Source: Synergistaceae bacterium (lineage in GTDB: Bacteria > Synergistota > Synergistia > Synergistales > Aminobacteriaceae). Taken from it: DNA of 64,000 bases. The notes beneath the pieces were generated by a model. That model ran no database searches. It worked only from the letters and a program-made list of their open reading frames with translations, and was not told the DNA's origin. The translations under genes were made by a program, and so were the position numbers. Within the stretch, counting starts at the first letter, position 1; each line of letters starts with the position of its first letter. The stretch is from NCBI GenBank assembly GCA_018436785.1, contig JAHDKR010000048.1, forward strand, positions 62,001 to 126,000. The letters run 5' to 3'. Shown here in pieces: positions 1-64,000 of this stretch.

Positions 1-2332
1 GAAGAGCTGTGGAGGGATCAAGGTGTCTTCGTACGGATGCGGCGCCGGAAGAATGCCTCTTGCAGAGCGCGATCAGGGCGTTCATTTGCTTCATATTGAA
101 GCCGGCTTTCGCGTTCTCCAGAAGAGGCAGAAGCGTCGTCCCGAGCTCCGCGAACGGTAGGTATATCCGGTCCGGAAGCGCGATCCGGAGCGCCCGGGAA
201 AGATGATTCGCCGCCTCGTCCTCGCGTCCTTCCTCTGTGTATGCGGCGGCGAGGCAGATATGCTGACAGAGGCGGGGGAGCTCATAGTTCATCCCGTGCG
301 CAAACTCCATGGCCGGTTCCGTCAGCCCGTACAGCTCCGGAAAACGCTTTTCCAGAAGCAGCAGCTTCCCGTAGAGTATGAGGCCGCAGGCGTGCCCCTG
401 GATATAGAGCGTTTTCTTGATGCTTTCAACGTCGCGAAGCCAATCGGGGATTCCCTCGGTTCTCCCCAGTAAGAGATCGAGCGAGGCAAGAGAGAGTTCG
501 ACCATGCGGACGACGGATCTTTCGGGAAATTCCTTTCGGTATCCGCACAGGCTCTTGCGGGCCGTCGCGTATGCCTCTCCGTCGCCTCGAAGAACTGCAA
601 GGCGCGCAAGCACAAGTTCCGCGCATAAGGAGATGGAGGTTTGACGAGCGCTCCGGGCCTGGTAGAGCGCTTTATGGCTTGCCGCCTCTGCTTCGGTCTC
701 CTCGCCCCGGTACAGGCAGGCTTCGGCCCGCATCACGCTGTCCGCCCCCGTGCCGTGACCGTTGGACAGCTTCACGTACCAGGGCATGCATTCCCCCATA
801 AGCGCAAGTTCCGTATCGAGTTCCCCGCTCTTGCTCCAGTAGAGGCAGAGCACCGACGCAACGCCGAACGTCCACGGCGTCGAGCCGAACACAACTGTCT
901 TCGGAGGAGCGCCGTCGTCGGACATGTTCAAATGGAGAAGGGCCTCTCTATGGTATGCGCTCATTTTCGCGATATCGTTGAACTCTGTAAAGGAGAGCAG
1001 CAGCGCCGTTTCCCCCCTGATACGCGACACCGTCGATTCCGGGAGCCCGGAGGGAGCGTCCGCAATCGCGCGCAACAGGCGGACCATCTGCGAAAAACAC
1101 GCGCCTTTGCCGCTTTTCATGAACTGAAACGCGAATGTGAGGACAGCGAACGGGTACTCTCGAAGAGTGCGTTCCGGGCATTCCCCGACGATCCGCTCAA
1201 GAAAGCCGACGATGTCTTTTTCCTTCTGTTCGTTCAAATAACTTGTCGTGAGCGGCATTGAGAGAATGGCGCCGTAGTCCCGAACCCTGGAGAAAAACTG
1301 CGCGGCCGGAAAGTAATCCGAAGCGGCGGCGCAGGCTGCGCCCGCCCTGCGAATCATGATCTCCGCGAATTCGCGGGGTTGGTTCTCGAAGCGCTGTTTC
1401 AGATAGTCGTTCAGGATGCTGTGGAGAGAATAGACGCCTTTGTCCGCGATGTACGAGATAAAAAAACCGTTTTTCAGCATCTTGAGCAGGTGTTCCGGCA
1501 AGGTCGGGCCCCCTGCCATGATAGCCGCCTGTCTGGGGGAGAAAGCGTCGAGGAGAGAGAGCCCAAGGAGGAATTCATGTTCTTCCCCGGTCATTCTGTT
1601 CCATATCGCCGTTTCGACGAGCGCGTCCATGTCGCGCGCGTCGGCGAACGCCCCCGTTTCCATGTAGTTCGAGGCCTGGAGCAGGATGGCGGAGACCCAT
1701 CCTTCGGAGACGCTCTGAATCCGGTCGATTTCCTTCTCCGTCATGCGTGCTCCGGCCGTACGGCAGAGTCGCGCCGTATTCTCGCGGTCGAAGAAGAAAT
1801 CTCTCGTTCCCAGTCTGTGTATGTTTGCGTCCTGAACCGCGATTTCAAAAGTCGGAAGAGGCTGGGTTATGAAGAGCATGTGGAGATTCGGGTTTGAATG
1901 CGCGGAAAAGGCGTGCGCAATATGGTACGGGATCGGACTTTCAAACAGTTGATAGTTGTCGATCACAAGAAACGTCGCGGCATCGCAGCGGCACTCGCGC
2001 ATCAGCTCCGCGATATCGGGAAGCGTTTCGACCGTTGGGGGGAACAACTCCTTCAGTCTTCGCGCAACGTCGATATCCACATTCCCGAACAGTCTGCACA
2101 CACCTTCCCACACCTTCGAGGGGTGTTCGCCGAAGCATGTGTACCAGCTCTGTCTGCTGTTGTGCTGAAGACTCTTTAAAAATTCTCTGACGGCTGTCGT
2201 CTTGCCGAAGCCGGACGGCGCTTCCACTATGGTGACCGGGAACGCGGATATTCCGTCCAGGCGTGCCGACAGGCGTTGAGGGAAGACGAACGTCGTCTCG
2301 CTACGGGGTAATCGGTTTTCTGTCTCTCGCAT
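1..2332 (-). CDS. MalT/LuxR-type ATP-dependent transcriptional regulator (3' end outside window)
   Basis: The frame opens at an ATG (2330-2332) behind a GGAGAGAG ribosome site and stays open to the left edge, so about 777 codons are seen and the C-terminal DNA-binding domain is missing. The N-terminus holds a P-loop (EAPSGFGKTT, about residue 37) followed by a Walker-B-like stretch ending in VIDNYQ, the layout of STAND-class ATPases such as MalT. It is clearly paralogous to the complete regulator at 7844-10333, which has the same P-loop, VIDNYQL and FITQ segments at matching spacing. By family it would be a signal-dependent activator with a TPR sensor region and a C-terminal LuxR helix-turn-helix. 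The signal is unknown. It lies downstream of exported-protein genes on the same strand, and a 52-bp palindrome sits just upstream of its start. Confidence 0.85.
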   Translation of the reverse strand, partial: MRETENRLPRSETTFVFPQRLSARLDGISAFPVTIVEAPSGFGKTTAVREFLKSLQHNSRQSWYTCFGEHPSKVWEGVCRLFGNVDIDVARRLKELFPPTVETLPDIAELMRECRCDAATFLVIDNYQLFESPIPYHIAHAFSAHSNPNLHMLFITQPLPTFEIAVQDANIHRLGTRDFFFDRENTARLCRTAGARMTEKEIDRIQSVSEGWVSAILLQASNYMETGAFADARDMDALVETAIWNRMTGEEHEFLLGLSLLDAFSPRQAAIMAGGPTLPEHLLKMLKNGFFISYIADKGVYSLHSILNDYLKQRFENQPREFAEIMIRRAGAACAAASDYFPAAQFFSRVRDYGAILSMPLTTSYLNEQKEKDIVGFLERIVGECPERTLREYPFAVLTFAFQFMKSGKGACFSQMVRLLRAIADAPSGLPESTVSRIRGETALLLSFTEFNDIAKMSAYHREALLHLNMSDDGAPPKTVVFGSTPWTFGVASVLCLYWSKSGELDTELALMGECMPWYVKLSNGHGTGADSVMRAEACLYRGEETEAEAASHKALYQARSARQTSISLCAELVLARLAVLRGDGEAYATARKSLCGYRKEFPERSVVRMVELSLASLDLLLGRTEGIPDWLRDVESIKKTLYIQGHACGLILYGKLLLLEKRFPELYGLTEPAMEFAHGMNYELPRLCQHICLAAAYTEEGREDEAANHLSRALRIALPDRIYLPFAELGTTLLPLLENAKAGFNMKQMNALIALCKRHSSGAASVRRHLDPSTAL

Positions 2333-2368
2333 GGCGTCTCTCTCCGTTCATCCCGATAGTAAAATGCA

Positions 2369-2420
2369 AAACTTTTTGGAGACGCTCCGGCTATAATGTC
2401 GGAGCGTCTCCAAAAAGTTT
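2369..2420. repeat. Perfect 21-bp inverted repeat with 10-nt centre
   Basis: Arms 2369-2389 and 2400-2420 are exact reverse complements. The 10-nt centre contains TATAAT (2392-2397, plus strand). The GC-rich core of the stem is flanked by T5 on its 5' side and A5 on its 3' side on either strand, the reverse of an intrinsic terminator. It lies in the 179-bp gap between the exported-protein gene at 2512 and the regulator start at 2332. No second copy was found in the window. It may be an operator or a mobile-element relic. Confidence 0.9.
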
Positions 2421-2511
2421 ACAGCAAACGCCGGGAATGTGCACAGCCTTCTGAATACCGCTCGCTGTTTATGTGCGTCACGGCGTCAACGCGGAGAAAT
2501 CGCGGGACTCT

Positions 2512-3705
2512 TTATCCCGCGGCAGGCACGGGAACGGATATTTCCCGTTCGTTAATTTTTTCTTCGCCGGCCCAGTCTTTGGGAGAGCGGACCGAAGTTT
2601 CCAGGATCGTGATCTTTTCCCCGTCTTCCGAAACAGATACAAACGAGAAGTTTTTTGTGACGGAAGCCTCTTTCAAAGGTATCGTTTCCTCCACGGCCGA
2701 ATCATACAGGATAACGGACAGTTGCAGACCGTAGGAAAGGCCGGGAAACGCACCCCCCTCGCGAATACCGTCGATCCTGGTAAAGACGATGCGCATTCCG
2801 TCGTCCAGCCACGCGATTTCTTCGCGCAGGCCGCTGAACTCGGCTTGTTTCTCCATGCCCTCCGCGTACACGTCGAAGAACATGTCGGGTCTTGCTCCGC
2901 TTCCCCGGACGAGGATCAGGCGATCGCCCGCAGGGCTCCAAAGAAGATCCTGGTATTCGTTTTCGTTGTCCAGAGGGATGAAGGTCATAAATTCTCCTTC
3001 GGATCCGAAAAACCAGACGCCCGTTTCTTTTTCCGTTACTGCGTCGGATGTTCCCGTCCCGATTACGGCCCAGTTCGCGATCCCGTTGTCCAGTCCGGAT
3101 GGAATATCGTACACTTCGCAGTCAAGAGGCGTTCCGTCTTTCTGCACGCGGCCGTTTACGAGAGCAAAAGCGTCTGTCCGGAGTTCCTTGCCGCCGGCAT
3201 CCTCCGGTGCGATCATCAACGTTTCCTCCAGGCACGCGACTATGGGGGCGAAACGTTCCCGCTCTTCAACGGGGTAGACGAGGATGAACGAAGCCCAGTT
3301 GTTCGCATTGATACTTCCGTATTCGTGGAAGAGGCGTTCGTTCCCGTCCTTCCCGCCGTCGTCGCTGTAGATCACTCTGTACCAGTCGGGACCGCTTTCT
3401 TCGGAGCCGGGCACGATATGCGCCACGTTTTCGAGTCTGCTCCGCAGCCTGCGTTCTCCGTCTTCTTCAAGGACGTTGTAGCCTCCCGAGAGCGTCAGCG
3501 CGTACTTCCCTTCCGAAGCGCTCAGCCAGACGCCGTCTCCGTTTTCCGGCTCATCTCTTTCCGTGTAGATATCGGCGTATTCCACAGAGTAGCCGAAGCG
3601 CTCGTTGACGTAGGTTGTCCACTGTTCCTCGGTTGCAAAAGCGGGGAGCGTGCACGTCAAAACAAAGAGCAGCGCCGAAGCGCATAACAAGGGTGTTTTT
3701 TTCAA
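2512..3705 (-). CDS. Exported protein of unknown function, propeller-like C-terminal half
   Basis: 397 residues with a clear signal peptide (about 24 residues, ending LPAFA). The first half opens with an FGYSVEY segment seen in many exported proteins of unknown function. The second half, from about residue 170, is paralogous to the C-terminal half of the protein at 4459-5727: both carry GVWFF, then F(I/L)PL, then SP(A/D)G, an RxD plus TRID region, KEA(S/T), and end in PAAG. The SPxG and DxG spacing resembles TolB/WD40-like beta-propeller blades, but no named family can be assigned. It is one of four exported proteins lying between two MalT-type regulators on the same strand. No catalytic motif is visible. 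Confidence 0.85.
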   Translation of the reverse strand: MKKTPLLCASALLFVLTCTLPAFATEEQWTTYVNERFGYSVEYADIYTERDEPENGDGVWLSASEGKYALTLSGGYNVLEEDGERRLRSRLENVAHIVPGSEESGPDWYRVIYSDDGGKDGNERLFHEYGSINANNWASFILVYPVEERERFAPIVACLEETLMIAPEDAGGKELRTDAFALVNGRVQKDGTPLDCEVYDIPSGLDNGIANWAVIGTGTSDAVTEKETGVWFFGSEGEFMTFIPLDNENEYQDLLWSPAGDRLILVRGSGARPDMFFDVYAEGMEKQAEFSGLREEIAWLDDGMRIVFTRIDGIREGGAFPGLSYGLQLSVILYDSAVEETIPLKEASVTKNFSFVSVSEDGEKITILETSVRSPKDWAGEEKINEREISVPVPAAG

Positions 3706-3816
3706 GATTCATTTCTCCTCTCGATTATTGAGACGCCCGGGAGCATCCTTTCCAGCGAAACTGGTTTTCTCGGCGAAGAGCGCAGCGGAAGAAGCTCTTT
3801 TGATACAACCTCAAAA

Positions 3817-4365
3817 CTACCTATGGCTTCGAACCTGAAAATCGAGACTCCATTTGTCGAACTTGAAATTGAATTTTTTGAACGCCGCTTCGTTGGTCGT
3901 CTTCCAGCTGCCGTCATACGGCTTGATAAGTTTATTGAGAGGTATCGTATGTTCGTATTTATACACCTGTCCGGGGTACCATTCGCCTTTGTAGGGATTC
4001 GTCCCGGTCATGCCGAACTTTACGTTCCAGTGTGCCGGTTTCCATGTTGTAGAATTCTTGCCGTCAAAAAAATACTGCGTAGTACTCGTCATTTGCACGA
4101 TCGTGAAAACACCGTTCCAGCGAATTTTTCGATCAAAAATCGCCGTGATGATGTCGCCGTTTTTGCTGTTGTTGATGATGTCGAATTTGTGCACCAGAAG
4201 CAGGTGATTCCCGTCGCCGACTTTCGTGTTTTTTTGCTTCCGCAGTTGCGTTCCCGTGTACTTGACCGTCACCCAGTCGGGTTTTGCCAGAGCGGCGGAA
4301 GAGAATGCCAGCATCAGCAGCACCGCGATGCCCGCAAACAGTCCGAGCCTGTTCTTCTCTCTCAT
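3817..4365 (-). CDS. Small exported protein of unknown function
   Basis: 182 residues with a strong signal peptide (MREKNRLGLFAGIAVLLMLA..., cleavage probably after ALA at about residue 27). The mature part is basic and rich in aromatic residues and Lys/Asn, with no cysteine, which suggests a secreted beta-sheet domain. It lies between two larger exported proteins, separated from the upstream one (4459-5727) by an intrinsic terminator at 4393-4432, so it probably has its own promoter or depends on read-through. Not recognised as a known family. It shows no similarity by eye to its neighbours. Confidence 0.8.
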   Translation of the reverse strand: MREKNRLGLFAGIAVLLMLAFSSAALAKPDWVTVKYTGTQLRKQKNTKVGDGNHLLLVHKFDIINNSKNGDIITAIFDRKIRWNGVFTIVQMTSTTQYFFDGKNSTTWKPAHWNVKFGMTGTNPYKGEWYPGQVYKYEHTIPLNKLIKPYDGSWKTTNEAAFKKFNFKFDKWSLDFQVRSHR

Positions 4366-4392
4366 TTATTTCCCCCCATTTTTATAAAAAAT

Positions 4393-4432
4393 CGTATTTG
4401 CTGCGGGAAACTCCTCTCCCGCAGCAAATACG
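4393..4432 (-). terminator. Intrinsic terminator after exported-protein gene
   Basis: Perfect 16-bp arms 4393-4408 and 4417-4432 with an 8-nt loop, followed on the minus strand by ATTTTTTATAAAA. It sits just after the stop of the gene at 4459-5727. Confidence 0.85.
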
Positions 4433-4458
4433 CCCAAAAACAGGCGTTCCGTTACGCT

Positions 4459-5727
4459 TTACCCTGCCGCGGGAATCTCTACTTTTATTTCCCGCGTTGT
4501 GATTTTTTCCTCGTCGCCCCAATCCTTTTCCGACTTCACGGAGTCTTCCTGAATGACAAACGAGCCGCCGTCGTCCGATAATCCGCCGTACCAGTAGTTC
4601 TTCATCGTAGTCGCTTCTTTCAGAACGACCAGCTCCTCCGCTACGGTGTCGTACATCACCGCCGAGAGGCGAAGAGCGGCCATTGAAAAAGTCCCGTTTT
4701 CCGTCTCGCGAACGTCGTCGATCCGGGTCATCGCAAAACGGCCCACGTCAATCCACGAAGCGGATTCCCTCGTCCCCGGGATTTCAATTTTTTGCTCCAT
4801 TGTTTCCAACTCGTACAGAATGTACGTCATGTCGGCCCGAACTCCGCTTCCGCTCATCAGGAGGAAATAACTCCCGTCCGGGCTGAAAATGATGTCTTGG
4901 CATTCGCCGGCGCTCTCGAGCGGCAGGAACGTCAGAAAGGCCCCGTCTTCCGAAAAGAACCAGACGCCGGTTTCGTTTTCTGCTGCGGGGCTCGCTTCTT
5001 CCGCCCCGACGACGCTCCAAAAACGCGCCGTGCCTTCAATTTCCGGAGGTACATCGTGCACTTCCGCTTCAATAATTTCTTCGCCCTTATACACGCGTTC
5101 ATCCTTCAGTGAAAATGCGTGAACGTCAGTCGCAGCGGCTTCCACCCCTTCCTGCTCGACGAGAGCGAGGTTCGCGAGGATTTTCTCCGCATCGCTTTTT
5201 TTGAAAGTCCTGTTCGTTGTCTCCCATGTTACTTCAGCCATAAAAAGAAACGGGTCGGTCTCTATGAACAGGACCATGTGGGAGAGTCCCATATCTGATT
5301 CCGCGTATCTCACGACCTGGCAGGGGTAGGAGAAACTTGCGCTGATTATTTCCGGGGCTTTCGTGAATGTCATTTTTTTCGCGTCGGAGCTTTCCCAGAA
5401 ATCCTCAGAGCCGATAAATTCGCGAAGAACACTTTTGTCGAGGTTCTGAAGTTTTTTCTCCGCGTCTACCGAAGCCGAAAACCGCCCCACTGCGAGCGTT
5501 ACGGCAGGGCCGTCGCCCCCCTCGCCCCAACTGTAGACGAACCATGGTTTTTCATCGTCGCCGTCCGAATAGTCTTCGATCGACGCGTCTTCGGGCAGCC
5601 CGTTCGCTTGTATCCATAGCCCTTTCACCCATGCATCCGGTGCATCGCCGGCGCTCGCGGCGTTCGCGAAGCAAAAGGGCGCGCCAAAAACACAGAAAAG
5701 CGAAATGTACAGTATTACCTTTTTCAT
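4459..5727 (-). CDS. Exported two-module protein of unknown function (GLW module plus propeller-like domain)
   Basis: 422 residues with a signal peptide (cleavage near residue 22-26, ANAASAG). Mature residues about 32-190 form a module opening with KGLWIQANGLPE and containing FSYPCQVVRY. The same module occurs twice in the protein at 5842-7608 (KGLWLEIPGLPE and EGLWLRIPDFPDD, each with a SYP plus A-Y segment). Residues about 200-422 match the C-terminal half of the protein at 2512-3705. The protein is therefore a mosaic that links its two neighbours, evidence that the cluster evolved by module shuffling. No enzymatic motif is seen. It is expected outside the cytoplasmic membrane. Confidence 0.85.
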   Translation of the reverse strand: MKKVILYISLFCVFGAPFCFANAASAGDAPDAWVKGLWIQANGLPEDASIEDYSDGDDEKPWFVYSWGEGGDGPAVTLAVGRFSASVDAEKKLQNLDKSVLREFIGSEDFWESSDAKKMTFTKAPEIISASFSYPCQVVRYAESDMGLSHMVLFIETDPFLFMAEVTWETTNRTFKKSDAEKILANLALVEQEGVEAAATDVHAFSLKDERVYKGEEIIEAEVHDVPPEIEGTARFWSVVGAEEASPAAENETGVWFFSEDGAFLTFLPLESAGECQDIIFSPDGSYFLLMSGSGVRADMTYILYELETMEQKIEIPGTRESASWIDVGRFAMTRIDDVRETENGTFSMAALRLSAVMYDTVAEELVVLKEATTMKNYWYGGLSDDGGSFVIQEDSVKSEKDWGDEEKITTREIKVEIPAAG

Positions 5728-5841
5728 TTCACTGAAACCTCCAATCTATGTATGGTTTTGAACCAAATTCCGGGGGTTCGTTTGCCAAACATGTATTCAG
5801 TGCGTATCCTGTTTCCTTTTTTTCTCTCCGGCGCTCTTTCC

Positions 5842-7608
5842 CTATTGGTTAAAAGTTTCCGGGTTGACGTTGAGGATTATGCACGCCGCATCCCACACGC
5901 TCAAATCCTTTCGCCAGTCGTAGAAATTGTTCATCGCCTGCGCGAAAATGTCCGCTTCCCAGTCGTCCGTGGCGACTCCCATATCGCTGAAAATTTTTAT
6001 CAGTTCTCCGCCCAGCTCGACACGCTCCGCGTCCGTCGTCGTTCCGTACCAGTGCATCTCACCCGCTTTTTTGAAACGCTCCACTCTCTCCGCATGGACT
6101 TCGAGGGCTTTCTCCGCGGTCGCTGTGTCTAGATCGATCTCCTCGAAGAGCCCCTCGTTTTCCGCCTGAACCATACACCATTCAAAGGCAAGGTCAAAGT
6201 CCGGTTTCTCTATTCGCTCGACTTCGAGGGACGACGCCCAGCGGCTCCGCTCGCCGAGGTCTCCTTCGTTCTCCTCGAATTCCGCGGTCTCGCCGCCGAA
6301 TTGAGAGTGTTCGTAGAGTGTCACCCTGTACCCCGGACATACGGCTACGGAACACACGCTGTCGTTGGGAATGTCGAAGCCGTTGCCCAAGTCGTATTTG
6401 CCCGGCGCGGGGATGTGCCACGCAATGCCCCGAAACTCCGGAAGCGAATAGACGACGGCGACGAAATCCAGCGTTTTCTCGTCGTCCTCCCCGGTTTTGT
6501 CGTCGAACACATCGCCTTTGCCTTCTTCGCCGTCGACGAGCTTCATGTGTGTGAACCACTCTTCGCTCCTGTCGGAGTACTCGCCGAACGTGTCCGCCGC
6601 GCCCGCGGCTTGGATGAGGAAAACGTAATCGTCGGCGAATACGCCGAGTATCGCGACCCTTTTGGCGTCCTCGTCTTCACCGATTTTATATTCCGCCGTC
6701 ATACACGGGTACGAGAGCAGTTCGGAGAAGTCGTTCGCCCCCGCGTCGAACTCGATGTCGTCAGCGTCGCCGCCGCTGTCCTTCACGCTCTCCACAATCG
6801 ATTCCTTTACTTTTTCGGGCGTTGTTTCGTCACAGGCGGGCGTCCTGTAGATGCCGAGCACGAGTGCGCCGTCATCAAGAGCGCGAATGTAGGTGACTTC
6901 ACCGTCGTCGTCCGCGGTAAACTCTAGAACTTCCGCGTCGTCCGGAAAGTCCGGAATCCGAAGCCACAGCCCTTCGACACCCGCGTCTGCTCTCGTGGCA
7001 TGCCTGTCTTGGGATTCGTCTTCGCTTCCGTTTGCCCGGGATGGATCTCGATCAAAGATTTTCATGTCCTCGAACCAGTCTTTCATTTCATCCGCGTCGT
7101 AGTCATCCATGTGATCGGCTGCGAGCGAGAGATGCACGCGGAAGATCCACTCGTCGGTGAAGATGAAAATGTCCTGGTTCCCTCTCATGTCCTCGTCTTC
7201 GCCGGTCGTATACAGCGCTGTCGCGACCGGGTACGAGTAAATCTCTTCGAGTTCCTCGACGGATTCGGTGATTTCGACGTCGTTCGGGTCGATTTCGATG
7301 TCCTTGCGGAGACTTTGCAGTCTGACGACCAATTTACCGGTATCGCCGGGACCTAAGGCTTCGCCGTTTCTGTCCGCCGAGTAAATCCTTTCGATCGATA
7401 CTTTCAGTATGCCGCCGTCGAAATCCCGCTCGAAGTACGCCTCGCCCTCGCCGTCCGACTGGATATTGAATGTTGTGGAACTTGCCTCCGGGAGACCCGG
7501 AATCTCGAGCCACAACCCCTTCACCTTGCCGTCGCCGGCTTGTACAGGAGCCGCGAACAGCGCGAACGCCAGAGCAAAGACAAAAAATGTACCAATACGC
7601 TTCCTCAT
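5842..7608 (-). CDS. Exported protein with two GLW modules and a beta/gamma-crystallin domain
   Basis: The start is placed at the ATG at 7608, behind GGAGGAACAAGT. This gives 588 residues and a proper signal peptide (MRKRIGTFFVFALAFALFAA). The frame is open further upstream to 7701, but that stretch is only a basic, low-complexity extension. Two repeats of a GLW module follow (residues about 25-180 and 200-355). Residues about 380-466 match the double Greek-key beta/gamma-crystallin fold: VYSLPEFRG, GKYDLG, then NDSVCS, YRVTLYEHSQFGG, and a closing WASSLEVE. The NDSVCS segment resembles the N/D-N/D-x-S/T-S calcium-binding motif of this family. The second motif (RWASS) is degenerate. The C-terminus is helical and unassigned. 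Bacterial proteins with this fold often bind Ca2+ outside the cell. Confidence 0.85.
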   Translation of the reverse strand: MRKRIGTFFVFALAFALFAAPVQAGDGKVKGLWLEIPGLPEASSTTFNIQSDGEGEAYFERDFDGGILKVSIERIYSADRNGEALGPGDTGKLVVRLQSLRKDIEIDPNDVEITESVEELEEIYSYPVATALYTTGEDEDMRGNQDIFIFTDEWIFRVHLSLAADHMDDYDADEMKDWFEDMKIFDRDPSRANGSEDESQDRHATRADAGVEGLWLRIPDFPDDAEVLEFTADDDGEVTYIRALDDGALVLGIYRTPACDETTPEKVKESIVESVKDSGGDADDIEFDAGANDFSELLSYPCMTAEYKIGEDEDAKRVAILGVFADDYVFLIQAAGAADTFGEYSDRSEEWFTHMKLVDGEEGKGDVFDDKTGEDDEKTLDFVAVVYSLPEFRGIAWHIPAPGKYDLGNGFDIPNDSVCSVAVCPGYRVTLYEHSQFGGETAEFEENEGDLGERSRWASSLEVERIEKPDFDLAFEWCMVQAENEGLFEEIDLDTATAEKALEVHAERVERFKKAGEMHWYGTTTDAERVELGGELIKIFSDMGVATDDWEADIFAQAMNNFYDWRKDLSVWDAACIILNVNPETFNQ

Positions 7609-7767
7609 ACTTGTTCCTCCATTCCTCTCGATATGTCCGTCCTTGAGCCGGAAGGCGTCGATATTCAGTCGACGGCGTCTTTTCTTCCGTCTCTTTCGCA
7701 AATAACGGCATCAAGGGGCGACAGAGCGCCTCTTCCAAGGAGACGATACACTGCTTTCAAGGTTTGT

Positions 7768-7793
7768 GGAATCACCCGTTCGGGTGGTATTCC
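7768..7793. repeat. Imperfect inverted repeat in the gap before the crystallin-type gene
   Basis: ACCCG/CGGGT form the core with GGAAT/ATTCC outside. The site lies in the 235-bp gap between the regulator end (7844) and the exported-protein start (7608), next to a C/G-rich run. There is no T-run, so it is not a good terminator. It could be a binding site for one of the flanking regulators. Confidence 0.4.
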
Positions 7794-7843
7794 CGGGGGG
7801 ATTCCCTGGAAGGACACGGGAGGGAGCGGTTGAATCGTGTTTT

Positions 7844-10333
7844 TCAAAAGGAAGTTACTGTCAATTCGACGCGGGAATGCACTCCCAGCTTTCCATAGAC
7901 GGCCTTTGTTATGCTCTTCACCGTATTTTCGGTTACGAAGAGGTTTTTCGAGATCTCCTTGACTGAAAGGCCGTCTTTCAGAAGAAGCGCTACCTCGCGC
8001 TGCCTGGCGCTGAGAATGGATCCCGACCCAGAGAGAGTTTTGCGGACCGTTTCCGCGCCCGATGCCTGACGTGCGCACAGCGAACGCACAGCGCGTACCC
8101 GGTCTTCGGGAAAAGCGTTTTGAAGCGAATCGAACAGCGGCGTCAACGAGTCTCCGTGTTCTGCGAAAGGCAGGTAGACTTCATCCGGCAGCGCCAGTAG
8201 GAGCGCCTGTTCAAGATACCCGACGGCCTCTTCCCGGCAGGCTTCAGCGTTCTTCGCGACGGCGAGATAGATGTTGTAATAGACTTGCGGGAGCATGTAG
8301 TGCATCCTGCGGGCGAATTCCAGGACCGGTTCCGCGATGCCGTAGAGTTCTGAATAGCGCTCTTCCTGAAGCAGCGCCATTCCGTGAAGCATCATCGCAT
8401 ACGGCTGACCGTCGGTGTACACCACTTTCCGGATGCTCTCGGCGTCGCGGAGCCAGGGAGGCAGATCGTCGAGGCGTCCGAGCGCCAGGTCGGTAACGGC
8501 CAGGCAGAGGTCCCCGATGCGCAGGAGCGACGTCTGCTGCGCTTCCCGGGCGTCCTTCAGAATGCTGCGACGTATGGAGGTGTACGAATCGCCGTCGCCG
8601 CGCAGCAGCATGATACGGGCCAGCACCAGCGATGCGCAGAGACAGTTGCCGATCTGCCCCGCGCTGCGCGCTTCAAAAAGCGCGGTATGGCACATGACCT
8701 CCGCTTCGACGTCGTCTCCGCGGAAGAGCGCGGCCTCCGCGCGCAGGACATACTCTGCGCCGGCGCCGTGCCCTCCGGCGAGGGTGACGTAATACGGCAG
8801 GCATTCGTCCATCACCGAGAGTGTTTTTTTCAGGGCGCCGCTCTCTCTCCAGTAGAGGAAGAGCACCGACGCTCCGCTCATCGTCCACGGCATGGCCCCA
8901 CCGAAAATAACCGACCGCGGAGGGTCCGACAGTTGACGCAGGGAGTCGTATGCCCGCCTGTGGTATTCGCTCATCTTGGCGATATCGTTGAACTGGGGAA
9001 AGGACATCAGGATGGAAAACTCCCCCCTGATCCGCAGCAGCTCCTTCTCGGAGAGGCCGGAAGGAGCGTCGAGGAGTTTCTGCACCAGCGCCGTCGTTTT
9101 TGAAAATGGGAGCATTCTTCTGTCCCTGAAAAACTGCTGGCCGAACGTCACAAGAGCCAGCGGGTGTTTCAACAGCGTTTCCTCCGGGCACTCGTCGATA
9201 AGGCGCTCGAAGAGATCGATGACGCTTCGCTCCCTGAAATTGTAAAAATACTGCGTTGTGAACGGCATCGAGAGGATCGCCTCGTAGTTCCCGGTCTCGA
9301 TGTGGAACTGCGTCGCGTGAAAGTACTCGCCGACCGTCTCGCAGGCGCGCCCCGCCCTGCGGTACGTCTCCCGCCGGAACGTCTCGCCCGTTTGTTCGAA
9401 CCTGTCCCTCAGATAGTCCTGAAGGAGGCTGTGCATATAGTACACGCCCTCGTCCGGAACGAAGGGAACGAAGGCGTTCCGTCGCAGGATTTCATCGATA
9501 TTGACATCGTTGGAAACGCCTTCGAGCATGATCGACGCCTGGCGCGGGGAAAAACATTCGAACAGCGAGACGGAAAGCAAAAAACGTTTTTCCTCTTCCG
9601 AGAGGCGGTTCCATATCGAGGTCTCGATGAGGTCGTTCATGGTGTTTGCCGGAGCAAGAGCTCCCGTCGCCTTGTAGTGGAGCATCTGAAGTTTGAGCGC
9701 TGCGATCCATCCGCCAGTGGCGGCGCACACCGTCTCCAGCTCTTGAGACGAGAGCGTAAGGCCCGCCAGCGCGAAGTAACGCTGCACGCTCCGTTTGTCG
9801 AAAGAAAAATCGACCGGGCCGATGTTGTGAATGTCCGGTGCGCGCCAGGTCGTGTTCGCGGAGAGCTTCTGCGTGATGAAGACGATGTGGAGCGCGTCGT
9901 TGCGGTGCAGGGAAAAAGCGTTGATGATGTCGGACTGCACTTCGCTTTTTACGAGCTGATAATTGTCGATGATTACAAAAGAGTCGCGGTCGCAGGAACA
10001 CTCGCGCATGATCGCGGCCACATCCGCCATTGTTTCCCTGTTCGGCGTGTCGAGGCTTCGAAGGTTCCGGGATACTCTCGGGTCGACGTCGTCGAAGAGA
10101 TCGCAGATAGTGCCCCAGGCTTTCGAGGATGGTTCCCCGAGACTCGTGTACCAGAACGCGCGCGAAGAGGATGGGATGTGCGCGCGCAGGTATTCGCGAA
10201 ACGAGGTCGTCTTGCCGAATCCGGAAGGCGCTTCGATGAGCGTCAGCGGATAGTCCTTGACGCGGGAGACTTTCGACAAAATCCGTTCCGGAAAGTAGAC
10301 GATATCTTCAGCGTGGACGCTTTTTCGGGGCAT
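7844..10333 (-). CDS. MalT/LuxR-type ATP-dependent transcriptional regulator
   Basis: 829 residues, the usual length for MalT-like regulators. The ATG follows AGGAGAGAG. The N-terminal P-loop is EAPSGFGKTT (about residue 35-44) and a Walker-B-like VIIDNYQL lies near residue 120. The middle is a long alpha-helical, TPR-like region with many Leu/Ala/Arg repeats. The C-terminus is a GerE/LuxR helix-turn-helix (LSARQREVALLLKDG, then VTENTVKSI). In this family an inducer plus ATP drives oligomerisation and activation. It is followed on the same strand by four exported proteins and a second paralogous regulator (1-2332), which suggests these regulators control the exported proteins. That link is an inference from position only. 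Confidence 0.92.
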   Translation of the reverse strand: MPRKSVHAEDIVYFPERILSKVSRVKDYPLTLIEAPSGFGKTTSFREYLRAHIPSSSRAFWYTSLGEPSSKAWGTICDLFDDVDPRVSRNLRSLDTPNRETMADVAAIMRECSCDRDSFVIIDNYQLVKSEVQSDIINAFSLHRNDALHIVFITQKLSANTTWRAPDIHNIGPVDFSFDKRSVQRYFALAGLTLSSQELETVCAATGGWIAALKLQMLHYKATGALAPANTMNDLIETSIWNRLSEEEKRFLLSVSLFECFSPRQASIMLEGVSNDVNIDEILRRNAFVPFVPDEGVYYMHSLLQDYLRDRFEQTGETFRRETYRRAGRACETVGEYFHATQFHIETGNYEAILSMPFTTQYFYNFRERSVIDLFERLIDECPEETLLKHPLALVTFGQQFFRDRRMLPFSKTTALVQKLLDAPSGLSEKELLRIRGEFSILMSFPQFNDIAKMSEYHRRAYDSLRQLSDPPRSVIFGGAMPWTMSGASVLFLYWRESGALKKTLSVMDECLPYYVTLAGGHGAGAEYVLRAEAALFRGDDVEAEVMCHTALFEARSAGQIGNCLCASLVLARIMLLRGDGDSYTSIRRSILKDAREAQQTSLLRIGDLCLAVTDLALGRLDDLPPWLRDAESIRKVVYTDGQPYAMMLHGMALLQEERYSELYGIAEPVLEFARRMHYMLPQVYYNIYLAVAKNAEACREEAVGYLEQALLLALPDEVYLPFAEHGDSLTPLFDSLQNAFPEDRVRAVRSLCARQASGAETVRKTLSGSGSILSARQREVALLLKDGLSVKEISKNLFVTENTVKSITKAVYGKLGVHSRVELTVTSF

Positions 10334-10564
10334 TGTACTCTCTCCTGTGCATCGTAATGGGGTGGCCTGAGGTTCCGGTTGCTATGGTACCCTAAACACT
10401 GCATTTTATCCAGTTTTGATAATGATTTTGTATTTTCTGTCTCCAGGAGTGAATACAGCTCCTGCGAGGTATGGTGAATCCACAGTAAGCAGCGAAAACA
10501 AAAGGAAAAAAGAGGTTGTAAGAGGAAAAGTGAAATATCAAGGGTATATACGCTTTATTTGCTC

Positions 10565-10593
10565 TTTCTTCCGGCGCTGAATGTCGTTATAAT
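10565..10593 (+). promoter_or_regulatory. Probable clpB promoter
   Basis: A perfect TATAAT at 10588-10593 lies 37 bp upstream of clpB, with a poor -35 (TTTCTT, 10565-10570) at 17-bp spacing. No CIRCE (TTAGCACTC-N9-GAGTGCTAA) element is visible, so HrcA control is not indicated. The 296-bp gap between the divergent regulator and clpB holds nothing else I can name. Confidence 0.55.
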
Positions 10594-10629
10594 CCCATTG
10601 GTTAGTATTGGTCAAAAGGAGTGATCGCG

Positions 10630-13242
10630 ATGGATTTCGCTAAATTGACGACAAAGTCACGGGAAGCTTTCTCGGACGCACAGAATAAAGCCGTAACCTA
10701 CGGGCATTCGGAGGTGGACGGCGAGCATCTTCTGCTCGCGCTCGCCGAACAGCCGGAAGGGCTTATTCCGCGCCTGCTCGCCCGCATGGGCGTCGACTCG
10801 AAAAGCCTCGTCCGCAAACTGGAGGAAGAGCTTTCGCGCCGCGTCCGGGTTACAGGGCCTGGCGTCGAGCCGGGAAAGGTGTACGTTTCGCAGCGGCTTT
10901 CCCGGCTTTTGGTGAAGGCCGAGCAGCGGGCGGAACAGCTGAAAGACGAATACATCTCGGTGGAGCATCTCTTTGCCGCCTTTTTGGAGGAGGGAAAGAC
11001 AAGCGCCGCCGGGCGGATTCTTGCGGAACTGGGAGCTACGGAAGAGAAGTTTCTCTCCGTCCTCAACGAAGTGCGCGGAAGGGCGCGCGTCTGCAGCGAC
11101 AACCCCGAGAGCACCTACGAGGCGCTGGAGAAGTACGGCCGCGATCTGGTGGCGATGGCCCGCGCCGGAAAGCTCGACCCTGTCATCGGGCGCGACGAAG
11201 AGGTCCGCAGGGTGATTCGCATCCTGAGCAGGAAGACGAAGAACAACCCCGTGCTCATCGGCGACCCCGGCGTCGGAAAGACGGCCATCGTCGAGGGTCT
11301 CGCAGGGCGCATCGTGAAGGGCGACGTCCCCGAGGGGCTGAAGGACCGTTCCATCTTCGCGCTCGACATGGGGTCGCTCGTCGCGGGGGCCAAGTTCCGA
11401 GGCGAGTTCGAAGAGCGCCTGAAAGCGGTGCTCAACGAAGTTAAGGAGAGCGACGGCCGGATCATCCTCTTCATCGACGAACTGCATACCATCGTTGGCG
11501 CGGGCGCCGCGGAAGGCGCCATCGACGCGGGGAACATGCTCAAACCTCTGCTTGCACGCGGCGAACTGCACTGTATCGGCGCGACCACGGTGGACGAGTA
11601 CCGCAAGCGTATCGAAAAGGACGCGGCGCTCGCCCGGCGGTTCCAACCCGTTCTCGTAGAGCAGCCGACCGTCGAGGATACCGTGTCCATACTGCGGGGC
11701 CTGAAGGACCGCTTTCAGGTGCACCACGGAGTGAAGATCCGCGACAACGCCCTCGTCGCGGCGGCGGTGCTCTCCAACCGCTATATCACCGAGCGGTTCC
11801 TTCCGGACAAGGCCATCGACCTGGTGGACGAGGCGTGCGCGCTCATCCGCATGGAGATCGACTCGCTTCCCGCCGAGCTCGACGCAGTTTCGAGAAAGGT
11901 GATGCAGCTCGAAATAGAGGAGGCCGCCCTGAACAAGGAGAAGGACGCGGCGAGCGTCGAACGTTTGAAGGCGCTCCAGAAGGAGCTGCAGGAGGCGCGC
12001 GAGGAGCAGACGGGGCTGCGGGCGCAGTACGAGGCGGAGAAGCAGGGGATAGGCGCCGTCCGCGAGCTGCGGGAGCGCATCGAATCAATCAGGCGCGATA
12101 TCGAGAAGGCAGAGCGCGAGTACGACCTGAACAGGGCCGCCGAGCTGAAGCACGGCACGCTTCCACAGCTTGAGGCCGAACTGCGCGAGCGGGAGAAGGC
12201 GCTGGAGAACGGGCACGCCGGGCCAAAGATCCTCCGCGAGGAGGTCACCGAGGAGGAGATTTCCGAGATCGTCAGCCGCTGGACGGGCATCCCCGTCACA
12301 CGCCTTCTTGAAGGGGAGAAGGAGAAGCTGCTTCAACTCGACGAGGTGTTGCATCGGCGCGTCGTCGGTCAGGACGAGGCCGTCGAGCTGGTGGCCGACG
12401 CGGTGCTCCGCGCCCGCTCCGGCATCAAGGACCCGCGGCGGCCGATAGGATCGTTCATCTTTCTGGGGCCCACGGGCGTCGGCAAGACGGAGCTGGCCAA
12501 GACGCTCGCCGAGTCGCTCTTCGACAGCGAGGAGAATCTGATCCGGCTGGATATGTCGGAGTACATGGAAAAGCACTCCGTCTCCCGAATGGTGGGAGCG
12601 CCTCCGGGGTACGTCGGGTACGACGAGGGGGGGCAGCTGACCGAGGCGGTGCGCCGCCGCCCGTACTCCGTCATCCTCTTCGACGAGATAGAGAAGGCGC
12701 ATCCCGACGTCTTCAACATCCTCTTGCAGATACTGGACGACGGGCGCATCACCGACAGTCAGGGGCATCTTGTCAACTTCAAGAACACTGTGGTCATCAT
12801 GACCAGCAACATCGGCGCGCAATATCTGCTCGAAGGGATCACCTCCGACGGGCAGATCCGCGAGAGCGCGCGGACGCAGGTGATGGATGAGCTGCGCCGC
12901 GCCTTCCGGCCGGAATTCCTGAACCGCGTGGACGACGTGGTGCTCTTCAAGCCGCTTCAGCAAGAGGAGATACGGCGTATCGTGCGCCTGCTCGCCTCGT
13001 CCCTGGAGGAACGCCTGAAAGACCGGAATATCTCGTTGGAGATCACCGACGCGGGAGTGGACCTTATCGCCCGCGAGGGGTATGATGCGGTGTACGGGGC
13101 GCGGCCGCTGAAGCGGTTCATGGTGCGCCGGATAGAAACGCCTATCGCCCGGATGATCATCTCCGGCGAGGCCGCCGAGGGGTCGCGGATCGTCGTGGAC
13201 GAACGGGGCGGAGCTCTTTCGCTCTCGGCCTCCTGTTTATAA
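10630..13242 (+). CDS. clpB: ATP-dependent chaperone ClpB (disaggregase)
   Basis: 870 residues from the ATG at 10630, which has AGGAG at an 8-nt distance. The in-frame GTG at 10621 overlaps that site and is rejected. Domains in order: Clp N-domain repeats (residues 1-150), AAA module 1 with Walker [10 protein letters not shown] (about 204) and Walker [10 protein letters not shown], a long charged coiled-coil M domain (about 400-525) that distinguishes ClpB from ClpA/ClpC, then AAA module 2 with GPTGVGKTE (about 610) and [14 protein letters not shown], and the C-terminal small domain. It works with DnaK to extract and refold proteins from aggregates in the cytoplasm. The plus-strand genes downstream may be cotranscribed. 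Confidence 0.98.
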
Positions 13243-13305
13243 CGCGCCCGCCGGATGCCGATACATAAGCAGCTTTTTTTGAAACACTGAAAGGGGGGGA
13301 TGCCG

Positions 13306-13638
13306 ATGAACGTCAATTCCGTTGGTACGACGCGGCCTCTTCCCCCTCTTCCCGTCGAGGACATTGTCGAAGAAAAGGTCGAAGAGACGAAGGAAGAGGG
13401 GCTGAAGAAGGTCGAGAAGGCGAAGCGCGCAGTCGAGACGGAGCGCCTTGAGATCATGGACAGGCATCACGAGACGGTAAAAAAATCCGCGGAGACGTAC
13501 GACAAGATCGTAAAAAAAAGGTTGATGGAGAAGGAGATCGAGGAGCGTCGCCTTCAACAGCGCGAGTTGTTGGCCGAACGGAACGAAGAGGCCGAGCGGC
13601 GGCGCGACGAGATGCGGAAGACCGCGGAAAAAGACTGA
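13306..13638 (+). CDS. Small charged coiled-coil protein of unknown function
   Basis: 110 residues from the ATG at 13306. The ATG at 13300 is directly abutted by the G7 ribosome site, so the second ATG with a 6-nt spacer is preferred. After a short Pro-rich start (PLPPLP) the protein is almost wholly Glu/Lys/Arg with heptad spacing (EEKVEETKEEGLKKVEKAK...), which predicts one long cytoplasmic helix or coiled coil. No signal peptide. It begins 60 bp after clpB and ends 15 bp before the hydrolase gene, so it probably shares their transcript. It is not a recognised family. Codon use resembles its neighbours. Confidence 0.7.
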   Translation: MNVNSVGTTRPLPPLPVEDIVEEKVEETKEEGLKKVEKAKRAVETERLEIMDRHHETVKKSAETYDKIVKKRLMEKEIEERRLQQRELLAERNEEAERRRDEMRKTAEKD

Positions 13639-13653
13639 ATCGGAGGGGTATTG

Positions 13654-14568
13654 GTGAAAAAACGTCTTCCCGAAGCGCTGAGAGCGACTTCGGTAGTTTT
13701 TGTCGTGTTGTTTTTTTTGTTGTTTGCAGGACAGCCGCTGCATGCGGCGTCCGTCGAAGAGAACGGGACGTACGCCGATTTCGACGGACTCAGGGTGCAT
13801 TATGTGGATGAAGGGCCCAGGGAGCGCCCCGCGCTCGTCTTCATTCACGGTTGGTCGTGCGACGTCTCCTTCTGGCGGTTTCAGACCGAGGAGCTGCGCG
13901 ACAAGTTTCGCGTGATCGCGATCGACCTGCCGGGATTCGGGCTGAGCGACAAGCCCGCCGACAGGGCGTACACGCTCGATTTCTTTGCAGGCGCGGCCCG
14001 GGCGGTCATCAAGGCGGCCGGAGTTGAGAAACCCGTCCTGATAGGGCACAGCATGGGGTACCCCGTGACGACGAAGTACCTCGCGCTCTATCCGGGGGAG
14101 GCCCGGGCGATCGTCAACGTGGACGGGGCGTACTTCCGGTCTCCGTCGAACCCGCGGACGATCGAGGAGCTGAAGGAGATGAACGCGTTCCTGGAGGGGC
14201 TGCTCGGCCCCGAGCGCCCGCAGTTCATCGGCTTCTTCATCGAATCCACCTTCTACGGCAGAACTCCGCAGCCGTTGCGTACCGAGATAATGGAGAAGAT
14301 GGCATCCGCCGATGAATATGCGGCGAACAGCTCGATGAAAGAGTTCATCGTACCGGAGAACTGGGAAGAGCGCTCCTACGGTGTTCCAGCCCTGGCGGTC
14401 TACTCCGCTCACGAATACGTCCCGCCCGATCACGAGGCATATCTGCGGACGGTCTTTCCGAATCTGACCTACGAAGAGTGGCCGGATACGGGCCACTTCC
14501 TGATGATGGAGGCGCCGGAGCGCTTCAACGCGGTTCTGGTGAAGTTCGTGGAAGGACTGCCCGAGTAG
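13654..14568 (+). CDS. Exported alpha/beta hydrolase
   Basis: 304 residues from GTG 13654, which has GGAGGGG at 5 nt. The TTG at 13651 is too close to that site. An N-terminal hydrophobic segment ending in LHAAS (about residue 30) looks like a signal peptide. The fold signature is complete: HGWS oxyanion region after VFIHGW, the nucleophile elbow GHSMG (catalytic Ser about residue 133), and the C-terminal DTGHF (catalytic His). A short cap region lies between strands 6 and 7. The substrate cannot be read from sequence. Esterases, lipases and haloperoxidase-like enzymes share this pattern. It is followed by a strong hairpin. Confidence 0.88.
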   Translation: MKKRLPEALRATSVVFVVLFFLLFAGQPLHAASVEENGTYADFDGLRVHYVDEGPRERPALVFIHGWSCDVSFWRFQTEELRDKFRVIAIDLPGFGLSDKPADRAYTLDFFAGAARAVIKAAGVEKPVLIGHSMGYPVTTKYLALYPGEARAIVNVDGAYFRSPSNPRTIEELKEMNAFLEGLLGPERPQFIGFFIESTFYGRTPQPLRTEIMEKMASADEYAANSSMKEFIVPENWEERSYGVPALAVYSAHEYVPPDHEAYLRTVFPNLTYEEWPDTGHFLMMEAPERFNAVLVKFVEGLPE

Positions 14569-14571
14569 AGC

Positions 14572-14603
14572 GAAGGAGGAGGGGAGATTTTCCCTCCTCC
14601 TTC
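14572..14603 (+). terminator. Hairpin terminator after the hydrolase gene
   Basis: Perfect 12-bp arms 14572-14583 and 14592-14603 right after the stop codon. The run after the stem (TTCGCATT) is only weakly T-rich, so efficiency is uncertain. Confidence 0.6.
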
Positions 14604-14698
14604 TTCGCATTCCCCTGGATATGCGTTTGGTTTTAGGATGTGAAGTTCATTAGCCGTTCTGTTTGTGGTTCCATGAAAGTTGATCTGCGAGGGATGCT

Positions 14699-15595
14699 AT
14701 GGAAAACAAAACCGAAAAACTGATTCTGCTGCCCTGTTTCGACTCCCCGGAAGCGGCGCAGGCGTGCCGCCGGGATCTGAAGGTTCCCCGCGAGAAGGCG
14801 ATCGCCCTTGGCACTTCTGCGGTGGAGGCGTGCGACAGGGGGTACTATTTCGACGAGAACGGGGCGAAGGTGGACTGGGGGCAGCTCGTCATGGGGGCGT
14901 GCTTCGACGCACGGAGCATCCCTCCGGATTTTTCGCTGCAGACGCCCTCCCGCGCGCCTTTTCCCGAGACGACCGTCCAGGTGCGCAACGAAACGACCCT
15001 GGCCGCTTGTTTTCGACTTCTCGAACAGGGCGTTCGTCCGCTTGCGCTGAACTTCGCCAACGGGCTTCATCCGGGAGGCGGTTTCCTTCACGGCGCGCTC
15101 GCGCAGGAGGAGACGCTCTGCCGGTCCAGTGCGCTCTTCATGACGATAAAAAATGATCCGATGTACGCTGCGCATGCCGAACGCCCTCTCCCCGACTCCA
15201 CGGACTGGGCGATTCTTTCCCGCGGTGTTCCCGTCTTTCGCAGGGATGACGGCAGCGCGCTTGCGAAACCTGTTCTGGTGGACTTTATCACATGCGCCGC
15301 GCCGTATGCGCCCGGCGTCGGGCAGCCGGAATCGGGGGATTTGTTACGCCGTCGGATTACGCGTGTGCTCCAAATCGCCTTTGTCTTCGGGCATTCGGCG
15401 CTTGTTCTGGGCGCGTGGGGGTGCGGCGCGTTTGGCAACGACCCGCAGCGGACAGCGAAGGACTTCCGTGAAGCATTGGAGACCGAGTTCGCCGGAGCAT
15501 TCTCGCAGATCGTCTTCGCCATCGCCGACTGGTCTTCGGAAAGGCGCTTTCTCGGTCCCTTCCGGGATGTCTTCGCGGCGAAGGACTTGTCATAG
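14699..15595 (+). CDS. Microbial-type poly(ADP-ribose) glycohydrolase (TIGR02452-like)
   Basis: 298 residues starting after GAGGGATGCT. The diagnostic microbial PARG signature is present: N121-G-L, then GGG (126-128), seven residues, then QEE (136-138), where the two glutamates form the catalytic pair in this macrodomain family. The C-terminal half keeps the family pattern LGAWGCGAFGNDP. Such enzymes remove ADP-ribose from proteins or other targets in the cytoplasm. The gene is followed 13 bp later by a small cupin gene on the same strand. No ADP-ribosyltransferase gene is seen nearby, so the substrate source is unknown. Confidence 0.93.
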   Translation: MENKTEKLILLPCFDSPEAAQACRRDLKVPREKAIALGTSAVEACDRGYYFDENGAKVDWGQLVMGACFDARSIPPDFSLQTPSRAPFPETTVQVRNETTLAACFRLLEQGVRPLALNFANGLHPGGGFLHGALAQEETLCRSSALFMTIKNDPMYAAHAERPLPDSTDWAILSRGVPVFRRDDGSALAKPVLVDFITCAAPYAPGVGQPESGDLLRRRITRVLQIAFVFGHSALVLGAWGCGAFGNDPQRTAKDFREALETEFAGAFSQIVFAIADWSSERRFLGPFRDVFAAKDLS

Positions 15596-15608
15596 AGAGG
15601 AGAAAACG

Positions 15609-15941
15609 ATGAACGTCCGAAAAGGCAACCTAGCGGGGCTTCCTGCGAATCTGCCTGACGAAGAGATTTTCGAGGAGCTTCTTCGCACACCGTCTTTCCG
15701 CATGGAACGGATCGTCTCATCCGGCCATGCGTCGCCGCCGGGCTTTTGGTACGATCAGGAGGAGGACGAGTGGGTGGCGCTGCTCCAGGGCGAGGCCGCG
15801 CTGGAGTTCGAGGACGGCTCCGCCGATAAGCTCCGCAGCGGCGACTGGGTCTTTCTTCCGGCGCACATGCGCCACCGAGTGGCGTCGACGAGCTTGGAAC
15901 CGCCCTGCATCTGGCTGGCTGTTTTTGCCCGCCCGGGATAA
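15609..15941 (+). CDS. Small cupin-domain protein
   Basis: 110 residues from the ATG at 15609, behind AGAGGAG. An in-frame extension far upstream overlaps the glycohydrolase gene and is not used. It has the short cupin_2 layout, with EEDEWVALLQGEAALEFEDG for motif 1 and GDWVFLPAHMRHRV for motif 2. The motif-1 histidines are replaced (EDEW instead of HxHxxxE), while motif 2 keeps a His pair, so metal binding is doubtful. Its close position after the glycohydrolase suggests cotranscription. Function unknown. Confidence 0.85.
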   Translation: MNVRKGNLAGLPANLPDEEIFEELLRTPSFRMERIVSSGHASPPGFWYDQEEDEWVALLQGEAALEFEDGSADKLRSGDWVFLPAHMRHRVASTSLEPPCIWLAVFARPG

Positions 15942-16155
15942 CTATCGAAGTGAACGGTGAAAATCGTAACTCCGAAGAGTTTGCGATCTGTACATTCTTA
16001 AAAAATAAAAATTGTGTTTTTGTGTTCTAGATCTCTCCATATCAAGCGGAATCCTCTATGCCACGCGAAAATTTTGTGATTTTTAATGTAATTCGTGTAT
16101 GATTGTAACGAGCCTCCTCATAGATGTTGCCTCTTCATCAGGAAGGGTGAGTTCG

Positions 16156-17541
16156 ATGATTCGAAGAACGCTTTTGTTCGTGCACCTTTTCTTTTTCATC
16201 TACGGCGCTTCTTTTGCAGCGGCTCTACCTATCGATGAATTTATTGAGGTATGCGGCGCCGGTTCTCTTGAGGAAGTGCATGAGGCCGTCGCTTCAGGGG
16301 CCGATGTAAATGCAACGGATGCGGATGGATGGACCGCTTTGATGGCGGCGGCGGACAACGGAAATACCGAGGTCGTTGCATTTTTGGTTGACCGCGGGGC
16401 GGATATTCATAGAAAAGACAGATGCGGAACAACAGCGCTTATGGCGGCTGCCGGCGGTTCGGATACGCGTTCGGTACAACTCCTTGTAAATGCAGGGGGA
16501 AACGTCAATGAACGGAACTCGGGAGGGTGGACGCCGCTTTTCTTTGCAGCCCGTTTCAGCGAGGAACCCGACGTGATCGCGCTTCTGATTGCATCGGGCG
16601 CGGAAGTCGACGTAGCTGAAGCAGACGGTGAGACGCCTTTTATGATCGCGGCATGGTACGGCGAGAATCCGTGTATTGTGGCGGCTTTGCTGAAGGGCGG
16701 GGCCGACGTGCACCGGAAGGATACTAAAGGGTGGACGCCTCTTTCATACGCCGCGTGCACAAATAAAAATCCGGAAGTTATTGCAGCGCTGTTGCGAGGA
16801 GGGGCGGATGTCGACGAACGGGATGAAGACGACGGAACGACGCCTGTGATGAATGCCGCTGCGTGCAACCGGAATCCTGCGGTACTTTCGACGCTCCTGA
16901 GGGCGGGCGCCGATGTGAATGCAAAAGATACGAAAGGGTGTACTCCTTTGCACTTTGCGGCGAGGTACGCCGAGAATCCCGAAGTTGCCCGAATATTGCT
17001 GGACGCGGGAGCGGACGTAGCCGCGCGGGACGCGCAATGGGGGCGGACGCCTCTTCTATGGGCGGCTAAAACTTCGAAGGAGCCGAAGATTGTCGAGGCG
17101 CTTTTGGATGCCGGAGCGGATATTCACGCGCGGGATAACTACGGACGCACTGCGCTCATGTGCGCGGCCGAAGAGTGCTGTTCACATCCTGATGTCGTCC
17201 GCGCGCTCTTGCGTGGAGGGGCCGATGTGAATGCGCTGACTTCCGACGGGCGGAGCGCTCTTTTTTTCGCGGCGGCTTTCCAACACAATGATACAATCGT
17301 TCACCTTCTGTTGAAGGAGGGGGCGGATGTGAATATACGGGATACGGCGGGAGCAACGCCTCTTTTGTTTGCTGCTGAGTACGGTACCAGGCCGGAGATT
17401 CTCCTTGCGTTGATCCACAACGGAGCCGATGCGAGCGTTTGCGATGCGGACGGAAAGCGTGCAGTCGACTACGCGGAGGGAAACAGCTATCTGCAGGACA
17501 CCGAGGTTGTACAGGTTTTAAAAAAAGTTTCACCGAAATAA
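16156..17541 (+). CDS. Exported ankyrin-repeat protein
   Basis: 461 residues from the ATG at 16156, which is preceded by AGGAAGG and starts a good signal peptide (MIRRTLLFVHLFFFIYGASFA). The upstream in-frame ATG at 16099 would bury that signal. After cleavage the whole protein consists of about 12 ankyrin repeats of 33-36 residues, with a recurring G-x-T-(P/A)-L-x-x-A-A, (I/V)-x-x-L-L and GADV pattern. Several repeats are one to three residues longer than the 33-residue norm (for example N-x-N-P-E-V-I). Ankyrin stacks bind other proteins. An exported one would act in the envelope or outside the cell. The next gene is a small exported protein, a possible partner. Confidence 0.92.
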   Translation: MIRRTLLFVHLFFFIYGASFAAALPIDEFIEVCGAGSLEEVHEAVASGADVNATDADGWTALMAAADNGNTEVVAFLVDRGADIHRKDRCGTTALMAAAGGSDTRSVQLLVNAGGNVNERNSGGWTPLFFAARFSEEPDVIALLIASGAEVDVAEADGETPFMIAAWYGENPCIVAALLKGGADVHRKDTKGWTPLSYAACTNKNPEVIAALLRGGADVDERDEDDGTTPVMNAAACNRNPAVLSTLLRAGADVNAKDTKGCTPLHFAARYAENPEVARILLDAGADVAARDAQWGRTPLLWAAKTSKEPKIVEALLDAGADIHARDNYGRTALMCAAEECCSHPDVVRALLRGGADVNALTSDGRSALFFAAAFQHNDTIVHLLLKEGADVNIRDTAGATPLLFAAEYGTRPEILLALIHNGADASVCDADGKRAVDYAEGNSYLQDTEVVQVLKKVSPK

Positions 17542-17600
17542 GACGGTCGTATCATGGAAACGTACACTGGCTGAAAAATGAATATCGGGAGGCGATAACT

Positions 17601-18056
17601 ATGAGTAAAATGATGAGACGGGTTGCAGGTATTCTTTCCCTTTGTATCGCAAGTCTTTGGTGTGGCTGTTCCGCGCACGCGAACGCGGTTGTTCTGCTCG
17701 ACACGCCGGAGGCCGCCATGGATCTGACCGAGCGAATCATGGAAAAGGTCGCCGATGATAATATCGAGAGCGGTATTTTTCTGATGCGGCCTTTTTTCCG
17801 CCTTCCCAAGGAAGAGTTCAACATACTTCTGGAACAGAGTAAATTACAAATTCCTGTGATCAAAGACCGTTTCGGAGCTCCATTGGAACACGAACTCATT
17901 GAACAACGTTTCATAGGGAAATCGTTGATGCGGATCGTCCACCTTCAGAAATATAAATACCACGCGATGCGCTGGATTTTTGTTTTCTATAATCCCGATG
18001 GATCATGGTATATCAATTCCTTTAACTTTGACGATAAGATCAAAGAACTTTTTTGA
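17601..18056 (+). CDS. Small exported protein or lipoprotein of unknown function
   Basis: 151 residues from the ATG at 17601, behind GGGAGG. The N-terminus MSKMMRRVAGILSLCIASLWCGC has a hydrophobic core and cysteines at 21 and 23, so it could be a lipoprotein, although the lipobox (LWCG-C) is poor, or simply a cleaved secretory protein. The mature part is a mixed alpha/beta domain ending in an aromatic stretch (WIFVFYNPDGSWYINSFNF). It follows the ankyrin protein by 59 bp on the same strand and is closed by an intrinsic terminator, so the two probably form one unit. Family not recognised. Confidence 0.8.
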   Translation: MSKMMRRVAGILSLCIASLWCGCSAHANAVVLLDTPEAAMDLTERIMEKVADDNIESGIFLMRPFFRLPKEEFNILLEQSKLQIPVIKDRFGAPLEHELIEQRFIGKSLMRIVHLQKYKYHAMRWIFVFYNPDGSWYINSFNFDDKIKELF

Positions 18057-18125
18057 GGTTTTTTCGCTGAAAGGTCTTGAAAGCCTGATTAAAATTCCAC
18101 TTTCGATCGTCTTTCCGTTGCTGTA

Positions 18126-18155
18126 AAAACGGCCTTCCGCAAAGGCCGTTTTTGC
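18126..18155 (+). terminator. Intrinsic terminator
   Basis: The stem AAAACGGCCTT / AAGGCCGTTTTT with a 5-nt loop is followed by T-rich sequence. It closes the ankyrin and small exported protein unit. A TATAAT at 18223-18228 further on is the likely -10 for the MFS gene, with no good -35. Confidence 0.85.
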
Positions 18156-18249
18156 ATTATGTATTTTCACCTTCCTCCCCCTATTACATTCTGCATGGTG
18201 TATGATAGTATTTAGCTTAAAGTATAATCACAAGGAGTGAGTTTGTTTT

Positions 18250-19440
18250 ATGTCGTCAAAAACTTTTAATCTGTTGCGCCCCGAGAGTTCGGGTTTCAAG
18301 CTTTCGCTGCTCTCGACGGGGCACTTTTTCAATGACCTCTACGCGTCTTTTTTGCCTACGTTCATCCCGACGATCATCTCCAGGCTGGGGATTACGATGG
18401 CGCAGGCGGGCTTTTTCAGCACTTTCCTCGGAATTATCCATATTATCTTTCAGCCGATCATAGGGTATCTCTCCGACCGCTCGGCGAACCCCTGGCTCGT
18501 TATCTGGGGGCCGATCATGACGTGCCTCGGGGCGACGATGATCCCGCTTTCTCCGTCCTACGGGGCGGCGCTCTTTTTCGTCGGACTCTGGGCGCTTGGA
18601 AGCGCTATGTTCCACCCGCAGGGGCACGGCGGGGTAGGGCACGTCGTTCCCCGGGAAAAACTTACTGTCTCTTTGGCTCTCTTCGCAGTTGCCGGGACGG
18701 CGGGTGTTACGGTCAGCCCGCTCTTCGCGGTGGCCTTGGTAAACACAGTAGGTTTTCGCCTGATGCCCGTTGTGGCAATAATCCCTGTCCTTCTACTCGG
18801 CTTGTTCACCTGGAGGACAATGCCGTCGATTTCGCATGAGAGCGGCGACGCTATGACGCCGCAGAAGGGGCTGCTGGCGACGCTGAAGTCCGTCTTCGTC
18901 GTCATCTACCCTGTATGGGCTCTCTCTACTGTCCGCGACGCGGCGAGCCAGGGCGTCCGTATGTTTCTGCCCATTCGTATCGCCTCCGAAGGAGGGGAGA
19001 TCGGCATGGTGGGCACTGTCCTTTTCCTCATCATGCTCTCGAGTACGATAAGCATGGTCCTTATCGGCAAGATCGCCGACAGGTGGGGGAAGAAGAGAGT
19101 GCTGCTGGGTGTGATGGCGCTCACCCCGCTCTCTCTCCTTGCAGGCGTGTACACCGAGAACTGGGTGAGTATTTTTTACTTTCTTATAGGAACTTCCGCA
19201 ATCAATGCCACGCTCCCCGTCACGGCCGCCATAGCGCAGGAGATGGTCCCCAACTCCCGCGGTATGGCGAGCTCCATTGTCATGGGGCTCTCATGGGGAT
19301 TCGGCAACATGCTGATGGCGCCGCTGGGGAAGATCGGCGACCTCTTCGGTGTGCAGACGACGCTTCTCGTGGTGGCCTTTCTTCCGCTCATTGCGTTGCC
19401 GTTGCTCTATACAAAACAATTCCGGGAAATGGCGGAATAG
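18250..19440 (+). CDS. MFS transporter, fosmidomycin-resistance (FSR)-like
   Basis: 396 residues with 12 predicted membrane segments. The N-terminus STGHFFNDLYASFLPTFIPTII matches the GHxxxDxxxxxxPxxxP signature of the FSR branch of the major facilitator superfamily. A loop with GYLSDR after the second segment and FHPQGHG in the fourth segment also fit. Family members export fosmidomycin, chloramphenicol or other small molecules by proton antiport, and the true substrate here is unknown. The ATG follows AAGGAG at 13 nt. The gene appears to be a single transcription unit. Confidence 0.9.
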   Translation: MSSKTFNLLRPESSGFKLSLLSTGHFFNDLYASFLPTFIPTIISRLGITMAQAGFFSTFLGIIHIIFQPIIGYLSDRSANPWLVIWGPIMTCLGATMIPLSPSYGAALFFVGLWALGSAMFHPQGHGGVGHVVPREKLTVSLALFAVAGTAGVTVSPLFAVALVNTVGFRLMPVVAIIPVLLLGLFTWRTMPSISHESGDAMTPQKGLLATLKSVFVVIYPVWALSTVRDAASQGVRMFLPIRIASEGGEIGMVGTVLFLIMLSSTISMVLIGKIADRWGKKRVLLGVMALTPLSLLAGVYTENWVSIFYFLIGTSAINATLPVTAAIAQEMVPNSRGMASSIVMGLSWGFGNMLMAPLGKIGDLFGVQTTLLVVAFLPLIALPLLYTKQFREMAE

Positions 19441-19564
19441 TATTTTTCTGTTGAGGTAAGTGGAGGGGAAACGCTCGCATCTGAAGTTTGTTCTTGCTCG
19501 TTTCGTTTTTTTGCGTACTTTCGCTGCTTTCTTCTTCCATGGAATGCCAAGGTGGTGTAAAATG

Positions 19565-19607
19565 TTTCCGATGCGTCGTCCTTACAGCGCGTCGGAAATG
19601 TTTTTTT
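19565..19607 (+). terminator. Intrinsic terminator downstream of the MFS gene
   Basis: Arms 19565-19575 and 19588-19598 (10 of 11 pairs) are followed by TTTTTTT at 19601-19607. The hairpin is 125 bp past the MFS stop, in a 310-bp gap that otherwise shows only a TATAAA (about 19720) before the next gene. Confidence 0.75.
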
Positions 19608-19750
19608 GGAGCGCAGAGTCGTTTCAGGAAAACGAGCCTTCACGTATGAGATAATAAGCATCCATGCTCTGAATGGCGGTACCCCGTTGGCGCGTGTTTA
19701 TCGGTTGATTTCGAAGAAGCTATAAAATTTGTGACGGGAGGGGTTTATTT

Positions 19751-20200
19751 ATGGAGCAGCAAGAGACGTTCGAGAAGAGAATGCGTCCAGCATGGAGAAG
19801 TTTTTTGACGTGGTGGATACTGAGTGTTGCTGTGGCCGCGCTCGCTGTTTTTCTCAGTGTGCGTTACACAGCGCCGTGGTGGACAGTCGCAGTGGCATTG
19901 ATTCCTGTTGTTGTCATCATGCTGAAGCGCTGTTCGACGGAGTTCATCGTGAAGCATGACGAGGTAACTCTGGAGAAGGGGCTGTTTGCAAAGAATTCTG
20001 TTGAAGTCGGTATGCCGCAGATCCGAACCATTGAAGTCCGGCAGACGGTTTTTCAGAGAATGCTTGGTATAGGCGATATCATGATCGCTTCCTCAGGAAC
20101 GGACACGTATGAAATTATTGTTTCCGGCATAGAGGAGCCCAAAGAGCTTCGCGATGTCATTCAGGGTTTTCAGAGGAGAGCCGCGAGCGCAGCGGAATAG
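19751..20200 (+). CDS. Membrane protein with bacterial PH domain (YdbS-like)
   Basis: 149 residues. Two hydrophobic segments (about residues 18-38 and 43-58) form a membrane hairpin, followed by a bPH2/DUF304-type domain: STEFIVKHDEVTLEKGLF, MPQIRTIEVRQTVFQRMLGIGDI and a closing ASSGTDTYEIIVSGI, the hallmark pattern of YdbS/YdbT proteins. A GGAGGGG ribosome site precedes it. Function in the family is poorly known (membrane homeostasis or a bacteriocin-resistance role in Bacillus). It converges on kamA, with a shared terminator between them. Confidence 0.88.
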   Translation: MEQQETFEKRMRPAWRSFLTWWILSVAVAALAVFLSVRYTAPWWTVAVALIPVVVIMLKRCSTEFIVKHDEVTLEKGLFAKNSVEVGMPQIRTIEVRQTVFQRMLGIGDIMIASSGTDTYEIIVSGIEEPKELRDVIQGFQRRAASAAE

Positions 20201-20247
20201 TCTTTTCGCCGCAGAATACGCTTTTTTTAAACATGCAAGATACGTAC

Positions 20248-20289
20248 AAAGAAGAGGGGCGTGGTGAACTCCCCTCTTCTTTCTTTTTT
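20248..20289. terminator. Intrinsic terminator between converging genes
   Basis: AAAGAAGAGGGG (20248-20259) pairs with CCCCTCTTCTTT (20271-20282), and a T-run follows on the plus strand. It serves the PH-domain gene and possibly the kamA operon from the other side. Confidence 0.85.
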
Positions 20290-21739
20290 ATTCTTGTTTT
20301 GAGGAATCTTCGCATGCCTTTCGACGTTTCTCCCTGAGCAGTTCTTTCGGCTCGATCGAGACGGCGTTGCCTTCGAAAAGAGACTGGATGCCTCCTGAAA
20401 AGGTAGCTTTCGCACGCTCACAGAGATCGCGGCACTTCCCGAGGCACTTGCTCTGATTGTCGTCCGGTTCGGTATAGACAGTGATAACTCCCTCGTAGTT
20501 GCGCAGTATCGTCTTTCTGTCCGAGCGCGATATCACGTAGTTCGGCATGACGGGGATCTTCCCGCCCCCTCCCGGCGCGTCCACAACGAACGTAGGCACA
20601 GCCAGCCCCGAGGTATGGCCCCGCAGGTACTCCATAATCTCCAGTCCCTTGCCGATGGAGGTTCTGAAGTGCTCTATTCCCCGGGACAGGTCGCACTGGT
20701 AGATGTAGTAGGGGCGCACCCGCATCTTCATCAGTTTCTGGTTGAGGTCGCGGAAGATGTACGGACAGTCGTTCACGCCCTTGAGGAGCACCGACTGGTT
20801 GCCCAGGGGAATACCTGCGTCGGCGAGAAGGGCGCAGGCGCGGGCGGCCTCGGGGGTGAGCTCCCTTGGATGGTTGAAATGCAGGTTGATCCAGAGAGGG
20901 TGGTATTTTTTCAGCACGGCGCACAGCCGCTCCGTCACGCGCATCGGGAGCACCGCCAGCGTTCTCGTCCCTATCCTGATGATCTCGACCGTCGGGATTG
21001 CCCGGATCTCCGAGAGAATAAAATCCAGCGCCTCGTCGGAGAGCGTGAGGGGATCGCCGCCTGTGATGAGCACGTCGCGGATCTCCGGCGTATGCGCTAT
21101 GTAGTCGATGCATGCCCGTATCTGTTCGGAGGAACGGGCTGTGTCGGTCTGTCCGGCAAAACGCCTTCTGGTGCAGTGCCTGCAGTACATGCCGCACTGG
21201 TCCGTGACCAGCAGAATACACCTGTCGGGGTAGCGGTGCGTCAGCCCCGGTACCGGAGAATCCACGTCCTCGTGCAGCGGGTCAAGCAAGTCGGTCGGCG
21301 CGATGAGCGTCTCCTCAAGCGTCGGCACGGCCTGTTTCCTGATGGGGCATTCCGGGTCATCCGGATCGATCAGCGACGCATAGTACGGGGTAATCGCCAT
21401 ACGGAGCGAGTTCAGGCTCTTCCGCAGCGTCGCGCCCTCTCCGCGCGATAGCGTGAGAATACGACCCAGTTCATCGGCCGTCGTGATTCGCGACTGCATC
21501 TGCCAGCGCCAGTCGTTCCATCGATCTTCCCCTGCAGAATCTCTGAGCGCTTCGAGGAATTTTTTCCCGTTCGAAGCGTACGGGATCAAGGGAGCGTTTG
21601 TCCCGGCGAGAAGCGAAAGCTGGGGAAAAGCATCTCTGATGCGACGGCCTTTCGACGGAGGTTTTGTTTCCTCCGGCGAGGCATCCGGTGTGTTGACGAT
21701 ATTAACGCTTTTTCGTGAGTTTTTTGCAGTAGAGGACAA
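20288..21739 (-). CDS. kamA: KamA-family radical SAM enzyme, probable lysine 2,3-aminomutase
   Basis: Converts L-lysine to L-beta-lysine with SAM, a [4Fe-4S] cluster and PLP. The radical SAM motif is CGMYCRHC. The PLP lysine is the K in VDAPGGGGK. Both aspartates that hold the lysine side chain in the Clostridium enzyme (Asp293 and Asp330 there) are kept, in YQCDLS and FVVDAP, exactly 37 residues apart. Glutamate 2,3-aminomutases have Lys and Asn instead. The start is uncertain: no ATG exists near. TTG 21739 behind GGAAGG is chosen (483 residues), overlapping the acetyltransferase gene by 38 bp. The open frame reaches GTG 21850. The C-terminal CLGKCRDLC cysteines are an added, possibly metal-binding, feature. 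Last gene of a four-gene operon. Confidence 0.9.
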   Translation of the reverse strand: MSSTAKNSRKSVNIVNTPDASPEETKPPSKGRRIRDAFPQLSLLAGTNAPLIPYASNGKKFLEALRDSAGEDRWNDWRWQMQSRITTADELGRILTLSRGEGATLRKSLNSLRMAITPYYASLIDPDDPECPIRKQAVPTLEETLIAPTDLLDPLHEDVDSPVPGLTHRYPDRCILLVTDQCGMYCRHCTRRRFAGQTDTARSSEQIRACIDYIAHTPEIRDVLITGGDPLTLSDEALDFILSEIRAIPTVEIIRIGTRTLAVLPMRVTERLCAVLKKYHPLWINLHFNHPRELTPEAARACALLADAGIPLGNQSVLLKGVNDCPYIFRDLNQKLMKMRVRPYYIYQCDLSRGIEHFRTSIGKGLEIMEYLRGHTSGLAVPTFVVDAPGGGGKIPVMPNYVISRSDRKTILRNYEGVITVYTEPDDNQSKCLGKCRDLCERAKATFSGGIQSLFEGNAVSIEPKELLREKRRKACEDSSKQE

Positions 21740-22169
21740 GATCGTCACCTTCCGAATAAAAGTCGGGAATGCGGCCGCATTCTCCGTAATGCCGTGCAAG
21801 ATAGAAGTAGCGCTGTCCCAGGTAATCGTCCCTTCCCGCCGTTTCGACACGGATCACCGCGCTGTCCGACTGTTCCAGAAGGGCCGAGCACATCTTCTCC
21901 TCAAGTCTGGCGCCGATCCCCTTTTTCTGATGGCCGGGGGCTACGGCGATCCAGTAGAGGTCATAGGCGAAACGGGTCATCGGGGTAGGACCGTAGATCA
22001 GGAACCCGGCAATGTCTCCGTCGATCCACTCCGTGAGCAGGATATAATCGCGCCCCGGGTGGAGCGACCACTCGACCAGCACGTCCTCGAGAACGTCCAG
22101 TTCGTCGGCGGTGAAGGCTCCTGTTGCCGCTGCGGTCTTCAGGCAGCGCTCGGCGAGATCGTTACTCAC
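21702..22169 (-). CDS. GNAT-family N-acetyltransferase
   Basis: 155 residues from GTG 22169, which has AAGGAGGG at 7 nt. This start overlaps the stop of the upstream ATP-grasp gene by 8 bp, a coupling arrangement. An ATG at 22196 lies upstream of that ribosome site and is rejected. The acetyl-CoA motif A is VAPGHQKKGIGARLEEKM (Q/RxxGxG/A core), preceded by the beta-4 strand YDLYWI. The C-terminus Y-x-AR-HYGECGRIPDFY-G-D is like small-molecule or amino-acid GNATs. It lies between two ATP-grasp ligases and a lysine aminomutase, so an amino group on beta-lysine or a derived peptide is a plausible substrate (inference). It is shorter than and different from classical AblB beta-lysine acetyltransferases. 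Confidence 0.88.
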   Translation of the reverse strand: MSNDLAERCLKTAAATGAFTADELDVLEDVLVEWSLHPGRDYILLTEWIDGDIAGFLIYGPTPMTRFAYDLYWIAVAPGHQKKGIGARLEEKMCSALLEQSDSAVIRVETAGRDDYLGQRYFYLARHYGECGRIPDFYSEGDDLVLYCKKLTKKR

Positions 22170-23193
22170 GTGTCGTCCCTCCTTCATCTTCTTCAAAAGC
22201 CAGTTCGAGAATAGTGTGCACGGTCTGCTCGTCGGAAAACCCCGCCTCCCGGCACTGGCGCAAAAAACCTCCGTCCGGCGTGATATCGGGGTTCGGATTT
22301 ACGTCGAGCACGTAGAGAATCCCGTGCCGTTCACGCATGTCCACCCGGAAATAGCCTCTGCAGCCAAAGGCTCGGCCAGCCGCCGCCGCGAGCTGCGCGG
22401 CCTTCTCCCGGAACGCGCCCTCCGCCCGCTGCGGGACAAGCGAGTAGAGAGGCGAGGCGGGGTCCCATTTAGAATCGTAATCGAGAAAGTTCGTTCCTTC
22501 GGTCTGTTCGTAGTCAATGACCGAGACGCCAAGCACATTGTACGGGCCGTTCCCGATGCAGGCGACGGAGTACTCGCGTCCGGGAATGAACTCCTCCGCC
22601 CGGACTCCCCGAGGAAATAGTGAGAGTTTCTCCAGGACCGTTCGAAGCAGCGCGCTCTTTTCCTGCACGAACGAGGAGGCGTCGATGCCTACGCTTCCGT
22701 CCTCCATCAGGGGTTTGACAAACACCGGCAAGCGAAGCGATGCCAAGAGTTCAGGATCGAATCCCGGGTGGAGCGAGACCCCTTCGGGGACAGGAATTCC
22801 CGCCTTCCTGAGCGTGCGCGAGCACGTTTCTTTCGAGAGGCAGGCTTGAAGCACCCCCGAAGGATTGCCGGTGCAGGGGATGGACATCTCTTCGACGAGC
22901 GAGCGGAACTGGTGTTCGGAACCGCTATCGCAGCCGAACCCCTCGAAGATGTTGAAGACGCAGCGCGTCTTGGTCGAGCGGACAATATGTTGGATGCGCT
23001 CCGGAGATTGGAGGATCTCGGGCGTGATATCGAGAGGCGCCGGGACGTATCCATGAGCCCGAAGAATGCCGGAGACGAATTCACGCCCCCGGAGCGCATC
23101 GGCGACGTCCGTGCGCGGAGACTGTTCCATCGCGGCCGGAAGCAGGACGACGAGAGGCCTGTCGGTCACAGGCTCGTTTTTCGGGAACTGCAT
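22162..23193 (-). CDS. D-Ala-D-Ala-ligase-like ATP-grasp enzyme (copy 2 of 2)
   Basis: 343 residues. The ATP-grasp fold shows FVKPLMEDGSVGI (nucleotide-binding loop), VRAEEFIPGREYSV, and the metal-binding FRVDMRE...VLDVNPNPDITPDGGF segment that ends the family. An N-terminal domain with VFNIFEGFG resembles the DdlA N-domain. Such enzymes join a carboxylate, via acyl phosphate, to an amino group. The gene begins 4 bp after the stop of the first ATP-grasp gene and overlaps the GNAT gene. It is only distantly similar to cell-wall Ddl, and no mur or fts genes are nearby, so a cell-wall role is unlikely. Confidence 0.88.
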   Translation of the reverse strand: MQFPKNEPVTDRPLVVLLPAAMEQSPRTDVADALRGREFVSGILRAHGYVPAPLDITPEILQSPERIQHIVRSTKTRCVFNIFEGFGCDSGSEHQFRSLVEEMSIPCTGNPSGVLQACLSKETCSRTLRKAGIPVPEGVSLHPGFDPELLASLRLPVFVKPLMEDGSVGIDASSFVQEKSALLRTVLEKLSLFPRGVRAEEFIPGREYSVACIGNGPYNVLGVSVIDYEQTEGTNFLDYDSKWDPASPLYSLVPQRAEGAFREKAAQLAAAAGRAFGCRGYFRVDMRERHGILYVLDVNPNPDITPDGGFLRQCREAGFSDEQTVHTILELAFEEDEGGTTRE

Positions 23194-23197
23194 TCGA

Positions 23198-24262
23198 TCA
23201 CCGGCTTCCCCTGGCGGGGAAGGCCAGGCCGTTCCTGGAGAAGGAGCTTCTCAGAATGGAACGGACAAGATCGTTGTACTCCCCGCCGCTGAGACGGTGG
23301 AGGATCGGAAGGTCGCTGTATTCCGGGGAGAGCCCCGGAAGCGGATTTATGTCGATGATTCTTGGAGTTCCGTCGCTGTCCAGCCGGAAGTCCACCCGCG
23401 CCATGTCCCGCAGTTCCAGCGATTGAAACGCCTTCAGCGCGAAGCGGCCGACCTGGTCGCGGACGGAAGCGGGGATGCTCTCGGGGCCTTCGTAGCGGAT
23501 TCGCTTCAAGTAGTCGCGTTTCTCTTCGAGAGAGTAGAGGAACTCTTCCCGCTGTTCGACTGGAACGATGCGCATCATCCCCACCACGGAGGGGCGGCCG
23601 TTGCCGACAATCCCGACCGTGATCTCATCTCCCGGAAGATATTCTTCCAACAGCGCCGGCTGCGCATACCGCCCCCATATTCTGCGGATCTTCTCTTTTG
23701 CCTCGTCGGGCGTATGCGCGACGGAATCCGAGAAGATCCCCTTGGAAGACCCTTCGTACCTCGGTTTCACGACGAAGCGGGAACGCTCGGTGAAGAGCGA
23801 GGGGAGTTGCGATAGGTCCTGTTCCTGTTTGAAACAGGCGCACAGAGGGACGGGGATCTCGTCGCAGAGAAGCGTCCTGCTGGTGAGCAGCTTGTCGAGC
23901 GCCACCGCCATGGAAACGGCGTCCGATCCCCAATACGGGATGCCCGCGCTCTCCAGAAAACAGGGAACCTGCGCCTCCCGCCCCCTTGCCTCCCCACGTC
24001 CTTCGGCGATATTGGCGACGAACTGAGGTTTCTGTTCAGCAAGACGCGCTGCGAAATCATCGTCCTGCTCGCAGAGGGAGACTGAGAATCCGTATGCTCC
24101 AACAGCATCGGCGACTGCCTCGACAGTCGCTATCGGGTCGTACTCCTCGTACTTGTCGTCCGGCTCGTCGGAGCCGGCTTGTTTTTTGAGATTATAGACG
24201 ACGGAAACTCTGGCGACAGGTTGCAACGGAACGTCGGGCTCGTGCCCGTACTCTTCGTTCAT
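23198..24262 (-). CDS. D-Ala-D-Ala-ligase-like ATP-grasp enzyme (copy 1 of 2)
   Basis: 354 residues from the ATG at 24262, which follows AGGAGGGG at 6 nt. The longer frame to 24316 lacks such a site. Motifs: FVANIAEGRGEARGREAQVP (Ddl-like N-domain), FVVKPRYEGSSKGI (ATP loop), LLEEYLPGDEITVGI, and ARVDFRLDSDG...DINPLPGLSPEYSDLP carrying the Mg2+ ligands. It is a paralogue of the next gene but quite diverged, so the pair may act in sequence on different acceptors, as tandem ATP-grasp ligases do in peptide natural-product pathways. First structural gene of the operon. The promoter is at 24415-24442. Confidence 0.88.
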   Translation of the reverse strand: MNEEYGHEPDVPLQPVARVSVVYNLKKQAGSDEPDDKYEEYDPIATVEAVADAVGAYGFSVSLCEQDDDFAARLAEQKPQFVANIAEGRGEARGREAQVPCFLESAGIPYWGSDAVSMAVALDKLLTSRTLLCDEIPVPLCACFKQEQDLSQLPSLFTERSRFVVKPRYEGSSKGIFSDSVAHTPDEAKEKIRRIWGRYAQPALLEEYLPGDEITVGIVGNGRPSVVGMMRIVPVEQREEFLYSLEEKRDYLKRIRYEGPESIPASVRDQVGRFALKAFQSLELRDMARVDFRLDSDGTPRIIDINPLPGLSPEYSDLPILHRLSGGEYNDLVRSILRSSFSRNGLAFPARGSR

Positions 24263-24312
24263 AGATTTTCCCCTCCTGAAGGATACATGAATGATGACCT
24301 GTGAAAATGCGG

Positions 24313-24360
24313 TCAATGCGGTTTTCCATTTCTTCGAATCCGATGTTCGGGAACCGCCAT
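24313..24360 (-). CDS. Possible 15-residue leader ORF in the operon 5' UTR
   Basis: An ATG at 24360 sits behind an excellent ribosome site (GGAGGAGGGAGAC) and reads MAVPEHRIRRNGKPH before a TGA at 24313. In the next frame the same DNA reads WRFPNIGFEEMENRIDRIF, which resembles the N-terminus of Hsp20-type small heat-shock proteins. This may therefore be a decayed gene start rather than a true leader peptide. It lies about 50 bp after the predicted transcription start and ends 50 bp before the ATP-grasp gene. Confidence 0.35.
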   Translation of the reverse strand: MAVPEHRIRRNGKPH

Positions 24361-24414
24361 GTCTCCCTCCTCCAAGAGTTTGCCCCCTCCGTGCGAAGAG
24401 GGTCTTTCAGTGCG

Positions 24415-24442
24415 GATTATAGAGGTTTTTGGGGGAAATACA
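24415..24442 (-). promoter_or_regulatory. Promoter of the ATP-grasp/GNAT/kamA operon
   Basis: Minus strand: TTGTAT (24442-24437), 16-bp spacer, TATAAT (24420-24415). This leaves an untranslated leader of about 145 nt before the ATG at 24262. Confidence 0.7.
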
Positions 24443-24490
24443 AGAGGGGAATTCCGTTGCGGGAGAGCTTTTTCGCAGGCTGTGCGACGC

Positions 24491-24517
24491 AAAAAAACAG
24501 GGGCTCGGGAGAGCCCC
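24491..24517 (-). terminator. Intrinsic terminator of the encapsulin operon
   Basis: Minus strand GGGGCTC/GAGCCCC stem (24517-24511 and 24506-24500) followed by TGTTTTTTT (to 24491), 30 bp after the encapsulin stop. Confidence 0.88.
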
Positions 24518-24547
24518 TTTTCTGGAGTTCGCGAAGCAAGTTTTCTG

Positions 24548-25339
24548 TTAGGTAAGCGAAACGATGGCTTCGGGGGTTATGACTCTGAATGTGAATGACT
24601 CGGCGAAGAAAAGTCGCACCTTTCCGCCGTTCCGCTCCTCGAAGCCGAGCGAAAGATCTTGTCCGAGAACGAGTTCAAAGTCGCCGCCGCGCAGCGACAC
24701 AACGTACGACTCGTCCTGGGTGGAGAGGATGACCTTGTCGACGAGATTGGCGACGTGTTTTGATGTCGGATACCCCGGTGTTGCGCTGTATATGGCTTTC
24801 CAGAGTTTCGGAGATGCAACGAATGCGTATGGACCTTCGACTGCCTTCTCCCGGAGAGCGAACACTGCCGCTGAAAGACCGTTGACGATTCCATGCGGCT
24901 CCTCGCTCTCAAGAGAAACGGAGCTTCCTTTCGCAGCGGTCGCAAGACCCTCAATACCTGCCGTAGCCAAGCCCTTGTAAATTGCCTGTTCCTCGAAAAG
25001 GGCGATCTCCTTCGCGGCCTTTTCAAGCGCGGACAGGTCGGGGTCTTTGGCTCCTCTGCTGATGTTGTCGAGCTCCCAAATATCGAGTTCAAACGTTGCC
25101 CGGGTCTCCACCAGAGGAAGCACCTTGTTGACGCCGAACTGGACGCTTTTTCCGGAGTTTGAGGCGTCGATCTCCAGCCTTCCTGTCGGGTGTGCGCTGT
25201 ATGTCCACCCCTTGGGGCCTTCGACGTCGACGAACTTTCGAGCCGAAAGGTTCGCAACGAGTACTTTTTTCGCCTGTTCATCAAGCTCCTCCCAAGCCTC
25301 CGGGGTCAGGAGCGATGCGGATCTTCTCAGAATATCCAT
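24548..25339 (-). CDS. Family-1 encapsulin shell protein
   Basis: 263 residues, the usual size. Strongly similar in pattern to Thermotoga encapsulin: a cargo-binding N-terminal helix (MDILRRSASLLTPEAWEELDEQA), RKFVDVEGPKGW, the E-loop region with LPLVETRATFELDIWELDN, EGPYAF, RGGDFELVLGQDLSLGFE and FTFRVITPEA. It self-assembles into an icosahedral protein shell with an HK97-phage-like fold and packages cargo carrying a C-terminal tag. The gene directly upstream (41 bp) encodes the ferritin-like cargo, so both are made from one transcript. The ATG follows AGGAGG. Confidence 0.97.
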   Translation of the reverse strand: MDILRRSASLLTPEAWEELDEQAKKVLVANLSARKFVDVEGPKGWTYSAHPTGRLEIDASNSGKSVQFGVNKVLPLVETRATFELDIWELDNISRGAKDPDLSALEKAAKEIALFEEQAIYKGLATAGIEGLATAAKGSSVSLESEEPHGIVNGLSAAVFALREKAVEGPYAFVASPKLWKAIYSATPGYPTSKHVANLVDKVILSTQDESYVVSLRGGDFELVLGQDLSLGFEERNGGKVRLFFAESFTFRVITPEAIVSLT

Positions 25340-25380
25340 GAGTGAGTACCTCCTTTACATGTTCGTCTGCTCTGCAGGAA

Positions 25381-25728
25381 CTACTTGAGGCTCCCGATAC
25401 CGAGGGGCTTGGAAGAAACGCCGGATTCGGCGCCTGCTCCTCCTCCGGATTCAACCTGAGTGAGAGGGGCCGAGGTGAAGAGATATGTTTTCAGTTCCTC
25501 ATCCCATCCGTCCATATTTCTCCGAAGCCATTCGATGAGCATTGCGGCGTGTTCTATCTCTTCGTCGCGGTTATGAGCGAGGAGCGCTTTAAGCTCCGCG
25601 TTCGGCGTGAGTGCGGCTCGCTGGTTGTAGTAGTTTACCGCTTCTACTTCCTCCATGAGACTTTTGAGCGCCTGCGCTTGATCAACTGTCTGCTGATCAA
25701 GCTTATCTGCGGGTTCAGTGTATTGCAT
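25381..25728 (-). CDS. Encapsulated ferritin-like protein (EncFtn) with encapsulin targeting tag
   Basis: 115 residues. The single helical hairpin has ferroxidase ligands equivalent to those of Rhodospirillum EncFtn: E27, E57 and H60 in SLMEEVEAVNYYNQR and HNRDEEIEHAAMLIEW. This protein oxidises Fe(II) inside the encapsulin shell, where the mineral is stored. After residue 90 comes a flexible Gly/Ser-rich linker (ESGGGAGAESG) and the terminal tag KPLGIGSLK, which fits the LxxGSL(K/R) cargo-loading peptide. It is the first gene of the two-gene operon. A TATAAT lies upstream near 25795 without a good -35. No Fur box is evident. Confidence 0.95.
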   Translation of the reverse strand: MQYTEPADKLDQQTVDQAQALKSLMEEVEAVNYYNQRAALTPNAELKALLAHNRDEEIEHAAMLIEWLRRNMDGWDEELKTYLFTSAPLTQVESGGGAGAESGVSSKPLGIGSLK

Positions 25729-25951
25729 GGTATCTCTCCTTTCTGGAAATCACGAATAGATGATGCCGACCGTGCGGACTCGGCATTTATTCCAACATTA
25801 TACCGTCTGCAGAGGAAAATCACTCGTGTAAAAAAGAGACGGTTCTAAATAAATTTATTACAAGGTAGTTTTTATTTTATGTGAGTATATACCAACTTCT
25901 GACTTTCGTCAAGTTTGGTCAAATGGAAGAATCGCTTCACTGTATGATATC

Positions 25952-26665
25952 ATGCGGTGCGAAGTGTGGGGGATGTCCGCTGAAAAGCGTATCATGACGA
26001 GGGGAAGGTTTGTGTACATTATGGATGAACAGGGGAAGAAAACGCTGTTATCGGAAGATATTCGAGAGCTGCTCTCGTTGAAACCTGGAGAGAACGTCTT
26101 GTTCGGAGAACTTGCAGCAGCTGTAGCTGATCGTGGATTCGGCATCCTTCTGGTGCTCCTTTCGCTTCCGAGCGCGCTTCCCGTGCCGGCGCCGGGATAC
26201 AGCACGCCGTTTGGAATAGTGCTCTTTATCCTGGGTGTGCAGATGCTGCTGGGCAGAGAGACGCCGTGGATTCCGGGATGGGCGGGACGAAGGGAGATCA
26301 AGCGGAAGACGGCGGACAGGATGATCTCGGGTGCGGCAAAGTTTTTTTCCTTCGTGGAGATTTTCATACGCCCCCGTTTCGAGTTCGTCTCGGGAAAGGG
26401 CGCAGGAATGATCTGTTCTTTGCTGCTGCTGCTTATGAGCGGACTCATGATTCTTCCGATTCCACTGACGAACACGCTCCCCGCCATGGTGATCTTCTGT
26501 ATCGGCGTGGCGCTCACAGAGCGCGACGGGCTCGCGTTCATCGCGGCGCTGCTTTTCGGCGCGGCTGCTACGGCGCTGTATACTCTGGCAGTCTGGGTAA
26601 TTTTTTACCTCGGGGCCCAGGGAATAGGCGAGGCGAAGGAGATAATCAAGGGCTGGTTTTTCTGA
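25952..26665 (+). CDS. ExoD-family integral membrane protein
   Basis: 237 residues as the longest frame. The true start may be one of the later ATGs (25976, 25994 or 26021), as none has an ideal ribosome site. The pattern is that of PF06055 (ExoD): a cytoplasmic N-terminal segment (LSLKPGENVLFGELAAAVADRG), then LLSLPSALPVPAPGYSTPFGI, followed by hydrophobic segments at about residues 65-95, 148-170, 172-190 and 195-225. ExoD was first described as needed for exopolysaccharide production and invasion in Rhizobium. The molecular role is not known. It precedes the HD-GYP gene by 79 bp on the same strand, which may tie it to envelope or biofilm signalling. Confidence 0.82.
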   Translation: MRCEVWGMSAEKRIMTRGRFVYIMDEQGKKTLLSEDIRELLSLKPGENVLFGELAAAVADRGFGILLVLLSLPSALPVPAPGYSTPFGIVLFILGVQMLLGRETPWIPGWAGRREIKRKTADRMISGAAKFFSFVEIFIRPRFEFVSGKGAGMICSLLLLLMSGLMILPIPLTNTLPAMVIFCIGVALTERDGLAFIAALLFGAAATALYTLAVWVIFYLGAQGIGEAKEIIKGWFF

Positions 26666-26744
26666 TCCCGAACTTTTCTGTACACGTCAGGATTCGCCAA
26701 TGATTTTTCAAGGTTTCCCCGGAAACGAGAGGGGTGATAATGCT

Positions 26745-29048
26745 GTGTCTATTCGACGGAAGATGCTGGTGTTGATCGCCGGGTTTCTTCTTGTAACTTT
26801 GGTATTGACTTTCGGCAGCTACGTCCTCACCGGAAGGAGCGTGCGCGTCCAGGTCGAAGATACCGGGCGAACTATGGTTGCGGAGATCGCCTCCGCTATG
26901 GATGAATATATAGCGAAACTTCTCTCCCTTACTGGCTCGCTGGCTGTTTCTCTCTCATACATCAGCGAGGAGGGCGATCCTGACTATGTAGAACTTTTCG
27001 GCCGCTATCTGGAGGCTGCGCAGACGCACGGAGTGCAAACGGTCTTCATGGGCTTTGAATCGAAGGAGTTCGCCGATTCTACCGCATGGGAGCCGCCGGA
27101 AGGGTACGACCCCCGGACGCGCTCGTGGTATGTGGAGACGCTGAAGAAAAACGGGGTGACGGTCACCTCTCCATATGTCGACCTGATAACCGGAGAGCTC
27201 ATCGTGAGCGTCACGGCGCCTGTACGAAGCCAGTCGGGGATGTTGCTCGGTGTGGCGGGGCTGGATGTGAGCTTGGAGCACGTGCGAAGAAAAGTGCTCA
27301 CCAGAAGGCTGTTCGGAGAAGGTTTCCCATTCCTTGTCGACAGACACGGTTTTTTCCTTGCAGCTCCCTTCGAAGACTGGACGCTTGCGGAAAACATCGC
27401 GTTTCGCTCCGTGGCGATCCCTGCGGAGTTGGCTGAAATCGGCGAAGGCATCCTGGAGAGGGAATCCGGGGCTTTCAGCCTGACGTTCAAGGGAGAGAGG
27501 ATGATTCTCTTTCACGCCCCGGTCGGCGAGCATTTTTCGTTCGGAATGTTCTTCCCCGAGAGCGCGATGAACAGCTTTGTCAGGGATATATCTTCCCTTC
27601 ATCTCTTCGGAGGGTTCGCAATCATTCTGCTCGCTCTTGTCTTGCTGCTTCCTCTAACGCATGAGATTTTGAGTTCTTTTTCTTCGCTCTCCTCGACGAT
27701 CGACAGTATCGCCGCCAAACTCTCCGACAACAAGGACTTCACCGAAACCGCGTTCAACGTCCACTTGCTGGCTGCTGAAGTGGGGGAATCTATGACGCGC
27801 ACGTCGCTTCTGGAGTTTCAAACATTTTTGGGGAGTATGGAGAATGCTCTGAAGACGATCGGACGGCAGGGCGAAGAGATTGCCGCGCTTACCGAGGAGG
27901 CTCTTGCGATTCAGGACAACCTCACAGAAGCCAACGGAGAGCTGAATCGGAGACAGAAAATATGGAGAGATACTCTCGAGGTCATGGAAACGATGACCAT
28001 GTCGGGCGAGTCGGAGAAAAACCTCCGAAGCGTCGCCGAGAACATACTGAAGAGCACGCAGGCTTTCGGGGTGCTTCTTTCCTGCCGAAGAGGCGATCGT
28101 TTTTTCAACCTCGTCTGTGCGGGATACGGCGGCGCTTCGCTCCCGTCCGGCGATGCAATAGCAATCTTCGGAAGCGTCGCGGGCAGAGCTGTGCGTGAGG
28201 GGGATGCCGTTTGGGTCGAAGATGTGGCTCGTGACCGCGAGTATGTTCCCGTGCATCCGAGCGTGGTCAGCGAAGTCGAAATCCCCTTGCTCCACCGCGG
28301 GAAGGCGAACGGGATTCTCGAAGTGGCCTTCGACAGGAGAACACCCAGAAACGACGATCTGCTCGAAACGCTTCTCCCCGTGGCGTCCGCGCTTGGAAGC
28401 TTGATAGAAGCCGAGAATGCGCACATCGAGATAAAAGACTCCTATCGCTACCTAGTCCGTAAGCTTCAGTCGGTAACAGAGATCTATCACCTCGAATCGG
28501 CGGACCACATGGACAGAATAGGGGCGTACTCCCGTCTCGCGGCGCGTATTTTGGGCAAGAACGAAGAAGAGCAAGAGGATATTGAGGTGTTTTCCAGGCT
28601 GCACGACATAGGAAAACTTCGCGTGCCGCTCTCGATTCTGGCAAAACCCGGAAAACTCACCGACGAAGAGATGAAGATAGTTCGCAATCATCCGCTCTGG
28701 GGGGCGGAGCTGATCGGCGGCGCGAAGTGGCTTGATATGGCCAGGAAGATCTGTCTCTCCCATCATGAAAAGTGGGACGGCAGCGGCTATCCTCTCGGCC
28801 TTTCGGGAGACGAAATACCTTGGGAGGGGCAGGTCGTGGCGCTTGCGGATGTGTACGATGCGCTGCGTTCCAGGCGGGTGTACAAAGACCGAATGGCGCA
28901 CGAGGAGGCGGTACGGATTATCCTGCACGGCGACGGACGAACCGCGCCGGAGCACTTCAGCCCCCTGATGCTCGACTTCTTCAGAGAACATCATGAGGAA
29001 TTGGACAAAATCTACGGAGCATTCTTTCTTGGGGAGGCTGAGAAGTAG
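26745..29048 (+). CDS. Membrane sensor with Cache, GAF and HD-GYP domains (probable c-di-GMP phosphodiesterase)
   Basis: About 767 residues from GTG 26745. The frame also has ATG 26700, and both have modest ribosome sites. The first membrane helix is at about residues 5-28. An extracytoplasmic double Cache domain follows with YDPRTRSWYVETLKK and TVTSPYVDLITGELIVS, the ligand-binding signature seen in chemoreceptors. The second membrane helix (LFGGFAIILLALVLLLPL) is near residue 305. A coiled coil and a GAF domain (about 430-570) lead to the C-terminal HD-GYP domain with HDIGKLRVP, NHPLWGAELI and HHEKWDGSGYP. HD-GYP enzymes hydrolyse cyclic di-GMP. All metal-ligand positions look intact. Confidence 0.9.
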   Translation: MSIRRKMLVLIAGFLLVTLVLTFGSYVLTGRSVRVQVEDTGRTMVAEIASAMDEYIAKLLSLTGSLAVSLSYISEEGDPDYVELFGRYLEAAQTHGVQTVFMGFESKEFADSTAWEPPEGYDPRTRSWYVETLKKNGVTVTSPYVDLITGELIVSVTAPVRSQSGMLLGVAGLDVSLEHVRRKVLTRRLFGEGFPFLVDRHGFFLAAPFEDWTLAENIAFRSVAIPAELAEIGEGILERESGAFSLTFKGERMILFHAPVGEHFSFGMFFPESAMNSFVRDISSLHLFGGFAIILLALVLLLPLTHEILSSFSSLSSTIDSIAAKLSDNKDFTETAFNVHLLAAEVGESMTRTSLLEFQTFLGSMENALKTIGRQGEEIAALTEEALAIQDNLTEANGELNRRQKIWRDTLEVMETMTMSGESEKNLRSVAENILKSTQAFGVLLSCRRGDRFFNLVCAGYGGASLPSGDAIAIFGSVAGRAVREGDAVWVEDVARDREYVPVHPSVVSEVEIPLLHRGKANGILEVAFDRRTPRNDDLLETLLPVASALGSLIEAENAHIEIKDSYRYLVRKLQSVTEIYHLESADHMDRIGAYSRLAARILGKNEEEQEDIEVFSRLHDIGKLRVPLSILAKPGKLTDEEMKIVRNHPLWGAELIGGAKWLDMARKICLSHHEKWDGSGYPLGLSGDEIPWEGQVVALADVYDALRSRRVYKDRMAHEEAVRIILHGDGRTAPEHFSPLMLDFFREHHEELDKIYGAFFLGEAEK

Positions 29049-29111
29049 ACGCCTCATTGCGGAAGGAGTGATCTCAACGCATTCTCTGAATGCACGGAAC
29101 GGGAAAAATAC

Positions 29112-29160
29112 GTGTGGGAGAGTCCCTGCTCTTTTGTGCAGGAACTTTCCCACACTTTTA
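29112..29160 (+). terminator. Intrinsic terminator after the HD-GYP gene
   Basis: A long stem (GTGTGGGA-AGT-CCTGC and its complement) covers 29112-29155 and is followed by TTTTATTT. Confidence 0.9.
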
Positions 29161-29193
29161 TTTAAGGAATGCGTTATTTATAAGCTCTATGGG

Positions 29194-29222
29194 TTGACAA
29201 AACCGGCCCATTTTTGTATCCT
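29194..29222 (+). promoter_or_regulatory. Promoter of carAB
   Basis: TTGACA (29194-29199), 17-bp spacer, TATCCT (29217-29222), 71 bp before carA. No PyrR-type attenuator or terminator is visible in the leader. Confidence 0.7.
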
Positions 29223-29293
29223 CCCTTGGAACATGAGTTTATTATTTTGCTAAAGATGAAAATATATTTAGTAAAAAGAGGGAGAGGCGAATC

Positions 29294-30475
29294 ATGTCGA
29301 ACTGTTTTCTTGTGCTTGAGGACGGGGAGGTCTTCAAAGGCGTTTCTTTCGGAGCGCCGGCGCCCCGAGCGGACGAATTCCTCGGTGGCGGAGCTGCCGG
29401 GGGAGGGGAGGTCGTCTTCAATACCGCGATGTCGGGGTATCACGAGATGTTGACGGACCCGTCCTACGCAGGGCAGATCGTCGTGCTCACCTCCCCCCAC
29501 GCGGGGAACTACGGCTGCGACGACGCCTGGTCGGAGAGGGGGCCGGACGATCCGGGAATGGCGGAGATAAAGCTGCGCGGGCTTGTGGTGCGTTCGTGCT
29601 TCTCCGGTCCCGTTCCCCGCGGACGCATCTCCCTCGACGCGTTCCTCAAAAATCATGGAATTCCCGGTCTTGCCGATGTGGACACGCGCTCATTGACGAT
29701 CCGCCTGCGTGAGAAGGGGAGCTGCAACAGCTTCATTGTCGCTCCGTCAGCGGGGGATGCGCTGAGCGTGGAGGACATTCGTTCCGTTGCGTCGTCGTTC
29801 CGTCGGCTTCCCTCAATGGAAGGAGCGAATCTTCTCGCCTCGGTGGGCACGCGAACGGCGCTTCCCGCTTCTTTCGGTAATCACCCTCGTTTCACCGTTG
29901 TCGACTGCGGGGTGAAGGGGAATATCCTTCGCGAACTCGGGGCGAGGGGCGCCGCAGTCACGGTGCTTCCATGGACCGCGTCGTCGGAGGACGTCCTGTC
30001 GACCACCCCCGACGGGGTGCTCTTCTCGAACGGTCCCGGCGATCCTGCCGCGCTCGCGTCGGTGGTGACAACCATCCGAAATCTCATCGGCGTCGTTCCG
30101 GTTTTCGGTATCTGCCTTGGGCATCAGATGATCGCCCTCGCGCTCGGAGGCCGGACGCGGAAGATGAAGTTCGGCCATCACGGCTGCAATCATCCCGTCA
30201 GGGACGAACGGACCGGCAAGGTGCAGGTGACCAGTCAGAATCACGGCTTCGAGGTGGATGAACAGTCTCTTCCGCCGGATGTGACCGTATGGTTCCGGAA
30301 CGCCAACGACGGCTCCGTCGAGGGGCTGATGCACGGGCGCCTTCCGGTGATGTCGTGCCAGTTCCACCCCGAGGCCGCTCCGGGGCCCCGCGATTCCTCG
30401 TGGATTTTCGACGAGTTCGTCGGGATTGCCTCCAGGAGAAAGGAGGGATCCTCGTGCCTGCTCGAAAGGATCTAA
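29294..30475 (+). CDS. carA: Carbamoyl-phosphate synthase small (glutaminase) subunit
   Basis: 393 residues. The N-terminal CarA domain (ATSGYHE-like MSGYHEMLTDPSYAGQIVVLT) is followed by a class I glutamine amidotransferase with the nucleophile elbow VFGICLGHQ (Cys about residue 275) and the His-Glu pair in CQFHPEAAPGP. It supplies ammonia from glutamine to the large subunit for arginine and pyrimidine synthesis. The stop overlaps the start of carB by 22 bp. No other pyr or arg genes are in the window. Confidence 0.97.
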   Translation: MSNCFLVLEDGEVFKGVSFGAPAPRADEFLGGGAAGGGEVVFNTAMSGYHEMLTDPSYAGQIVVLTSPHAGNYGCDDAWSERGPDDPGMAEIKLRGLVVRSCFSGPVPRGRISLDAFLKNHGIPGLADVDTRSLTIRLREKGSCNSFIVAPSAGDALSVEDIRSVASSFRRLPSMEGANLLASVGTRTALPASFGNHPRFTVVDCGVKGNILRELGARGAAVTVLPWTASSEDVLSTTPDGVLFSNGPGDPAALASVVTTIRNLIGVVPVFGICLGHQMIALALGGRTRKMKFGHHGCNHPVRDERTGKVQVTSQNHGFEVDEQSLPPDVTVWFRNANDGSVEGLMHGRLPVMSCQFHPEAAPGPRDSSWIFDEFVGIASRRKEGSSCLLERI

Positions 30476-33400
30476 AGAAGATTCTCGTTCTCGGATCAGG
30501 CGCCATCGTCATCGGGCAGGCGTGCGAGTTCGACTACTCGGGGGTGCAGGCGGTCAAGGCGCTGAAGGAGGAAGGGTACGAGGTGGTGCTCGCCAACCCC
30601 AATCCTGCCACGGTGATGACCACTCACGGAATTGCCGACGCCATCTACCTCGAACCGTTGAAGCTTCCGTGGGTGGAGGAGATCATCCGCTGCGAGCGCC
30701 CCGATGCGTTGCTGCCGACCATGGGAGGGCAGACTGCGCTGAATCTTGCCCTTGAACTCGCCGACGCAGGAATTTTGGAGCGGTACGGCGTCGAGATCAT
30801 TGGCGCGTCGGTCCGCTCCATCCGTCTTGCCGAGGACAGAGGGGCGTTCAAAGAGGCCGTCCGTTCGATCGGACTGGACAACCCGCGTTCCGCTGTTGTT
30901 CGCAGCGCTGCGGAAGCGTTCGCCTTCGCCGAAGAGACGCCGCTCCCTCTGATCATTCGGCCGTCGTTTACGCTGGGCGGCCTGGGAGGTTCCATCGCCT
31001 CCACGCGGAAACAGCTGGGGATTCAAGTAGAGCGCGCTCTTGCGGAGAGCCCGGTCGGTGCGGCGCTTCTGGAGGAGTCGCTCATCGGATGGAAGGAGTT
31101 CGAGATGGAGGTCATGCGCGACCGCAGGGACAACGCCGTGGTCGTCTGTTCCATCGAAAACATCGATCCCATGGGAGTGCACACCGGAGACAGCGTAACC
31201 GTCGCCCCGATCCAGACGCTCAACGACAGGGCGTACCAGGAGATGCGCACGGCGTCGCTGAATATTCTCAGGGCTGTCGGCGTGGACTGCGGCGGTTCCA
31301 ACGTGCAGTTCGCCGTGCATCCTGAGTCGGGGCGCATGGTTGTCATCGAGATGAACCCCCGCGTGAGCCGCTCTTCCGCGCTGGCGTCGAAAGCGACGGG
31401 CTTCCCGATCGCCCGCGCGGCGGCCAAACTCGCAGTCGGCTATACCCTCGACGAGATACCGAACGAGATTACGGGCAAGACGACGAGCTGCTTCGAACCT
31501 GCGCTCGACTACGTCGCGGTGAAGGTCCCCCGCTTCGAAACGGAAAAGTTTCCTGCGGAGTACGAATGCCTCGGGACGCAGATGAAGTCCGTCGGCGAGG
31601 CGCTCGCCCTCGGCCGGACGTTCATGGAGGCGCTGAACAAGGCCATACGGGCCGCAGAGGCGGGATACGACGGCCTGCAGGAGCTGGAGATCGGCTATGA
31701 CGGATTGGACCGCATGCTCGCGCCGCTGCATCCGAGAAAACTCTTCGCCGCCTATACTGTACTCTGTCGCGAGGGGAAACGAGCGCTTCCCTTGTTGGCG
31801 CGAAAGACAGGCATTGATCCGTGGTTCCTGTACCAGATGGCTGAACAGGCCGATTTCGAGGGGATCCTGGGAGAAAATGTGCTGAACGGAAGTTTGCTGT
31901 TGAAGGCTAAACGCTTCGGTCTCTCCGACAAGCGTATTGCCCGCGTGACAGGAAAGAGCGAGTCTGATGTGGAGGTTCTTCGGGAAGCCGAGAGGATCGC
32001 GCCGTCGTTTCACTTTGTGGATACCTGCGCGGGGGAGTTCCCCGCCGCGACGCCGTATTTCTATTCGACATGGGGCGAGCGCGACGAAGGCGACCCCCTC
32101 GGCGGCGGCGCGGTGCTTATCCTCGCCTCCGGACCCAACCGGATCGGACAGGGGCTTGAATTCGACGCCTGCTGCACGCTCGCTTCGCTGGCCTGGCGGG
32201 AGGAGGGGCGGAAGACGGTGATCGTGAACTCGAATCCCGAGACCGTTTCAACGGATTACAACGTCTCCGACCGGCTGTACATCGAACCGCTGACCGCGGA
32301 GCACGTGAAGGCGGTTCTGAAGAAGGAGGGTATCCGCGACGTCCTGGTGCAGCTCGGAGGGCAGACGCCGCTGAACATGGCCCGGGAGCTGGAGTCTGCG
32401 GGCGCGCACATCGTCGGTACTTCCCTCTCCGGCATCGAGGAGGCGGAGGACCGCGGTCGTTTCGCCGCGCTACTCGATCGACTGGGACTCCGTCAGCCGA
32501 AAAACAGGATGGCGGGTTCCCGCGAGGACGTCGCGGCCGCGGCGGAGGAGATCGGCTACCCGGTGTTGTTGCGCCCCTCCTACGTTATCGGCGGTAAGAA
32601 CATGTTCATCGCCTACAGGCGCGACGAGCTGGAGGAGTTCCTCGACAGAGGAATCCCGTTGAGCGAGTCGGCGCCCGTACTGGTGGATCAGTTCCTGGAA
32701 GACGCCTTCGAGTACGACCTCGACGCGCTCTGCGACGGAACGAACGTCTACGTCGCCGGAATCGGCGAACATATCGAAGCCGCCGGTATCCACTCGGGCG
32801 ACAGCGCCTGCGTCTTCCCCGTCTATAAGTCGCCTCCGGAAATCCTCAGTGAGATGGTCGCCGCCGCCGTTTCCATCGCGCGCGCGATAGGTGTGAGAGG
32901 GTTTCTCAACATTCAGTTTGCCATGAAGGAGGGGGTGCTCTATGTGCTGGAGGTGAATCCCAGAGCTTCCAGAACGGTCCCCTTCCTGTCGAAGGCGAGC
33001 GGCGTCGATCTCGTGAGGGCGGCCGTCCGTCTTTGGGAGGGGAAGGACCTCGAAGCGCAGGGGCTTGTCCGGAACGGTTACGGAGAGGGGCGGTGCCTTA
33101 CGGGGTGGGCGGTGAAAGAGGCCGTCTTCTCGTTCGACAGGTTCGCATCGGTGGACCCCCTGCTCGGGCCGGAAATGCGCTCCACCGGAGAGGTCATGGG
33201 ATCTGGAGAGAGCGTCGGGGAAGCCTACGCGAAGGCGCAAGCCGCCTGCGGGACGGTGCTGCCGACGAAAGGAACCGTGTTCATTTCGGTGAACGACCCG
33301 GATAAGCCCACAATTCTCCCGGTCGCGAAGCGACTTCGTGAGATGGGGTTTTCGATAGCGGCTACAACAGGAACTGCGCGTTATCTCTTCGAAAATGGCA

Positions 33401-33648
33401 TTCTTCCCGAAGTGGTGCTGAAGGTTCATGAAGGCTCACCCAACGTAGTAGATCACATGCGTGCCGGGAGAATTCAGATGCTCATCAATACCCCTCTTGG
33501 GCGGCACAGCCTGCACGGAGACAAGGAAATGCGAATCGAAGCAGTCCGACGGAAGATACCGTACACTACCACGACGTCGGCGGCGGAGGCGGCCGTGGAG
33601 GGGATCGCGGCGCTGAAAGAGGGCGCCCTCCGCATACGGAGGCTGTAG
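30454..33648 (+). CDS. carB: Carbamoyl-phosphate synthase large subunit
   Basis: 1064 residues from GTG 30454, which has AGGAGGG at 7 nt. The upstream in-frame extension lies within carA. It has two homologous ATP-grasp synthetase halves (first from LVLGSGAIVIGQACEFDYSG, second from ILASGPNRIGQGLEFDACC), each with its own carbamate or carboxy-phosphate site (MNPRVSRSSALASKATGFPIA and VNPRASRTVPFLSKASGVDL), and a C-terminal MGS-like allosteric domain (TTGTARYLFENG ... TPLGRHS). Standard length and complete. It forms the CarAB complex with the upstream gene. Confidence 0.98.
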   Translation: MPARKDLKKILVLGSGAIVIGQACEFDYSGVQAVKALKEEGYEVVLANPNPATVMTTHGIADAIYLEPLKLPWVEEIIRCERPDALLPTMGGQTALNLALELADAGILERYGVEIIGASVRSIRLAEDRGAFKEAVRSIGLDNPRSAVVRSAAEAFAFAEETPLPLIIRPSFTLGGLGGSIASTRKQLGIQVERALAESPVGAALLEESLIGWKEFEMEVMRDRRDNAVVVCSIENIDPMGVHTGDSVTVAPIQTLNDRAYQEMRTASLNILRAVGVDCGGSNVQFAVHPESGRMVVIEMNPRVSRSSALASKATGFPIARAAAKLAVGYTLDEIPNEITGKTTSCFEPALDYVAVKVPRFETEKFPAEYECLGTQMKSVGEALALGRTFMEALNKAIRAAEAGYDGLQELEIGYDGLDRMLAPLHPRKLFAAYTVLCREGKRALPLLARKTGIDPWFLYQMAEQADFEGILGENVLNGSLLLKAKRFGLSDKRIARVTGKSESDVEVLREAERIAPSFHFVDTCAGEFPAATPYFYSTWGERDEGDPLGGGAVLILASGPNRIGQGLEFDACCTLASLAWREEGRKTVIVNSNPETVSTDYNVSDRLYIEPLTAEHVKAVLKKEGIRDVLVQLGGQTPLNMARELESAGAHIVGTSLSGIEEAEDRGRFAALLDRLGLRQPKNRMAGSREDVAAAAEEIGYPVLLRPSYVIGGKNMFIAYRRDELEEFLDRGIPLSESAPVLVDQFLEDAFEYDLDALCDGTNVYVAGIGEHIEAAGIHSGDSACVFPVYKSPPEILSEMVAAAVSIARAIGVRGFLNIQFAMKEGVLYVLEVNPRASRTVPFLSKASGVDLVRAAVRLWEGKDLEAQGLVRNGYGEGRCLTGWAVKEAVFSFDRFASVDPLLGPEMRSTGEVMGSGESVGEAYAKAQAACGTVLPTKGTVFISVNDPDKPTILPVAKRLREMGFSIAATTGTARYLFENGILPEVVLKVHEGSPNVVDHMRAGRIQMLINTPLGRHSLHGDKEMRIEAVRRKIPYTTTTSAAEAAVEGIAALKEGALRIRRL

Positions 33649-33661
33649 GGAAATAATGAAT

Positions 33662-33692
33662 CGAGGGGCTTCCGAATGGAGGAAGCCCCTCG
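33662..33692. terminator. Bidirectional hairpin between carB and the reductase gene
   Basis: Perfect 12-bp arms CGAGGGGCTTCC (33662-33673) and GGAAGCCCCTCG (33681-33692) lie between two converging genes that end at 33648 and 33699. The T-run on the plus strand is weak (GGTTCTT). Confidence 0.75.
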
Positions 33693-33698
33693 CGGTTC

Positions 33699-34718
33699 TT
33701 AGCTGAACGCTCTTCTGTATTGCTCAGGCCAGGGGAGCTCTATGCCGCGTTTTCTTGCCTCGTTCAGCGGGAAGAAGGGGTTGCGGAGCAGCTCGCGCCC
33801 CAGGGCGACGAGGTCGGCCCTTTGATTGCAAAGCGCCTCCTCAATCATGTCGAGACTGGTGATCAGCCCGACCGCGATGGTCGGAACCTCGCACTCCCTC
33901 TTGATCTGCTCGGCGAAGGGGATCTGATATCCCGGATGCACAGGGGGAGCCACCGGGGTTACCCCTCCGGAGCTGACGTGGACAACGTCCACTTCCTTGG
34001 TGACTCTGTCGACGATACGGACCATCTGTCCTGTGGTCATACCTCCCTCGACGTAGTCCTCCGCCGAAATCCGGAGGAAGAGCGGTTTCTCCTCGGGCCA
34101 GCGCGTCCGTACCGCCCTCGCGATCTCCTGGAGAAAGCGGGACCGGCCCTCGAAGTTTACGCCGTAGCCGTCACGTCTGCGGTTGCTCAACGGAGAGAGG
34201 AACTGGTTGATCAGGTAGCCGTGCGCCCCGTGGATTTCCACGACGTCGAATCCCGCCCGGAGCGCTCGCCCCGCCGCTGCGGCGAAGGCTTGGGTGACGC
34301 GCGCAATCTCGTCGGGGTTCATCTCGACGGGATCTTTATACTTCCCGTCGTCGCTGTAGTTGACGGCGCTTGGCGCATAGATGGTTTCAGCCGCCGCGCC
34401 GCACTTCCGGCCGGCATGGTTGAGCTGCACGCCGATTTTCGCCCCCAGGCTGTGGGTGTGGCGCGTCAGTTCGGTCATGCCTGCTATCTGCTCGTCGTCC
34501 CAAAGCCCGAGGCAGTTGTCGGAGAGACGTCCTTCGGGGAGGACGGCGGTCGCCTCGATGATGATCAGCCCGGCTCCCCCGAGGGCGCGCGCGCCGTAAT
34601 GGAGATGATGGAAAGGTGCGACGCGGGAAGAGGGCGCGCTGTACATGCACATGGGGGGCATGACTATACGGTTTTTCAATTCAAGATCTTTGATATGGAA
34701 AGGTTCATAGGCTTTCAA
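33699..34718 (-). CDS. Old yellow enzyme family NAD(P)H oxidoreductase (NamA/YqjM-like)
   Basis: 339 residues from TTG 34718, with AAGGAGG 11 nt upstream. FMN enzyme of the YqjM class: KNRIVMPPMCMYSA includes the conserved Cys and Tyr that tune FMN and bind substrate in YqjM, HAGRK and EIHGAHGYLINQFLSPLSNRR carry the His pair and substrate loop, and the C-terminal AVGLI, ADLVALGRELLRNPFFP forms the FMN phosphate site. Family members reduce activated C=C bonds of enones or nitro groups. The physiological substrate is unknown. It stands alone between a converging carB and its own promoter region. The 349-bp gap upstream shows only the terminator at 35007-35050. Confidence 0.93.
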   Translation of the reverse strand: MKAYEPFHIKDLELKNRIVMPPMCMYSAPSSRVAPFHHLHYGARALGGAGLIIIEATAVLPEGRLSDNCLGLWDDEQIAGMTELTRHTHSLGAKIGVQLNHAGRKCGAAAETIYAPSAVNYSDDGKYKDPVEMNPDEIARVTQAFAAAAGRALRAGFDVVEIHGAHGYLINQFLSPLSNRRRDGYGVNFEGRSRFLQEIARAVRTRWPEEKPLFLRISAEDYVEGGMTTGQMVRIVDRVTKEVDVVHVSSGGVTPVAPPVHPGYQIPFAEQIKRECEVPTIAVGLITSLDMIEEALCNQRADLVALGRELLRNPFFPLNEARKRGIELPWPEQYRRAFS

Positions 34719-35006
34719 TCAGAACATGCCTCCTTCAAGAGATACGTAAAATACCGGAATCTGCGCCGGTAGAGAAAGAGTATCACGAAAAGGCGTACAT
34801 TTCCACGTCCGCTTTGAAACCGGAAAGAGGAAGAAGACGCCCCCGTGGAACGGCAGCCGGGTTTTGTAGCAACTCCCCGAGTTACGCTCCCTCCGGAACG
34901 AGTGTGAAGAAAATGATGGGGCACGAAAACGAAAGCCACTCGTTGAGAGATTCACGATGTGTTCATGAGACTCTGGCTTTCTTGTGTGGTACAGCGTACT
35001 CCATAA

Positions 35007-35050
35007 CAAGGCCCCCCTTCGGCAAGCAACTCTGCAGAAGGGGGGCCTTG
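35007..35050 (-). terminator. Strong hairpin terminator after the HMG-CoA-lyase-like gene
   Basis: Perfect 14-bp arms CAAGGCCCCCCTTC (35007-35020) and GAAGGGGGGCCTTG (35037-35050), 17 bp past the gene's stop. TTCTTT follows on the plus strand and TTAT on the minus strand. Confidence 0.8.
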
Positions 35051-35067
35051 TTCTTTGCCGAATCGTA

Positions 35068-35982
35068 TCAGCAGCTACAGCAGGATTTTTCCGCCGTCGC
35101 GAGGTGGCTGTACGTTGTCAACCCGTAATCGGCCTTCATGCTGCGTACGACGGCGAGCAGCTTCGGAATATCGATGCCTGTCGCAACTCCCATGCGTTCC
35201 GCCATATTCGCCATGTCCTCCGTGGCGGCGTTTCCGGCTGCGCCCGGTGCGAAGGGGCAGCCTCCGAGACCACCCGCCGCCGCGTCGAAGGAGGAAAATC
35301 CCATTCGGAGCGCGGTCAGCATGTTCGCAAGCGCCATTCCGTGCGTATCATGGAGATGGAGGGCGAACGGGTAGTCTCCGTATCTGGTCCGCATCTCCGT
35401 AAGCGTGTTCGCAAGATATTTCGGATCCGTGGTGCCGATCGTGTCGCAGAGCGTCACGCCGTCGATCCCTGCCTCAAGGCATGCGTCCACGACGCGGACG
35501 ACTTTTTCTGAGGGGACGTCTCCGGCGAAGGGGCAGGCGAAGGACGTCGCAACCGAGAGGCGGAGCTTCGTTTCTCCCTTCAGCGCGCAGACTTTCTTCA
35601 GCTCTTCGATGGATTCTTCAACCGTTCTTCGAGTGTTCGCCATGTTATGATCGACGCTCGCCGAGATAACGAAGTTCATCCAGTCGACGCCCGCCGCGAG
35701 GGCCGACTCGGCGCCCCGAAGATTCGGCACGAGGGCGACGGAGGCGATCTTCCCCCGCCACTTCGTGTTGAAGTGCGCCGTCACGTCCGCAGCGTCCGCC
35801 ATCTGCGGAATAGCCTTCGGACTCACAAAAGAGGTAATCTCCATCGTGGAGATGCCCGTCCCGGCGAGCGCGTCGAGAATCGCGATCTTTCCCTCGGTAG
35901 GGATGAACTCCTTTACGCTCTGGAAGCCGTCCCTGGGGCAGACCTCCATAATCTCGATCCGTTCGGGCAGAGAGAAGTTCAT
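35068..35982 (-). CDS. HMG-CoA lyase family protein (TIM-barrel acyl-CoA lyase)
   Basis: 304 residues. EVCPRDGFQSVKEFIPTEGKIAILDAL matches the start of the DRE-TIM metallolyase family: Arg and Asp of PRDGFQ (catalytic Arg and metal ligand), LHLHDTHGMALANML (metal-binding His pair) and GLGGCPFAPGAAGNAATED (flexible loop with the catalytic Cys). HMG-CoA lyase cleaves a 3-hydroxy-3-methyl acyl-CoA to acetyl-CoA plus a keto product. It sits 4 bp after a class III CoA-transferase gene, so the pair should activate a hydroxy-dicarboxylate to its CoA ester and then cleave it. 3-hydroxy-3-methylglutarate, or a citramalate-type acid, is the natural guess. Confidence 0.9.
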   Translation of the reverse strand: MNFSLPERIEIMEVCPRDGFQSVKEFIPTEGKIAILDALAGTGISTMEITSFVSPKAIPQMADAADVTAHFNTKWRGKIASVALVPNLRGAESALAAGVDWMNFVISASVDHNMANTRRTVEESIEELKKVCALKGETKLRLSVATSFACPFAGDVPSEKVVRVVDACLEAGIDGVTLCDTIGTTDPKYLANTLTEMRTRYGDYPFALHLHDTHGMALANMLTALRMGFSSFDAAAGGLGGCPFAPGAAGNAATEDMANMAERMGVATGIDIPKLLAVVRSMKADYGLTTYSHLATAEKSCCSC

Positions 35983-35986
35983 GAGG

Positions 35987-37189
35987 CTACACCGCTCCCT
36001 CTGCTCGAAGCGCCGCGATGGCCTCGGAGGTCATGCTGAGAAGCGATCCCAGGATCTCCTCGTTGTTCTGTCCCAGGGCGGGGGAGGGGGTACGTACTCC
36101 GGCAGGGGTATCGGAAAGCTTGATGTGGCTTCCGGTGACCTTCAGTTTTCCTGCGACGGGGTGCTCCATCTCGACGAACATCTCTCTGTCGCCGCCTATA
36201 TGTGGGTCGTTCACGACCTGTTCGATATTCAGAATCGGCGCGCACGGCACACCCGCCGAGGAGACCTTCTCGCAGACTTCGTCCACTGTGAAGCGGGTGG
36301 TCCACTCCTCAATCAACGGTTTCAGCTCGGCGTGGTTCGCCACCCGGTCTCGCACCCGCGCAAAGCGGATGTCGTTGATCAGATGCTGCAGGTCCATGGC
36401 CTCGCAGAGCTGCGCCCAGAGCTTGTCGTTCGCCACGCCGATGACAAGACTGCCGTCGGAGGCGCGGAAGGAGTCGTACGGGTAGGTGGATTCGTAGCGG
36501 TTGCCGATACGCTGCGGTATCCGCCCCTCGACGAGGTAGATCATGTTGATGATCTCCAGGCTTGCCACCGCGGAGTCAACCAGCGCCACGTCGACCTTCT
36601 GTCCGAGCCCTGTGGAGACGCGGTTGAATACTGCCGAAAGAATGCCGATCGCGCAGGAGAGCCCGCCCAATACGTCGCCCATGGCTGTTCCTGTGCGGGT
36701 CGGTTCGCCGTCGGGCCAGCCGGTGGTGCTCATGAGGCCGCTCATTGCCTGGGAGATGATGTCGTACCCCGGCCGCTGGCTGTAGCGCCCAGTGTGGCCG
36801 AAGCCGGAAATAGCGGCGTAGATGATCGCCGGGTTCAATTTTTTCAGCTCTTCGTATCCCAAACCGAGCTTTTCCATCGTGCCCGGGCGGAAGTTTTCGA
36901 TTACGATATCGGCCTTCTTCACAAGATCGAGAAAGATCGCCTTTCCCTTGGGGTTCTTCAGGTTCAGCGTGATCCCTTTCTTATTCCGGTTCAAGTTCAT
37001 GAAGTACGCGCTCTCACCGTTCTTGAAGGGGCCCATCTGCCGTGTGTCGTCGCCCTTGCCGGCCTCTTCGATCTTGATGACCTCCGCGCCCATGTCGGCG
37101 AACATCATCGTACAGAACGGTCCCGCGAGCACGCGGGTAAGATCGAGGACTCGAAGTCCTTCAAGCGCTCCTTTTCGTGCATTTGCCAT
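35987..37189 (-). CDS. Class III (CaiB/BaiF) CoA-transferase
   Basis: 400 residues from the ATG at 37189, with GGGGAGGAATAAG upstream. The frame open to 37240 is not needed. The family pattern is complete: LRVLDLTRVLAGPFCTMMFADMGAEVIKIE at the N-terminus (the conserved Asp that forms the acyl anhydride lies in this class near residue 165, within the DVALVDSAV region), NRNKKGITLNLKNPKG, and the C-terminal VPCAPI segment. These dimeric, interlocked enzymes move CoA from one carboxylic acid to another. With the neighbouring lyase and the FCD-type GntR regulator it forms a small organic-acid catabolic operon. Confidence 0.93.
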   Translation of the reverse strand: MANARKGALEGLRVLDLTRVLAGPFCTMMFADMGAEVIKIEEAGKGDDTRQMGPFKNGESAYFMNLNRNKKGITLNLKNPKGKAIFLDLVKKADIVIENFRPGTMEKLGLGYEELKKLNPAIIYAAISGFGHTGRYSQRPGYDIISQAMSGLMSTTGWPDGEPTRTGTAMGDVLGGLSCAIGILSAVFNRVSTGLGQKVDVALVDSAVASLEIINMIYLVEGRIPQRIGNRYESTYPYDSFRASDGSLVIGVANDKLWAQLCEAMDLQHLINDIRFARVRDRVANHAELKPLIEEWTTRFTVDEVCEKVSSAGVPCAPILNIEQVVNDPHIGGDREMFVEMEHPVAGKLKVTGSHIKLSDTPAGVRTPSPALGQNNEEILGSLLSMTSEAIAALRAEGAV

Positions 37190-37236
37190 TCTTATTCCTC
37201 CCCTTGAGTGAATTCGTTCTTTCCCGCGCAGGTGTT

Positions 37237-37932
37237 TCATACTCCGGAAGCCAGTCGGTCTTCTCTTCCGGGGGCGATTCTCCTCTGAAAATAGCTGAAA
37301 AAACGTCCTTTTTTCAGTTCTTCCAGATCGCCGGCCAGCAACGCGTCCAGAATGCGTATATGCTCATCTACCAAAGCTTTCATATCGTTCTCGGCGGCAA
37401 GATCCTTCAACACCGCCTGCTGAATTTGTCTGTAGACCATTTCGAGCATTCTCAACGTCCATCGTCTCCCGGATTTCTCCGCGAGGGATGTGTGGAAGTC
37501 CATGTCGATTCTGCTGAATTCAAGAAGGATGGTTTCCTTTGAGTCGACATTCATTCCAAGGAGAAGCATTCTGTCGAGTTTTTTCCTAAAGATGTCGTAG
37601 TCGTCGCGGGTAAACAGCCCTTTTTCGATAATTTCACGGAAGACGATTTCTTCGAGAGCGTAACGGATATCGTAGAGTTCTTCCACCTCTTCGGGGGAGA
37701 AATCGACGACCATCGCTCCCTTCTGCGGAATAGTGCGGAGAAGGCCGAATCCTTCCAGTATCTTGATTCCTTCGCGGACCGGCGCCCTGCTCACGTTCAA
37801 CGCTTTCGCGAGCTCTTCCTCCCTTATGAAGGAGCCGGGAGTGTAGTTTTCGGAGAGCAGCAGCTCTTTGCCGAGGTAGGAGGCCACTTCCTCTCCAAGC
37901 GTACTGTGTCTGAATGAATGTGTTTTGAGCAC
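37237..37932 (-). CDS. GntR-family (FCD) transcriptional regulator
   Basis: 231 residues from GTG 37932, which follows AGGAGG at 7 nt. The track open upstream to 38028 crosses the promoter and is discarded. The winged helix is EEELAKALNVSRAPVREGIKILEGFGLL, the C-terminal FCD ligand domain carries the metal-binding D/H/H pattern (FSRIDMDFHTSL and VDEHIRILDALLAGD). FCD regulators usually sense organic acids. The gene is first in the operon with the CoA-transferase and lyase and has a palindrome just after its promoter, so autoregulation by an operon substrate is likely. Confidence 0.93.
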   Translation of the reverse strand: MLKTHSFRHSTLGEEVASYLGKELLLSENYTPGSFIREEELAKALNVSRAPVREGIKILEGFGLLRTIPQKGAMVVDFSPEEVEELYDIRYALEEIVFREIIEKGLFTRDDYDIFRKKLDRMLLLGMNVDSKETILLEFSRIDMDFHTSLAEKSGRRWTLRMLEMVYRQIQQAVLKDLAAENDMKALVDEHIRILDALLAGDLEELKKGRFFSYFQRRIAPGREDRLASGV

Positions 37933-37962
37933 GCCGAAACCTCCTTCAGGATGCGATATGTT

Positions 37963-38018
37963 AAATGTCGACATTTTAGATATTGACATGATTATACAGA
38001 CTGCGGTGAAGGTGTCAA
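37963..38018 (-). promoter_or_regulatory. Promoter and operator of the GntR operon
   Basis: Minus strand: TTGACA (38018-38013), 16-bp spacer, TATAAT (37996-37991), then a perfect 14-bp palindrome AAATGTCGACATTT at 37963-37976, just past the transcription start. The position suits a repressor site for the FCD regulator encoded next. Confidence 0.85.
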
Positions 38019-38019
38019 G

Positions 38020-38049
38020 AAAAAACAAACCCGCCGCAAGGCGGGTTTG
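38020..38049 (-). terminator. Intrinsic terminator of ribU
   Basis: Minus strand stem CAAACCCGCC/GGCGGGTTTG (38049-38040 and 38035-38026), 4-nt loop, then a T-run through 38020. It overlaps the -35 region of the next promoter by only a few bases. Confidence 0.9.
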
Positions 38050-38084
38050 TCGCGTGATCGAGGTGTTCTGTGTTCAGGAGAATA

Positions 38085-38672
38085 CTAGCGGCACAGCATG
38101 GCGCTGATGCGTTTGTACAGGCGGATCGTCACAATGGAGACCAGAAATCCCTTCAGGAGATTGAACGGGATGACGGCGTAGAGGATGAGTGTGAACTTGT
38201 CATGGATCGCGGGGATCACCGCCGAGGACATCGAAATAATCTTCTCGAGGGGCATCAGATGCGAGTAGAAGGGGAGGAGGATGAAGTAGTTCGCGAAGGA
38301 TGCTGTGACCGTCATGCAGAGGGTTCCTGCTACCAGTCCGGCGACGGCGCCTTTTTTCGTTCGGTTTGTCCGGTAGATCAGCCCTGCGGGGACGACGAGG
38401 GCCGAGCCCATCAGGAAATTCGCCGCCTCGCCGATTCCCGCGGAGGATGTTGAGAACATGTGGATGAGGTTCTTGATCAGCTCTGTGAAGACTCCGGCAA
38501 CCGGGCCGTAGGAGAACGAGGCGACCAGCGCCGGAAGATCGGAGATGTCGATCTTCAGAAAACGGGGAAATATAGGCAGCGCCATGTCGATGTACATCAG
38601 CACCGCGGCAAGTGCGGAGAGCAGCGCGGTCCAGACGAGACGGCGCGTGTTGCAACGGGATACGGCTTCCAT
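38085..38672 (-). CDS. ribU: ECF transporter S component for riboflavin (RibU)
   Basis: 195 residues from the ATG at 38672. The frame continues upstream through the riboswitch but no translation is expected there. Six hydrophobic segments. The family pattern LKIDISDLPALVASFSYGPVAGVFTELIKNLIH is the riboflavin-binding hallmark of RibU, followed by GEAANFLMGSALVVPAGLIYR. RibU binds riboflavin with high affinity and is powered by a shared energising module (EcfAA'T), which is not in this window. An FMN riboswitch directly upstream confirms the substrate. Confidence 0.96.
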   Translation of the reverse strand: MEAVSRCNTRRLVWTALLSALAAVLMYIDMALPIFPRFLKIDISDLPALVASFSYGPVAGVFTELIKNLIHMFSTSSAGIGEAANFLMGSALVVPAGLIYRTNRTKKGAVAGLVAGTLCMTVTASFANYFILLPFYSHLMPLEKIISMSSAVIPAIHDKFTLILYAVIPFNLLKGFLVSIVTIRLYKRISAMLCR

Positions 38673-38691
38673 AGTATGATCAAGTCCTTTC

Positions 38692-38726
38692 AAAAAAAGT
38701 AGCCCCGGACGCGACGCATCCGGGGC
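38692..38726 (-). terminator. Riboswitch-controlled terminator in the ribU leader
   Basis: Minus strand stem GCCCCGGA/TCCGGGGC (38726-38719 and 38709-38702) followed by seven T (38698-38692). It is placed right after the FMN aptamer, as expected for an OFF switch acting by premature termination. Confidence 0.92.
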
Positions 38727-38749
38727 ACGTGTGCAGTCTTCAACACCCT

Positions 38750-38893
38750 CTTCCATCCTGACTACGGTCTGTCCCGAAGGACATCCTTACAGTCGGCTCC
38801 GGATTCGCACCGGATCGGCCTTTCGGCTCGCGGGCTTGGAGCCGTTTCCGGCCCGTCACCGCCGGTGGGGAGTTCCACCCCGCCCCGAAGATG
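38750..38893 (-). ncRNA. FMN riboswitch (RFN element)
   Basis: Read on the minus strand it opens with ATCTTCGGGGCGGGGTG and closes with GGATGGAAGAGG, and between these has the conserved CCCACCGGCGGT, AAGCCCGCGAGCC, GGTGCGAATCCGGAGCCGAC and GTAAGGATG blocks of the RFN aptamer. FMN binding should favour the terminator just downstream and shut off ribU. A TACAAT at 38903-38908 is the likely -10. Confidence 0.96.
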
Positions 38894-38931
38894 TTCAACT
38901 CTATTGTACACCGCTTTTTCGAAAATTTCTA

Positions 38932-38960
38932 TTGACATGGGCGCGCAATCTTCCTATAAT
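38932..38960 (+). promoter_or_regulatory. Promoter of asd
   Basis: Perfect TTGACA (38932-38937), 17-bp spacer, perfect TATAAT (38955-38960). It is divergent from the ribU promoter. Confidence 0.9.
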
Positions 38961-38983
38961 CCCGGAAAACCGCGAAAGTGCAG

Positions 38984-39013
38984 GCTCGTTCCTCCACGGG
39001 GCGGGCTTTTTTT
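38984..39013 (+). terminator. Terminator-like hairpin in the asd leader (possible attenuator)
   Basis: A nine-pair stem (38984-38992 with 38998-39006, three G-U pairs) is followed by seven T (39007-39013). It lies about 17 nt after the predicted transcription start and 30 bp before the asd start. No aptamer precedes it. Confidence 0.55.
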
Positions 39014-39042
39014 GATTGCATTCACGAAAGGAGATGTTCCTA

Positions 39043-40011
39043 TTGAAAATAGCAGTAGTCGGCGCTACCGGAGAAGTTGGACGCATGATGACCAGGGTGC
39101 TCCAAGAGCAGAACGTGAAGCCGGGGAAGATCGATTTTTACGCCTCGGCGAAGAGCGCCGGTTCCAGTGTGGAGTTTTACGGGAAAAAATACGAAGTCAA
39201 AGAGCTCGCGAAGAAGGCGATGAAGGAAGGGTACGACTACCTGCTCTTCTCGGCGGGAGGCTCCGTCTCCCGTGAATTTGCTCCCATCGCCGCCGAGGCG
39301 GGAAGCGTGGTCATCGACAACTCCTCTGCGTTCCGGATGGATTCCGCAATTCCCCTCGTCGTCCCCGAGATCAACGGGGATCTGCTCAAAGGCTATACGC
39401 GGGGGATCGTTGCAAACCCGAACTGCTCGACCATCCAGATGGTGCTGGGGCTCTACAGGATTCACGAGCGTTTCGGCATCCGCTCCATCGTGGTGAGCAC
39501 CTACCAGTCCGTCTCCGGAGCAGGGAAGAACGGTATGAACGAGCTTGAGGAACAGATGAAAGGGACTATAGCGCCGAAGAAGTTCATCAAGCAGATTCAC
39601 CTCAACGTCGTGCCGCAAATAGGCGCGTTGCTGGAGAACGGTTTCACCGACGAAGAGATGAAGATGGTCAACGAGACGAGGAAGATCCTGCGAGACCCCG
39701 ACATTTCAATCTGGGCGACAACGATCCGGGTGCCTGTGCTCTATTGCCACTCCGAGTCGATCTATGTGGAGACGAGGACAGCGTTCGATATGGACGGCCT
39801 TGCGGAAGCGCTCGAAGCGTCGGAAAACGTCATCCATACGGACGAGATGTTCTCTCCTATAGACGTCGCCGGAAGCGATACCGTCTATGTCGGGCGCCTT
39901 CGGGCGTTCGACGCCACCCGTTTCCTGATGTGGAACGTCGCGGACAACATCCGCGTCGGAGCCGCAACGAACGCCGTTCGCATCCTGTTGAAACACCGCG
40001 CTTCGAACTAG
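39043..40011 (+). CDS. asd: Aspartate-semialdehyde dehydrogenase
   Basis: 322 residues from TTG 39043, which has AAGGAG 9 nt upstream. The ATG at 39034 touches the ribosome site. N-terminal NADP site VVGATGEVGR, active-site Cys in VANPNCSTIQ (about residue 129), and the catalytic-domain segment VSTYQSVSGAG. It reduces aspartyl phosphate to aspartate semialdehyde for lysine, threonine and methionine synthesis and for cell-wall diaminopimelate. It is about 15 residues shorter than many homologues but complete. A transporter gene follows 4 bp later. Confidence 0.95.
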   Translation: MKIAVVGATGEVGRMMTRVLQEQNVKPGKIDFYASAKSAGSSVEFYGKKYEVKELAKKAMKEGYDYLLFSAGGSVSREFAPIAAEAGSVVIDNSSAFRMDSAIPLVVPEINGDLLKGYTRGIVANPNCSTIQMVLGLYRIHERFGIRSIVVSTYQSVSGAGKNGMNELEEQMKGTIAPKKFIKQIHLNVVPQIGALLENGFTDEEMKMVNETRKILRDPDISIWATTIRVPVLYCHSESIYVETRTAFDMDGLAEALEASENVIHTDEMFSPIDVAGSDTVYVGRLRAFDATRFLMWNVADNIRVGAATNAVRILLKHRASN

Positions 40012-40015
40012 CGGT

Positions 40016-40951
40016 ATGCACGGTTTTTTTGTCATCCTTCCGGTGGTGCTTGTCATGGCCGCCGGGTGGATGCTCGGCAAACGGCGTGTCGTTCTCCCCG
40101 AAGCCTTTGCGCAGATCAACAAGGCTATCTACTGGGTCGCCATACCCGCGCTTATTCTGCGAATGACCAGCAGCGCGGACATGTCGACGCTTGCCGACAA
40201 GAACATGGTGCTTGCGGTCTATGCATCCTTTCTTTTGGCGCCTCCGTTTGCATGGTTCGCGGCCCGGATGGCAGGGGAAAAACGAGAGAAGAAAGCGACG
40301 TCCACGCTGATGCTCATTCGTTCGAATACCGTTTTTATGGGGCTGCCCGTCGTCACGATCGCAGTGGGTATGAAGGGAGTAGAGGTGCTCTCGCTCTACC
40401 TCGCGTTTACGTTCATCGGGTACCAGATCATCTCTATCTCCTGGGCCCAGCTTGCGCTCTCAGGCGGTATTTCGCGCAGCACGGTGAAAGAGACGCTGAA
40501 GAACCTGGCGAAGAACCCGCTCGTCGTCTCCAGCCTTGCCGGGTTCGGGCTCTCGGTTTTCGGGTGGAACACATTTCCGTCGTGGCTGGACGAGACGTTG
40601 AAGCTGCTCGGCAACACGGCAAGCGGCATGGCGCTGCTCTCGCTCGGCGCATCGCTCAAGCTCGACGGGCTTTCGGGAATACTGCCCCGCGTCTGGCGCG
40701 ACGCAACGCTGAAGCTCCTCTTTCTCCCGGCGCTCACATGGTGTCTCTTTCTTTTTCTGCCGGTCGATCCGGTTGTCTTCCGTACGGTCCTTCTCATTTC
40801 GGCCATGCCTGTCGCGGTGGACTGCTTCATCCTCTCGCAGGTTCTGGGCATGGACGAGGCGCACGCCGCGGAGACGATCTCGGCGAGTACTGTACTTTCG
40901 AGCCTCACTGTGCCCTTCTGGATTACGATGATGGATCTTTTTGCCCGTTAG
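40016..40951 (+). CDS. AEC (auxin efflux carrier) family transporter
   Basis: 311 residues with about ten hydrophobic segments in two five-helix halves. PF03547-type features: YWVAIPALILRM in the first half, LIRSNTVFMGLPVV and NPLVVSSLAGFGLSVFG at the middle, and LSLGASLKLDGL, ISAMPVAVDCFILSQVLGMD in the second half. Bacterial AEC proteins such as MleP transport malate, malonate or other organic acids. The gene is 4 bp after asd with no separate promoter, so it is coupled to asd. A role with an aspartate-family compound is only an inference. Confidence 0.88.
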   Translation: MHGFFVILPVVLVMAAGWMLGKRRVVLPEAFAQINKAIYWVAIPALILRMTSSADMSTLADKNMVLAVYASFLLAPPFAWFAARMAGEKREKKATSTLMLIRSNTVFMGLPVVTIAVGMKGVEVLSLYLAFTFIGYQIISISWAQLALSGGISRSTVKETLKNLAKNPLVVSSLAGFGLSVFGWNTFPSWLDETLKLLGNTASGMALLSLGASLKLDGLSGILPRVWRDATLKLLFLPALTWCLFLFLPVDPVVFRTVLLISAMPVAVDCFILSQVLGMDEAHAAETISASTVLSSLTVPFWITMMDLFAR

Positions 40952-41014
40952 ACAAGGGGTAATGTAAGACTTTTTTTAATATGGATGAAATGTATGGTTG
41001 TAACTTTTTGCATA

Positions 41015-41052
41015 AAGAACCGTCCTTCTGTTTCGTGAAGGGCGGTTCTTTT
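41015..41052 (+). terminator. Intrinsic terminator of the asd-AEC unit
   Basis: AAGAACCGTCCTTC (41015-41028) pairs with GAAGGGCGGTTCTT (41037-41050), followed by TTA. The rest of the 463-bp gap holds the TRAP promoter and no gene. Confidence 0.88.
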
Positions 41053-41215
41053 ATCTGCCCGGCAAGATCCGGGAGTAGTCGAGCCGGCACGACTTGCTCC
41101 TTGCGGCATTCTGTAGCATGAAACACCATCGAACAGCGGGTTGCTTGAAAACACATTCCCTCTGTTTGAGAACAATCCAGGGAGGTCCCCCTTTTTTCCA
41201 TCATCAGAAAAACCC

Positions 41216-41244
41216 TTGACACCGCTCTCTTTGTCTGATATATA
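41216..41244 (+). promoter_or_regulatory. Promoter of the TRAP operon
   Basis: Perfect TTGACA (41216-41221), 17-bp spacer, TATATA (41239-41244). The leader of about 160 nt to dctQ contains short C/G-rich inverted segments (CCCCCGAGGG, CCCCGGGTGG) but no recognised riboswitch. Confidence 0.75.
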
Positions 41245-41414
41245 TAGAATAAATCCACTAAATGGCAAGTGTTACCGCAGAGTGGGAATTTCCGGAGAAC
41301 CTCTTTAAAAGGCTATTATGCTGTACTATTTAGGAAATAGGAGTATCCCCCGAGGGATGCAATGATAGATTCCCCGGGTGGGCCGCTTTTGAAACCATGC
41401 CGGAGGTGAAGTTA

Positions 41415-41903
41415 TTGAAAATACTGAGATGGTTGGATCAACATTTTGAAGAGTACGTTTTGAGCGGTCTGCTCGTTGTCATTGCCGTCGTCATGATGCT
41501 TCAGGTCATCATGCGCTATGTTTTTAACGCGTCTTTGTCATGGGCCGAGGAGGCCTCCCGTTATGCATTCGTCTGGTCAGCCCTCATCAGCATCGGGTAC
41601 ACAATCAAGGAAAACAGTATTCTCAAGGTCGACACTCTTGTTGAATCCCTGCCCGCAGGTTTGAAACATCTCCTGGTCACTTCGATCAACGTATCTGTAA
41701 CTCTTTTCTTCGGCTATCTCTTTATCAATTCGATCCCGGCGATTCAAAGAGTCATTAGGACCGGCCAGACAAGCCCTGCCCTGAAAATCCCCCTGGGTTG
41801 GATCTACTTTGCCGCTATCGCGGGCTTCTTCCTGGCTACGGTGAGGTCCGTCCAGAAAACGGGGCAGGATTTCGGCGTAACGATCAGGAAAAAGGAGGCG
41901 TAA
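41415..41903 (+). CDS. TRAP transporter small permease (DctQ family)
   Basis: 162 residues from TTG 41415, with GGAGGTG at 6 nt. The ATG at 41397 lies before that site. It has four hydrophobic segments. The family pattern LQVIMRYVFNASLSWAEEASRYAFVWSALISIG in the second and third segments is diagnostic. It forms the membrane part of a tripartite, Na+-driven importer with the next two genes. Confidence 0.93.
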   Translation: MKILRWLDQHFEEYVLSGLLVVIAVVMMLQVIMRYVFNASLSWAEEASRYAFVWSALISIGYTIKENSILKVDTLVESLPAGLKHLLVTSINVSVTLFFGYLFINSIPAIQRVIRTGQTSPALKIPLGWIYFAAIAGFFLATVRSVQKTGQDFGVTIRKKEA

Positions 41904-41905
41904 AG

Positions 41906-43195
41906 ATGGTTCTTACACTCTTCATTATCCTGATCGGCGGTCTTGCCCTCGGAGTTCCTATTGCAGTGGCGCTTGGTTTTGCGACGATCTTCCCCGGATT
42001 GACGAATCCGGCGTTCCCCGCTTCGCTGGCCTATGTCATCCGGAATATAGTGAGCGCGCTCGACAGCACTCCCATGCTGGCCATCCCTCTTTTTATCCTC
42101 TCAGGAAACATCATGACCAAGGGGAAGATTTCAGATAAGCTGTTTAATTTCTTTGCCTATTTTATTGGCGATTTTCCCGCCGGAATCCCCATAACGGTAA
42201 TCTTCACCTGCCTGTTTTACGGTGCGATTTCCGGATCCGGTGTGGCCACGACCGCCGCTGTCGGGGGCATGGCAATCCCCTTTTTGGTCTCACTGGGGTA
42301 TGACAAGGTCTACAGCGCCGCGCTGGTGGCCACGGCGGGAAGCCTCGGTGTCATAATTCCTCCCAGCATTCCTTTCGTCACCTACGGAGTGATCACCGGC
42401 GTATCCATCGGGAGTCTCTTTATCGCGGGGATCATTCCCGGACTCGTCATCGGACTCAGCCTCATGGGCTATGCTCTTTTCTACGCCAAGGTGCACGGTG
42501 AAGACAGAAAACTCATTTCTGAAAAAGTGAAAGCCCTTCGTTCAGGCGGTTTGTTGCGGCTGTTCAGAGAGAGCTTCTGGGCTTTGCTCACTCCGGTCAT
42601 CATTCTCGGCGGGATCTACAGCGGGATCGTGACCCCCACGGAGGCCGCCGCCGTTTCCGTCTTCTACGCCCTTCTGGTATGTCTTTTTGTCTACAAAAGT
42701 ATTGCATTCAAGGAACTGGGGACAATACTCAGAGACACTGTCAAATCCTACGCCCCCATCGTCGTCCTCCTGTCCCTGGCTATTGTGTTCGGCCGGGTTC
42801 TTGCCCTGCTACAAGCCCCTGCCGTTTTGAGCAACTTTATCCTGAATAATTTTGCCGGGAACAAGTATATTTTCCTCATCGCGCTCAATATTATTCTCCT
42901 GGTCCTGGGCATGTTCATGGACGTGGGACCGGCCATCGCCATTCTTGCGCCAATGATGCTCGCCGCCGCCACTGCCCTCGGTATAAGCCCCGTTCACCTG
43001 GGAGTTATCATGGTGATCAACCTTGCAGTCGGCATGGTCACGCCTCCCTTCGGCGTGGATCTTTTTGTGGCGGCGCCGCTTATTAATGAGCATGTGATGA
43101 AAGTGGGCATAAAAGCAATCCCCTTTATCATCGCGTTCATCTTTGCGCTCATTCTGATTACCTTTATACCGCAGATGAGTCTCTTGTTCCTGTAA
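41906..43195 (+). CDS. TRAP transporter large permease (DctM family)
   Basis: 429 residues from the ATG at 41906, with AAAGGAGG at 8 nt and only 2 bp after the small permease stop. It has about 12 hydrophobic segments and typical DctM features: AIPLFILSGNIMTKGKIS, YGAISGSGVATTAAVGGMAIPFL, PPSIPFVTYGVITGVSIGSLFIAGIIPG and TPTEAAAVSVFYAL. It couples Na+ entry to substrate uptake. Operon order Q-M-P. Confidence 0.96.
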   Translation: MVLTLFIILIGGLALGVPIAVALGFATIFPGLTNPAFPASLAYVIRNIVSALDSTPMLAIPLFILSGNIMTKGKISDKLFNFFAYFIGDFPAGIPITVIFTCLFYGAISGSGVATTAAVGGMAIPFLVSLGYDKVYSAALVATAGSLGVIIPPSIPFVTYGVITGVSIGSLFIAGIIPGLVIGLSLMGYALFYAKVHGEDRKLISEKVKALRSGGLLRLFRESFWALLTPVIILGGIYSGIVTPTEAAAVSVFYALLVCLFVYKSIAFKELGTILRDTVKSYAPIVVLLSLAIVFGRVLALLQAPAVLSNFILNNFAGNKYIFLIALNIILLVLGMFMDVGPAIAILAPMMLAAATALGISPVHLGVIMVINLAVGMVTPPFGVDLFVAAPLINEHVMKVGIKAIPFIIAFIFALILITFIPQMSLLFL

Positions 43196-43368
43196 GATAG
43201 GGATCTGGGCGGTCGTTTTTTTGACAAAACAAAGCGGGAGTTTTTCATCCATTCTACGCTCTCAAGGGAGGTGAAAAAGACAAAGACCTTTTCAGCTCGA
43301 TAGAGAGAAGGCCGTTCGGTATGTCGGGAATCATGGAAGAGCACAACTTGAAAAAGGAGGGGTATGAA

Positions 43369-44388
43369 ATGAAGCAGGTCAGGGTGTTTTCGCTTCTATT
43401 GGGAATTGCTTTTGTTGTGTCGGGAATGTTCGTGTGTGCAGGTCCGCTGGCGGCCCAGGAATATACGCTGCAGTTGGCCGGGGCCTATCCATCCACCGGA
43501 GAAACTCCCAGAGCGCTGGCTACGGAAAAGATCAAGGAGCTTATCGAGAAGAAATCGAACGGCAAGATCAAGGTGCAGATTTACCTCGATAATCAGCTTG
43601 GCGGCGACCGGGAGATACTCGAAGGATGCCAGCTGGGCGACATTGCCATGGTCTCTCAGACGACAGCTCCCCAGGTAGGATTCATACCTGAGCTCGCCAT
43701 TTTCGATATCCCCATGCTGTATGAAAACCTGGATGTGGCGAGGAAAGCGCTTTCCGGGACGTTCCGGGCAAAGCTCGAGGAATGGTACGACAGGGCGGGA
43801 CTCAAGCTCCTCCTTTTCGAACCCATCTATTACCGGGAAACCACCACCAGCAAACCCATCAATACCGTTGCCGACTTTGGCGGAGTCAAGATCCGCACCA
43901 TGGAGAACGAATACCACATGGCTTTCTGGAAAGCTTTGGGGGCCAATCCTACCCCTCTGAGCTTCGCGGAGCTGTACGTCGCTCTTCAGCAGGGAACCGT
44001 CGATGCTCAGGAAAATCCCTACGAGATCATATGGTCCAGCAAATTCTACGAAGTTCAAAAATACCTCGTCAATACCCATCACATAGCGTTTATTCTGAGC
44101 ATCAACATCAACAAGGGTATCTATGATGGCATGTCCGATGAATACAAAAAGATCATCGACGAAAGTATGAAGGAAGCGTCGGAGTATCTTTTTGACCTTG
44201 CCAAGGCGAAAAATGACGCGATGCTGGCTTCCCTGAAACAGAGCGGGATGACCATCATCGATCCTGATCCCGCCCTTCAGGCGGAATTGAAAAAGGCTGC
44301 TGCGGAAACCGAAAAGTTGATCCGTAAAAATGTAGGGGACGCTGTCGTCGATGAAGTGTTGAAGTCAGCCGAAGAAGCGAAAAAATAG
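43369..44388 (+). CDS. TRAP transporter substrate-binding protein (DctP family)
   Basis: 339 residues from the ATG at 43369, behind AAAAAGGAGGGG. The upstream in-frame ATG at 43321 is rejected as it lacks a site and would hide the signal peptide (MKQVRVFSLLLGIAFVVSGM..., cleavage after LAAQ). The motif KIRTMENEYHMAFWKALGANPTPLSFAELYVALQQGTVDAQENP contains the conserved Arg that anchors the ligand carboxylate in DctP proteins. The substrate is therefore probably an organic acid. Its identity cannot be read. Lies downstream of the two permease genes and ends at a strong terminator. Confidence 0.95.
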   Translation: MKQVRVFSLLLGIAFVVSGMFVCAGPLAAQEYTLQLAGAYPSTGETPRALATEKIKELIEKKSNGKIKVQIYLDNQLGGDREILEGCQLGDIAMVSQTTAPQVGFIPELAIFDIPMLYENLDVARKALSGTFRAKLEEWYDRAGLKLLLFEPIYYRETTTSKPINTVADFGGVKIRTMENEYHMAFWKALGANPTPLSFAELYVALQQGTVDAQENPYEIIWSSKFYEVQKYLVNTHHIAFILSININKGIYDGMSDEYKKIIDESMKEASEYLFDLAKAKNDAMLASLKQSGMTIIDPDPALQAELKKAAAETEKLIRKNVGDAVVDEVLKSAEEAKK

Positions 44389-44410
44389 CGATTCGCTCCT
44401 TGTTTTTCTG

Positions 44411-44452
44411 AAAGAAGAAGCCCGGGTCGTTGGGATCCGGGCTTCTTCTTTC
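44411..44452. terminator. Bidirectional intrinsic terminator
   Basis: A 15-bp stem, arms about 44411-44425 and 44437-44452, lies between the converging dctP and hutD genes. The pyrimidine-rich 3' arm ends in TTCTTCTTTC in both directions. Confidence 0.85.
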
Positions 44453-44489
44453 AGCTATTTCAGCGCATGGAGTTTTTCCTTACACGTTT

Positions 44490-45083
44490 TTAGCGTTTTG
44501 TTAAAGTAATGAAAAGAAGGCGTGCCTTCTCCCCGTATTGAAGGGTCAACGGCTGTCCCCAAGAGTGGTCCGTGACGACAAGCATTTCCATCTCCTTCAG
44601 AGGATGCTTTCCTTCAATCTCCGCCGTAGCCTCTCCTTGGAGACAAAGAAGAATCGTTGTGTCCCCGGGAAGAAAAAGACGTTCAATATCCTTCTTCGAG
44701 AAGAGGTGACGGTATTCGCACGTGAGGATCTCCCTCCTGCAGAAAATGTTGAAATCCGTCACCGGACCGTCGGTCAGCATACAGGACGCGTCGTGTTCGC
44801 CTCTGAACCGAAGCGAGTCGAAGGGAGAGCGGAGTGGGACTGTCTCTCCGTTTACGGTGAGTTCCAGGCCGTTTCCGGAGAGGAGGAAGAGGACACGGTC
44901 GTATCCCGGAAACGTTGAAAACGGACCGGATTCGCCCACATTCGCGGAACTCAGCCGCCAAAGGAAATCTCCTTTTTGAAGCGTTGCATCCTCCGGGCAG
45001 ATGAACATTTCATGCGTGATGCCTCCGCCGTTTTTCCACGGCATGGTCCGATAGTCCGGGGGAGTTCTTCGTATGACGCGCAT
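44490..45083 (-). CDS. hutD: HutD family protein
   Basis: 197 residues from the ATG at 45083, with AGAGG 8 nt upstream. Typical HutD (PF05962) double-cupin pattern: MPWKNGGGITHEMF near the start, FLWRLSSANVGESGPFSTFPGYDRVLFLLSGNGLEL and FRGEHDASCMLTDGPVTDFNIFCRR. HutD is found in histidine-utilisation operons and is thought to govern or buffer hut activity, perhaps by binding a pathway intermediate. Third gene of the iclR-hutU-hutD unit. The other standard hut genes hutI and hutG are absent here. Confidence 0.93.
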   Translation of the reverse strand: MRVIRRTPPDYRTMPWKNGGGITHEMFICPEDATLQKGDFLWRLSSANVGESGPFSTFPGYDRVLFLLSGNGLELTVNGETVPLRSPFDSLRFRGEHDASCMLTDGPVTDFNIFCRREILTCEYRHLFSKKDIERLFLPGDTTILLCLQGEATAEIEGKHPLKEMEMLVVTDHSWGQPLTLQYGEKARLLFITLTKR

Positions 45084-45121
45084 ACTCTTCACCTCTCGTT
45101 ATTCTCTCGTAGTGTGTGCCG

Positions 45122-47155
45122 TTATTTTGCCTTAAAGAGCGCGTCGACGGCGTTCTTCACGCTCTCTTCCTCCACGCTGTACGGAAGCGTGATATGGTAG
45201 CTGTCCGGGTAGTTCCTGTTCACTTCCCGGCTGACCTCCATAGCGTTAGGGTTCCGGGCCCAGGCGCGCCGGGCTACGCCGCCGAGTACGTCCCACATCA
45301 TCGCGGACCTGATGATCTCGTCGGTGCGCTCCGTTCCGTCGAGAACGAGTCCGAAACCTCCGTTGACCGACTTGCCGATCCCCACGCCGCCGCCGTTGTG
45401 CAGCGCGCAGAGCGTCATGCCGCGAGCTGCGTTGCCGGCGAAGCAGACCGTCGCCATGTCCGCGCATATGTTGCTGCCGTCCTTGATATTCGCCGTTTCG
45501 CGGTAGGGGGAGTCTGTCCCGGAGACGTCGTGATGGTCGCGGCCCAGCATCACCGGGCCTATTTCTCCCTTTCGCACCATTTCGTTGAATTTGAGGGCGA
45601 TGCGGGTGCGTCCCTCGGCGTCCTGGTAGAGTATCCGGGCCTGCGTTCCCACCACAAGGGCGTTCTTCTCGGCATCGCGAATCCAGAGCCAGTTGTCATA
45701 GTCCTGTGAGCGCCGGTCTGGGTCGATGCACTCCATCGCCGCGTGGTCGGTCTTGCGCAGATCCTCAGGGTCGCCGCTGAGGCAGACCCAGCGGAACGGA
45801 CCGTAGCCGTAGTCGAAGAGGACGGGACCCATGATATCCTCCACGTAAGAGGGCCATACAAAGCCGTCGTACGTGTTCTCGCCGTTTTTGCAGATCTCGG
45901 GGACTCCCGCGTCGAAGACCGCGCGCATGAACGAGTTGCCGTAGTCGAAGAAGTATGTTCCCCTGTCGACGAGCGTCTTGATGAACTCGTAGTGCTTCCT
46001 CAGGGATATATCCACAAGGCGCCGGAACTCCTCCGGGTTCTTCGAGAGCATCTTGGTGCGCTCGTCGAAGGTCAGTCCCTGCGGGCAGTAGCCTCCGTCG
46101 TAGGGAGCGTGGCAGGAGGTCTGGTCGGAGAGCAGCGGAATGGAAATGTCGTGTTCTGCCGCGTACTGCAGCAGATCCACGATGTTGCCGTGGTACGCGA
46201 TCGAAAGAGAATGTTTTGCCGCGCATGCCTCGGCGGCGAGATCGAAAGCTTCCTTGCAGCTTCCGGTGACCTTGGCTACCCACCCTTGGCTGTGGCGCGT
46301 CTCGATGCGCGAAGCGTCCACCTCGGCGATGATGCCGACGCCGCCTGCGATTTCCACGGCCTTCGGCTGCGCGCCGCTCATGCCGCCGAGTCCGGAGGAG
46401 ACGAAGAGGATTCCCGCGAGATTTTCTTTCTCACCGACGCCGAGCCGCTGCCGGGCGGCGTTGAGAATGCTGTTGAACGTACCGTGGACGATGCCCTGGG
46501 GGCCGATGTACATCCACCCTCCGGCCGTCATCTGTCCGTAGTTCGTCACGCCGAGCTGCATCCCTCTGTGCCACTCCGCCGGGTTGTCGAAAAGGCCGAC
46601 GAGCATGCCGTTAGTCAGAATGACCCGGGGCGCGTCCGGACGCGATTTGAAAAGGCCGAGGGGGTGGCCGCTCTCGACGACGAGCGTCGTCTCCTCGGTC
46701 AGCTCTTCAAGGTACCTTTTGATCAAACGATACTGGAGCCAGTTCTGGCAGACCTGACCGGTCTCGCCGTAGGTCACGAGCTCATACGGATAGAGGGCGA
46801 TTTCGAAATCGAGGTTATTGTCGATCATGACCTGGAACGCCTTTCCGGCGAGGCACTTTCCCTTGTACTGATGCACCGGAAGCCCCTTTATCCGGCCCTC
46901 GGGACGGAACCTGTAGGCGTAGATGCGCCCCCTGGTGCGTAGTTCCTCCAGGAATTCGGGGATCAGCTCCTTGTGGTACATTTCGGGCACGTAGCGGAGG
47001 GCGTTCTTCAGTGCAAGCTCCGTCTCGCTTCGGTTGAGCGTCCACCCCCGGTCGGGCGCGCGCCGCATCCCCTCGACGAAGACGGGGTAGTCGGGGAGAG
47101 GGCCTTCCAACTGGATGGTCATGGCGTTCCGGTTCATTTCGTTTACCTGCAACAT
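45122..47155 (-). CDS. hutU: Urocanase family hydratase, long form (urocanate or thiourocanate hydratase)
   Basis: 677 residues from the ATG at 47155, behind GGAGGTGG. The frame open to 47278 overlaps the regulator gene and is rejected. This is the long urocanase type (about 676 residues, as in animals and some anaerobes) rather than the 555-residue proteobacterial form. The NAD+ site is SGLGGMSGAQPKAVEIAGG. The active-site stretch is LGRDHHDVSGTDSPYRET and ALHNGGGVGIGKSVNGGFG. Urocanases add water to urocanate with tightly bound NAD+ as electrophile. Given the MIO-less lyase homologue and betaine transporter nearby, thiourocanate is an equally possible substrate (inference). Middle gene of the iclR-hutU-hutD operon. 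Confidence 0.93.
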   Translation of the reverse strand: MLQVNEMNRNAMTIQLEGPLPDYPVFVEGMRRAPDRGWTLNRSETELALKNALRYVPEMYHKELIPEFLEELRTRGRIYAYRFRPEGRIKGLPVHQYKGKCLAGKAFQVMIDNNLDFEIALYPYELVTYGETGQVCQNWLQYRLIKRYLEELTEETTLVVESGHPLGLFKSRPDAPRVILTNGMLVGLFDNPAEWHRGMQLGVTNYGQMTAGGWMYIGPQGIVHGTFNSILNAARQRLGVGEKENLAGILFVSSGLGGMSGAQPKAVEIAGGVGIIAEVDASRIETRHSQGWVAKVTGSCKEAFDLAAEACAAKHSLSIAYHGNIVDLLQYAAEHDISIPLLSDQTSCHAPYDGGYCPQGLTFDERTKMLSKNPEEFRRLVDISLRKHYEFIKTLVDRGTYFFDYGNSFMRAVFDAGVPEICKNGENTYDGFVWPSYVEDIMGPVLFDYGYGPFRWVCLSGDPEDLRKTDHAAMECIDPDRRSQDYDNWLWIRDAEKNALVVGTQARILYQDAEGRTRIALKFNEMVRKGEIGPVMLGRDHHDVSGTDSPYRETANIKDGSNICADMATVCFAGNAARGMTLCALHNGGGVGIGKSVNGGFGLVLDGTERTDEIIRSAMMWDVLGGVARRAWARNPNAMEVSREVNRNYPDSYHITLPYSVEEESVKNAVDALFKAK

Positions 47156-47186
47156 CTCTTCCACCTCCACAAGGTCTTGGTACATT

Positions 47187-47945
47187 TTACAGCATTGATT
47201 CCAGATTGTGCGCTGCCTCCCGCAGAAGACGAAGATTTTCGTCGAAATTGCGGAAGACGTTCTCGGCGATTCCGGCAACTCCTATCTGCGCGATGAACTC
47301 TCCCCGTCGGTCGAAGACCGGGACGCTGATATCCCCCGCGTGCGGCATCCACTCCTCGCGGCTGGATGCGAATCCCTGCTCCCGTATGCGCAGCAGCTCC
47401 TCTTCGAGAGCTCTTTTGTCGATCTCCTCTCCGTCGACGGGAGATCGCAACGAAGAGGAAAGTACTGTGGACCGCACCTCTTGAGAACAGAAGGCGAGTA
47501 ATATTTTCCCCGTGGCTCCTGCGTGAAGAGGAATCGTCATCCCCCGGTGTGCGGTGAACTTTACCGGCGAGAGAGGCTCGACCGAGTGGATGCACGACCC
47601 TGAGGATCCTTCGGCGACGCTCAGGACCGCAGTATTGCCCGTGCTTGTCATAAGACGGAACATCCCTGGCTCTGCTTTTTTAACGAGTTCGTCGTAGAAA
47701 GAGGATTTGCTGCTGAGATGAAAGAAACGGATGCCCGGCCGGTACCCCTCGGTCGCAGCGTCGCTGAAGACCCAACGGCGTTCTTCAAGAGAGACGAGAA
47801 ACCTGTGGGCTGTGCTTCTGGGTATTCCCGTCCGTTGCTCGATCTCGCGGACAGTGAGCGGTGAAGAGGATGCGCAGAGCGCCTCCATGATCGCCGTAAC
47901 CTTGAATGCCCCGTCCTGCTTTGAATCGTGCTCGTTTTTTATCAT
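47187..47945 (-). CDS. IclR-family transcriptional regulator
   Basis: 252 residues from the ATG at 47945, with GGAGG at 5 nt. The longer frame to 48005 crosses the operator and promoter. N-terminal winged helix with PLTVREIEQRTGIPRSTAHRFLVSLEERRWV, C-terminal ligand domain with HRGMTIPLHAGATGKILLAF and the GDISVPVFDRRGEFIAQIGVAG strand typical of IclR. First gene of the operon with the urocanase and HutD. A 21-bp palindrome overlaps its own -10, so it probably represses this operon until a pathway intermediate binds. Confidence 0.95.
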   Translation of the reverse strand: MIKNEHDSKQDGAFKVTAIMEALCASSSPLTVREIEQRTGIPRSTAHRFLVSLEERRWVFSDAATEGYRPGIRFFHLSSKSSFYDELVKKAEPGMFRLMTSTGNTAVLSVAEGSSGSCIHSVEPLSPVKFTAHRGMTIPLHAGATGKILLAFCSQEVRSTVLSSSLRSPVDGEEIDKRALEEELLRIREQGFASSREEWMPHAGDISVPVFDRRGEFIAQIGVAGIAENVFRNFDENLRLLREAAHNLESML

Positions 47946-47957
47946 CGCGGCCTCCAA

Positions 47958-48005
47958 AATGGGACAATTTGTCCCATTATTATCATGAGCGTGCCGGTTT
48001 GTCAA
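47958..48005 (-). promoter_or_regulatory. Promoter and IclR operator of the urocanase operon
   Basis: Minus strand: TTGACA (48005-48000), 17-bp spacer, TAATAA (47982-47977). A perfect palindrome AATGGGACAA-T-TTGTCCCATT spans 47958-47978 and overlaps the -10 edge and transcription start. Confidence 0.88.
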
Positions 48006-48170
48006 TCGCTACGGCAGAGTCCCGACAGGGGCGTGTGAGGAGAGGCTCCATTCATCTTTTGAGTTCTTGTTTTTCCGGTGTTCCTGGGTTCCGGGAGGAG
48101 GTCGATGGTATAATCGTTCATAGTTTTTCAGTAACAATTTCGTATTTCCCGAGGGAAAGGGGAGCCGTTC

Positions 48171-51167
48171 ATGCTCACCGCCAACCTGATAGGCCCTCCG
48201 CGGTTTTTTCTTGACGACAGAGAGCTGTTCTTTCCGATCCGGAAGGCCCAGGCGCTCCTTTGCTATCTCCTGGTAGAGGAAAGAGCTTCTCGTGAGGCGC
48301 TCTCTTCGTTGCTCTGGGGCGGGAGTGAAGACATGCTTGCTTCCCAGAGCCTGAGGAATGCGCTCTACCTTCTTCGGAAAGGGCTCCCCGAGGGGCTCGT
48401 GGGAACGGGCCGGCAGTGGATTACCGTAGATATCTCCCGTGTGGACCTTGATCTGCTTCTTTTGGAACGCCTTGACGACGCCCCTCTCGAGCGTCTTCCC
48501 GCTTTATGCCGTCCGCTCCTTGAAGGATTTTCGCTGCCGAACGCGCCGGAGTTCGATGACTGGCTCAGGACCGCACGCTACCAGTGGGCCGGAAGAATTC
48601 GCTCCGCTTTTCTTGCATTGTCTCGGCGGCGTATGGAGGCGGAGGAGTGGGAGGCTGCGCTGTGTCCGCTGAACCTTGTAGCGGCAGGGGACGAAATTGA
48701 CGAAGAGTCGTACCGCCTGATAATGCGCGCTCATGCGGCGCGGCGCGAGTGGGGCAGAGTGGCGGAGGCGTGGAGGGTACTTGAAGGCCGCCTGAAGAAC
48801 GAGTTGGGCGTGGAGCCGTCGAGCGAGAGTCTGGCTCTCGCCGCGTGTCTTCTTAAAAAGCGGGATACACGAACGCAGGTATTTGAAAAAACGCAGCCTG
48901 CTCCAAGGAAGGACTTCTTTTTTGGACGTTCCTCAGAGCTGCGCTCTGTTCGGGAATTTTGCGGTGCGGTGAGCGCGTCGCCGCGATGCATTTTCGTCGA
49001 AGGAGAGGCCGGTGTCGGCAAGAGTCTCTTCGTCAAGACGGCGCTCCCTCTTTCTTTCCCGGCCGAGCCGTTAATACTGCGATGTACCGCTGGAAATCCG
49101 GAGGCTGCGTATCCCTTGCTTCCATGGGACGAACTCCTGTCGTCTCTCTTCCGTTCAGTCGACAGAGAGAGTCTTGCTCTTCCCCAAACGCTCTGGACTA
49201 TTCTGGGGCAGAGTTTCCCTTCTATCGGAAGCCGCAAGACGTCGGTCCAGCCCAGAAACCCCCGTCGTCTGGGAGCCATGCTTGGAGATCTCTTCGCTTC
49301 GGCCGGCGCAACGCGTCCTCTGGCGCTGGTGTTCGAGGACTTCCAATGGTTTGACGATCCTTCGATGGATGTGCTTGAACATCTGCTCCGTTCGTCATCG
49401 GGGAATCTCACGTTGTTCTTCACCTCGAGGGCGGCGTCCTCCTTCCGCGGCGTTTCCCTTGTGCGGGATGCCGCCCGAAACGGGCGTATCGCCCTCCTCG
49501 AAATCCGGCTCTCGTGCTTCTCCCGAAGAGAGTCCGATGACTTCTGCGCAGCGTTGCTTCCTTCGCGCCCATTTTCTACAGAGGAACTGGAATTGGTCTT
49601 CCGCCAGACCGAGGGGCTGCCGCTCTTCCTCTCCGAACTTCTGAGGGCTGTCGAGAAAGGCCTGCCGCTTTACGAGGCGCCCCGGCATCTCGGAGATGCC
49701 ATAGAGGGGCATCTGTGCCATATAGACGAAGAACAGCGCAGGCTTCTGGAGGCGATCTCCATCTTTCCGCAGGGCGCCGAGTGGACAGTGGTGCGAAGAC
49801 TTCTCGGGCTGTCCGGCGCACGATTGGCTGCGCTGTCCGAGAGTTTGAGAGGGAGAGGATTGCTCGAGGAAAACCGCGGCGAGGGAGAATCGCTCCTTTT
49901 GGAGTTTCGTCACGGCAAAGTAAGAGAGCATGTGTACGCTTTCATGTCCGAAGGACGGAGGCGAACGTTGCACGAGAGCGCAGCCCGCCTTCTCATGGAC
50001 GAATTTTCCGTTCGCCCGTGGGAGGACCTCGCCTGCTCAAGGATCATCCATCACTGCAAACGAGGAGGGCTGCGCCTGGAGGAACTCGAATATATGATCC
50101 GGAGGCTCAAGTATCATATCAAGTTGAACTACGAACTCTTTCCCCTTCTCGACGACCATATTCTGAAAGCCTGTGCGACCTCTCTGGACAATCGCTCGAG
50201 CACGGCGGATGATCTGGAAGCCGCACGGGAGCTGCTCCGCGCGCTCCGGAAGGAAAAGGAGGGCGCCACGCCGCGCTTTGCCGCTCTCGAACGGGCGTAC
50301 TTCGCGCTTCGAGGCGGGTACTACCTCTGGTGGGGCGATTACGATCAGGGAAAGGCGCTCGTCGAGGAGGGGCTTGCCCGCGCTGCAGAAACGGGTGACG
50401 TCGCCTTGCAGGCCGACTGCCTTCAGCATCTTTGCTACTACGCTATCCAAAGAGAGGACGGAGAGCTGCTGTGTTCCGCCGCTTCCAGGCTGAGCGAAGC
50501 AGCGGAACGCTGCGGCGATGCGTCGCTTGGCGCCATGGCGCGCAGGTTTTCCGGGATGTCGCTGCTCTTTCTGGGAAAGTTCGAGGAGGCGGAGCGCTTG
50601 TTGCAGGAGTCCGTCGCTCAATTCCGGCGGATGGAGTATCTCGACTCTCCGTACACGCTCCAGGTGCTTGCAGGAAACTGCTACCTCGGAGAGATACGCT
50701 ATCGTACCGGACGCGTTCGCGAAGCTCTTTCCGTTTTTTGCCGGTGTGTCGTTGAATGCGAGGAACACGGCCTGTACCGTGGGCTTTGCCTCTTTTGCAG
50801 CAACGCGGCGCTCGCCGCGTTCGATCTTGGGGAAGACGAGACGGCGAAGGAGTATCTCCGCAAGGCGAGGCACTACTTCGAGGGCAGCGAGCTGCGGCGG
50901 GCGAACGCTGTCGGTTTAGCGCTTCTTGCGCTCTTCGCCCTCCGCCAAGGAAAAGATGACGAGGCGATCTCCTTCTGGGAATCGGCCGGGAATCTGTGCG
51001 TCTCGTTACGAAAAAAGTCCTGGGTCGCTGCGTGTTGCCGGATACGTGACGTGCTCGAGCGGGAACTCGAAGCAGGGCATTTGTCAGGGCAGCGAAAAAA
51101 CACAACAACATTAAACGCTTTTTCAGCGCATTGCAGAACGTTCAAAGAGGTGTGCGGCGACGATTAA
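48171..51167 (+). CDS. BTAD/SARP-type regulator with ATPase and TPR region
   Basis: 998 residues from the ATG at 48171, behind AAAGGGGAG. Order of parts: an N-terminal OmpR-like winged helix (LLCYLLVEERASREALSSLLWG ... SLRNALYLLRKGL), a bacterial transcriptional activation domain (about 100-235, ending LKNELGVEPSSESLAL), a STAND-type ATPase with P-loop VEGEAGVGKSLFVK (about 280) and a Walker-B-like LALVFEDFQWFDD (about 385), and a long TPR-like helical tail to the end. Such proteins are usually activators of nearby catabolic or secondary-metabolic genes. It lies between the urocanase operon and the lyase-molybdoenzyme operon, with both on the opposite strand, so it may control either. Confidence 0.9.
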   Translation: MLTANLIGPPRFFLDDRELFFPIRKAQALLCYLLVEERASREALSSLLWGGSEDMLASQSLRNALYLLRKGLPEGLVGTGRQWITVDISRVDLDLLLLERLDDAPLERLPALCRPLLEGFSLPNAPEFDDWLRTARYQWAGRIRSAFLALSRRRMEAEEWEAALCPLNLVAAGDEIDEESYRLIMRAHAARREWGRVAEAWRVLEGRLKNELGVEPSSESLALAACLLKKRDTRTQVFEKTQPAPRKDFFFGRSSELRSVREFCGAVSASPRCIFVEGEAGVGKSLFVKTALPLSFPAEPLILRCTAGNPEAAYPLLPWDELLSSLFRSVDRESLALPQTLWTILGQSFPSIGSRKTSVQPRNPRRLGAMLGDLFASAGATRPLALVFEDFQWFDDPSMDVLEHLLRSSSGNLTLFFTSRAASSFRGVSLVRDAARNGRIALLEIRLSCFSRRESDDFCAALLPSRPFSTEELELVFRQTEGLPLFLSELLRAVEKGLPLYEAPRHLGDAIEGHLCHIDEEQRRLLEAISIFPQGAEWTVVRRLLGLSGARLAALSESLRGRGLLEENRGEGESLLLEFRHGKVREHVYAFMSEGRRRTLHESAARLLMDEFSVRPWEDLACSRIIHHCKRGGLRLEELEYMIRRLKYHIKLNYELFPLLDDHILKACATSLDNRSSTADDLEAARELLRALRKEKEGATPRFAALERAYFALRGGYYLWWGDYDQGKALVEEGLARAAETGDVALQADCLQHLCYYAIQREDGELLCSAASRLSEAAERCGDASLGAMARRFSGMSLLFLGKFEEAERLLQESVAQFRRMEYLDSPYTLQVLAGNCYLGEIRYRTGRVREALSVFCRCVVECEEHGLYRGLCLFCSNAALAAFDLGEDETAKEYLRKARHYFEGSELRRANAVGLALLALFALRQGKDDEAISFWESAGNLCVSLRKKSWVAACCRIRDVLERELEAGHLSGQRKNTTTLNAFSAHCRTFKEVCGDD

Positions 51168-51175
51168 AGGAGTCC

Positions 51176-51343
51176 TTACTTTTCTTCCGGATGCAGATAC
51201 CCTCCGGGTTGTCGGGCCTTATGATAGGACATGCCCTCCAAAAGCATCTCCCTCGCGAAAACCTCCACAGCTCCTGTGAATTCATCTTCCTCCATCAGAC
51301 TTTTCAATTCTTCTATCTCTTCTGTGTGCAGATGGATTTCCAT
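51176..51343 (-). CDS. Small acidic protein, 55 residues, unknown function
   Basis: ATG at 51343 with AAGGAGGG upstream (11 nt) and a stop at 51176. It reads MEIHLHTEEIEELKSLMEED and continues through EVFAREMLLEGMSYHKARQPG to HPEEK. It is predicted to be mostly helical, acidic and cytoplasmic. A well-formed promoter (51384-51412) stands 41 bp before the start. It converges on the BTAD regulator, ending 9 bp after that gene. Not recognised. Confidence 0.75.
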   Translation of the reverse strand: MEIHLHTEEIEELKSLMEEDEFTGAVEVFAREMLLEGMSYHKARQPGGYLHPEEK

Positions 51344-51383
51344 AGCCAGATCGTCCCTCCTTGTTTTCCGGGTAGTACTAATA

Positions 51384-51412
51384 ATCTTAGTATATTTGAA
51401 ATATTACGTCAA
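51384..51412 (-). promoter_or_regulatory. Promoter of the 55-residue gene
   Basis: Minus strand: TTGACG (51412-51407), 17-bp AT-rich spacer, TAAGAT (51389-51384). Confidence 0.7.
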
Positions 51413-51486
51413 GGGAAGATGCAGGAAATCGCTCATCTGAATGTTTCGCCTGTGTGGAAGAAACGAAAAACGTCCGATGGGCATGG

Positions 51487-51512
51487 AAAAACCCGGGAGC
51501 TGTGCCCCCGGG
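51487..51512 (-). terminator. Intrinsic terminator of the lyase/BCCT operon
   Basis: Minus strand CCCGGG (51512-51507), 9-nt loop, CCCGGG (51497-51492), then TTTTT to 51487. It lies 27 bp past the BCCT stop. Confidence 0.85.
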
Positions 51513-51538
51513 CCTTCTTTTTCAGATCGCTCTTTCGG

Positions 51539-53113
51539 TTACTCCTTCACGAGGAGCACTTTCTCACCCCTTGAATGACGGATGATCATCCAGCAGATGG
51601 TGAACGCCATCAGCATCATCAGGAAGAGGATCGGGAATCCCGCCGCAGTGGAAATCTGTTTGGTCGCGTCGATGCCGCTGATCTCGCCGCCGCCGCTGCC
51701 GCTGATCAGGTTGATGATCGCCACGGAGGACATCACCGCTCCCCAGAAGATCTTGAGGGTCGCGGGGGGTTCCTTTCCCTCCTGGTGGGCGGCCGTCGTG
51801 GAGAGGCTTGCTACCGTCGAGGTCATGGAGTCGGCCATGGTGACGATCGAGATGAAGACCGTGCCGACGAAGACCCAGCTCAGTATATTGGCGAGCGGAT
51901 AGTGTTTTAAAAATTCGAAGACCGATTTCTCGAGCATCAGCTTGCCGCCTTCGTGTATGGCCGCCCACAGTCCCTGTCCCGTCAGCTCAAGGTGAATCGC
52001 CGCGCCTCCGAAAACGGAGAACCACAGCAGGCCGAAGATTGCGGGAACCATAAGGTTCATCAGCAAGAACTGCCGGATGGTGCGGCCTTTAGCGAGCCGT
52101 GCGAGGAACATACCAATGAGCGGCGCGTAGGCGAGCCAGATGGCCCAGTAGTAGATCGGCCACCATCGGGGCCAGGCGGAACCGTCGACTGCGCTCAGGT
52201 AGTGGGTCCGGATGAAGAATTCGTTGATGAAATGGCCTGTGGCCTGCGTGCCGAGTGAAAGGATGAAGCGCGTCGGCCCGAAGACGAAGACGAAGATCAT
52301 CAGGGCAAGGAATATCTTTGCGTTCTTGTCGGAGAGCCAGCGGATTCCGCGGTTCAATCCGGTATAACTGGAGATGACGTAGACTGCAGCCATAGCTGAA
52401 ACGACCGCGATCCACATCGTCTTGTCGGCGGTGAGTCCTGTAAGTATCTGGATGCCGCTGCTGATCTGCATCGTACCCACTCCGAGGACCGCCGCTACAC
52501 CGCCCGCAATGCCGAGCAGGCAGATGCCGTCGACAACTGCTCCTGTAAAACCGTTGATGCTTTTGCCCGCGATCGGATAGAGGGTGGAGCTGACCTTGTA
52601 CGGAAGGTCCATGTTGTAGGCGGCGTATGCGATACCAAGACCGCAGATGCCGTACATAGCGTAGGGGATGAAGGTCCAGTGAATGTAGGTTGTGACCATC
52701 GAGAACATCGCGGCCTGCTCGGTCTTCGGTGTGATGCCGAGAACTTCGAAGACGCCGGAATCCATAAGATGGTAGAGCGGTTCGGCTATCCCCCAGAAGA
52801 CGATACCGGTCGCGATTCCGGCGCAGAGAGAGATTGCGAACCAGTTCCACGTGGACAGCTCCGGTTTCGCGTCCTTTCCGCCGAAGCGTATGTCGCCGTA
52901 CTTCGAGAAGCAGAAGAAGAGGCAGATGAAGAGGAAGATGTTGCCCGAAAGCTGAAAGAGCCATCCGAAGTTGAGGAAGGCGAACTCCACAATGGCGTTG
53001 AGCGCGTCGTAAAATAGCTTGGGGGCGACGAGTCCGACGATGATGATGCCGAGAAAGGTAAGGGAGATGGGGATGAATATCCCTTTGCGAATCTGAACGT
53101 CGTTCGTGTTCAT
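51539..53113 (-). CDS. BCCT-family transporter (betaine/choline/carnitine type)
   Basis: 524 residues, 12 membrane helices, behind AGGAGG. Diagnostic features: GIATGIVFWGIAEPLYH in the glycine-rich helix, and WPIYYWAIWLAYAPLIGMFLARLAKGRTIRQF, the eighth-helix signature whose tryptophans and tyrosine form the aromatic box for trimethylammonium groups in BetP and CaiT. Known substrates are glycine betaine, choline, carnitine and similar quaternary amines, driven by Na+ or H+ or by exchange. Its place as the last gene of an operon with a HAL homologue suggests it imports a histidine-derived betaine such as ergothioneine or hercynine (inference). Short termini argue against an osmosensor role. 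Confidence 0.95.
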   Translation of the reverse strand: MNTNDVQIRKGIFIPISLTFLGIIIVGLVAPKLFYDALNAIVEFAFLNFGWLFQLSGNIFLFICLFFCFSKYGDIRFGGKDAKPELSTWNWFAISLCAGIATGIVFWGIAEPLYHLMDSGVFEVLGITPKTEQAAMFSMVTTYIHWTFIPYAMYGICGLGIAYAAYNMDLPYKVSSTLYPIAGKSINGFTGAVVDGICLLGIAGGVAAVLGVGTMQISSGIQILTGLTADKTMWIAVVSAMAAVYVISSYTGLNRGIRWLSDKNAKIFLALMIFVFVFGPTRFILSLGTQATGHFINEFFIRTHYLSAVDGSAWPRWWPIYYWAIWLAYAPLIGMFLARLAKGRTIRQFLLMNLMVPAIFGLLWFSVFGGAAIHLELTGQGLWAAIHEGGKLMLEKSVFEFLKHYPLANILSWVFVGTVFISIVTMADSMTSTVASLSTTAAHQEGKEPPATLKIFWGAVMSSVAIINLISGSGGGEISGIDATKQISTAAGFPILFLMMLMAFTICWMIIRHSRGEKVLLVKE

Positions 53114-53168
53114 GATGTGCGAATACCTCCTGATTTTATGAGTGTGTGTTCGCTGCGGGGTGTTTCGG

Positions 53169-54698
53169 CTACGCGCGGGCGGAGGCGGAAAGAGCCGTCC
53201 GGAGCATCCCCCCTTCGTTCACGACGCCGTATGCCTTCCCGATATCCGTCGAGAGCGTACGGTCTCTGTCAAGCCACGGTATTGCCTTCCGGAACTCCTC
53301 GTATGCGGCGGCCGTTCCTTTTCCCAGCGGAAGACCCGGGGCGGCATGTTTTCGGAGCGAGACCGCCTGCGCGGCGTGCATCATCTCCATGCCCAGGATG
53401 TACTTCAGGTTGTCCGCGATCGTGCGCACCCTCTGTGCGATATGGGGCAAGTTGTTCGCATGATCCTCGATGTCTCCTGCGAGGGACAGGTAGTCCACTG
53501 TGGAGGGGTTGGAGAGATGGCGTATCTCGGTGTCCAGAAGGGAGAACGTCTTCTGGATCGTTCCGAAGGCGTGCACCTTCCCTTCCGCGGGCGTCAGAAA
53601 GCGCGTCAGTCCGGTGAACGCCGGGTTGCCGAGCTTGATCATTCTGTAGCAGGACATCCGGGAAACGTGGCTCAGCACGACGGAAAGCATTTCAAATCCG
53701 GCGGCCAGGGTGGTCGTCTCGAAGTTCGAGCACGAGACGATGCGCCGCTCGTCCAGCAGAAGGCAGGGGTTGTCGTCGGAGCAGTTCATCTGGACGAGGC
53801 TCTTCTCGACGACATACTCCAGCGCATCGCGGAGCGAACCGTGGACATAGGCTCCTCCGCGGAAGCAGAGCGGGTCCTGTACGGGTTTTTCCGGATCGGG
53901 AGAGAAGATGAAGCTCCCTTCCAGAAACCGGTTGACGAGCGCGGCGCTCTTCGCTTGCCCTTGAAGGCGGCGCGCTTCGTGAACCTTCTGTTCGAGCGGG
54001 GAGGTGTTCCCGTTCAGCCCTTCGAGAGAGACCGCGTAGATCAAGTCGGCCTGGTCGACGAGATCAAGCAGATCGCAGAGGACCATCGCACCCTGCGCCA
54101 TGCCGAAAGCGCTTGAATTGACGATCGCAAGCGCGTCCTTCGGGCCGAGTTCAACCGGTTGCAGCCCCGTTTCAAAGTGGGCGCGGGCCGAGGTCATTCT
54201 CGTTCCGTCGTAGTCCGCGTCGCCTTCGCCGATCATCGCGAGTCCGATGTGCGAGAGGACGGCGATGTCGGACTCTCCGACGGAACCGCGTTCGGGTACT
54301 ACCGGGGTAATGCCGAGGTTTAAGAACTCCGCGTACCGCCGCGCTATTGCGGGCTGTATGCCCGTGTTGCCGCGAAGGAGGCAGTTCAGGCGGATTGCCA
54401 TCGCTGCCCGAACCTCCTCGCGCGAAGCCTCGGGAGCGACGCCGAGGGAGTGCGAGTGGATGACGTTTTCGTTGTATTCCTTAAAGAAGTCCGCCGCGAT
54501 ATGTTTATCCTTGTTCCACCCCACGCCGGTATTGAATCCGTACACCGGTACGTTGCTCTCGACGAGGTCGAAAACAAGCTTTCGGGACTCCTCCAGGCGA
54601 CGCGCGGCGTCGGGGTGAATCTCCACGGGCTCGTTCATTCTGGCGATTGCGTGCAGCTGATCCAACGTGAGGGTGTTTCCGGTCAGTACGATGCTCAA
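53169..54698 (-). CDS. Histidine-ammonia-lyase homologue without MIO triad, probable ergothionase
   Basis: 509 residues from TTG 54698, with GGAGG at 8 nt. The whole fold of the HAL family is present: Y53 in YGFNTGVG, H83 in HSHSLG, KDALAIVNSSAF, VQDPLCFRGGAYVHG, NCSDDNPC, and the Glu of GDIEDHANNL. But the MIO-forming Ala142-Ser143-Gly144 is missing: GSVGASGDLAPL has become GSVGESDIAVL, with Glu-Ser-Asp and one residue less. The Tyr280 position is also Leu. HAL homologues without MIO that eliminate trimethylamine from ergothioneine are known as ergothionases (Treponema denticola). The BCCT gene follows in the same operon. Histidine deamination is unlikely by the usual mechanism. Confidence 0.85.
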   Translation of the reverse strand: MSIVLTGNTLTLDQLHAIARMNEPVEIHPDAARRLEESRKLVFDLVESNVPVYGFNTGVGWNKDKHIAADFFKEYNENVIHSHSLGVAPEASREEVRAAMAIRLNCLLRGNTGIQPAIARRYAEFLNLGITPVVPERGSVGESDIAVLSHIGLAMIGEGDADYDGTRMTSARAHFETGLQPVELGPKDALAIVNSSAFGMAQGAMVLCDLLDLVDQADLIYAVSLEGLNGNTSPLEQKVHEARRLQGQAKSAALVNRFLEGSFIFSPDPEKPVQDPLCFRGGAYVHGSLRDALEYVVEKSLVQMNCSDDNPCLLLDERRIVSCSNFETTTLAAGFEMLSVVLSHVSRMSCYRMIKLGNPAFTGLTRFLTPAEGKVHAFGTIQKTFSLLDTEIRHLSNPSTVDYLSLAGDIEDHANNLPHIAQRVRTIADNLKYILGMEMMHAAQAVSLRKHAAPGLPLGKGTAAAYEEFRKAIPWLDRDRTLSTDIGKAYGVVNEGGMLRTALSASARA

Positions 54699-54756
54699 AT
54701 GTCATTCCTCCATCCTGTCCAGGTTCGCTCCGCTGAGCTTTTTTCTCGCCGCGGTC

Positions 54757-57018
54757 TTATCGTGCATTCGTTTCCCGCCGTGCCGACAGAGCGGCCAGAA
54801 TACGTTCCGGCGTGAACGGCAGCTCCGTCATCATCGTCCCGAGCGATGCGTTGACGGCGTTTGCGATGGCCGGGGCTACCGGCACCGTGCAAATCTCGCC
54901 GATGCTCTTCCCTCCGAACGGGCCTCCCGGTTCGCCCTCTTCGACAAGCAACACGCCGACTTTCGGCATCGAAGGGGCGTTGATCATAGTGTAGCGGCTC
55001 AGCGACGCGCTCTTCGGCCTTCCTTTCGAGTCGTACACCAGCTCCTCTGAGAGCGCCATGCCGACGCCCATCTGGACGCCGCCGTAGATCTGCCCCCGCA
55101 GCAGACGAGGGTTGATCGCCCGGCCCACGTCGTGCACCGCCAGGTAGTCCGTCACCTCGACCGTTCCGGTGAGGGTGTCCGTCAGTGTCTCGGCGAAGTG
55201 GACGCCGTAGGACGCCGGGTTCGCCTCCGGTTTGTAGTGCAAGTACTCGCCCGCTTCCTCGCGCAGCTCTTTGGCGATGCGGCAGACCATCCCGCCGTAG
55301 CTTCGGCGGCCGCCTTCCTCGCTGTCGACCACATTGCCGTTTTTCAGCGAGAGCCGGTGCGCGTCGACTGCGAGCACCCTCGCGCACTGTCCAAGAAAAC
55401 GCGACTTGAGTTTTTCCGCAAGTTCGAGCGCGCACGAACCGCAGACGTAGGTAACGCGGCTTGCCACGCAGCCGACGTCGAACGGAGTCGTCGACGTGTC
55501 GCTCTCGGAGACCTCCACGCGCTCCGGCGGAAGGTCGAGCACCTCGGCGACGATTTGCCCTATCGTTGTCAACGTGCCGTTCCCGAGCTCCTGCAGACCT
55601 GCGTTCACCAGAACCGTCCCGTCCTCGCAGAAGCGCATCGCCATCGACATGAAGTCGGGATACGGCGAGCCGAAGTAGCCGTTGCCGTGCGTGCAGCACG
55701 CGAGCCCGACGCCGCGCCGGAAGCGCCCCGTGCCGGACGGAATCACGCGCCGCTCATTCCACCTGAAAACCTCCATCCCGCGGACGAGGCAGTCGCGGAT
55801 GCGCGCATTTCCGAGAGCGGGCCCGCCCGCCGGATCCGTGTCCCACGGATGGACAAGGTTTTTCAGCCTGAATTCTGCCGGGTCCAACAAGAGCTTCCGT
55901 GCGAGCAGGTCCATCGCAATCTCCGTGATCGCGTGAATCTGCGGGGAACCGTACCCTCGGCATGCGCCCGCAGGGGTGGTGTTCGTGAAAACAGTGCGTC
56001 CCCGGAACGACTGGGACGGAATACGGTAGAGCCGGGAGGTCTTCTTCCCCATCGCCATCATTACCCGCTGCGTCCCCGTGGCATAGGCGCCAGCGTCCAC
56101 GATCACGTCCATCTCACGCCGGAGAAGGTTCCCTTCTCTGTCCGCGGCGATGAGAATCCGTCCGACGGAGGCAGCCCTGGTCCTCGTCGCGAGGATGGTC
56201 TGCGTACGGTCGAGAGCAAGCCGAACGGGGAGTCCCGTCTTCAGCGCCATCAGAGCGCAGTGCGGTTCTATGCCGACTTCCTGCTTGCCGCCGAATGCTC
56301 CGCCGACCGGAGTCTTCACCACGCGAACTTTATTGAACGGGATGCCGAAAAGATCGGCGAGCACGTAGCGGACGGTGAACGCCATCTGGCACGGGGTTTC
56401 AACAAGGAGGACGCCGCCGTACTCCATCCGTGCCTCGCAGATGTGGTTTTCCATCGCGCCGTGGTGTATTTTTTGCGTCCGGACGACGCTTTCGAGAATG
56501 ATCGCATCCCCGGGAAGACTCTCCTCGCCGTAGGCGATTTTGCCTTCGACCACCTGGGGCATTCCCTCCCGAAACGAGGGCGTCTGCGGGAGCGCGGCCT
56601 GCTCCATATCGAGCAGAGGCGCCTCCTCTTCAAAACCGATCTTGACGGCGGCGGCCGCTGCGCGGGCGGTTTCCTCGTCCTTGGCGAGCACCGCGCCGAG
56701 AATGTCGCCGACGAAGAGCGGTTTGTCCGTAAAGACGGGGTGATCCTGCAAATCGGTCTGGTCGGGGAGAAAGAGCGCGCTGTTGAAGCGCTTTCCCGGA
56801 TCGTCCTTCGGGGAGAAAACGCGCAGAACGCCCGGCATCCGCTCCGCTTCCGAAGCGTCGAAGGAGACGACGCGCCCCCTCGCGATCGGACTGAGAATCA
56901 GGCGTGCGTGCGCCGCTCCTCCCTGCATACGGTCGCCCATGTACTTTATCCGCCCCGAGGCCTTTTCGACGATGTCGTTCCTTTGGACGTCGCGTCCGAC
57001 GTACTTCAACTCAGCCAC
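54757..57018 (-). CDS. Xanthine-dehydrogenase-family molybdopterin subunit
   Basis: 753 residues from GTG 57018, with AAAGGAGG upstream and an 8-bp overlap with the FAD gene. The same frame is open 192 codons further, inside the FAD gene, and that extension is rejected. Motifs: GGAFGGKQEVGIEPH (molybdopterin-binding glycine loop), ACRGYGSPQ (second cofactor loop), LQELGNGTLTTIGQIVAEVL, and the C-terminal GGKSIGEICTVP with the catalytic Glu that deprotonates the Mo-OH ligand. Large subunit of a three-subunit molybdenum hydroxylase that inserts a water-derived oxygen in a C-H bond, often of an N-heterocycle. The substrate is unknown. Upstream of the HAL homologue in the same operon. Confidence 0.93.
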   Translation of the reverse strand: MAELKYVGRDVQRNDIVEKASGRIKYMGDRMQGGAAHARLILSPIARGRVVSFDASEAERMPGVLRVFSPKDDPGKRFNSALFLPDQTDLQDHPVFTDKPLFVGDILGAVLAKDEETARAAAAAVKIGFEEEAPLLDMEQAALPQTPSFREGMPQVVEGKIAYGEESLPGDAIILESVVRTQKIHHGAMENHICEARMEYGGVLLVETPCQMAFTVRYVLADLFGIPFNKVRVVKTPVGGAFGGKQEVGIEPHCALMALKTGLPVRLALDRTQTILATRTRAASVGRILIAADREGNLLRREMDVIVDAGAYATGTQRVMMAMGKKTSRLYRIPSQSFRGRTVFTNTTPAGACRGYGSPQIHAITEIAMDLLARKLLLDPAEFRLKNLVHPWDTDPAGGPALGNARIRDCLVRGMEVFRWNERRVIPSGTGRFRRGVGLACCTHGNGYFGSPYPDFMSMAMRFCEDGTVLVNAGLQELGNGTLTTIGQIVAEVLDLPPERVEVSESDTSTTPFDVGCVASRVTYVCGSCALELAEKLKSRFLGQCARVLAVDAHRLSLKNGNVVDSEEGGRRSYGGMVCRIAKELREEAGEYLHYKPEANPASYGVHFAETLTDTLTGTVEVTDYLAVHDVGRAINPRLLRGQIYGGVQMGVGMALSEELVYDSKGRPKSASLSRYTMINAPSMPKVGVLLVEEGEPGGPFGGKSIGEICTVPVAPAIANAVNASLGTMMTELPFTPERILAALSARRETNAR

Positions 57019-57868
57019 GGGAGATCGCCTCCTTTGCCGCCGTCCACAGGTCGTCTCCCAGTCCGCGTACGGCAAGGCGTTTGAACGGGAGAGACGCTCT
57101 CCCCGGAATTGCGCGTTCGACCGCGCCCGAGAGCGCGTCGAGGAACGCGGTATGGTTCGCTTCGGTCCAGTCGCGCCGGTCAAGAACTGCTTCCGCCGCT
57201 TCCATGCGGATCGGGGAAGTTCCCAGCGATCCTGCGAAAAGCCGCACATGCCCCGGCTCGAAGGAGAGCGCGAGGGCAAGGCTGAGTTTCGAGATAGCGA
57301 CGGCCTTCCGGCTGCCGGTCTTGACGAAGAAGGAGAGTAAGTTCTCCCGAAGCGGAAGAAGGACGGCGCGGATATACTGGTCCGCATGGAGCGAGTCCTT
57401 CCCGGGGGCCGACGCGACCTGCGCGGGAGAAAGCGTACTCTGCGCTCCCTCCGCGTTCTCGATGAGCAGCGACGCTTCGAGCGCGCAGAGCGGCGGCAGG
57501 CTGTCGGCTGCAGGGGATGCATTTGCGAGGTTGCCGCCGATCGTTCCGAGGTTGCGAATCTGCGGCGAACCGACGAGCGAGGCCGCCCGTGCAAGAGCGG
57601 AGAAGCGCTCCTGAACGAGGGGGTGTCCTTCGATTTGCGAGAAGGTGGCGCATGCCCCTATTTCCATGTGATCCCGGTGTATTTCGATATTCTTCAACTC
57701 CTTGACGCCCGACAGGTCGATCAGGTCGGGAGAGAGGTCCGGCGAAGCGCGGAGATGGACTAGTAAATCCGTGCCGCCCGCGAGCAGAGAACATTTTCGC
57801 GGGACTGCAACCGCTGAACGCAGCACATCCCGGAGTTCGCTCACATTCGAGGGGGTGTCAACTCTCAT
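57011..57868 (-). CDS. Molybdenum hydroxylase FAD-binding subunit
   Basis: 285 residues. CoxM/XdhB pattern: LLAGGTDLLVHLR (FAD pyrophosphate loop), LKNIEIHRDHMEIGACATFSQIE, and RNLGTIGGNLANASPAADSLPPL (second FAD loop), with the C-terminal CO-dehydrogenase flavoprotein domain. Carries electrons from the iron-sulfur subunit to NAD+ or another acceptor. It overlaps the iron-sulfur gene by 11 bp and the molybdopterin gene by 8 bp, which indicates translational coupling. Confidence 0.95.
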   Translation of the reverse strand: MRVDTPSNVSELRDVLRSAVAVPRKCSLLAGGTDLLVHLRASPDLSPDLIDLSGVKELKNIEIHRDHMEIGACATFSQIEGHPLVQERFSALARAASLVGSPQIRNLGTIGGNLANASPAADSLPPLCALEASLLIENAEGAQSTLSPAQVASAPGKDSLHADQYIRAVLLPLRENLLSFFVKTGSRKAVAISKLSLALALSFEPGHVRLFAGSLGTSPIRMEAAEAVLDRRDWTEANHTAFLDALSGAVERAIPGRASLPFKRLAVRGLGDDLWTAAKEAISRG

Positions 57869-58331
57869 GCGTCCTCATCCTCCTTGCCGCGTCCTCGATG
57901 GCGTCGATAATCGGAAGATAGCCGGTGCAGCGGCAGAGATTCCCCTCGATGCCGCGCTGAATCTCTTCGCGCGTGGGGGAGGGGGTGTGCTTCAGCAGCG
58001 CGTACGCGGACATGATCATCCCGGGTGTGCAGAAACCGCACTGGATCGCGTCGTGGTCGACGAACGCCTGCTGAATAGGGTGAAGCGCTTCGTCGGAGGA
58101 GAGCCCTTCTATTGTCACGACGGATCTCCCTCTCGCCTGCACCGCGAGCACAGTGCAGGAGGTCACCGCCTTGCCGTCGAGCAGCACGGTGCACGCGCCG
58201 CACTCCCCCTCGGAGCACCCCTCTTTGACGCTGGTGAGTCCGAGGACGTTCCGCAGCATATCCAGAAGGCGCATCGACGGGGTTATCTCGACCGAGCGCA
58301 ACGTTCCGTTGACTGTCAGTTCTATGATCAC
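57858..58331 (-). CDS. Molybdenum hydroxylase [2Fe-2S] subunit
   Basis: 157 residues from GTG 58331, with GGAGG at 7 nt. The N-terminal plant-type ferredoxin cluster is bound by C39, C44, C47 and C59 (CSEGECGAC pattern), the C-terminal helical [2Fe-2S] domain by C98, C101, C133 and C135 (CGFCTPG and CRCTGY). First gene of the five-gene operon (iron-sulfur, FAD, molybdopterin, HAL homologue, BCCT). Promoter region with three phased TTGAC repeats at 58421-58460. Confidence 0.96.
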   Translation of the reverse strand: MIIELTVNGTLRSVEITPSMRLLDMLRNVLGLTSVKEGCSEGECGACTVLLDGKAVTSCTVLAVQARGRSVVTIEGLSSDEALHPIQQAFVDHDAIQCGFCTPGMIMSAYALLKHTPSPTREEIQRGIEGNLCRCTGYLPIIDAIEDAARRMRTHES

Positions 58332-58420
58332 TACAATTCCTCCCGGCGATAATTCTGTTCTCGTGCGTTCTCATTTTCCCCTTTTGGTACATTCTTCGGA
58401 GGATGATGCCGGCGAAATTC

Positions 58421-58460
58421 TATCTATTACCCTGTCAAAAACTCGTCAAGAAAACGTCAA
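58421..58460 (-). promoter_or_regulatory. Promoter region with three phased TTGAC direct repeats
   Basis: Minus strand: TTGACG (58460-58455), TTGACG (58449-58444) and TTGACA (58438-58433) repeat every 11 bp, about one helical turn. The middle one is 17 bp from TAGATA (58426-58421) and may be the -35. The repeats could be an activator or repressor array. The site is 90-130 bp before the iron-sulfur subunit gene. Confidence 0.6.
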
Positions 58461-58691
58461 AAGAGCACACGATCTTCAGTGCCGGGGGAAAGCATCGGGG
58501 CAAAAGCCAATCATGCCGAAAGAAGAGAATGCAGCGGAGTATTTGAGCTGCTCACTTTTTCTCTGTGGATTCACGGGTATTTTTCGCCGGAGGATGTGTT
58601 ATTACTCTCGCTTTTTGTCCAGATGACTTGAGGAAATGAATGACACCGAGGGCGGTTCTTATGGAGCAGCTACTTCGTTACTGAGCGGAGG

Positions 58692-58754
58692 GCGGACTTG
58701 CAGCGTCGGGGGGAAGTCGTCCGGCGACACTCTCCCCCGCGCTGTGAGGTCCGC
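58692..58754. other. 63-nt nested hairpin downstream of the LysM/M23 gene
   Basis: Four nested helices: GCGGAC/GTCCGC (58692-58697 with 58749-58754), CAGCG/CGCTG (58701-58705 with 58740-58744), GGGGG/CCCCC (58708-58712 with 58734-58738) and GTCG/CGAC (58716-58719 with 58725-58728). No T-run follows on either strand, so it is not a plain terminator. It lies in the 436-bp gap between the iron-sulfur gene and the M23 gene, which holds no convincing ORF. Confidence 0.6.
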
Positions 58755-58767
58755 GTCTGAAAAACGG

Positions 58768-59829
58768 TTACTGTTTTGCGCCTTCTATCCAGGGTCTGGG
58801 ATCGACGGATTTCCCTTCTTTTAAAACATGGAAGACAAACCTCGGCTCGGCTCCCTGAATCTCTCCGACAAGGGCGATCTTTGTTCCACGCCGTATCTTC
58901 TCTCCGGATTTTACGTAGATGATACCGAGTCCTCCGTAAAAAGTGGCAATACCATTGCCGTGGTTCAGATAGATCGCGTTGCCGAAATTTCGCATCCATC
59001 CGCCGTGAAGGACTGTCGCATCCGCCGCCGCATGAACCGGTTCGCCGGGGGCAGCCTTTGCGGAAAGCCCTTCTCCGAAGCTCGTTCCGGTATGCGTGGG
59101 GGGAGGACCTCCACGGAGAGGCCAGGTCAGGCGCATCGGTGTGGTAGGTGATGGAAGCGCTTTAGAAGGCGTCTTTTCGACGATCGGCTCGTTCTGCGGC
59201 GGGGTCGGGCGCTGCACATGAGGTTCCGGCTTTTCGGCCGAGGTTCCGGGAATCGTGAGCGTCTCGCCTATCTTGATAATGGAACTCTCGGTAAGGTTGT
59301 TGGCTTGCAGCAGCGCGGACAGCGAGAGGCCGTAGAGACGCGAAATTCCGTACATGGTCTCTCCCTCCTGCACTTTGTGGGTGCGTACCGTTCCGTCCGC
59401 CGGAGCCGCAGGCTGTTGAGAAGATACTGCCGGAGCGGGTGTGTGTTCGGCTTTCTGCGGGCGCTCCTTCGGAGCCGAGGGCTTCTTGTCCGAGGGCGGG
59501 TCTTCTGTCAAGGGCGGCAGAAACTCATCGGCGTATTTCGGCTTCGGCCAGGCTCCCAGGCCGCGGCGTTTCGCCTCGTAGAGGGTGGCAAGAACGTCGC
59601 CCGGCGATTTGGGAACCAGCAGCACCGTCCCCTCCGGTGGAAGACCATCGTTCGCAGCTATCCCGTTGGCTGAGGCGAGGTTCGCGGGGTCGACGCCGTA
59701 CCTCCCGGCTACCGAGTCTACGGTGTCTCCGGCTTTTACCGTGTAGACGCCGAACGGGGGCTGTTCCGCGATAACGGAAGGCGCGGCCGTAATAACGAGA
59801 AGAAGTGTGAGGAAGAGTATGCGTCTCAT
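58768..59829 (-). CDS. Exported LysM-M23 protein with degenerate peptidase site
   Basis: 353 residues from the ATG at 59829, behind AGGAGG at about 10 nt. The frame continues upstream to 59967 without a site. A signal peptide (MRRILFLTLLLVITAAPSVIA) is followed by two LysM domains (YTVKAGDTVDSVAGRYGVD and HKVQEGETMYGISRLYGLS) for peptidoglycan binding, joined by Pro/Ala/Glu-rich linkers, then a LytM/M23 fold (about 235-350). The Zn ligands are lost: HxxxD is HTGTS and the final HxH is VFH with no first His. It is therefore probably not an enzyme but an EnvC/NlpD-like amidase activator or a structural wall protein. Confidence 0.88.
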   Translation of the reverse strand: MRRILFLTLLLVITAAPSVIAEQPPFGVYTVKAGDTVDSVAGRYGVDPANLASANGIAANDGLPPEGTVLLVPKSPGDVLATLYEAKRRGLGAWPKPKYADEFLPPLTEDPPSDKKPSAPKERPQKAEHTPAPAVSSQQPAAPADGTVRTHKVQEGETMYGISRLYGLSLSALLQANNLTESSIIKIGETLTIPGTSAEKPEPHVQRPTPPQNEPIVEKTPSKALPSPTTPMRLTWPLRGGPPPTHTGTSFGEGLSAKAAPGEPVHAAADATVLHGGWMRNFGNAIYLNHGNGIATFYGGLGIIYVKSGEKIRRGTKIALVGEIQGAEPRFVFHVLKEGKSVDPRPWIEGAKQ

Positions 59830-60019
59830 GCTCTGTTCAACCTCCTGGCGTCCCGAAGGACATGATATTCGCCCGGCGGGAGCCTGTTCTTCCGCACGGG
59901 AGAGAAGAAACTCGTTCTGTACTATAATATACCTTGAAAAAGCGACGCTGGGGAAAAGATGCGGCACGTTCCGTCCTGTTCCCTCCGCCTATTATATTCC
60001 AGAGAAACGAGATGATTAC

Positions 60020-60757
60020 GTGTTTGAAGCCGAATACTCCATACCCTACGCGGGGATTGGACCGGACGGGGCCATGAAGCTTCCCGTCCTTCTCGATATA
60101 TTGCAGGACATGGCCGACCGGGATGCGCACAGGATGTCCATGACCGTGGCCGATCTTCTGCCGAGAGGGTTGAGCTGGGTGCTGCGCCAGTACAGGGTCG
60201 TCGTGGACCGCTATCCCGGGCACGAGAGTATGTTGAAGGTCAGGACGTGGCACGGACCGCGGCGAAATCTGCATTCGATCCGCGCTTTCGAGGTCCGCGA
60301 CGCCGCCGGACCCGTTGCGTCCGCGTGGACGAGCTGGATCCTTATCGATACTCTGCGCGGACGTCCCCTCAGGCTTGACCGGCACACCACGGAGGTCTAC
60401 ACGAGAGAGGCCTACCCGATGGACGGAGACGCTCCTTCTCTTCCTGTAGTTGAGGACTTTGCCTACGATACATTTTTCTCCGTCCGCAGATGGGATCTTG
60501 ACCGAAACGCCCATGTGAACAACGCCGTCTACTTCTCTTGGGCTGTCGAATCTGCGCCGGATGCAGTGGCCGCGGAGTACGAGCTGGTAAAAGTGGAGGC
60601 CGAATACCTGAAACCCGTGGAGAAAAACGGCGACGTGCGCGTCAGGACCGCGTTGCTTCCGGCCGATCAAGGCGAAAAGGCTTTCTTTCACTTAATCGAA
60701 GGGCCGGACGGGGAAGTGAAGGCGCATTTCGCCACACGGTGGAGAGGCCGGAAATAA
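60020..60757 (+). CDS. Acyl-ACP thioesterase (FatA/FatB family)
   Basis: 245 residues from GTG 60020, preceded only by a weak GA-rich site. The frame continues further upstream to 59807, but a TATAAT at 59923-59928 suggests transcription starts near 59935. Double hot-dog fold of PF01643: FEAEYSIPYAGIGPDGAMKLPVLLDILQDMADRDAHRMSM, WVLRQYRVVVDRYP, and the second half with VRRWDLDRNAHVNNAVYFSWAVES, where D, N and H of the DxNxHVNN motif are the catalytic set. It releases fatty acids from acyl carrier protein. The gene is divergent from the LysM/M23 gene and seems to be a single unit. Confidence 0.93.
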   Translation: MFEAEYSIPYAGIGPDGAMKLPVLLDILQDMADRDAHRMSMTVADLLPRGLSWVLRQYRVVVDRYPGHESMLKVRTWHGPRRNLHSIRAFEVRDAAGPVASAWTSWILIDTLRGRPLRLDRHTTEVYTREAYPMDGDAPSLPVVEDFAYDTFFSVRRWDLDRNAHVNNAVYFSWAVESAPDAVAAEYELVKVEAEYLKPVEKNGDVRVRTALLPADQGEKAFFHLIEGPDGEVKAHFATRWRGRK

Positions 60758-60779
60758 ACTTCTGAAAGAAAATTCGCCA

Positions 60780-60832
60780 TTGACAACTCTCATCTTTCTC
60801 TCTAGAATTGGTTTGTTTCATCAATAAACTAA
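60780..60832 (+). promoter_or_regulatory. Promoter and ROK-type operator of the ROK/xylA unit
   Basis: TTGACA (60780-60785), 17-bp spacer, TAGAAT (60803-60808). The inverted repeat TTGGTTTGTT-N5-AATAAACTAA (60808-60832, 8 of 10 pairs) begins at the -10 and covers the start site, like XylR/NagC-type operators. Confidence 0.82.
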
Positions 60833-60881
60833 TCTCCGTACCGCGAGCCGCCGTATTGATTCGACGCAGAGGAGGGACGGG

Positions 60882-62075
60882 ATGAGAATCCGGAGCATCA
60901 ACGCTGAAAAAATGGGTCTTTCGAACAGACTGACCTTGCTCAACCTTATCCGAACCACTCCCGGTGTGAGCAGGCGGGAACTTGCCCGCCTCGCCGGGCT
61001 TGATCCAAGCACAGTGACCAAGATTATCACCTCGCTCCTTGAAAAAGGGCTCGTCATTGAACATGGAGTGCGCGACGCCGACCATCCGGGGAGAAAGTCC
61101 ATCATGCTCCGCGTATACCGTGATGCTGCCGTTGCGCTGATTGCAGAGATCGGCGTCGAGAAAACCCGGATCGCGAAAGGGTTTCTCGACGCTTCTTTTG
61201 AAGTGCTTGACGAATTTGACACGCCGCCGAAGGAGGACGAATTTTTCTCTGTTTTCGCCGGGAGCCTGCGAAAGAAAGCGTTCTCCTTCCCTCATACGGC
61301 GTATTGTGCGCTGAGCGTCGCCGTTCCGGGAATGGTGGAGTGGGGGAGCAACGTGCTGCGCTCTCTTCCGCATATGGGGTGGAAAAACGTCGATTTTGAA
61401 GCGCGTCTCGGGAAGTTGCTTCCCGAAATGGAGCTCACTGTGTTCACCGCAAACGAGGCCAAACTCTCCCTGATCGCCGAGATGTTCCGGAACGGCGGAG
61501 TATCCGGGCTGCACAGCGGCGTCTATGTCTATCTTTCGCAGGGGGTGGGAGGCGCCATCCTCATGGGGGATAAGATCATCCATGGACTCAGCAATACGGC
61601 GGGCGAACTCGGACACATGACGGTGGATCCACGGGGACCTCTCTGCCACTGCGGCAACCGGGGGTGTTTCGAGACGTTCGTTTCCATAGACACTGTTGTG
61701 AGGAACTTCGAGAACCTGGGAGCCTCCTTGCCGGGAAGCGATTTCCGCGAAAAATTCAGAGCGCTTCTCAGGCTGTTCCAGGAAGGAAACGACGCTGCGC
61801 GCCGTGTTCTCGAGGAGATGGGAGACTTTCTCGCAACAGGTATCGCCAACCTTGTCAGTATCCTTAATCCCGACTTCATCATGCTTGGAGGAATGGGATC
61901 CATTCTGCCCCCCTCGTTTGTAGCGGGCGTCGGAGAAAACGTCGCAAAAAAAACGCCCGGCGCGACTTCCCCGGATTTCTTACTCACCACCGCTTCATTG
62001 GGTATAGAATCTGCCGCTCTTGAAGGAGCGACGCTCATGGCGATGAACCATTATGTGAAGAAAGCAGTGAAATGA
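60882..62075 (+). CDS. ROK-family transcriptional repressor (XylR-like)
   Basis: 397 residues from the ATG at 60882, behind GGAGGG. N-terminal helix-turn-helix with GVSRRELARLAGLDPSTVTKIITSLLEKGLV, then a ROK sugar-kinase-like domain with the zinc-binding signature GHMTVDPRGPLCHCGNRGCFE (His plus three Cys) and VYLSQGVGGAILMGDK. The kinase Asp-Gly phosphate loop of active ROK kinases is poorly kept. ROK repressors of this layout commonly bind xylose or glucose. The operator at its own promoter and xylA directly downstream suggest control of xylose use. Confidence 0.93.
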   Translation: MRIRSINAEKMGLSNRLTLLNLIRTTPGVSRRELARLAGLDPSTVTKIITSLLEKGLVIEHGVRDADHPGRKSIMLRVYRDAAVALIAEIGVEKTRIAKGFLDASFEVLDEFDTPPKEDEFFSVFAGSLRKKAFSFPHTAYCALSVAVPGMVEWGSNVLRSLPHMGWKNVDFEARLGKLLPEMELTVFTANEAKLSLIAEMFRNGGVSGLHSGVYVYLSQGVGGAILMGDKIIHGLSNTAGELGHMTVDPRGPLCHCGNRGCFETFVSIDTVVRNFENLGASLPGSDFREKFRALLRLFQEGNDAARRVLEEMGDFLATGIANLVSILNPDFIMLGGMGSILPPSFVAGVGENVAKKTPGATSPDFLLTTASLGIESAALEGATLMAMNHYVKKAVK

Positions 62076-62160
62076 AGAAAGGCGCCAAATCCAAGGAGAT
62101 GTTCTCGTGTGAGGGCGTCAATGAAAAAAGAAACTGCACTCTGAAAAGGAGGTAAATACA

Positions 62161-63480
62161 ATGGGAGATCTCTTCCCCGGAATAAAGAAGATTCAATATG
62201 AGGGACCGCTTTCACAAAATCCGCTCGCTTTCAAGGAGTACAACGCCGACGAAGTCATCGCCGGAAAACCTATGAAGGAACACTTCCGCTTCGCTCTCTC
62301 ATGGTGGCACACGATTTGCTCCTCGGGAAGCGATATGTTCGGCTCGGGAACCGCCATCCGTCCGTGGGATTACGAGCCGCACCCGGTCAAGCGGGCGAAG
62401 CTCGCGGCGGACGGCGCTTTCGAGTTCATGGAGAAGCTGGGGCTCGAGTATTTCTGTTTTCACGACAGGGATATCGCTCCCGAGGCGTTGACGCTTGCCG
62501 AGACGAACGAGCGCCTCGACGAAGTTTGCGACTATGTCAAGGGGCTGATGAGCAAGACGGGAATCAAGCTCCTTTGGGGGACAGCGAACCTCTTTAGTCA
62601 CCCGCGATACATGCACGGCGCCGCCACATCGTGCAACGCGGACGTCTTTGCCTATGCCGCCGCCCAAGTCAAAAAGGCCATGACCCTCACCCGCGACATG
62701 GGTGGTGTGAACTACGTCTTTTGGGGGGGCCGGGAGGGGTACGAGACTCTGCTGAACACCAATATGAGCCTTGAACTCGACAATCTGGCCCGCTTCCTCA
62801 AGATGGCGGTAGCCTACGCGAAGGAGATTGGTTTCACGGGACAGTTCCTCATCGAGCCGAAGCCGAAGGAGCCTACCAAGCATCAGTATGACTATGACGT
62901 CCCCGCCGTACTGGCATTCCTGAGGAAGTACGGTCTGGAGAAGGATTTCAAGATCAATCTGGAGGCGAATCACGCAACGCTCGCGGGCCACACCTTCCAT
63001 CACGAACTGCATATCGCCAGAATCAACGGCGTTCTCGGCAGCATCGACGCGAACCAGGGCGATCTCTTCCTCGGATGGGATACCGACAACTTCCCGACGG
63101 ACGTGAACGCGGCGACGCTCGCGATGGTCGAAGTCCTGAAGAACGGCGGTATTGCTCCGGGCGGCTTTAACTTCGACGCGCATGTCCGTCGTCCTTCGTT
63201 CCAGGACGACGATCTCTTCATCGCGTACATCGTCGGGATGGATACCTTTGCCAAGGGGCTGAAGGTCGCGGCCAAACTGATCGAGGGCGGCGAGATCGAG
63301 GCGTTTGTGGCAAAACGGTACGAAAGCTACTCGTCTGGAGTGGGAAAGAAGATTGCGGACGCTTCCGTCGGATTCCGGGAGCTTGAAGCGTACGCGCTCG
63401 CGCACGATCAGCCTGTCAACGGCTCCGGACGGCAGGAGATGCTCGAAGCGATCGTGAACCGCTATATGCTCAACCCGTAA
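62161..63480 (+). CDS. xylA: Xylose isomerase
   Basis: 439 residues, class II length, with AAAGGAGG before the ATG. Catalytic and metal residues appear in the usual order: [11 protein letters not shown] (catalytic His and Asp), [17 protein letters not shown] (metal-bridging Glu and catalytic Lys), [17 protein letters not shown] and [19 protein letters not shown]. It interconverts D-xylose and D-xylulose with Mg2+ or Mn2+ in the cytoplasm. No xylulokinase or sugar transporter is seen before the window ends. The gene is 85 bp downstream of the ROK repressor and closes with a strong terminator. Confidence 0.98.
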
Positions 63481-63522
63481 ACAACCATACGGCTCGTAGA
63501 AAATCCAGAAATGGAGTCGTTT

Positions 63523-63569
63523 CCGACCGGTTCATCTTTCGCGAAGCTGAAGAACCGGTCGGTTTTTTT
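63523..63569 (+). terminator. Intrinsic terminator of xylA
   Basis: CCGACCGGTTC (63523-63533) pairs with GAACCGGTCGG (63552-63562), then seven T (63563-63569). Confidence 0.93.
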
Positions 63570-63656
63570 CACGGAGCGCTGCCGGCAGCACAACCGGAAT
63601 GTCCATCGGCGTACGGTTTTTTAGTTCCGGCGAGTTTTCTCTTCTTCCTGATGCTC

Positions 63657-63686
63657 TTGTAAGGTAGTATGTTGATAGTTTATAAT
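63657..63686 (+). promoter_or_regulatory. Possible promoter of the TctC-type gene
   Basis: TTGTAA (63657-63662), 18-bp spacer, TATAAT (63681-63686). A leader of about 160 nt follows, with a short inverted repeat TTCAT/ATGAA at about 63780-63793. Nothing else is recognised in this 375-bp gap. Confidence 0.55.
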
Positions 63687-63855
63687 GCCTTCAACCGTTA
63701 TTCATTCTTTTGATCGGTAGTGTACCTAAGTTATGTTTTGGCGGGTGGAAGTCGCTCACCCTCAACCGAAACGCGTTGCGTTCATTGGATGAAACGGTTG
63801 TATTCCTCTCATCTTCTCTATGGAGAAAGACGAAAGAACAAAAGGAGTGTTGCAG

Positions 63856-64000
63856 ATGAAAAAGGTGTGGAAACTGGGCGTCCTGGTCTTTATTGTAGCG
63901 GCGATGCTTTCCGTCCCGGCCGGCGGTTTTGCAGACGAGTATCCGTCGAAGGGGATAACGCTTGTAGTTCCTTGGGGGGCCGGGGGCGTCACCGACGTGG
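63856..64000 (+). CDS. TctC/Bug-type substrate-binding protein (3' end outside window)
   Basis: Only 48 codons are seen, from the ATG at 63856 behind AAAGGAG. A signal peptide (MKKVWKLGVLVFIVAAMLSVPAG) is followed by EYPSKGITLVVPWGAGGVTDV, the well-known first strand and loop of tripartite tricarboxylate transporter binding proteins. These bind citrate, other carboxylates or nicotinate-like acids in the periplasm. TctA/TctB permease genes would be expected further right. Confidence 0.88.
   Translation, partial: MKKVWKLGVLVFIVAAMLSVPAGGFADEYPSKGITLVVPWGAGGVTDV

Follow-up and report, generated by a model that had tools for sequence, protein, structure and literature searches.

An exported Synergistaceae protein that joins a β/γ-crystallin domain to predicted Mog1/PsbP-like modules beside a MalT-type regulator

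The stretch of 64,000 nucleotides analyzed here (the window) encodes an exported, modular protein in which two related modules, termed GLW1 and GLW2, precede a β/γ-crystallin domain and a conserved helical domain. Our preferred reading, to which we give a little less than an even chance, is that of a modular envelope scaffold braced by one Ca2+, acting within a ligand-switched set of proteins for envelope protection. The GLW modules would bind protein partners in the envelope, the crystallin domain would hold a single Ca2+ at the site formed by the N-D of motif 1 and the Ser of motif 2, with the other site abandoned, and the conserved C-terminal domain would have a binding role. A MalT-type regulator would sense a small ligand and switch on the set, which shares its locus with an A2M/PBP1C pair in this genus. 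The features are listed in Table 1; genomes are designated by G numbers, contigs by C numbers, and families by f numbers.

Table 1. Features of the crystallin gene and its neighbors, in window coordinates
Feature	Position	Strand	Basis
MalT-type LuxR regulator A (AAA, TPR_MalT, GerE), directly upstream of the crystallin gene	7844..10333	-	Pfam, NCBI MalT model
Shine-Dalgarno sequence GGAGG, 7 nt before the ATG at 7608	7616..7620	-	read directly from sequence
588-aa exported-protein gene (signal peptide, GLW1, GLW2, β/γ-crystallin, helical C-terminal domain)	5842..7608	-	translation; 86%-identical full-length relative
Sec signal peptide, residues 1-24 (MRKRIGTFFVFALAFALFAAPVQA)	7537..7608	-	by eye
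GLW1 module, residues 25-190	7039..7536	-	alignment and phylum search; own model of low confidence
GLW2 module, residues 205-360, predicted Mog1/PsbP-like fold	6529..6996	-	AF2 model; Foldseek and VIA matches
β/γ-Crystallin domain, residues 382-467, paired Greek keys	6208..6465	-	phmmer; AF2; Foldseek; VIA
Ca2+ half-motif 1, residues 415-420, NDSVCS (Cys at position 5)	6349..6366	-	sequence, motif table
Ca2+ half-motif 2, residues 455-460, SRWASS (N/D missing at positions 1-2)	6229..6246	-	sequence, motif table
Helical C-terminal domain, residues 469-588, conserved run NNFYDWRKDLSVWDxAC	5845..6204	-	alignments; phylum search; model
Gene following the crystallin gene, with a GLW module, a propeller-like C-terminal domain, and a signal peptide (by eye)	4459..5727	-	Pfam scan, alignment
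Hairpin resembling an intrinsic terminator (18-bp stem and T run) that follows the two-gene unit	4393..4432	-	terminator search
182-aa family W3817 (signal peptide by eye), recurring in several related clusters	3817..4365	-	neighborhood scan
W2512N domain and the same propeller-like C-terminal domain as in 4459-5727 (signal peptide by eye)	2512..3705	-	neighborhood scan

The frame is a real gene, since 586 of its residues align at 86% identity with a full-length relative from this genus; the named near relatives are Synergistaceae and Synergistales MAGs, and the whole protein had zero matches at E 1e-3 among plasmid and phage records. The source genome, at 82.6% completeness, is a draft comprising 228 contigs. 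An initial annotation of this DNA had proposed an exported protein with a crystallin domain, and this was borne out by a Sec-type signal peptide ending in VQA, followed by GD (called by eye, as were the other signal peptides unless a crude hydrophobic-run test was used), together with the phmmer match and the predicted fold described below. Without the signal peptide, the protein is strongly acidic, with a pI of 4.09.

Protein S was matched by phmmer over residues 389-464 (E 1.7e-5), and both Y/F/W-X4-Y/F-X-G signatures are present, as Y387-SLPE-F-R-G394 and Y432-EHSQ-F-G-G439. The Pfam Crystall profile scores 16 bits in this protein, below its cutoff of 25 bits, which is an operating threshold and no defining trait of the domain, and 37.6 bits in the G161 relative with the same pair of crystallin and C-terminal domains. 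The AF2 model of the whole protein, based on an alignment of 17 rows that included crystallins of other phyla, has a mean pLDDT of 64.6 and a pTM of 0.36, and its crystallin part reaches a pLDDT of 73-96 in blocks of ten residues. Foldseek superimposed 1nps, the N-domain of Protein S, on this part with an rmsd of 1.2 Å and a target TM of 0.91; VIA matched 3hzb with Z 14.5 and 1nps with Z 14.3, its best rows having an rmsd of 1.2-1.6 Å over 84-87 residues. The paired Greek keys, on which the initial domain assignment hinged, are thus present in the predicted fold; structure prediction likewise gave a matched fold for GLW2, and a model of low confidence for GLW1.

The domain therefore shares the paired Greek keys and both Y-X4-F-X-G signatures with the microbial β/γ-crystallins (Protein S N-domain, 1nps/1prr; flavollin, 3hzb; clostrillin, 3i9h). 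Unlike Protein S and the other microbial crystallins, it is a single domain whose Ca2+ half-motifs both deviate, and it is joined to further exported modules and to a new helical domain. Literature searches found no paper on a crystallin domain in Synergistetes; the combination of γ-crystallin with PsbP gave nothing related, and among the titles and abstracts of the matches listed for Synergist and γ-crystallin none concerned this phylum. Several crystallin or inhibitor-I36-like domains also make up another Synergistaceae protein, which has about 610 aa (535-2367 of locus L091, G002:C62).

Passages of two reports (PMC3551895, PMC8639718) give the consensus Ca2+ half-motif as N/D-N/D-X-X-S/T-S in both Greek keys and mention a "double clamp" and a main-chain carbonyl supplied by X1. 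In the second of them (PMC8639718), Arg at position 5 is described as stabilizing microbial crystallins and as natural in lens crystallins. One of the two motifs had been annotated as degenerate; in fact both NDSVCS and SRWASS depart from the consensus, and the canonical two-site pattern is absent. The comparison was extended to the 13 crystallin copies of the family (12 for motif 2, as G020b ends at a contig edge), with G019 and one Paenibacillus domain aligned as uncounted reference rows. Motif 1 keeps both N-D and Ser-6 in 13/13 copies, and its position 5 is S/T in two, Cys in seven, Ala in three, and Arg in one (G003); the G020 domain is among those with S/T. In motif 2, Ser-5 and Ser-6 are present in 12/12 copies, two of which have N/D at position 2. 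Taken whole, canonical motif 1 is found in 2/13 copies and motif 2 in 0/12.

We take the sites to be assembled crosswise, so that one of them consists of the N-D of motif 1 and the Ser of motif 2; the assignment of half-motifs to sites is our assumption. If so, a single Ca2+ site, not two, is likely from these alignments, because the half-motifs of one site persist among the relatives and those of the other decay. With the second site given up, the domain would be a Ca2+-braced rigid joint and not a Ca2+ switch, and the family, if this reading is right, would provide crystallin domains that form a natural series, with one Ca2+ site seemingly decaying and the other retained.

The same data bear on a different view, that of a Ca2+-responsive surface protein whose crystallin domain senses or stores Ca2+ and which coats or sticks the cell, like Protein S of Myxococcus. 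Protein S is indeed the closest solved relative by sequence and came first in Foldseek, motif 1 retains its N-D, and the whole protein is acidic; however, neither half-motif is canonical here and complete ones are as scarce as counted above, a single crystallin domain stands where Protein S has a tandem, and a surface anchor was not seen by eye. We regard such a role as unlikely. The earlier suggestion of Ca2+ binding at the cell surface thus survives in part: one site is plausible even though neither motif is canonical, and the cell surface and the periplasm fit alike.

Returning to the scaffold, the two repeats recognized upstream of the crystallin domain in the initial annotation proved to be related modules, 32% identical in the alignment, and an HMM search of 185 Synergistota genomes at E 0.001 recovered 29 such modules in 13 genomes and none in the remaining 172. 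They had been said to belong to no known family. This holds at the sequence level, since nine modules gave no relevant Pfam family, and no PsbP, Mog1, or DUF1795 at E 1 (the hmmscan filters drop weak matches), and the GLW profiles found nothing convincing among PDB sequences (best E 0.093). It does not hold for the fold, as GLW2 takes a known, Mog1/PsbP-like one in the AF2 model, where its pLDDT is about 69-87 over most of the module and 59-61 at the ends. Foldseek gives this fold a probability of 1.00, and the VIA matches include 3lyd (Z 13.7, 140 residues, 3.9 Å), PsbP 2xb3 (Z 12.2, 136 residues, 3.4 Å), 1tu1 (12.3), EagT6 (12.2), DcrB (12.2), LpqN (11.7), and human MOG1 (10.1). The model of GLW1 is poor (block pLDDT 26-64), and the same fold is assigned to it by homology to GLW2 only.

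GLW2 therefore resembles the Mog1/PsbP-like proteins (PsbP, CyanoP, LpqN, MTC28, DcrB, EagT6/SciW, and MOG1) in predicted fold, with Z 10.1-13.7 over 117-153 residues among the matches listed, and several of these are, by their titles, exported envelope proteins. It differs from them in its sequence, which is 5-14% identical to theirs and has no Pfam match, and in its use as a shuffled repeat. PMC7716261 describes these proteins as functionally diverse and, in bacteria, as possibly tied to membrane-anchored complexes, which is why GLW modules may bind partners in the envelope.

In an unrooted tree of all 29 GLW modules, the grouping is mostly by position in the protein. The GLW1 modules (7 rows, support 100/99) and those of the propeller-like type (6 rows, 100/100) form one group each, as do, without being starred, the GLW2 modules (8 rows, 85/96) and the modules from the second half of the gene cluster (6 rows, 94/89). 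The other two rows have long branches and join none of these groups; one is the second module from the double-GLW protein of G161, which falls outside the GLW2 group. Because the modules group in this way, the tree indicates that they have been shuffled between proteins. A protein of G005 (562-2052 of locus L013), whose start resembles a signal peptide, combines a GLW module with ankyrin repeats.

The best-conserved region of the protein is the C-terminal domain, which ends NNFYDWRKDLSVWDxACxxLN and is 36% identical between f1 and f3 members. Its profile detected 15 of the 185 phylum genomes at E 0.01, in families f1, f3, f4, and f5, and none of the other 170; the 13 genomes called strong below leave out G086 and G096 (E about 0.004-0.005) and count G013, which has a 37-residue remnant only. 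Modeled alone, the domain is helical, with moderate model confidence (pLDDT 72.1, pTM 0.70). The best matches of this model to PDB folds were at E 3.4 in Foldseek and Z 3.6 in VIA, which does not show a new fold, the profile found nothing convincing among PDB sequences (best E 0.3), and a viral scan returned 129 stretches with the pattern and zero relatives. Being both the most conserved part and the one without a found match, the domain is a clear target for structural work. A contig filed under Candidatus Adiutrix sp. (JAITVE010000194.1; L028:3386-4735) contains, after an ankyrin protein, 34 aa left over from the C-terminal domain and then W2512N-like and L002N-like proteins; either the DNA was transferred from one phylum to the other, or a Synergistaceae contig was binned wrongly.

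Comparison of the relatives showed that the crystallin domain and the C-terminal domain form the stable core, and that GLW modules are added to proteins, dropped, or moved between them. The pair is preceded by GLW1 in G003 and by GLW2 in G024, G006, G020, and G071 (the last split over two contigs), and it stands alone in G045, G117, G121, G070, and G161. The G002 version stops after GLW2, without the crystallin and C-terminal parts, and therefore the set can lose its crystallin. In G020 (C234), one frame with GLW1 and another with GLW2, crystallin, and C-terminal domains, the second having its own signal peptide, lie in the same phase with one TAG between them, which closely links the double-GLW form to the two-gene form.

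On contig C130 of the source genome (G000), the minus-strand order is regulator A, the crystallin gene, the GLW-propeller gene, the hairpin, W3817, and the W2512N-propeller gene, followed by regulator B, D156, L002N-GLW, A2M, and a PBP1C-like gene. The region holds six terminator-like sites, fewer than the 11.3 in shuffled sequences, and the hairpin at 4393-4432 is exceptional by its stem length only. Neighborhood counts were obtained by scanning all frames of at least 50 or 60 aa; picking the longest frames can hide genes under antisense frames (e.g., L119). W2512N was also considered as another GLW relative, which was unsupported (hhalign probability 0.1, one profile having only two rows).

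Regulator A carries a LuxR-type helix-turn-helix (GerE, E 5.3e-14, 52 bits against a cutoff of 23.5), and its matches to AAA_22 (E 2.4e-5) and TPR_MalT (E 4.1e-6) are both under the curated cutoffs; the NCBI MalT model gives E 3.1e-28 with 98.3 of 537 bits, far under its cutoff. Regulator A thus has GerE in common with MalT-type LuxR regulators, along with the weaker matches to AAA and TPR_MalT, and differs from MalT in its coupling to exported proteins, most of which lack a Pfam family. A regulator of this kind, whole or in part, lies upstream on the same strand of 9/13 crystallin copies in three families (G000, G004, G006, G024, G020b, G045, G117, G121, and G161), counting a regulator end at a contig edge in G006, a shortened remnant in G161, and, in G020b, a crystallin cut by the contig end. 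It is absent upstream of the other four, within loci of 20 kb in G003 and G070, 22 kb in G020a, and 3.8 kb in G071.

At E 1e-20, each f3 genome (G045, G117, and G121) has one such regulator and G070, which is 82% complete, has none; the source draft has two at E 1e-10, both in this cluster. At E 1e-80, the regulator occurs in 28/185 genomes, including 12 of the 13 strong C-terminal genomes, a co-occurrence with a hypergeometric probability of 1.6e-10 when phylogeny is ignored. The idea that it is exclusive to this island was rejected, since in G139 and G171 it also precedes large, N-terminally anchored proteins. Those proteins (about 1280 aa, L112:4684-8517, and at least 1400 aa to the contig end, L113:3799-8010) have similar N-terminal hydrophobic stretches and gave no match to this set. 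If the reading is right, it links a MalT-type sensor with envelope proteins across several families within a single order.

Maltotriose is the ligand that MalT senses in E. coli. A regulator of the same type, and the crystallin-like domains found within GH29 glycosidase structures (4ni3, 9lxl; Foldseek, VIA), would suit an exported protein that binds a carbohydrate or ligand and belongs to a regulon for sugar uptake or degradation, with the crystallin as a rigid spacer only; the Pfam-scanned neighbors, however, include neither a transporter nor a glycosidase, and we hold this explanation to be very improbable.

In the second half of the cluster, the L002N-GLW gene lies directly before the A2M and PBP1C-like genes (G000:C130:51509-60507, just outside the window), and a GLW gene directly adjoins A2M in four of the five genomes of the genus examined (G000, G001, G002, and G003). 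In G020, A2M was not found within 8.8 kb after the L002N-GLW gene, and G004 yielded no such gene. G002 has the same run as G000, minus the W2512N gene and the crystallin and C-terminal parts. The A2M has bait-region and bMG domains (Pfam) and the thioester motif CLEQ, and CxEQ is given, in PMC3328433 and PMC5764988, as the mark of an A2M class that often adjoins PBP1C. Because the set adjoins a thioester A2M and a PBP1C-like protein in this genus, it probably protects or maintains the envelope. The terminator-like hairpin and the second regulator lie between the halves of the cluster, so a regulation shared with A2M is putative.

The f3 genomes G045, G117, and G121 have the regulator first, then other genes, D156, propeller, L002N, and the crystallin-C-terminal gene, and no A2M match was found in the three 20-kb loci. 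G070 has propeller, L002N, and crystallin-C-terminal genes, with A2M about 8 kb from the crystallin gene and the regulator missing.

The Mag complex of Pseudomonas provides a parallel, in which exported proteins encoded by a single operon are able to bind an A2M (PMC5764988). Likewise, a thioester A2M and a PBP1C-like gene accompany small exported proteins in the second half of the cluster, the likeness being one of gene content, and the regulator here being, in distinction to that system, of the MalT type. The crystallin protein might accordingly be a protease inhibitor or an A2M accessory, similar to the small MagD-binding Mag proteins. The crystallin fold is also found in peptidase inhibitor family I36, and two relatives with the C-terminal domain have weak, below-cutoff I36 matches, yet the I36 profile does not match the protein itself at E 1 (Pfam). 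A2M lies in the same co-directional run and near the crystallin gene of G070, but it adjoins another GLW protein, not the crystallin protein, and the f3 loci gave no match to it. Furthermore, the PBP1C-linked A2M class is not known to act with such partners. A role of this kind is thus quite unlikely for the crystallin protein.

More broadly, the scaffold may belong to an undescribed, regulator-switched envelope system of Synergistales, built from shuffled exported modules (PsbP-like GLW, the one-Ca2+ crystallin joint, the helical "NNFYDWRKDLS" domain, and the propeller-like and "SNFTELGF" domains) and wired in one genus to the A2M/PBP1C protease-trap-and-repair pair, the modular proteins being accessory or targeting subunits. 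We put this forward as a speculative and rather improbable proposal; if right, it would open a first way into a group of exported proteins from a little-studied phylum, most scanned members of which have no Pfam family.

The L002N "SNFTELGF" domain occurs in 70/185 Synergistota genomes, often in several copies, and the members scanned gave only a weak TerB match (Pfam). The propeller-like domain (2512-3705, 4459-5727, and relatives) ends in a near-identical tail, PIPAAG or IPAAG, across several families of the order.
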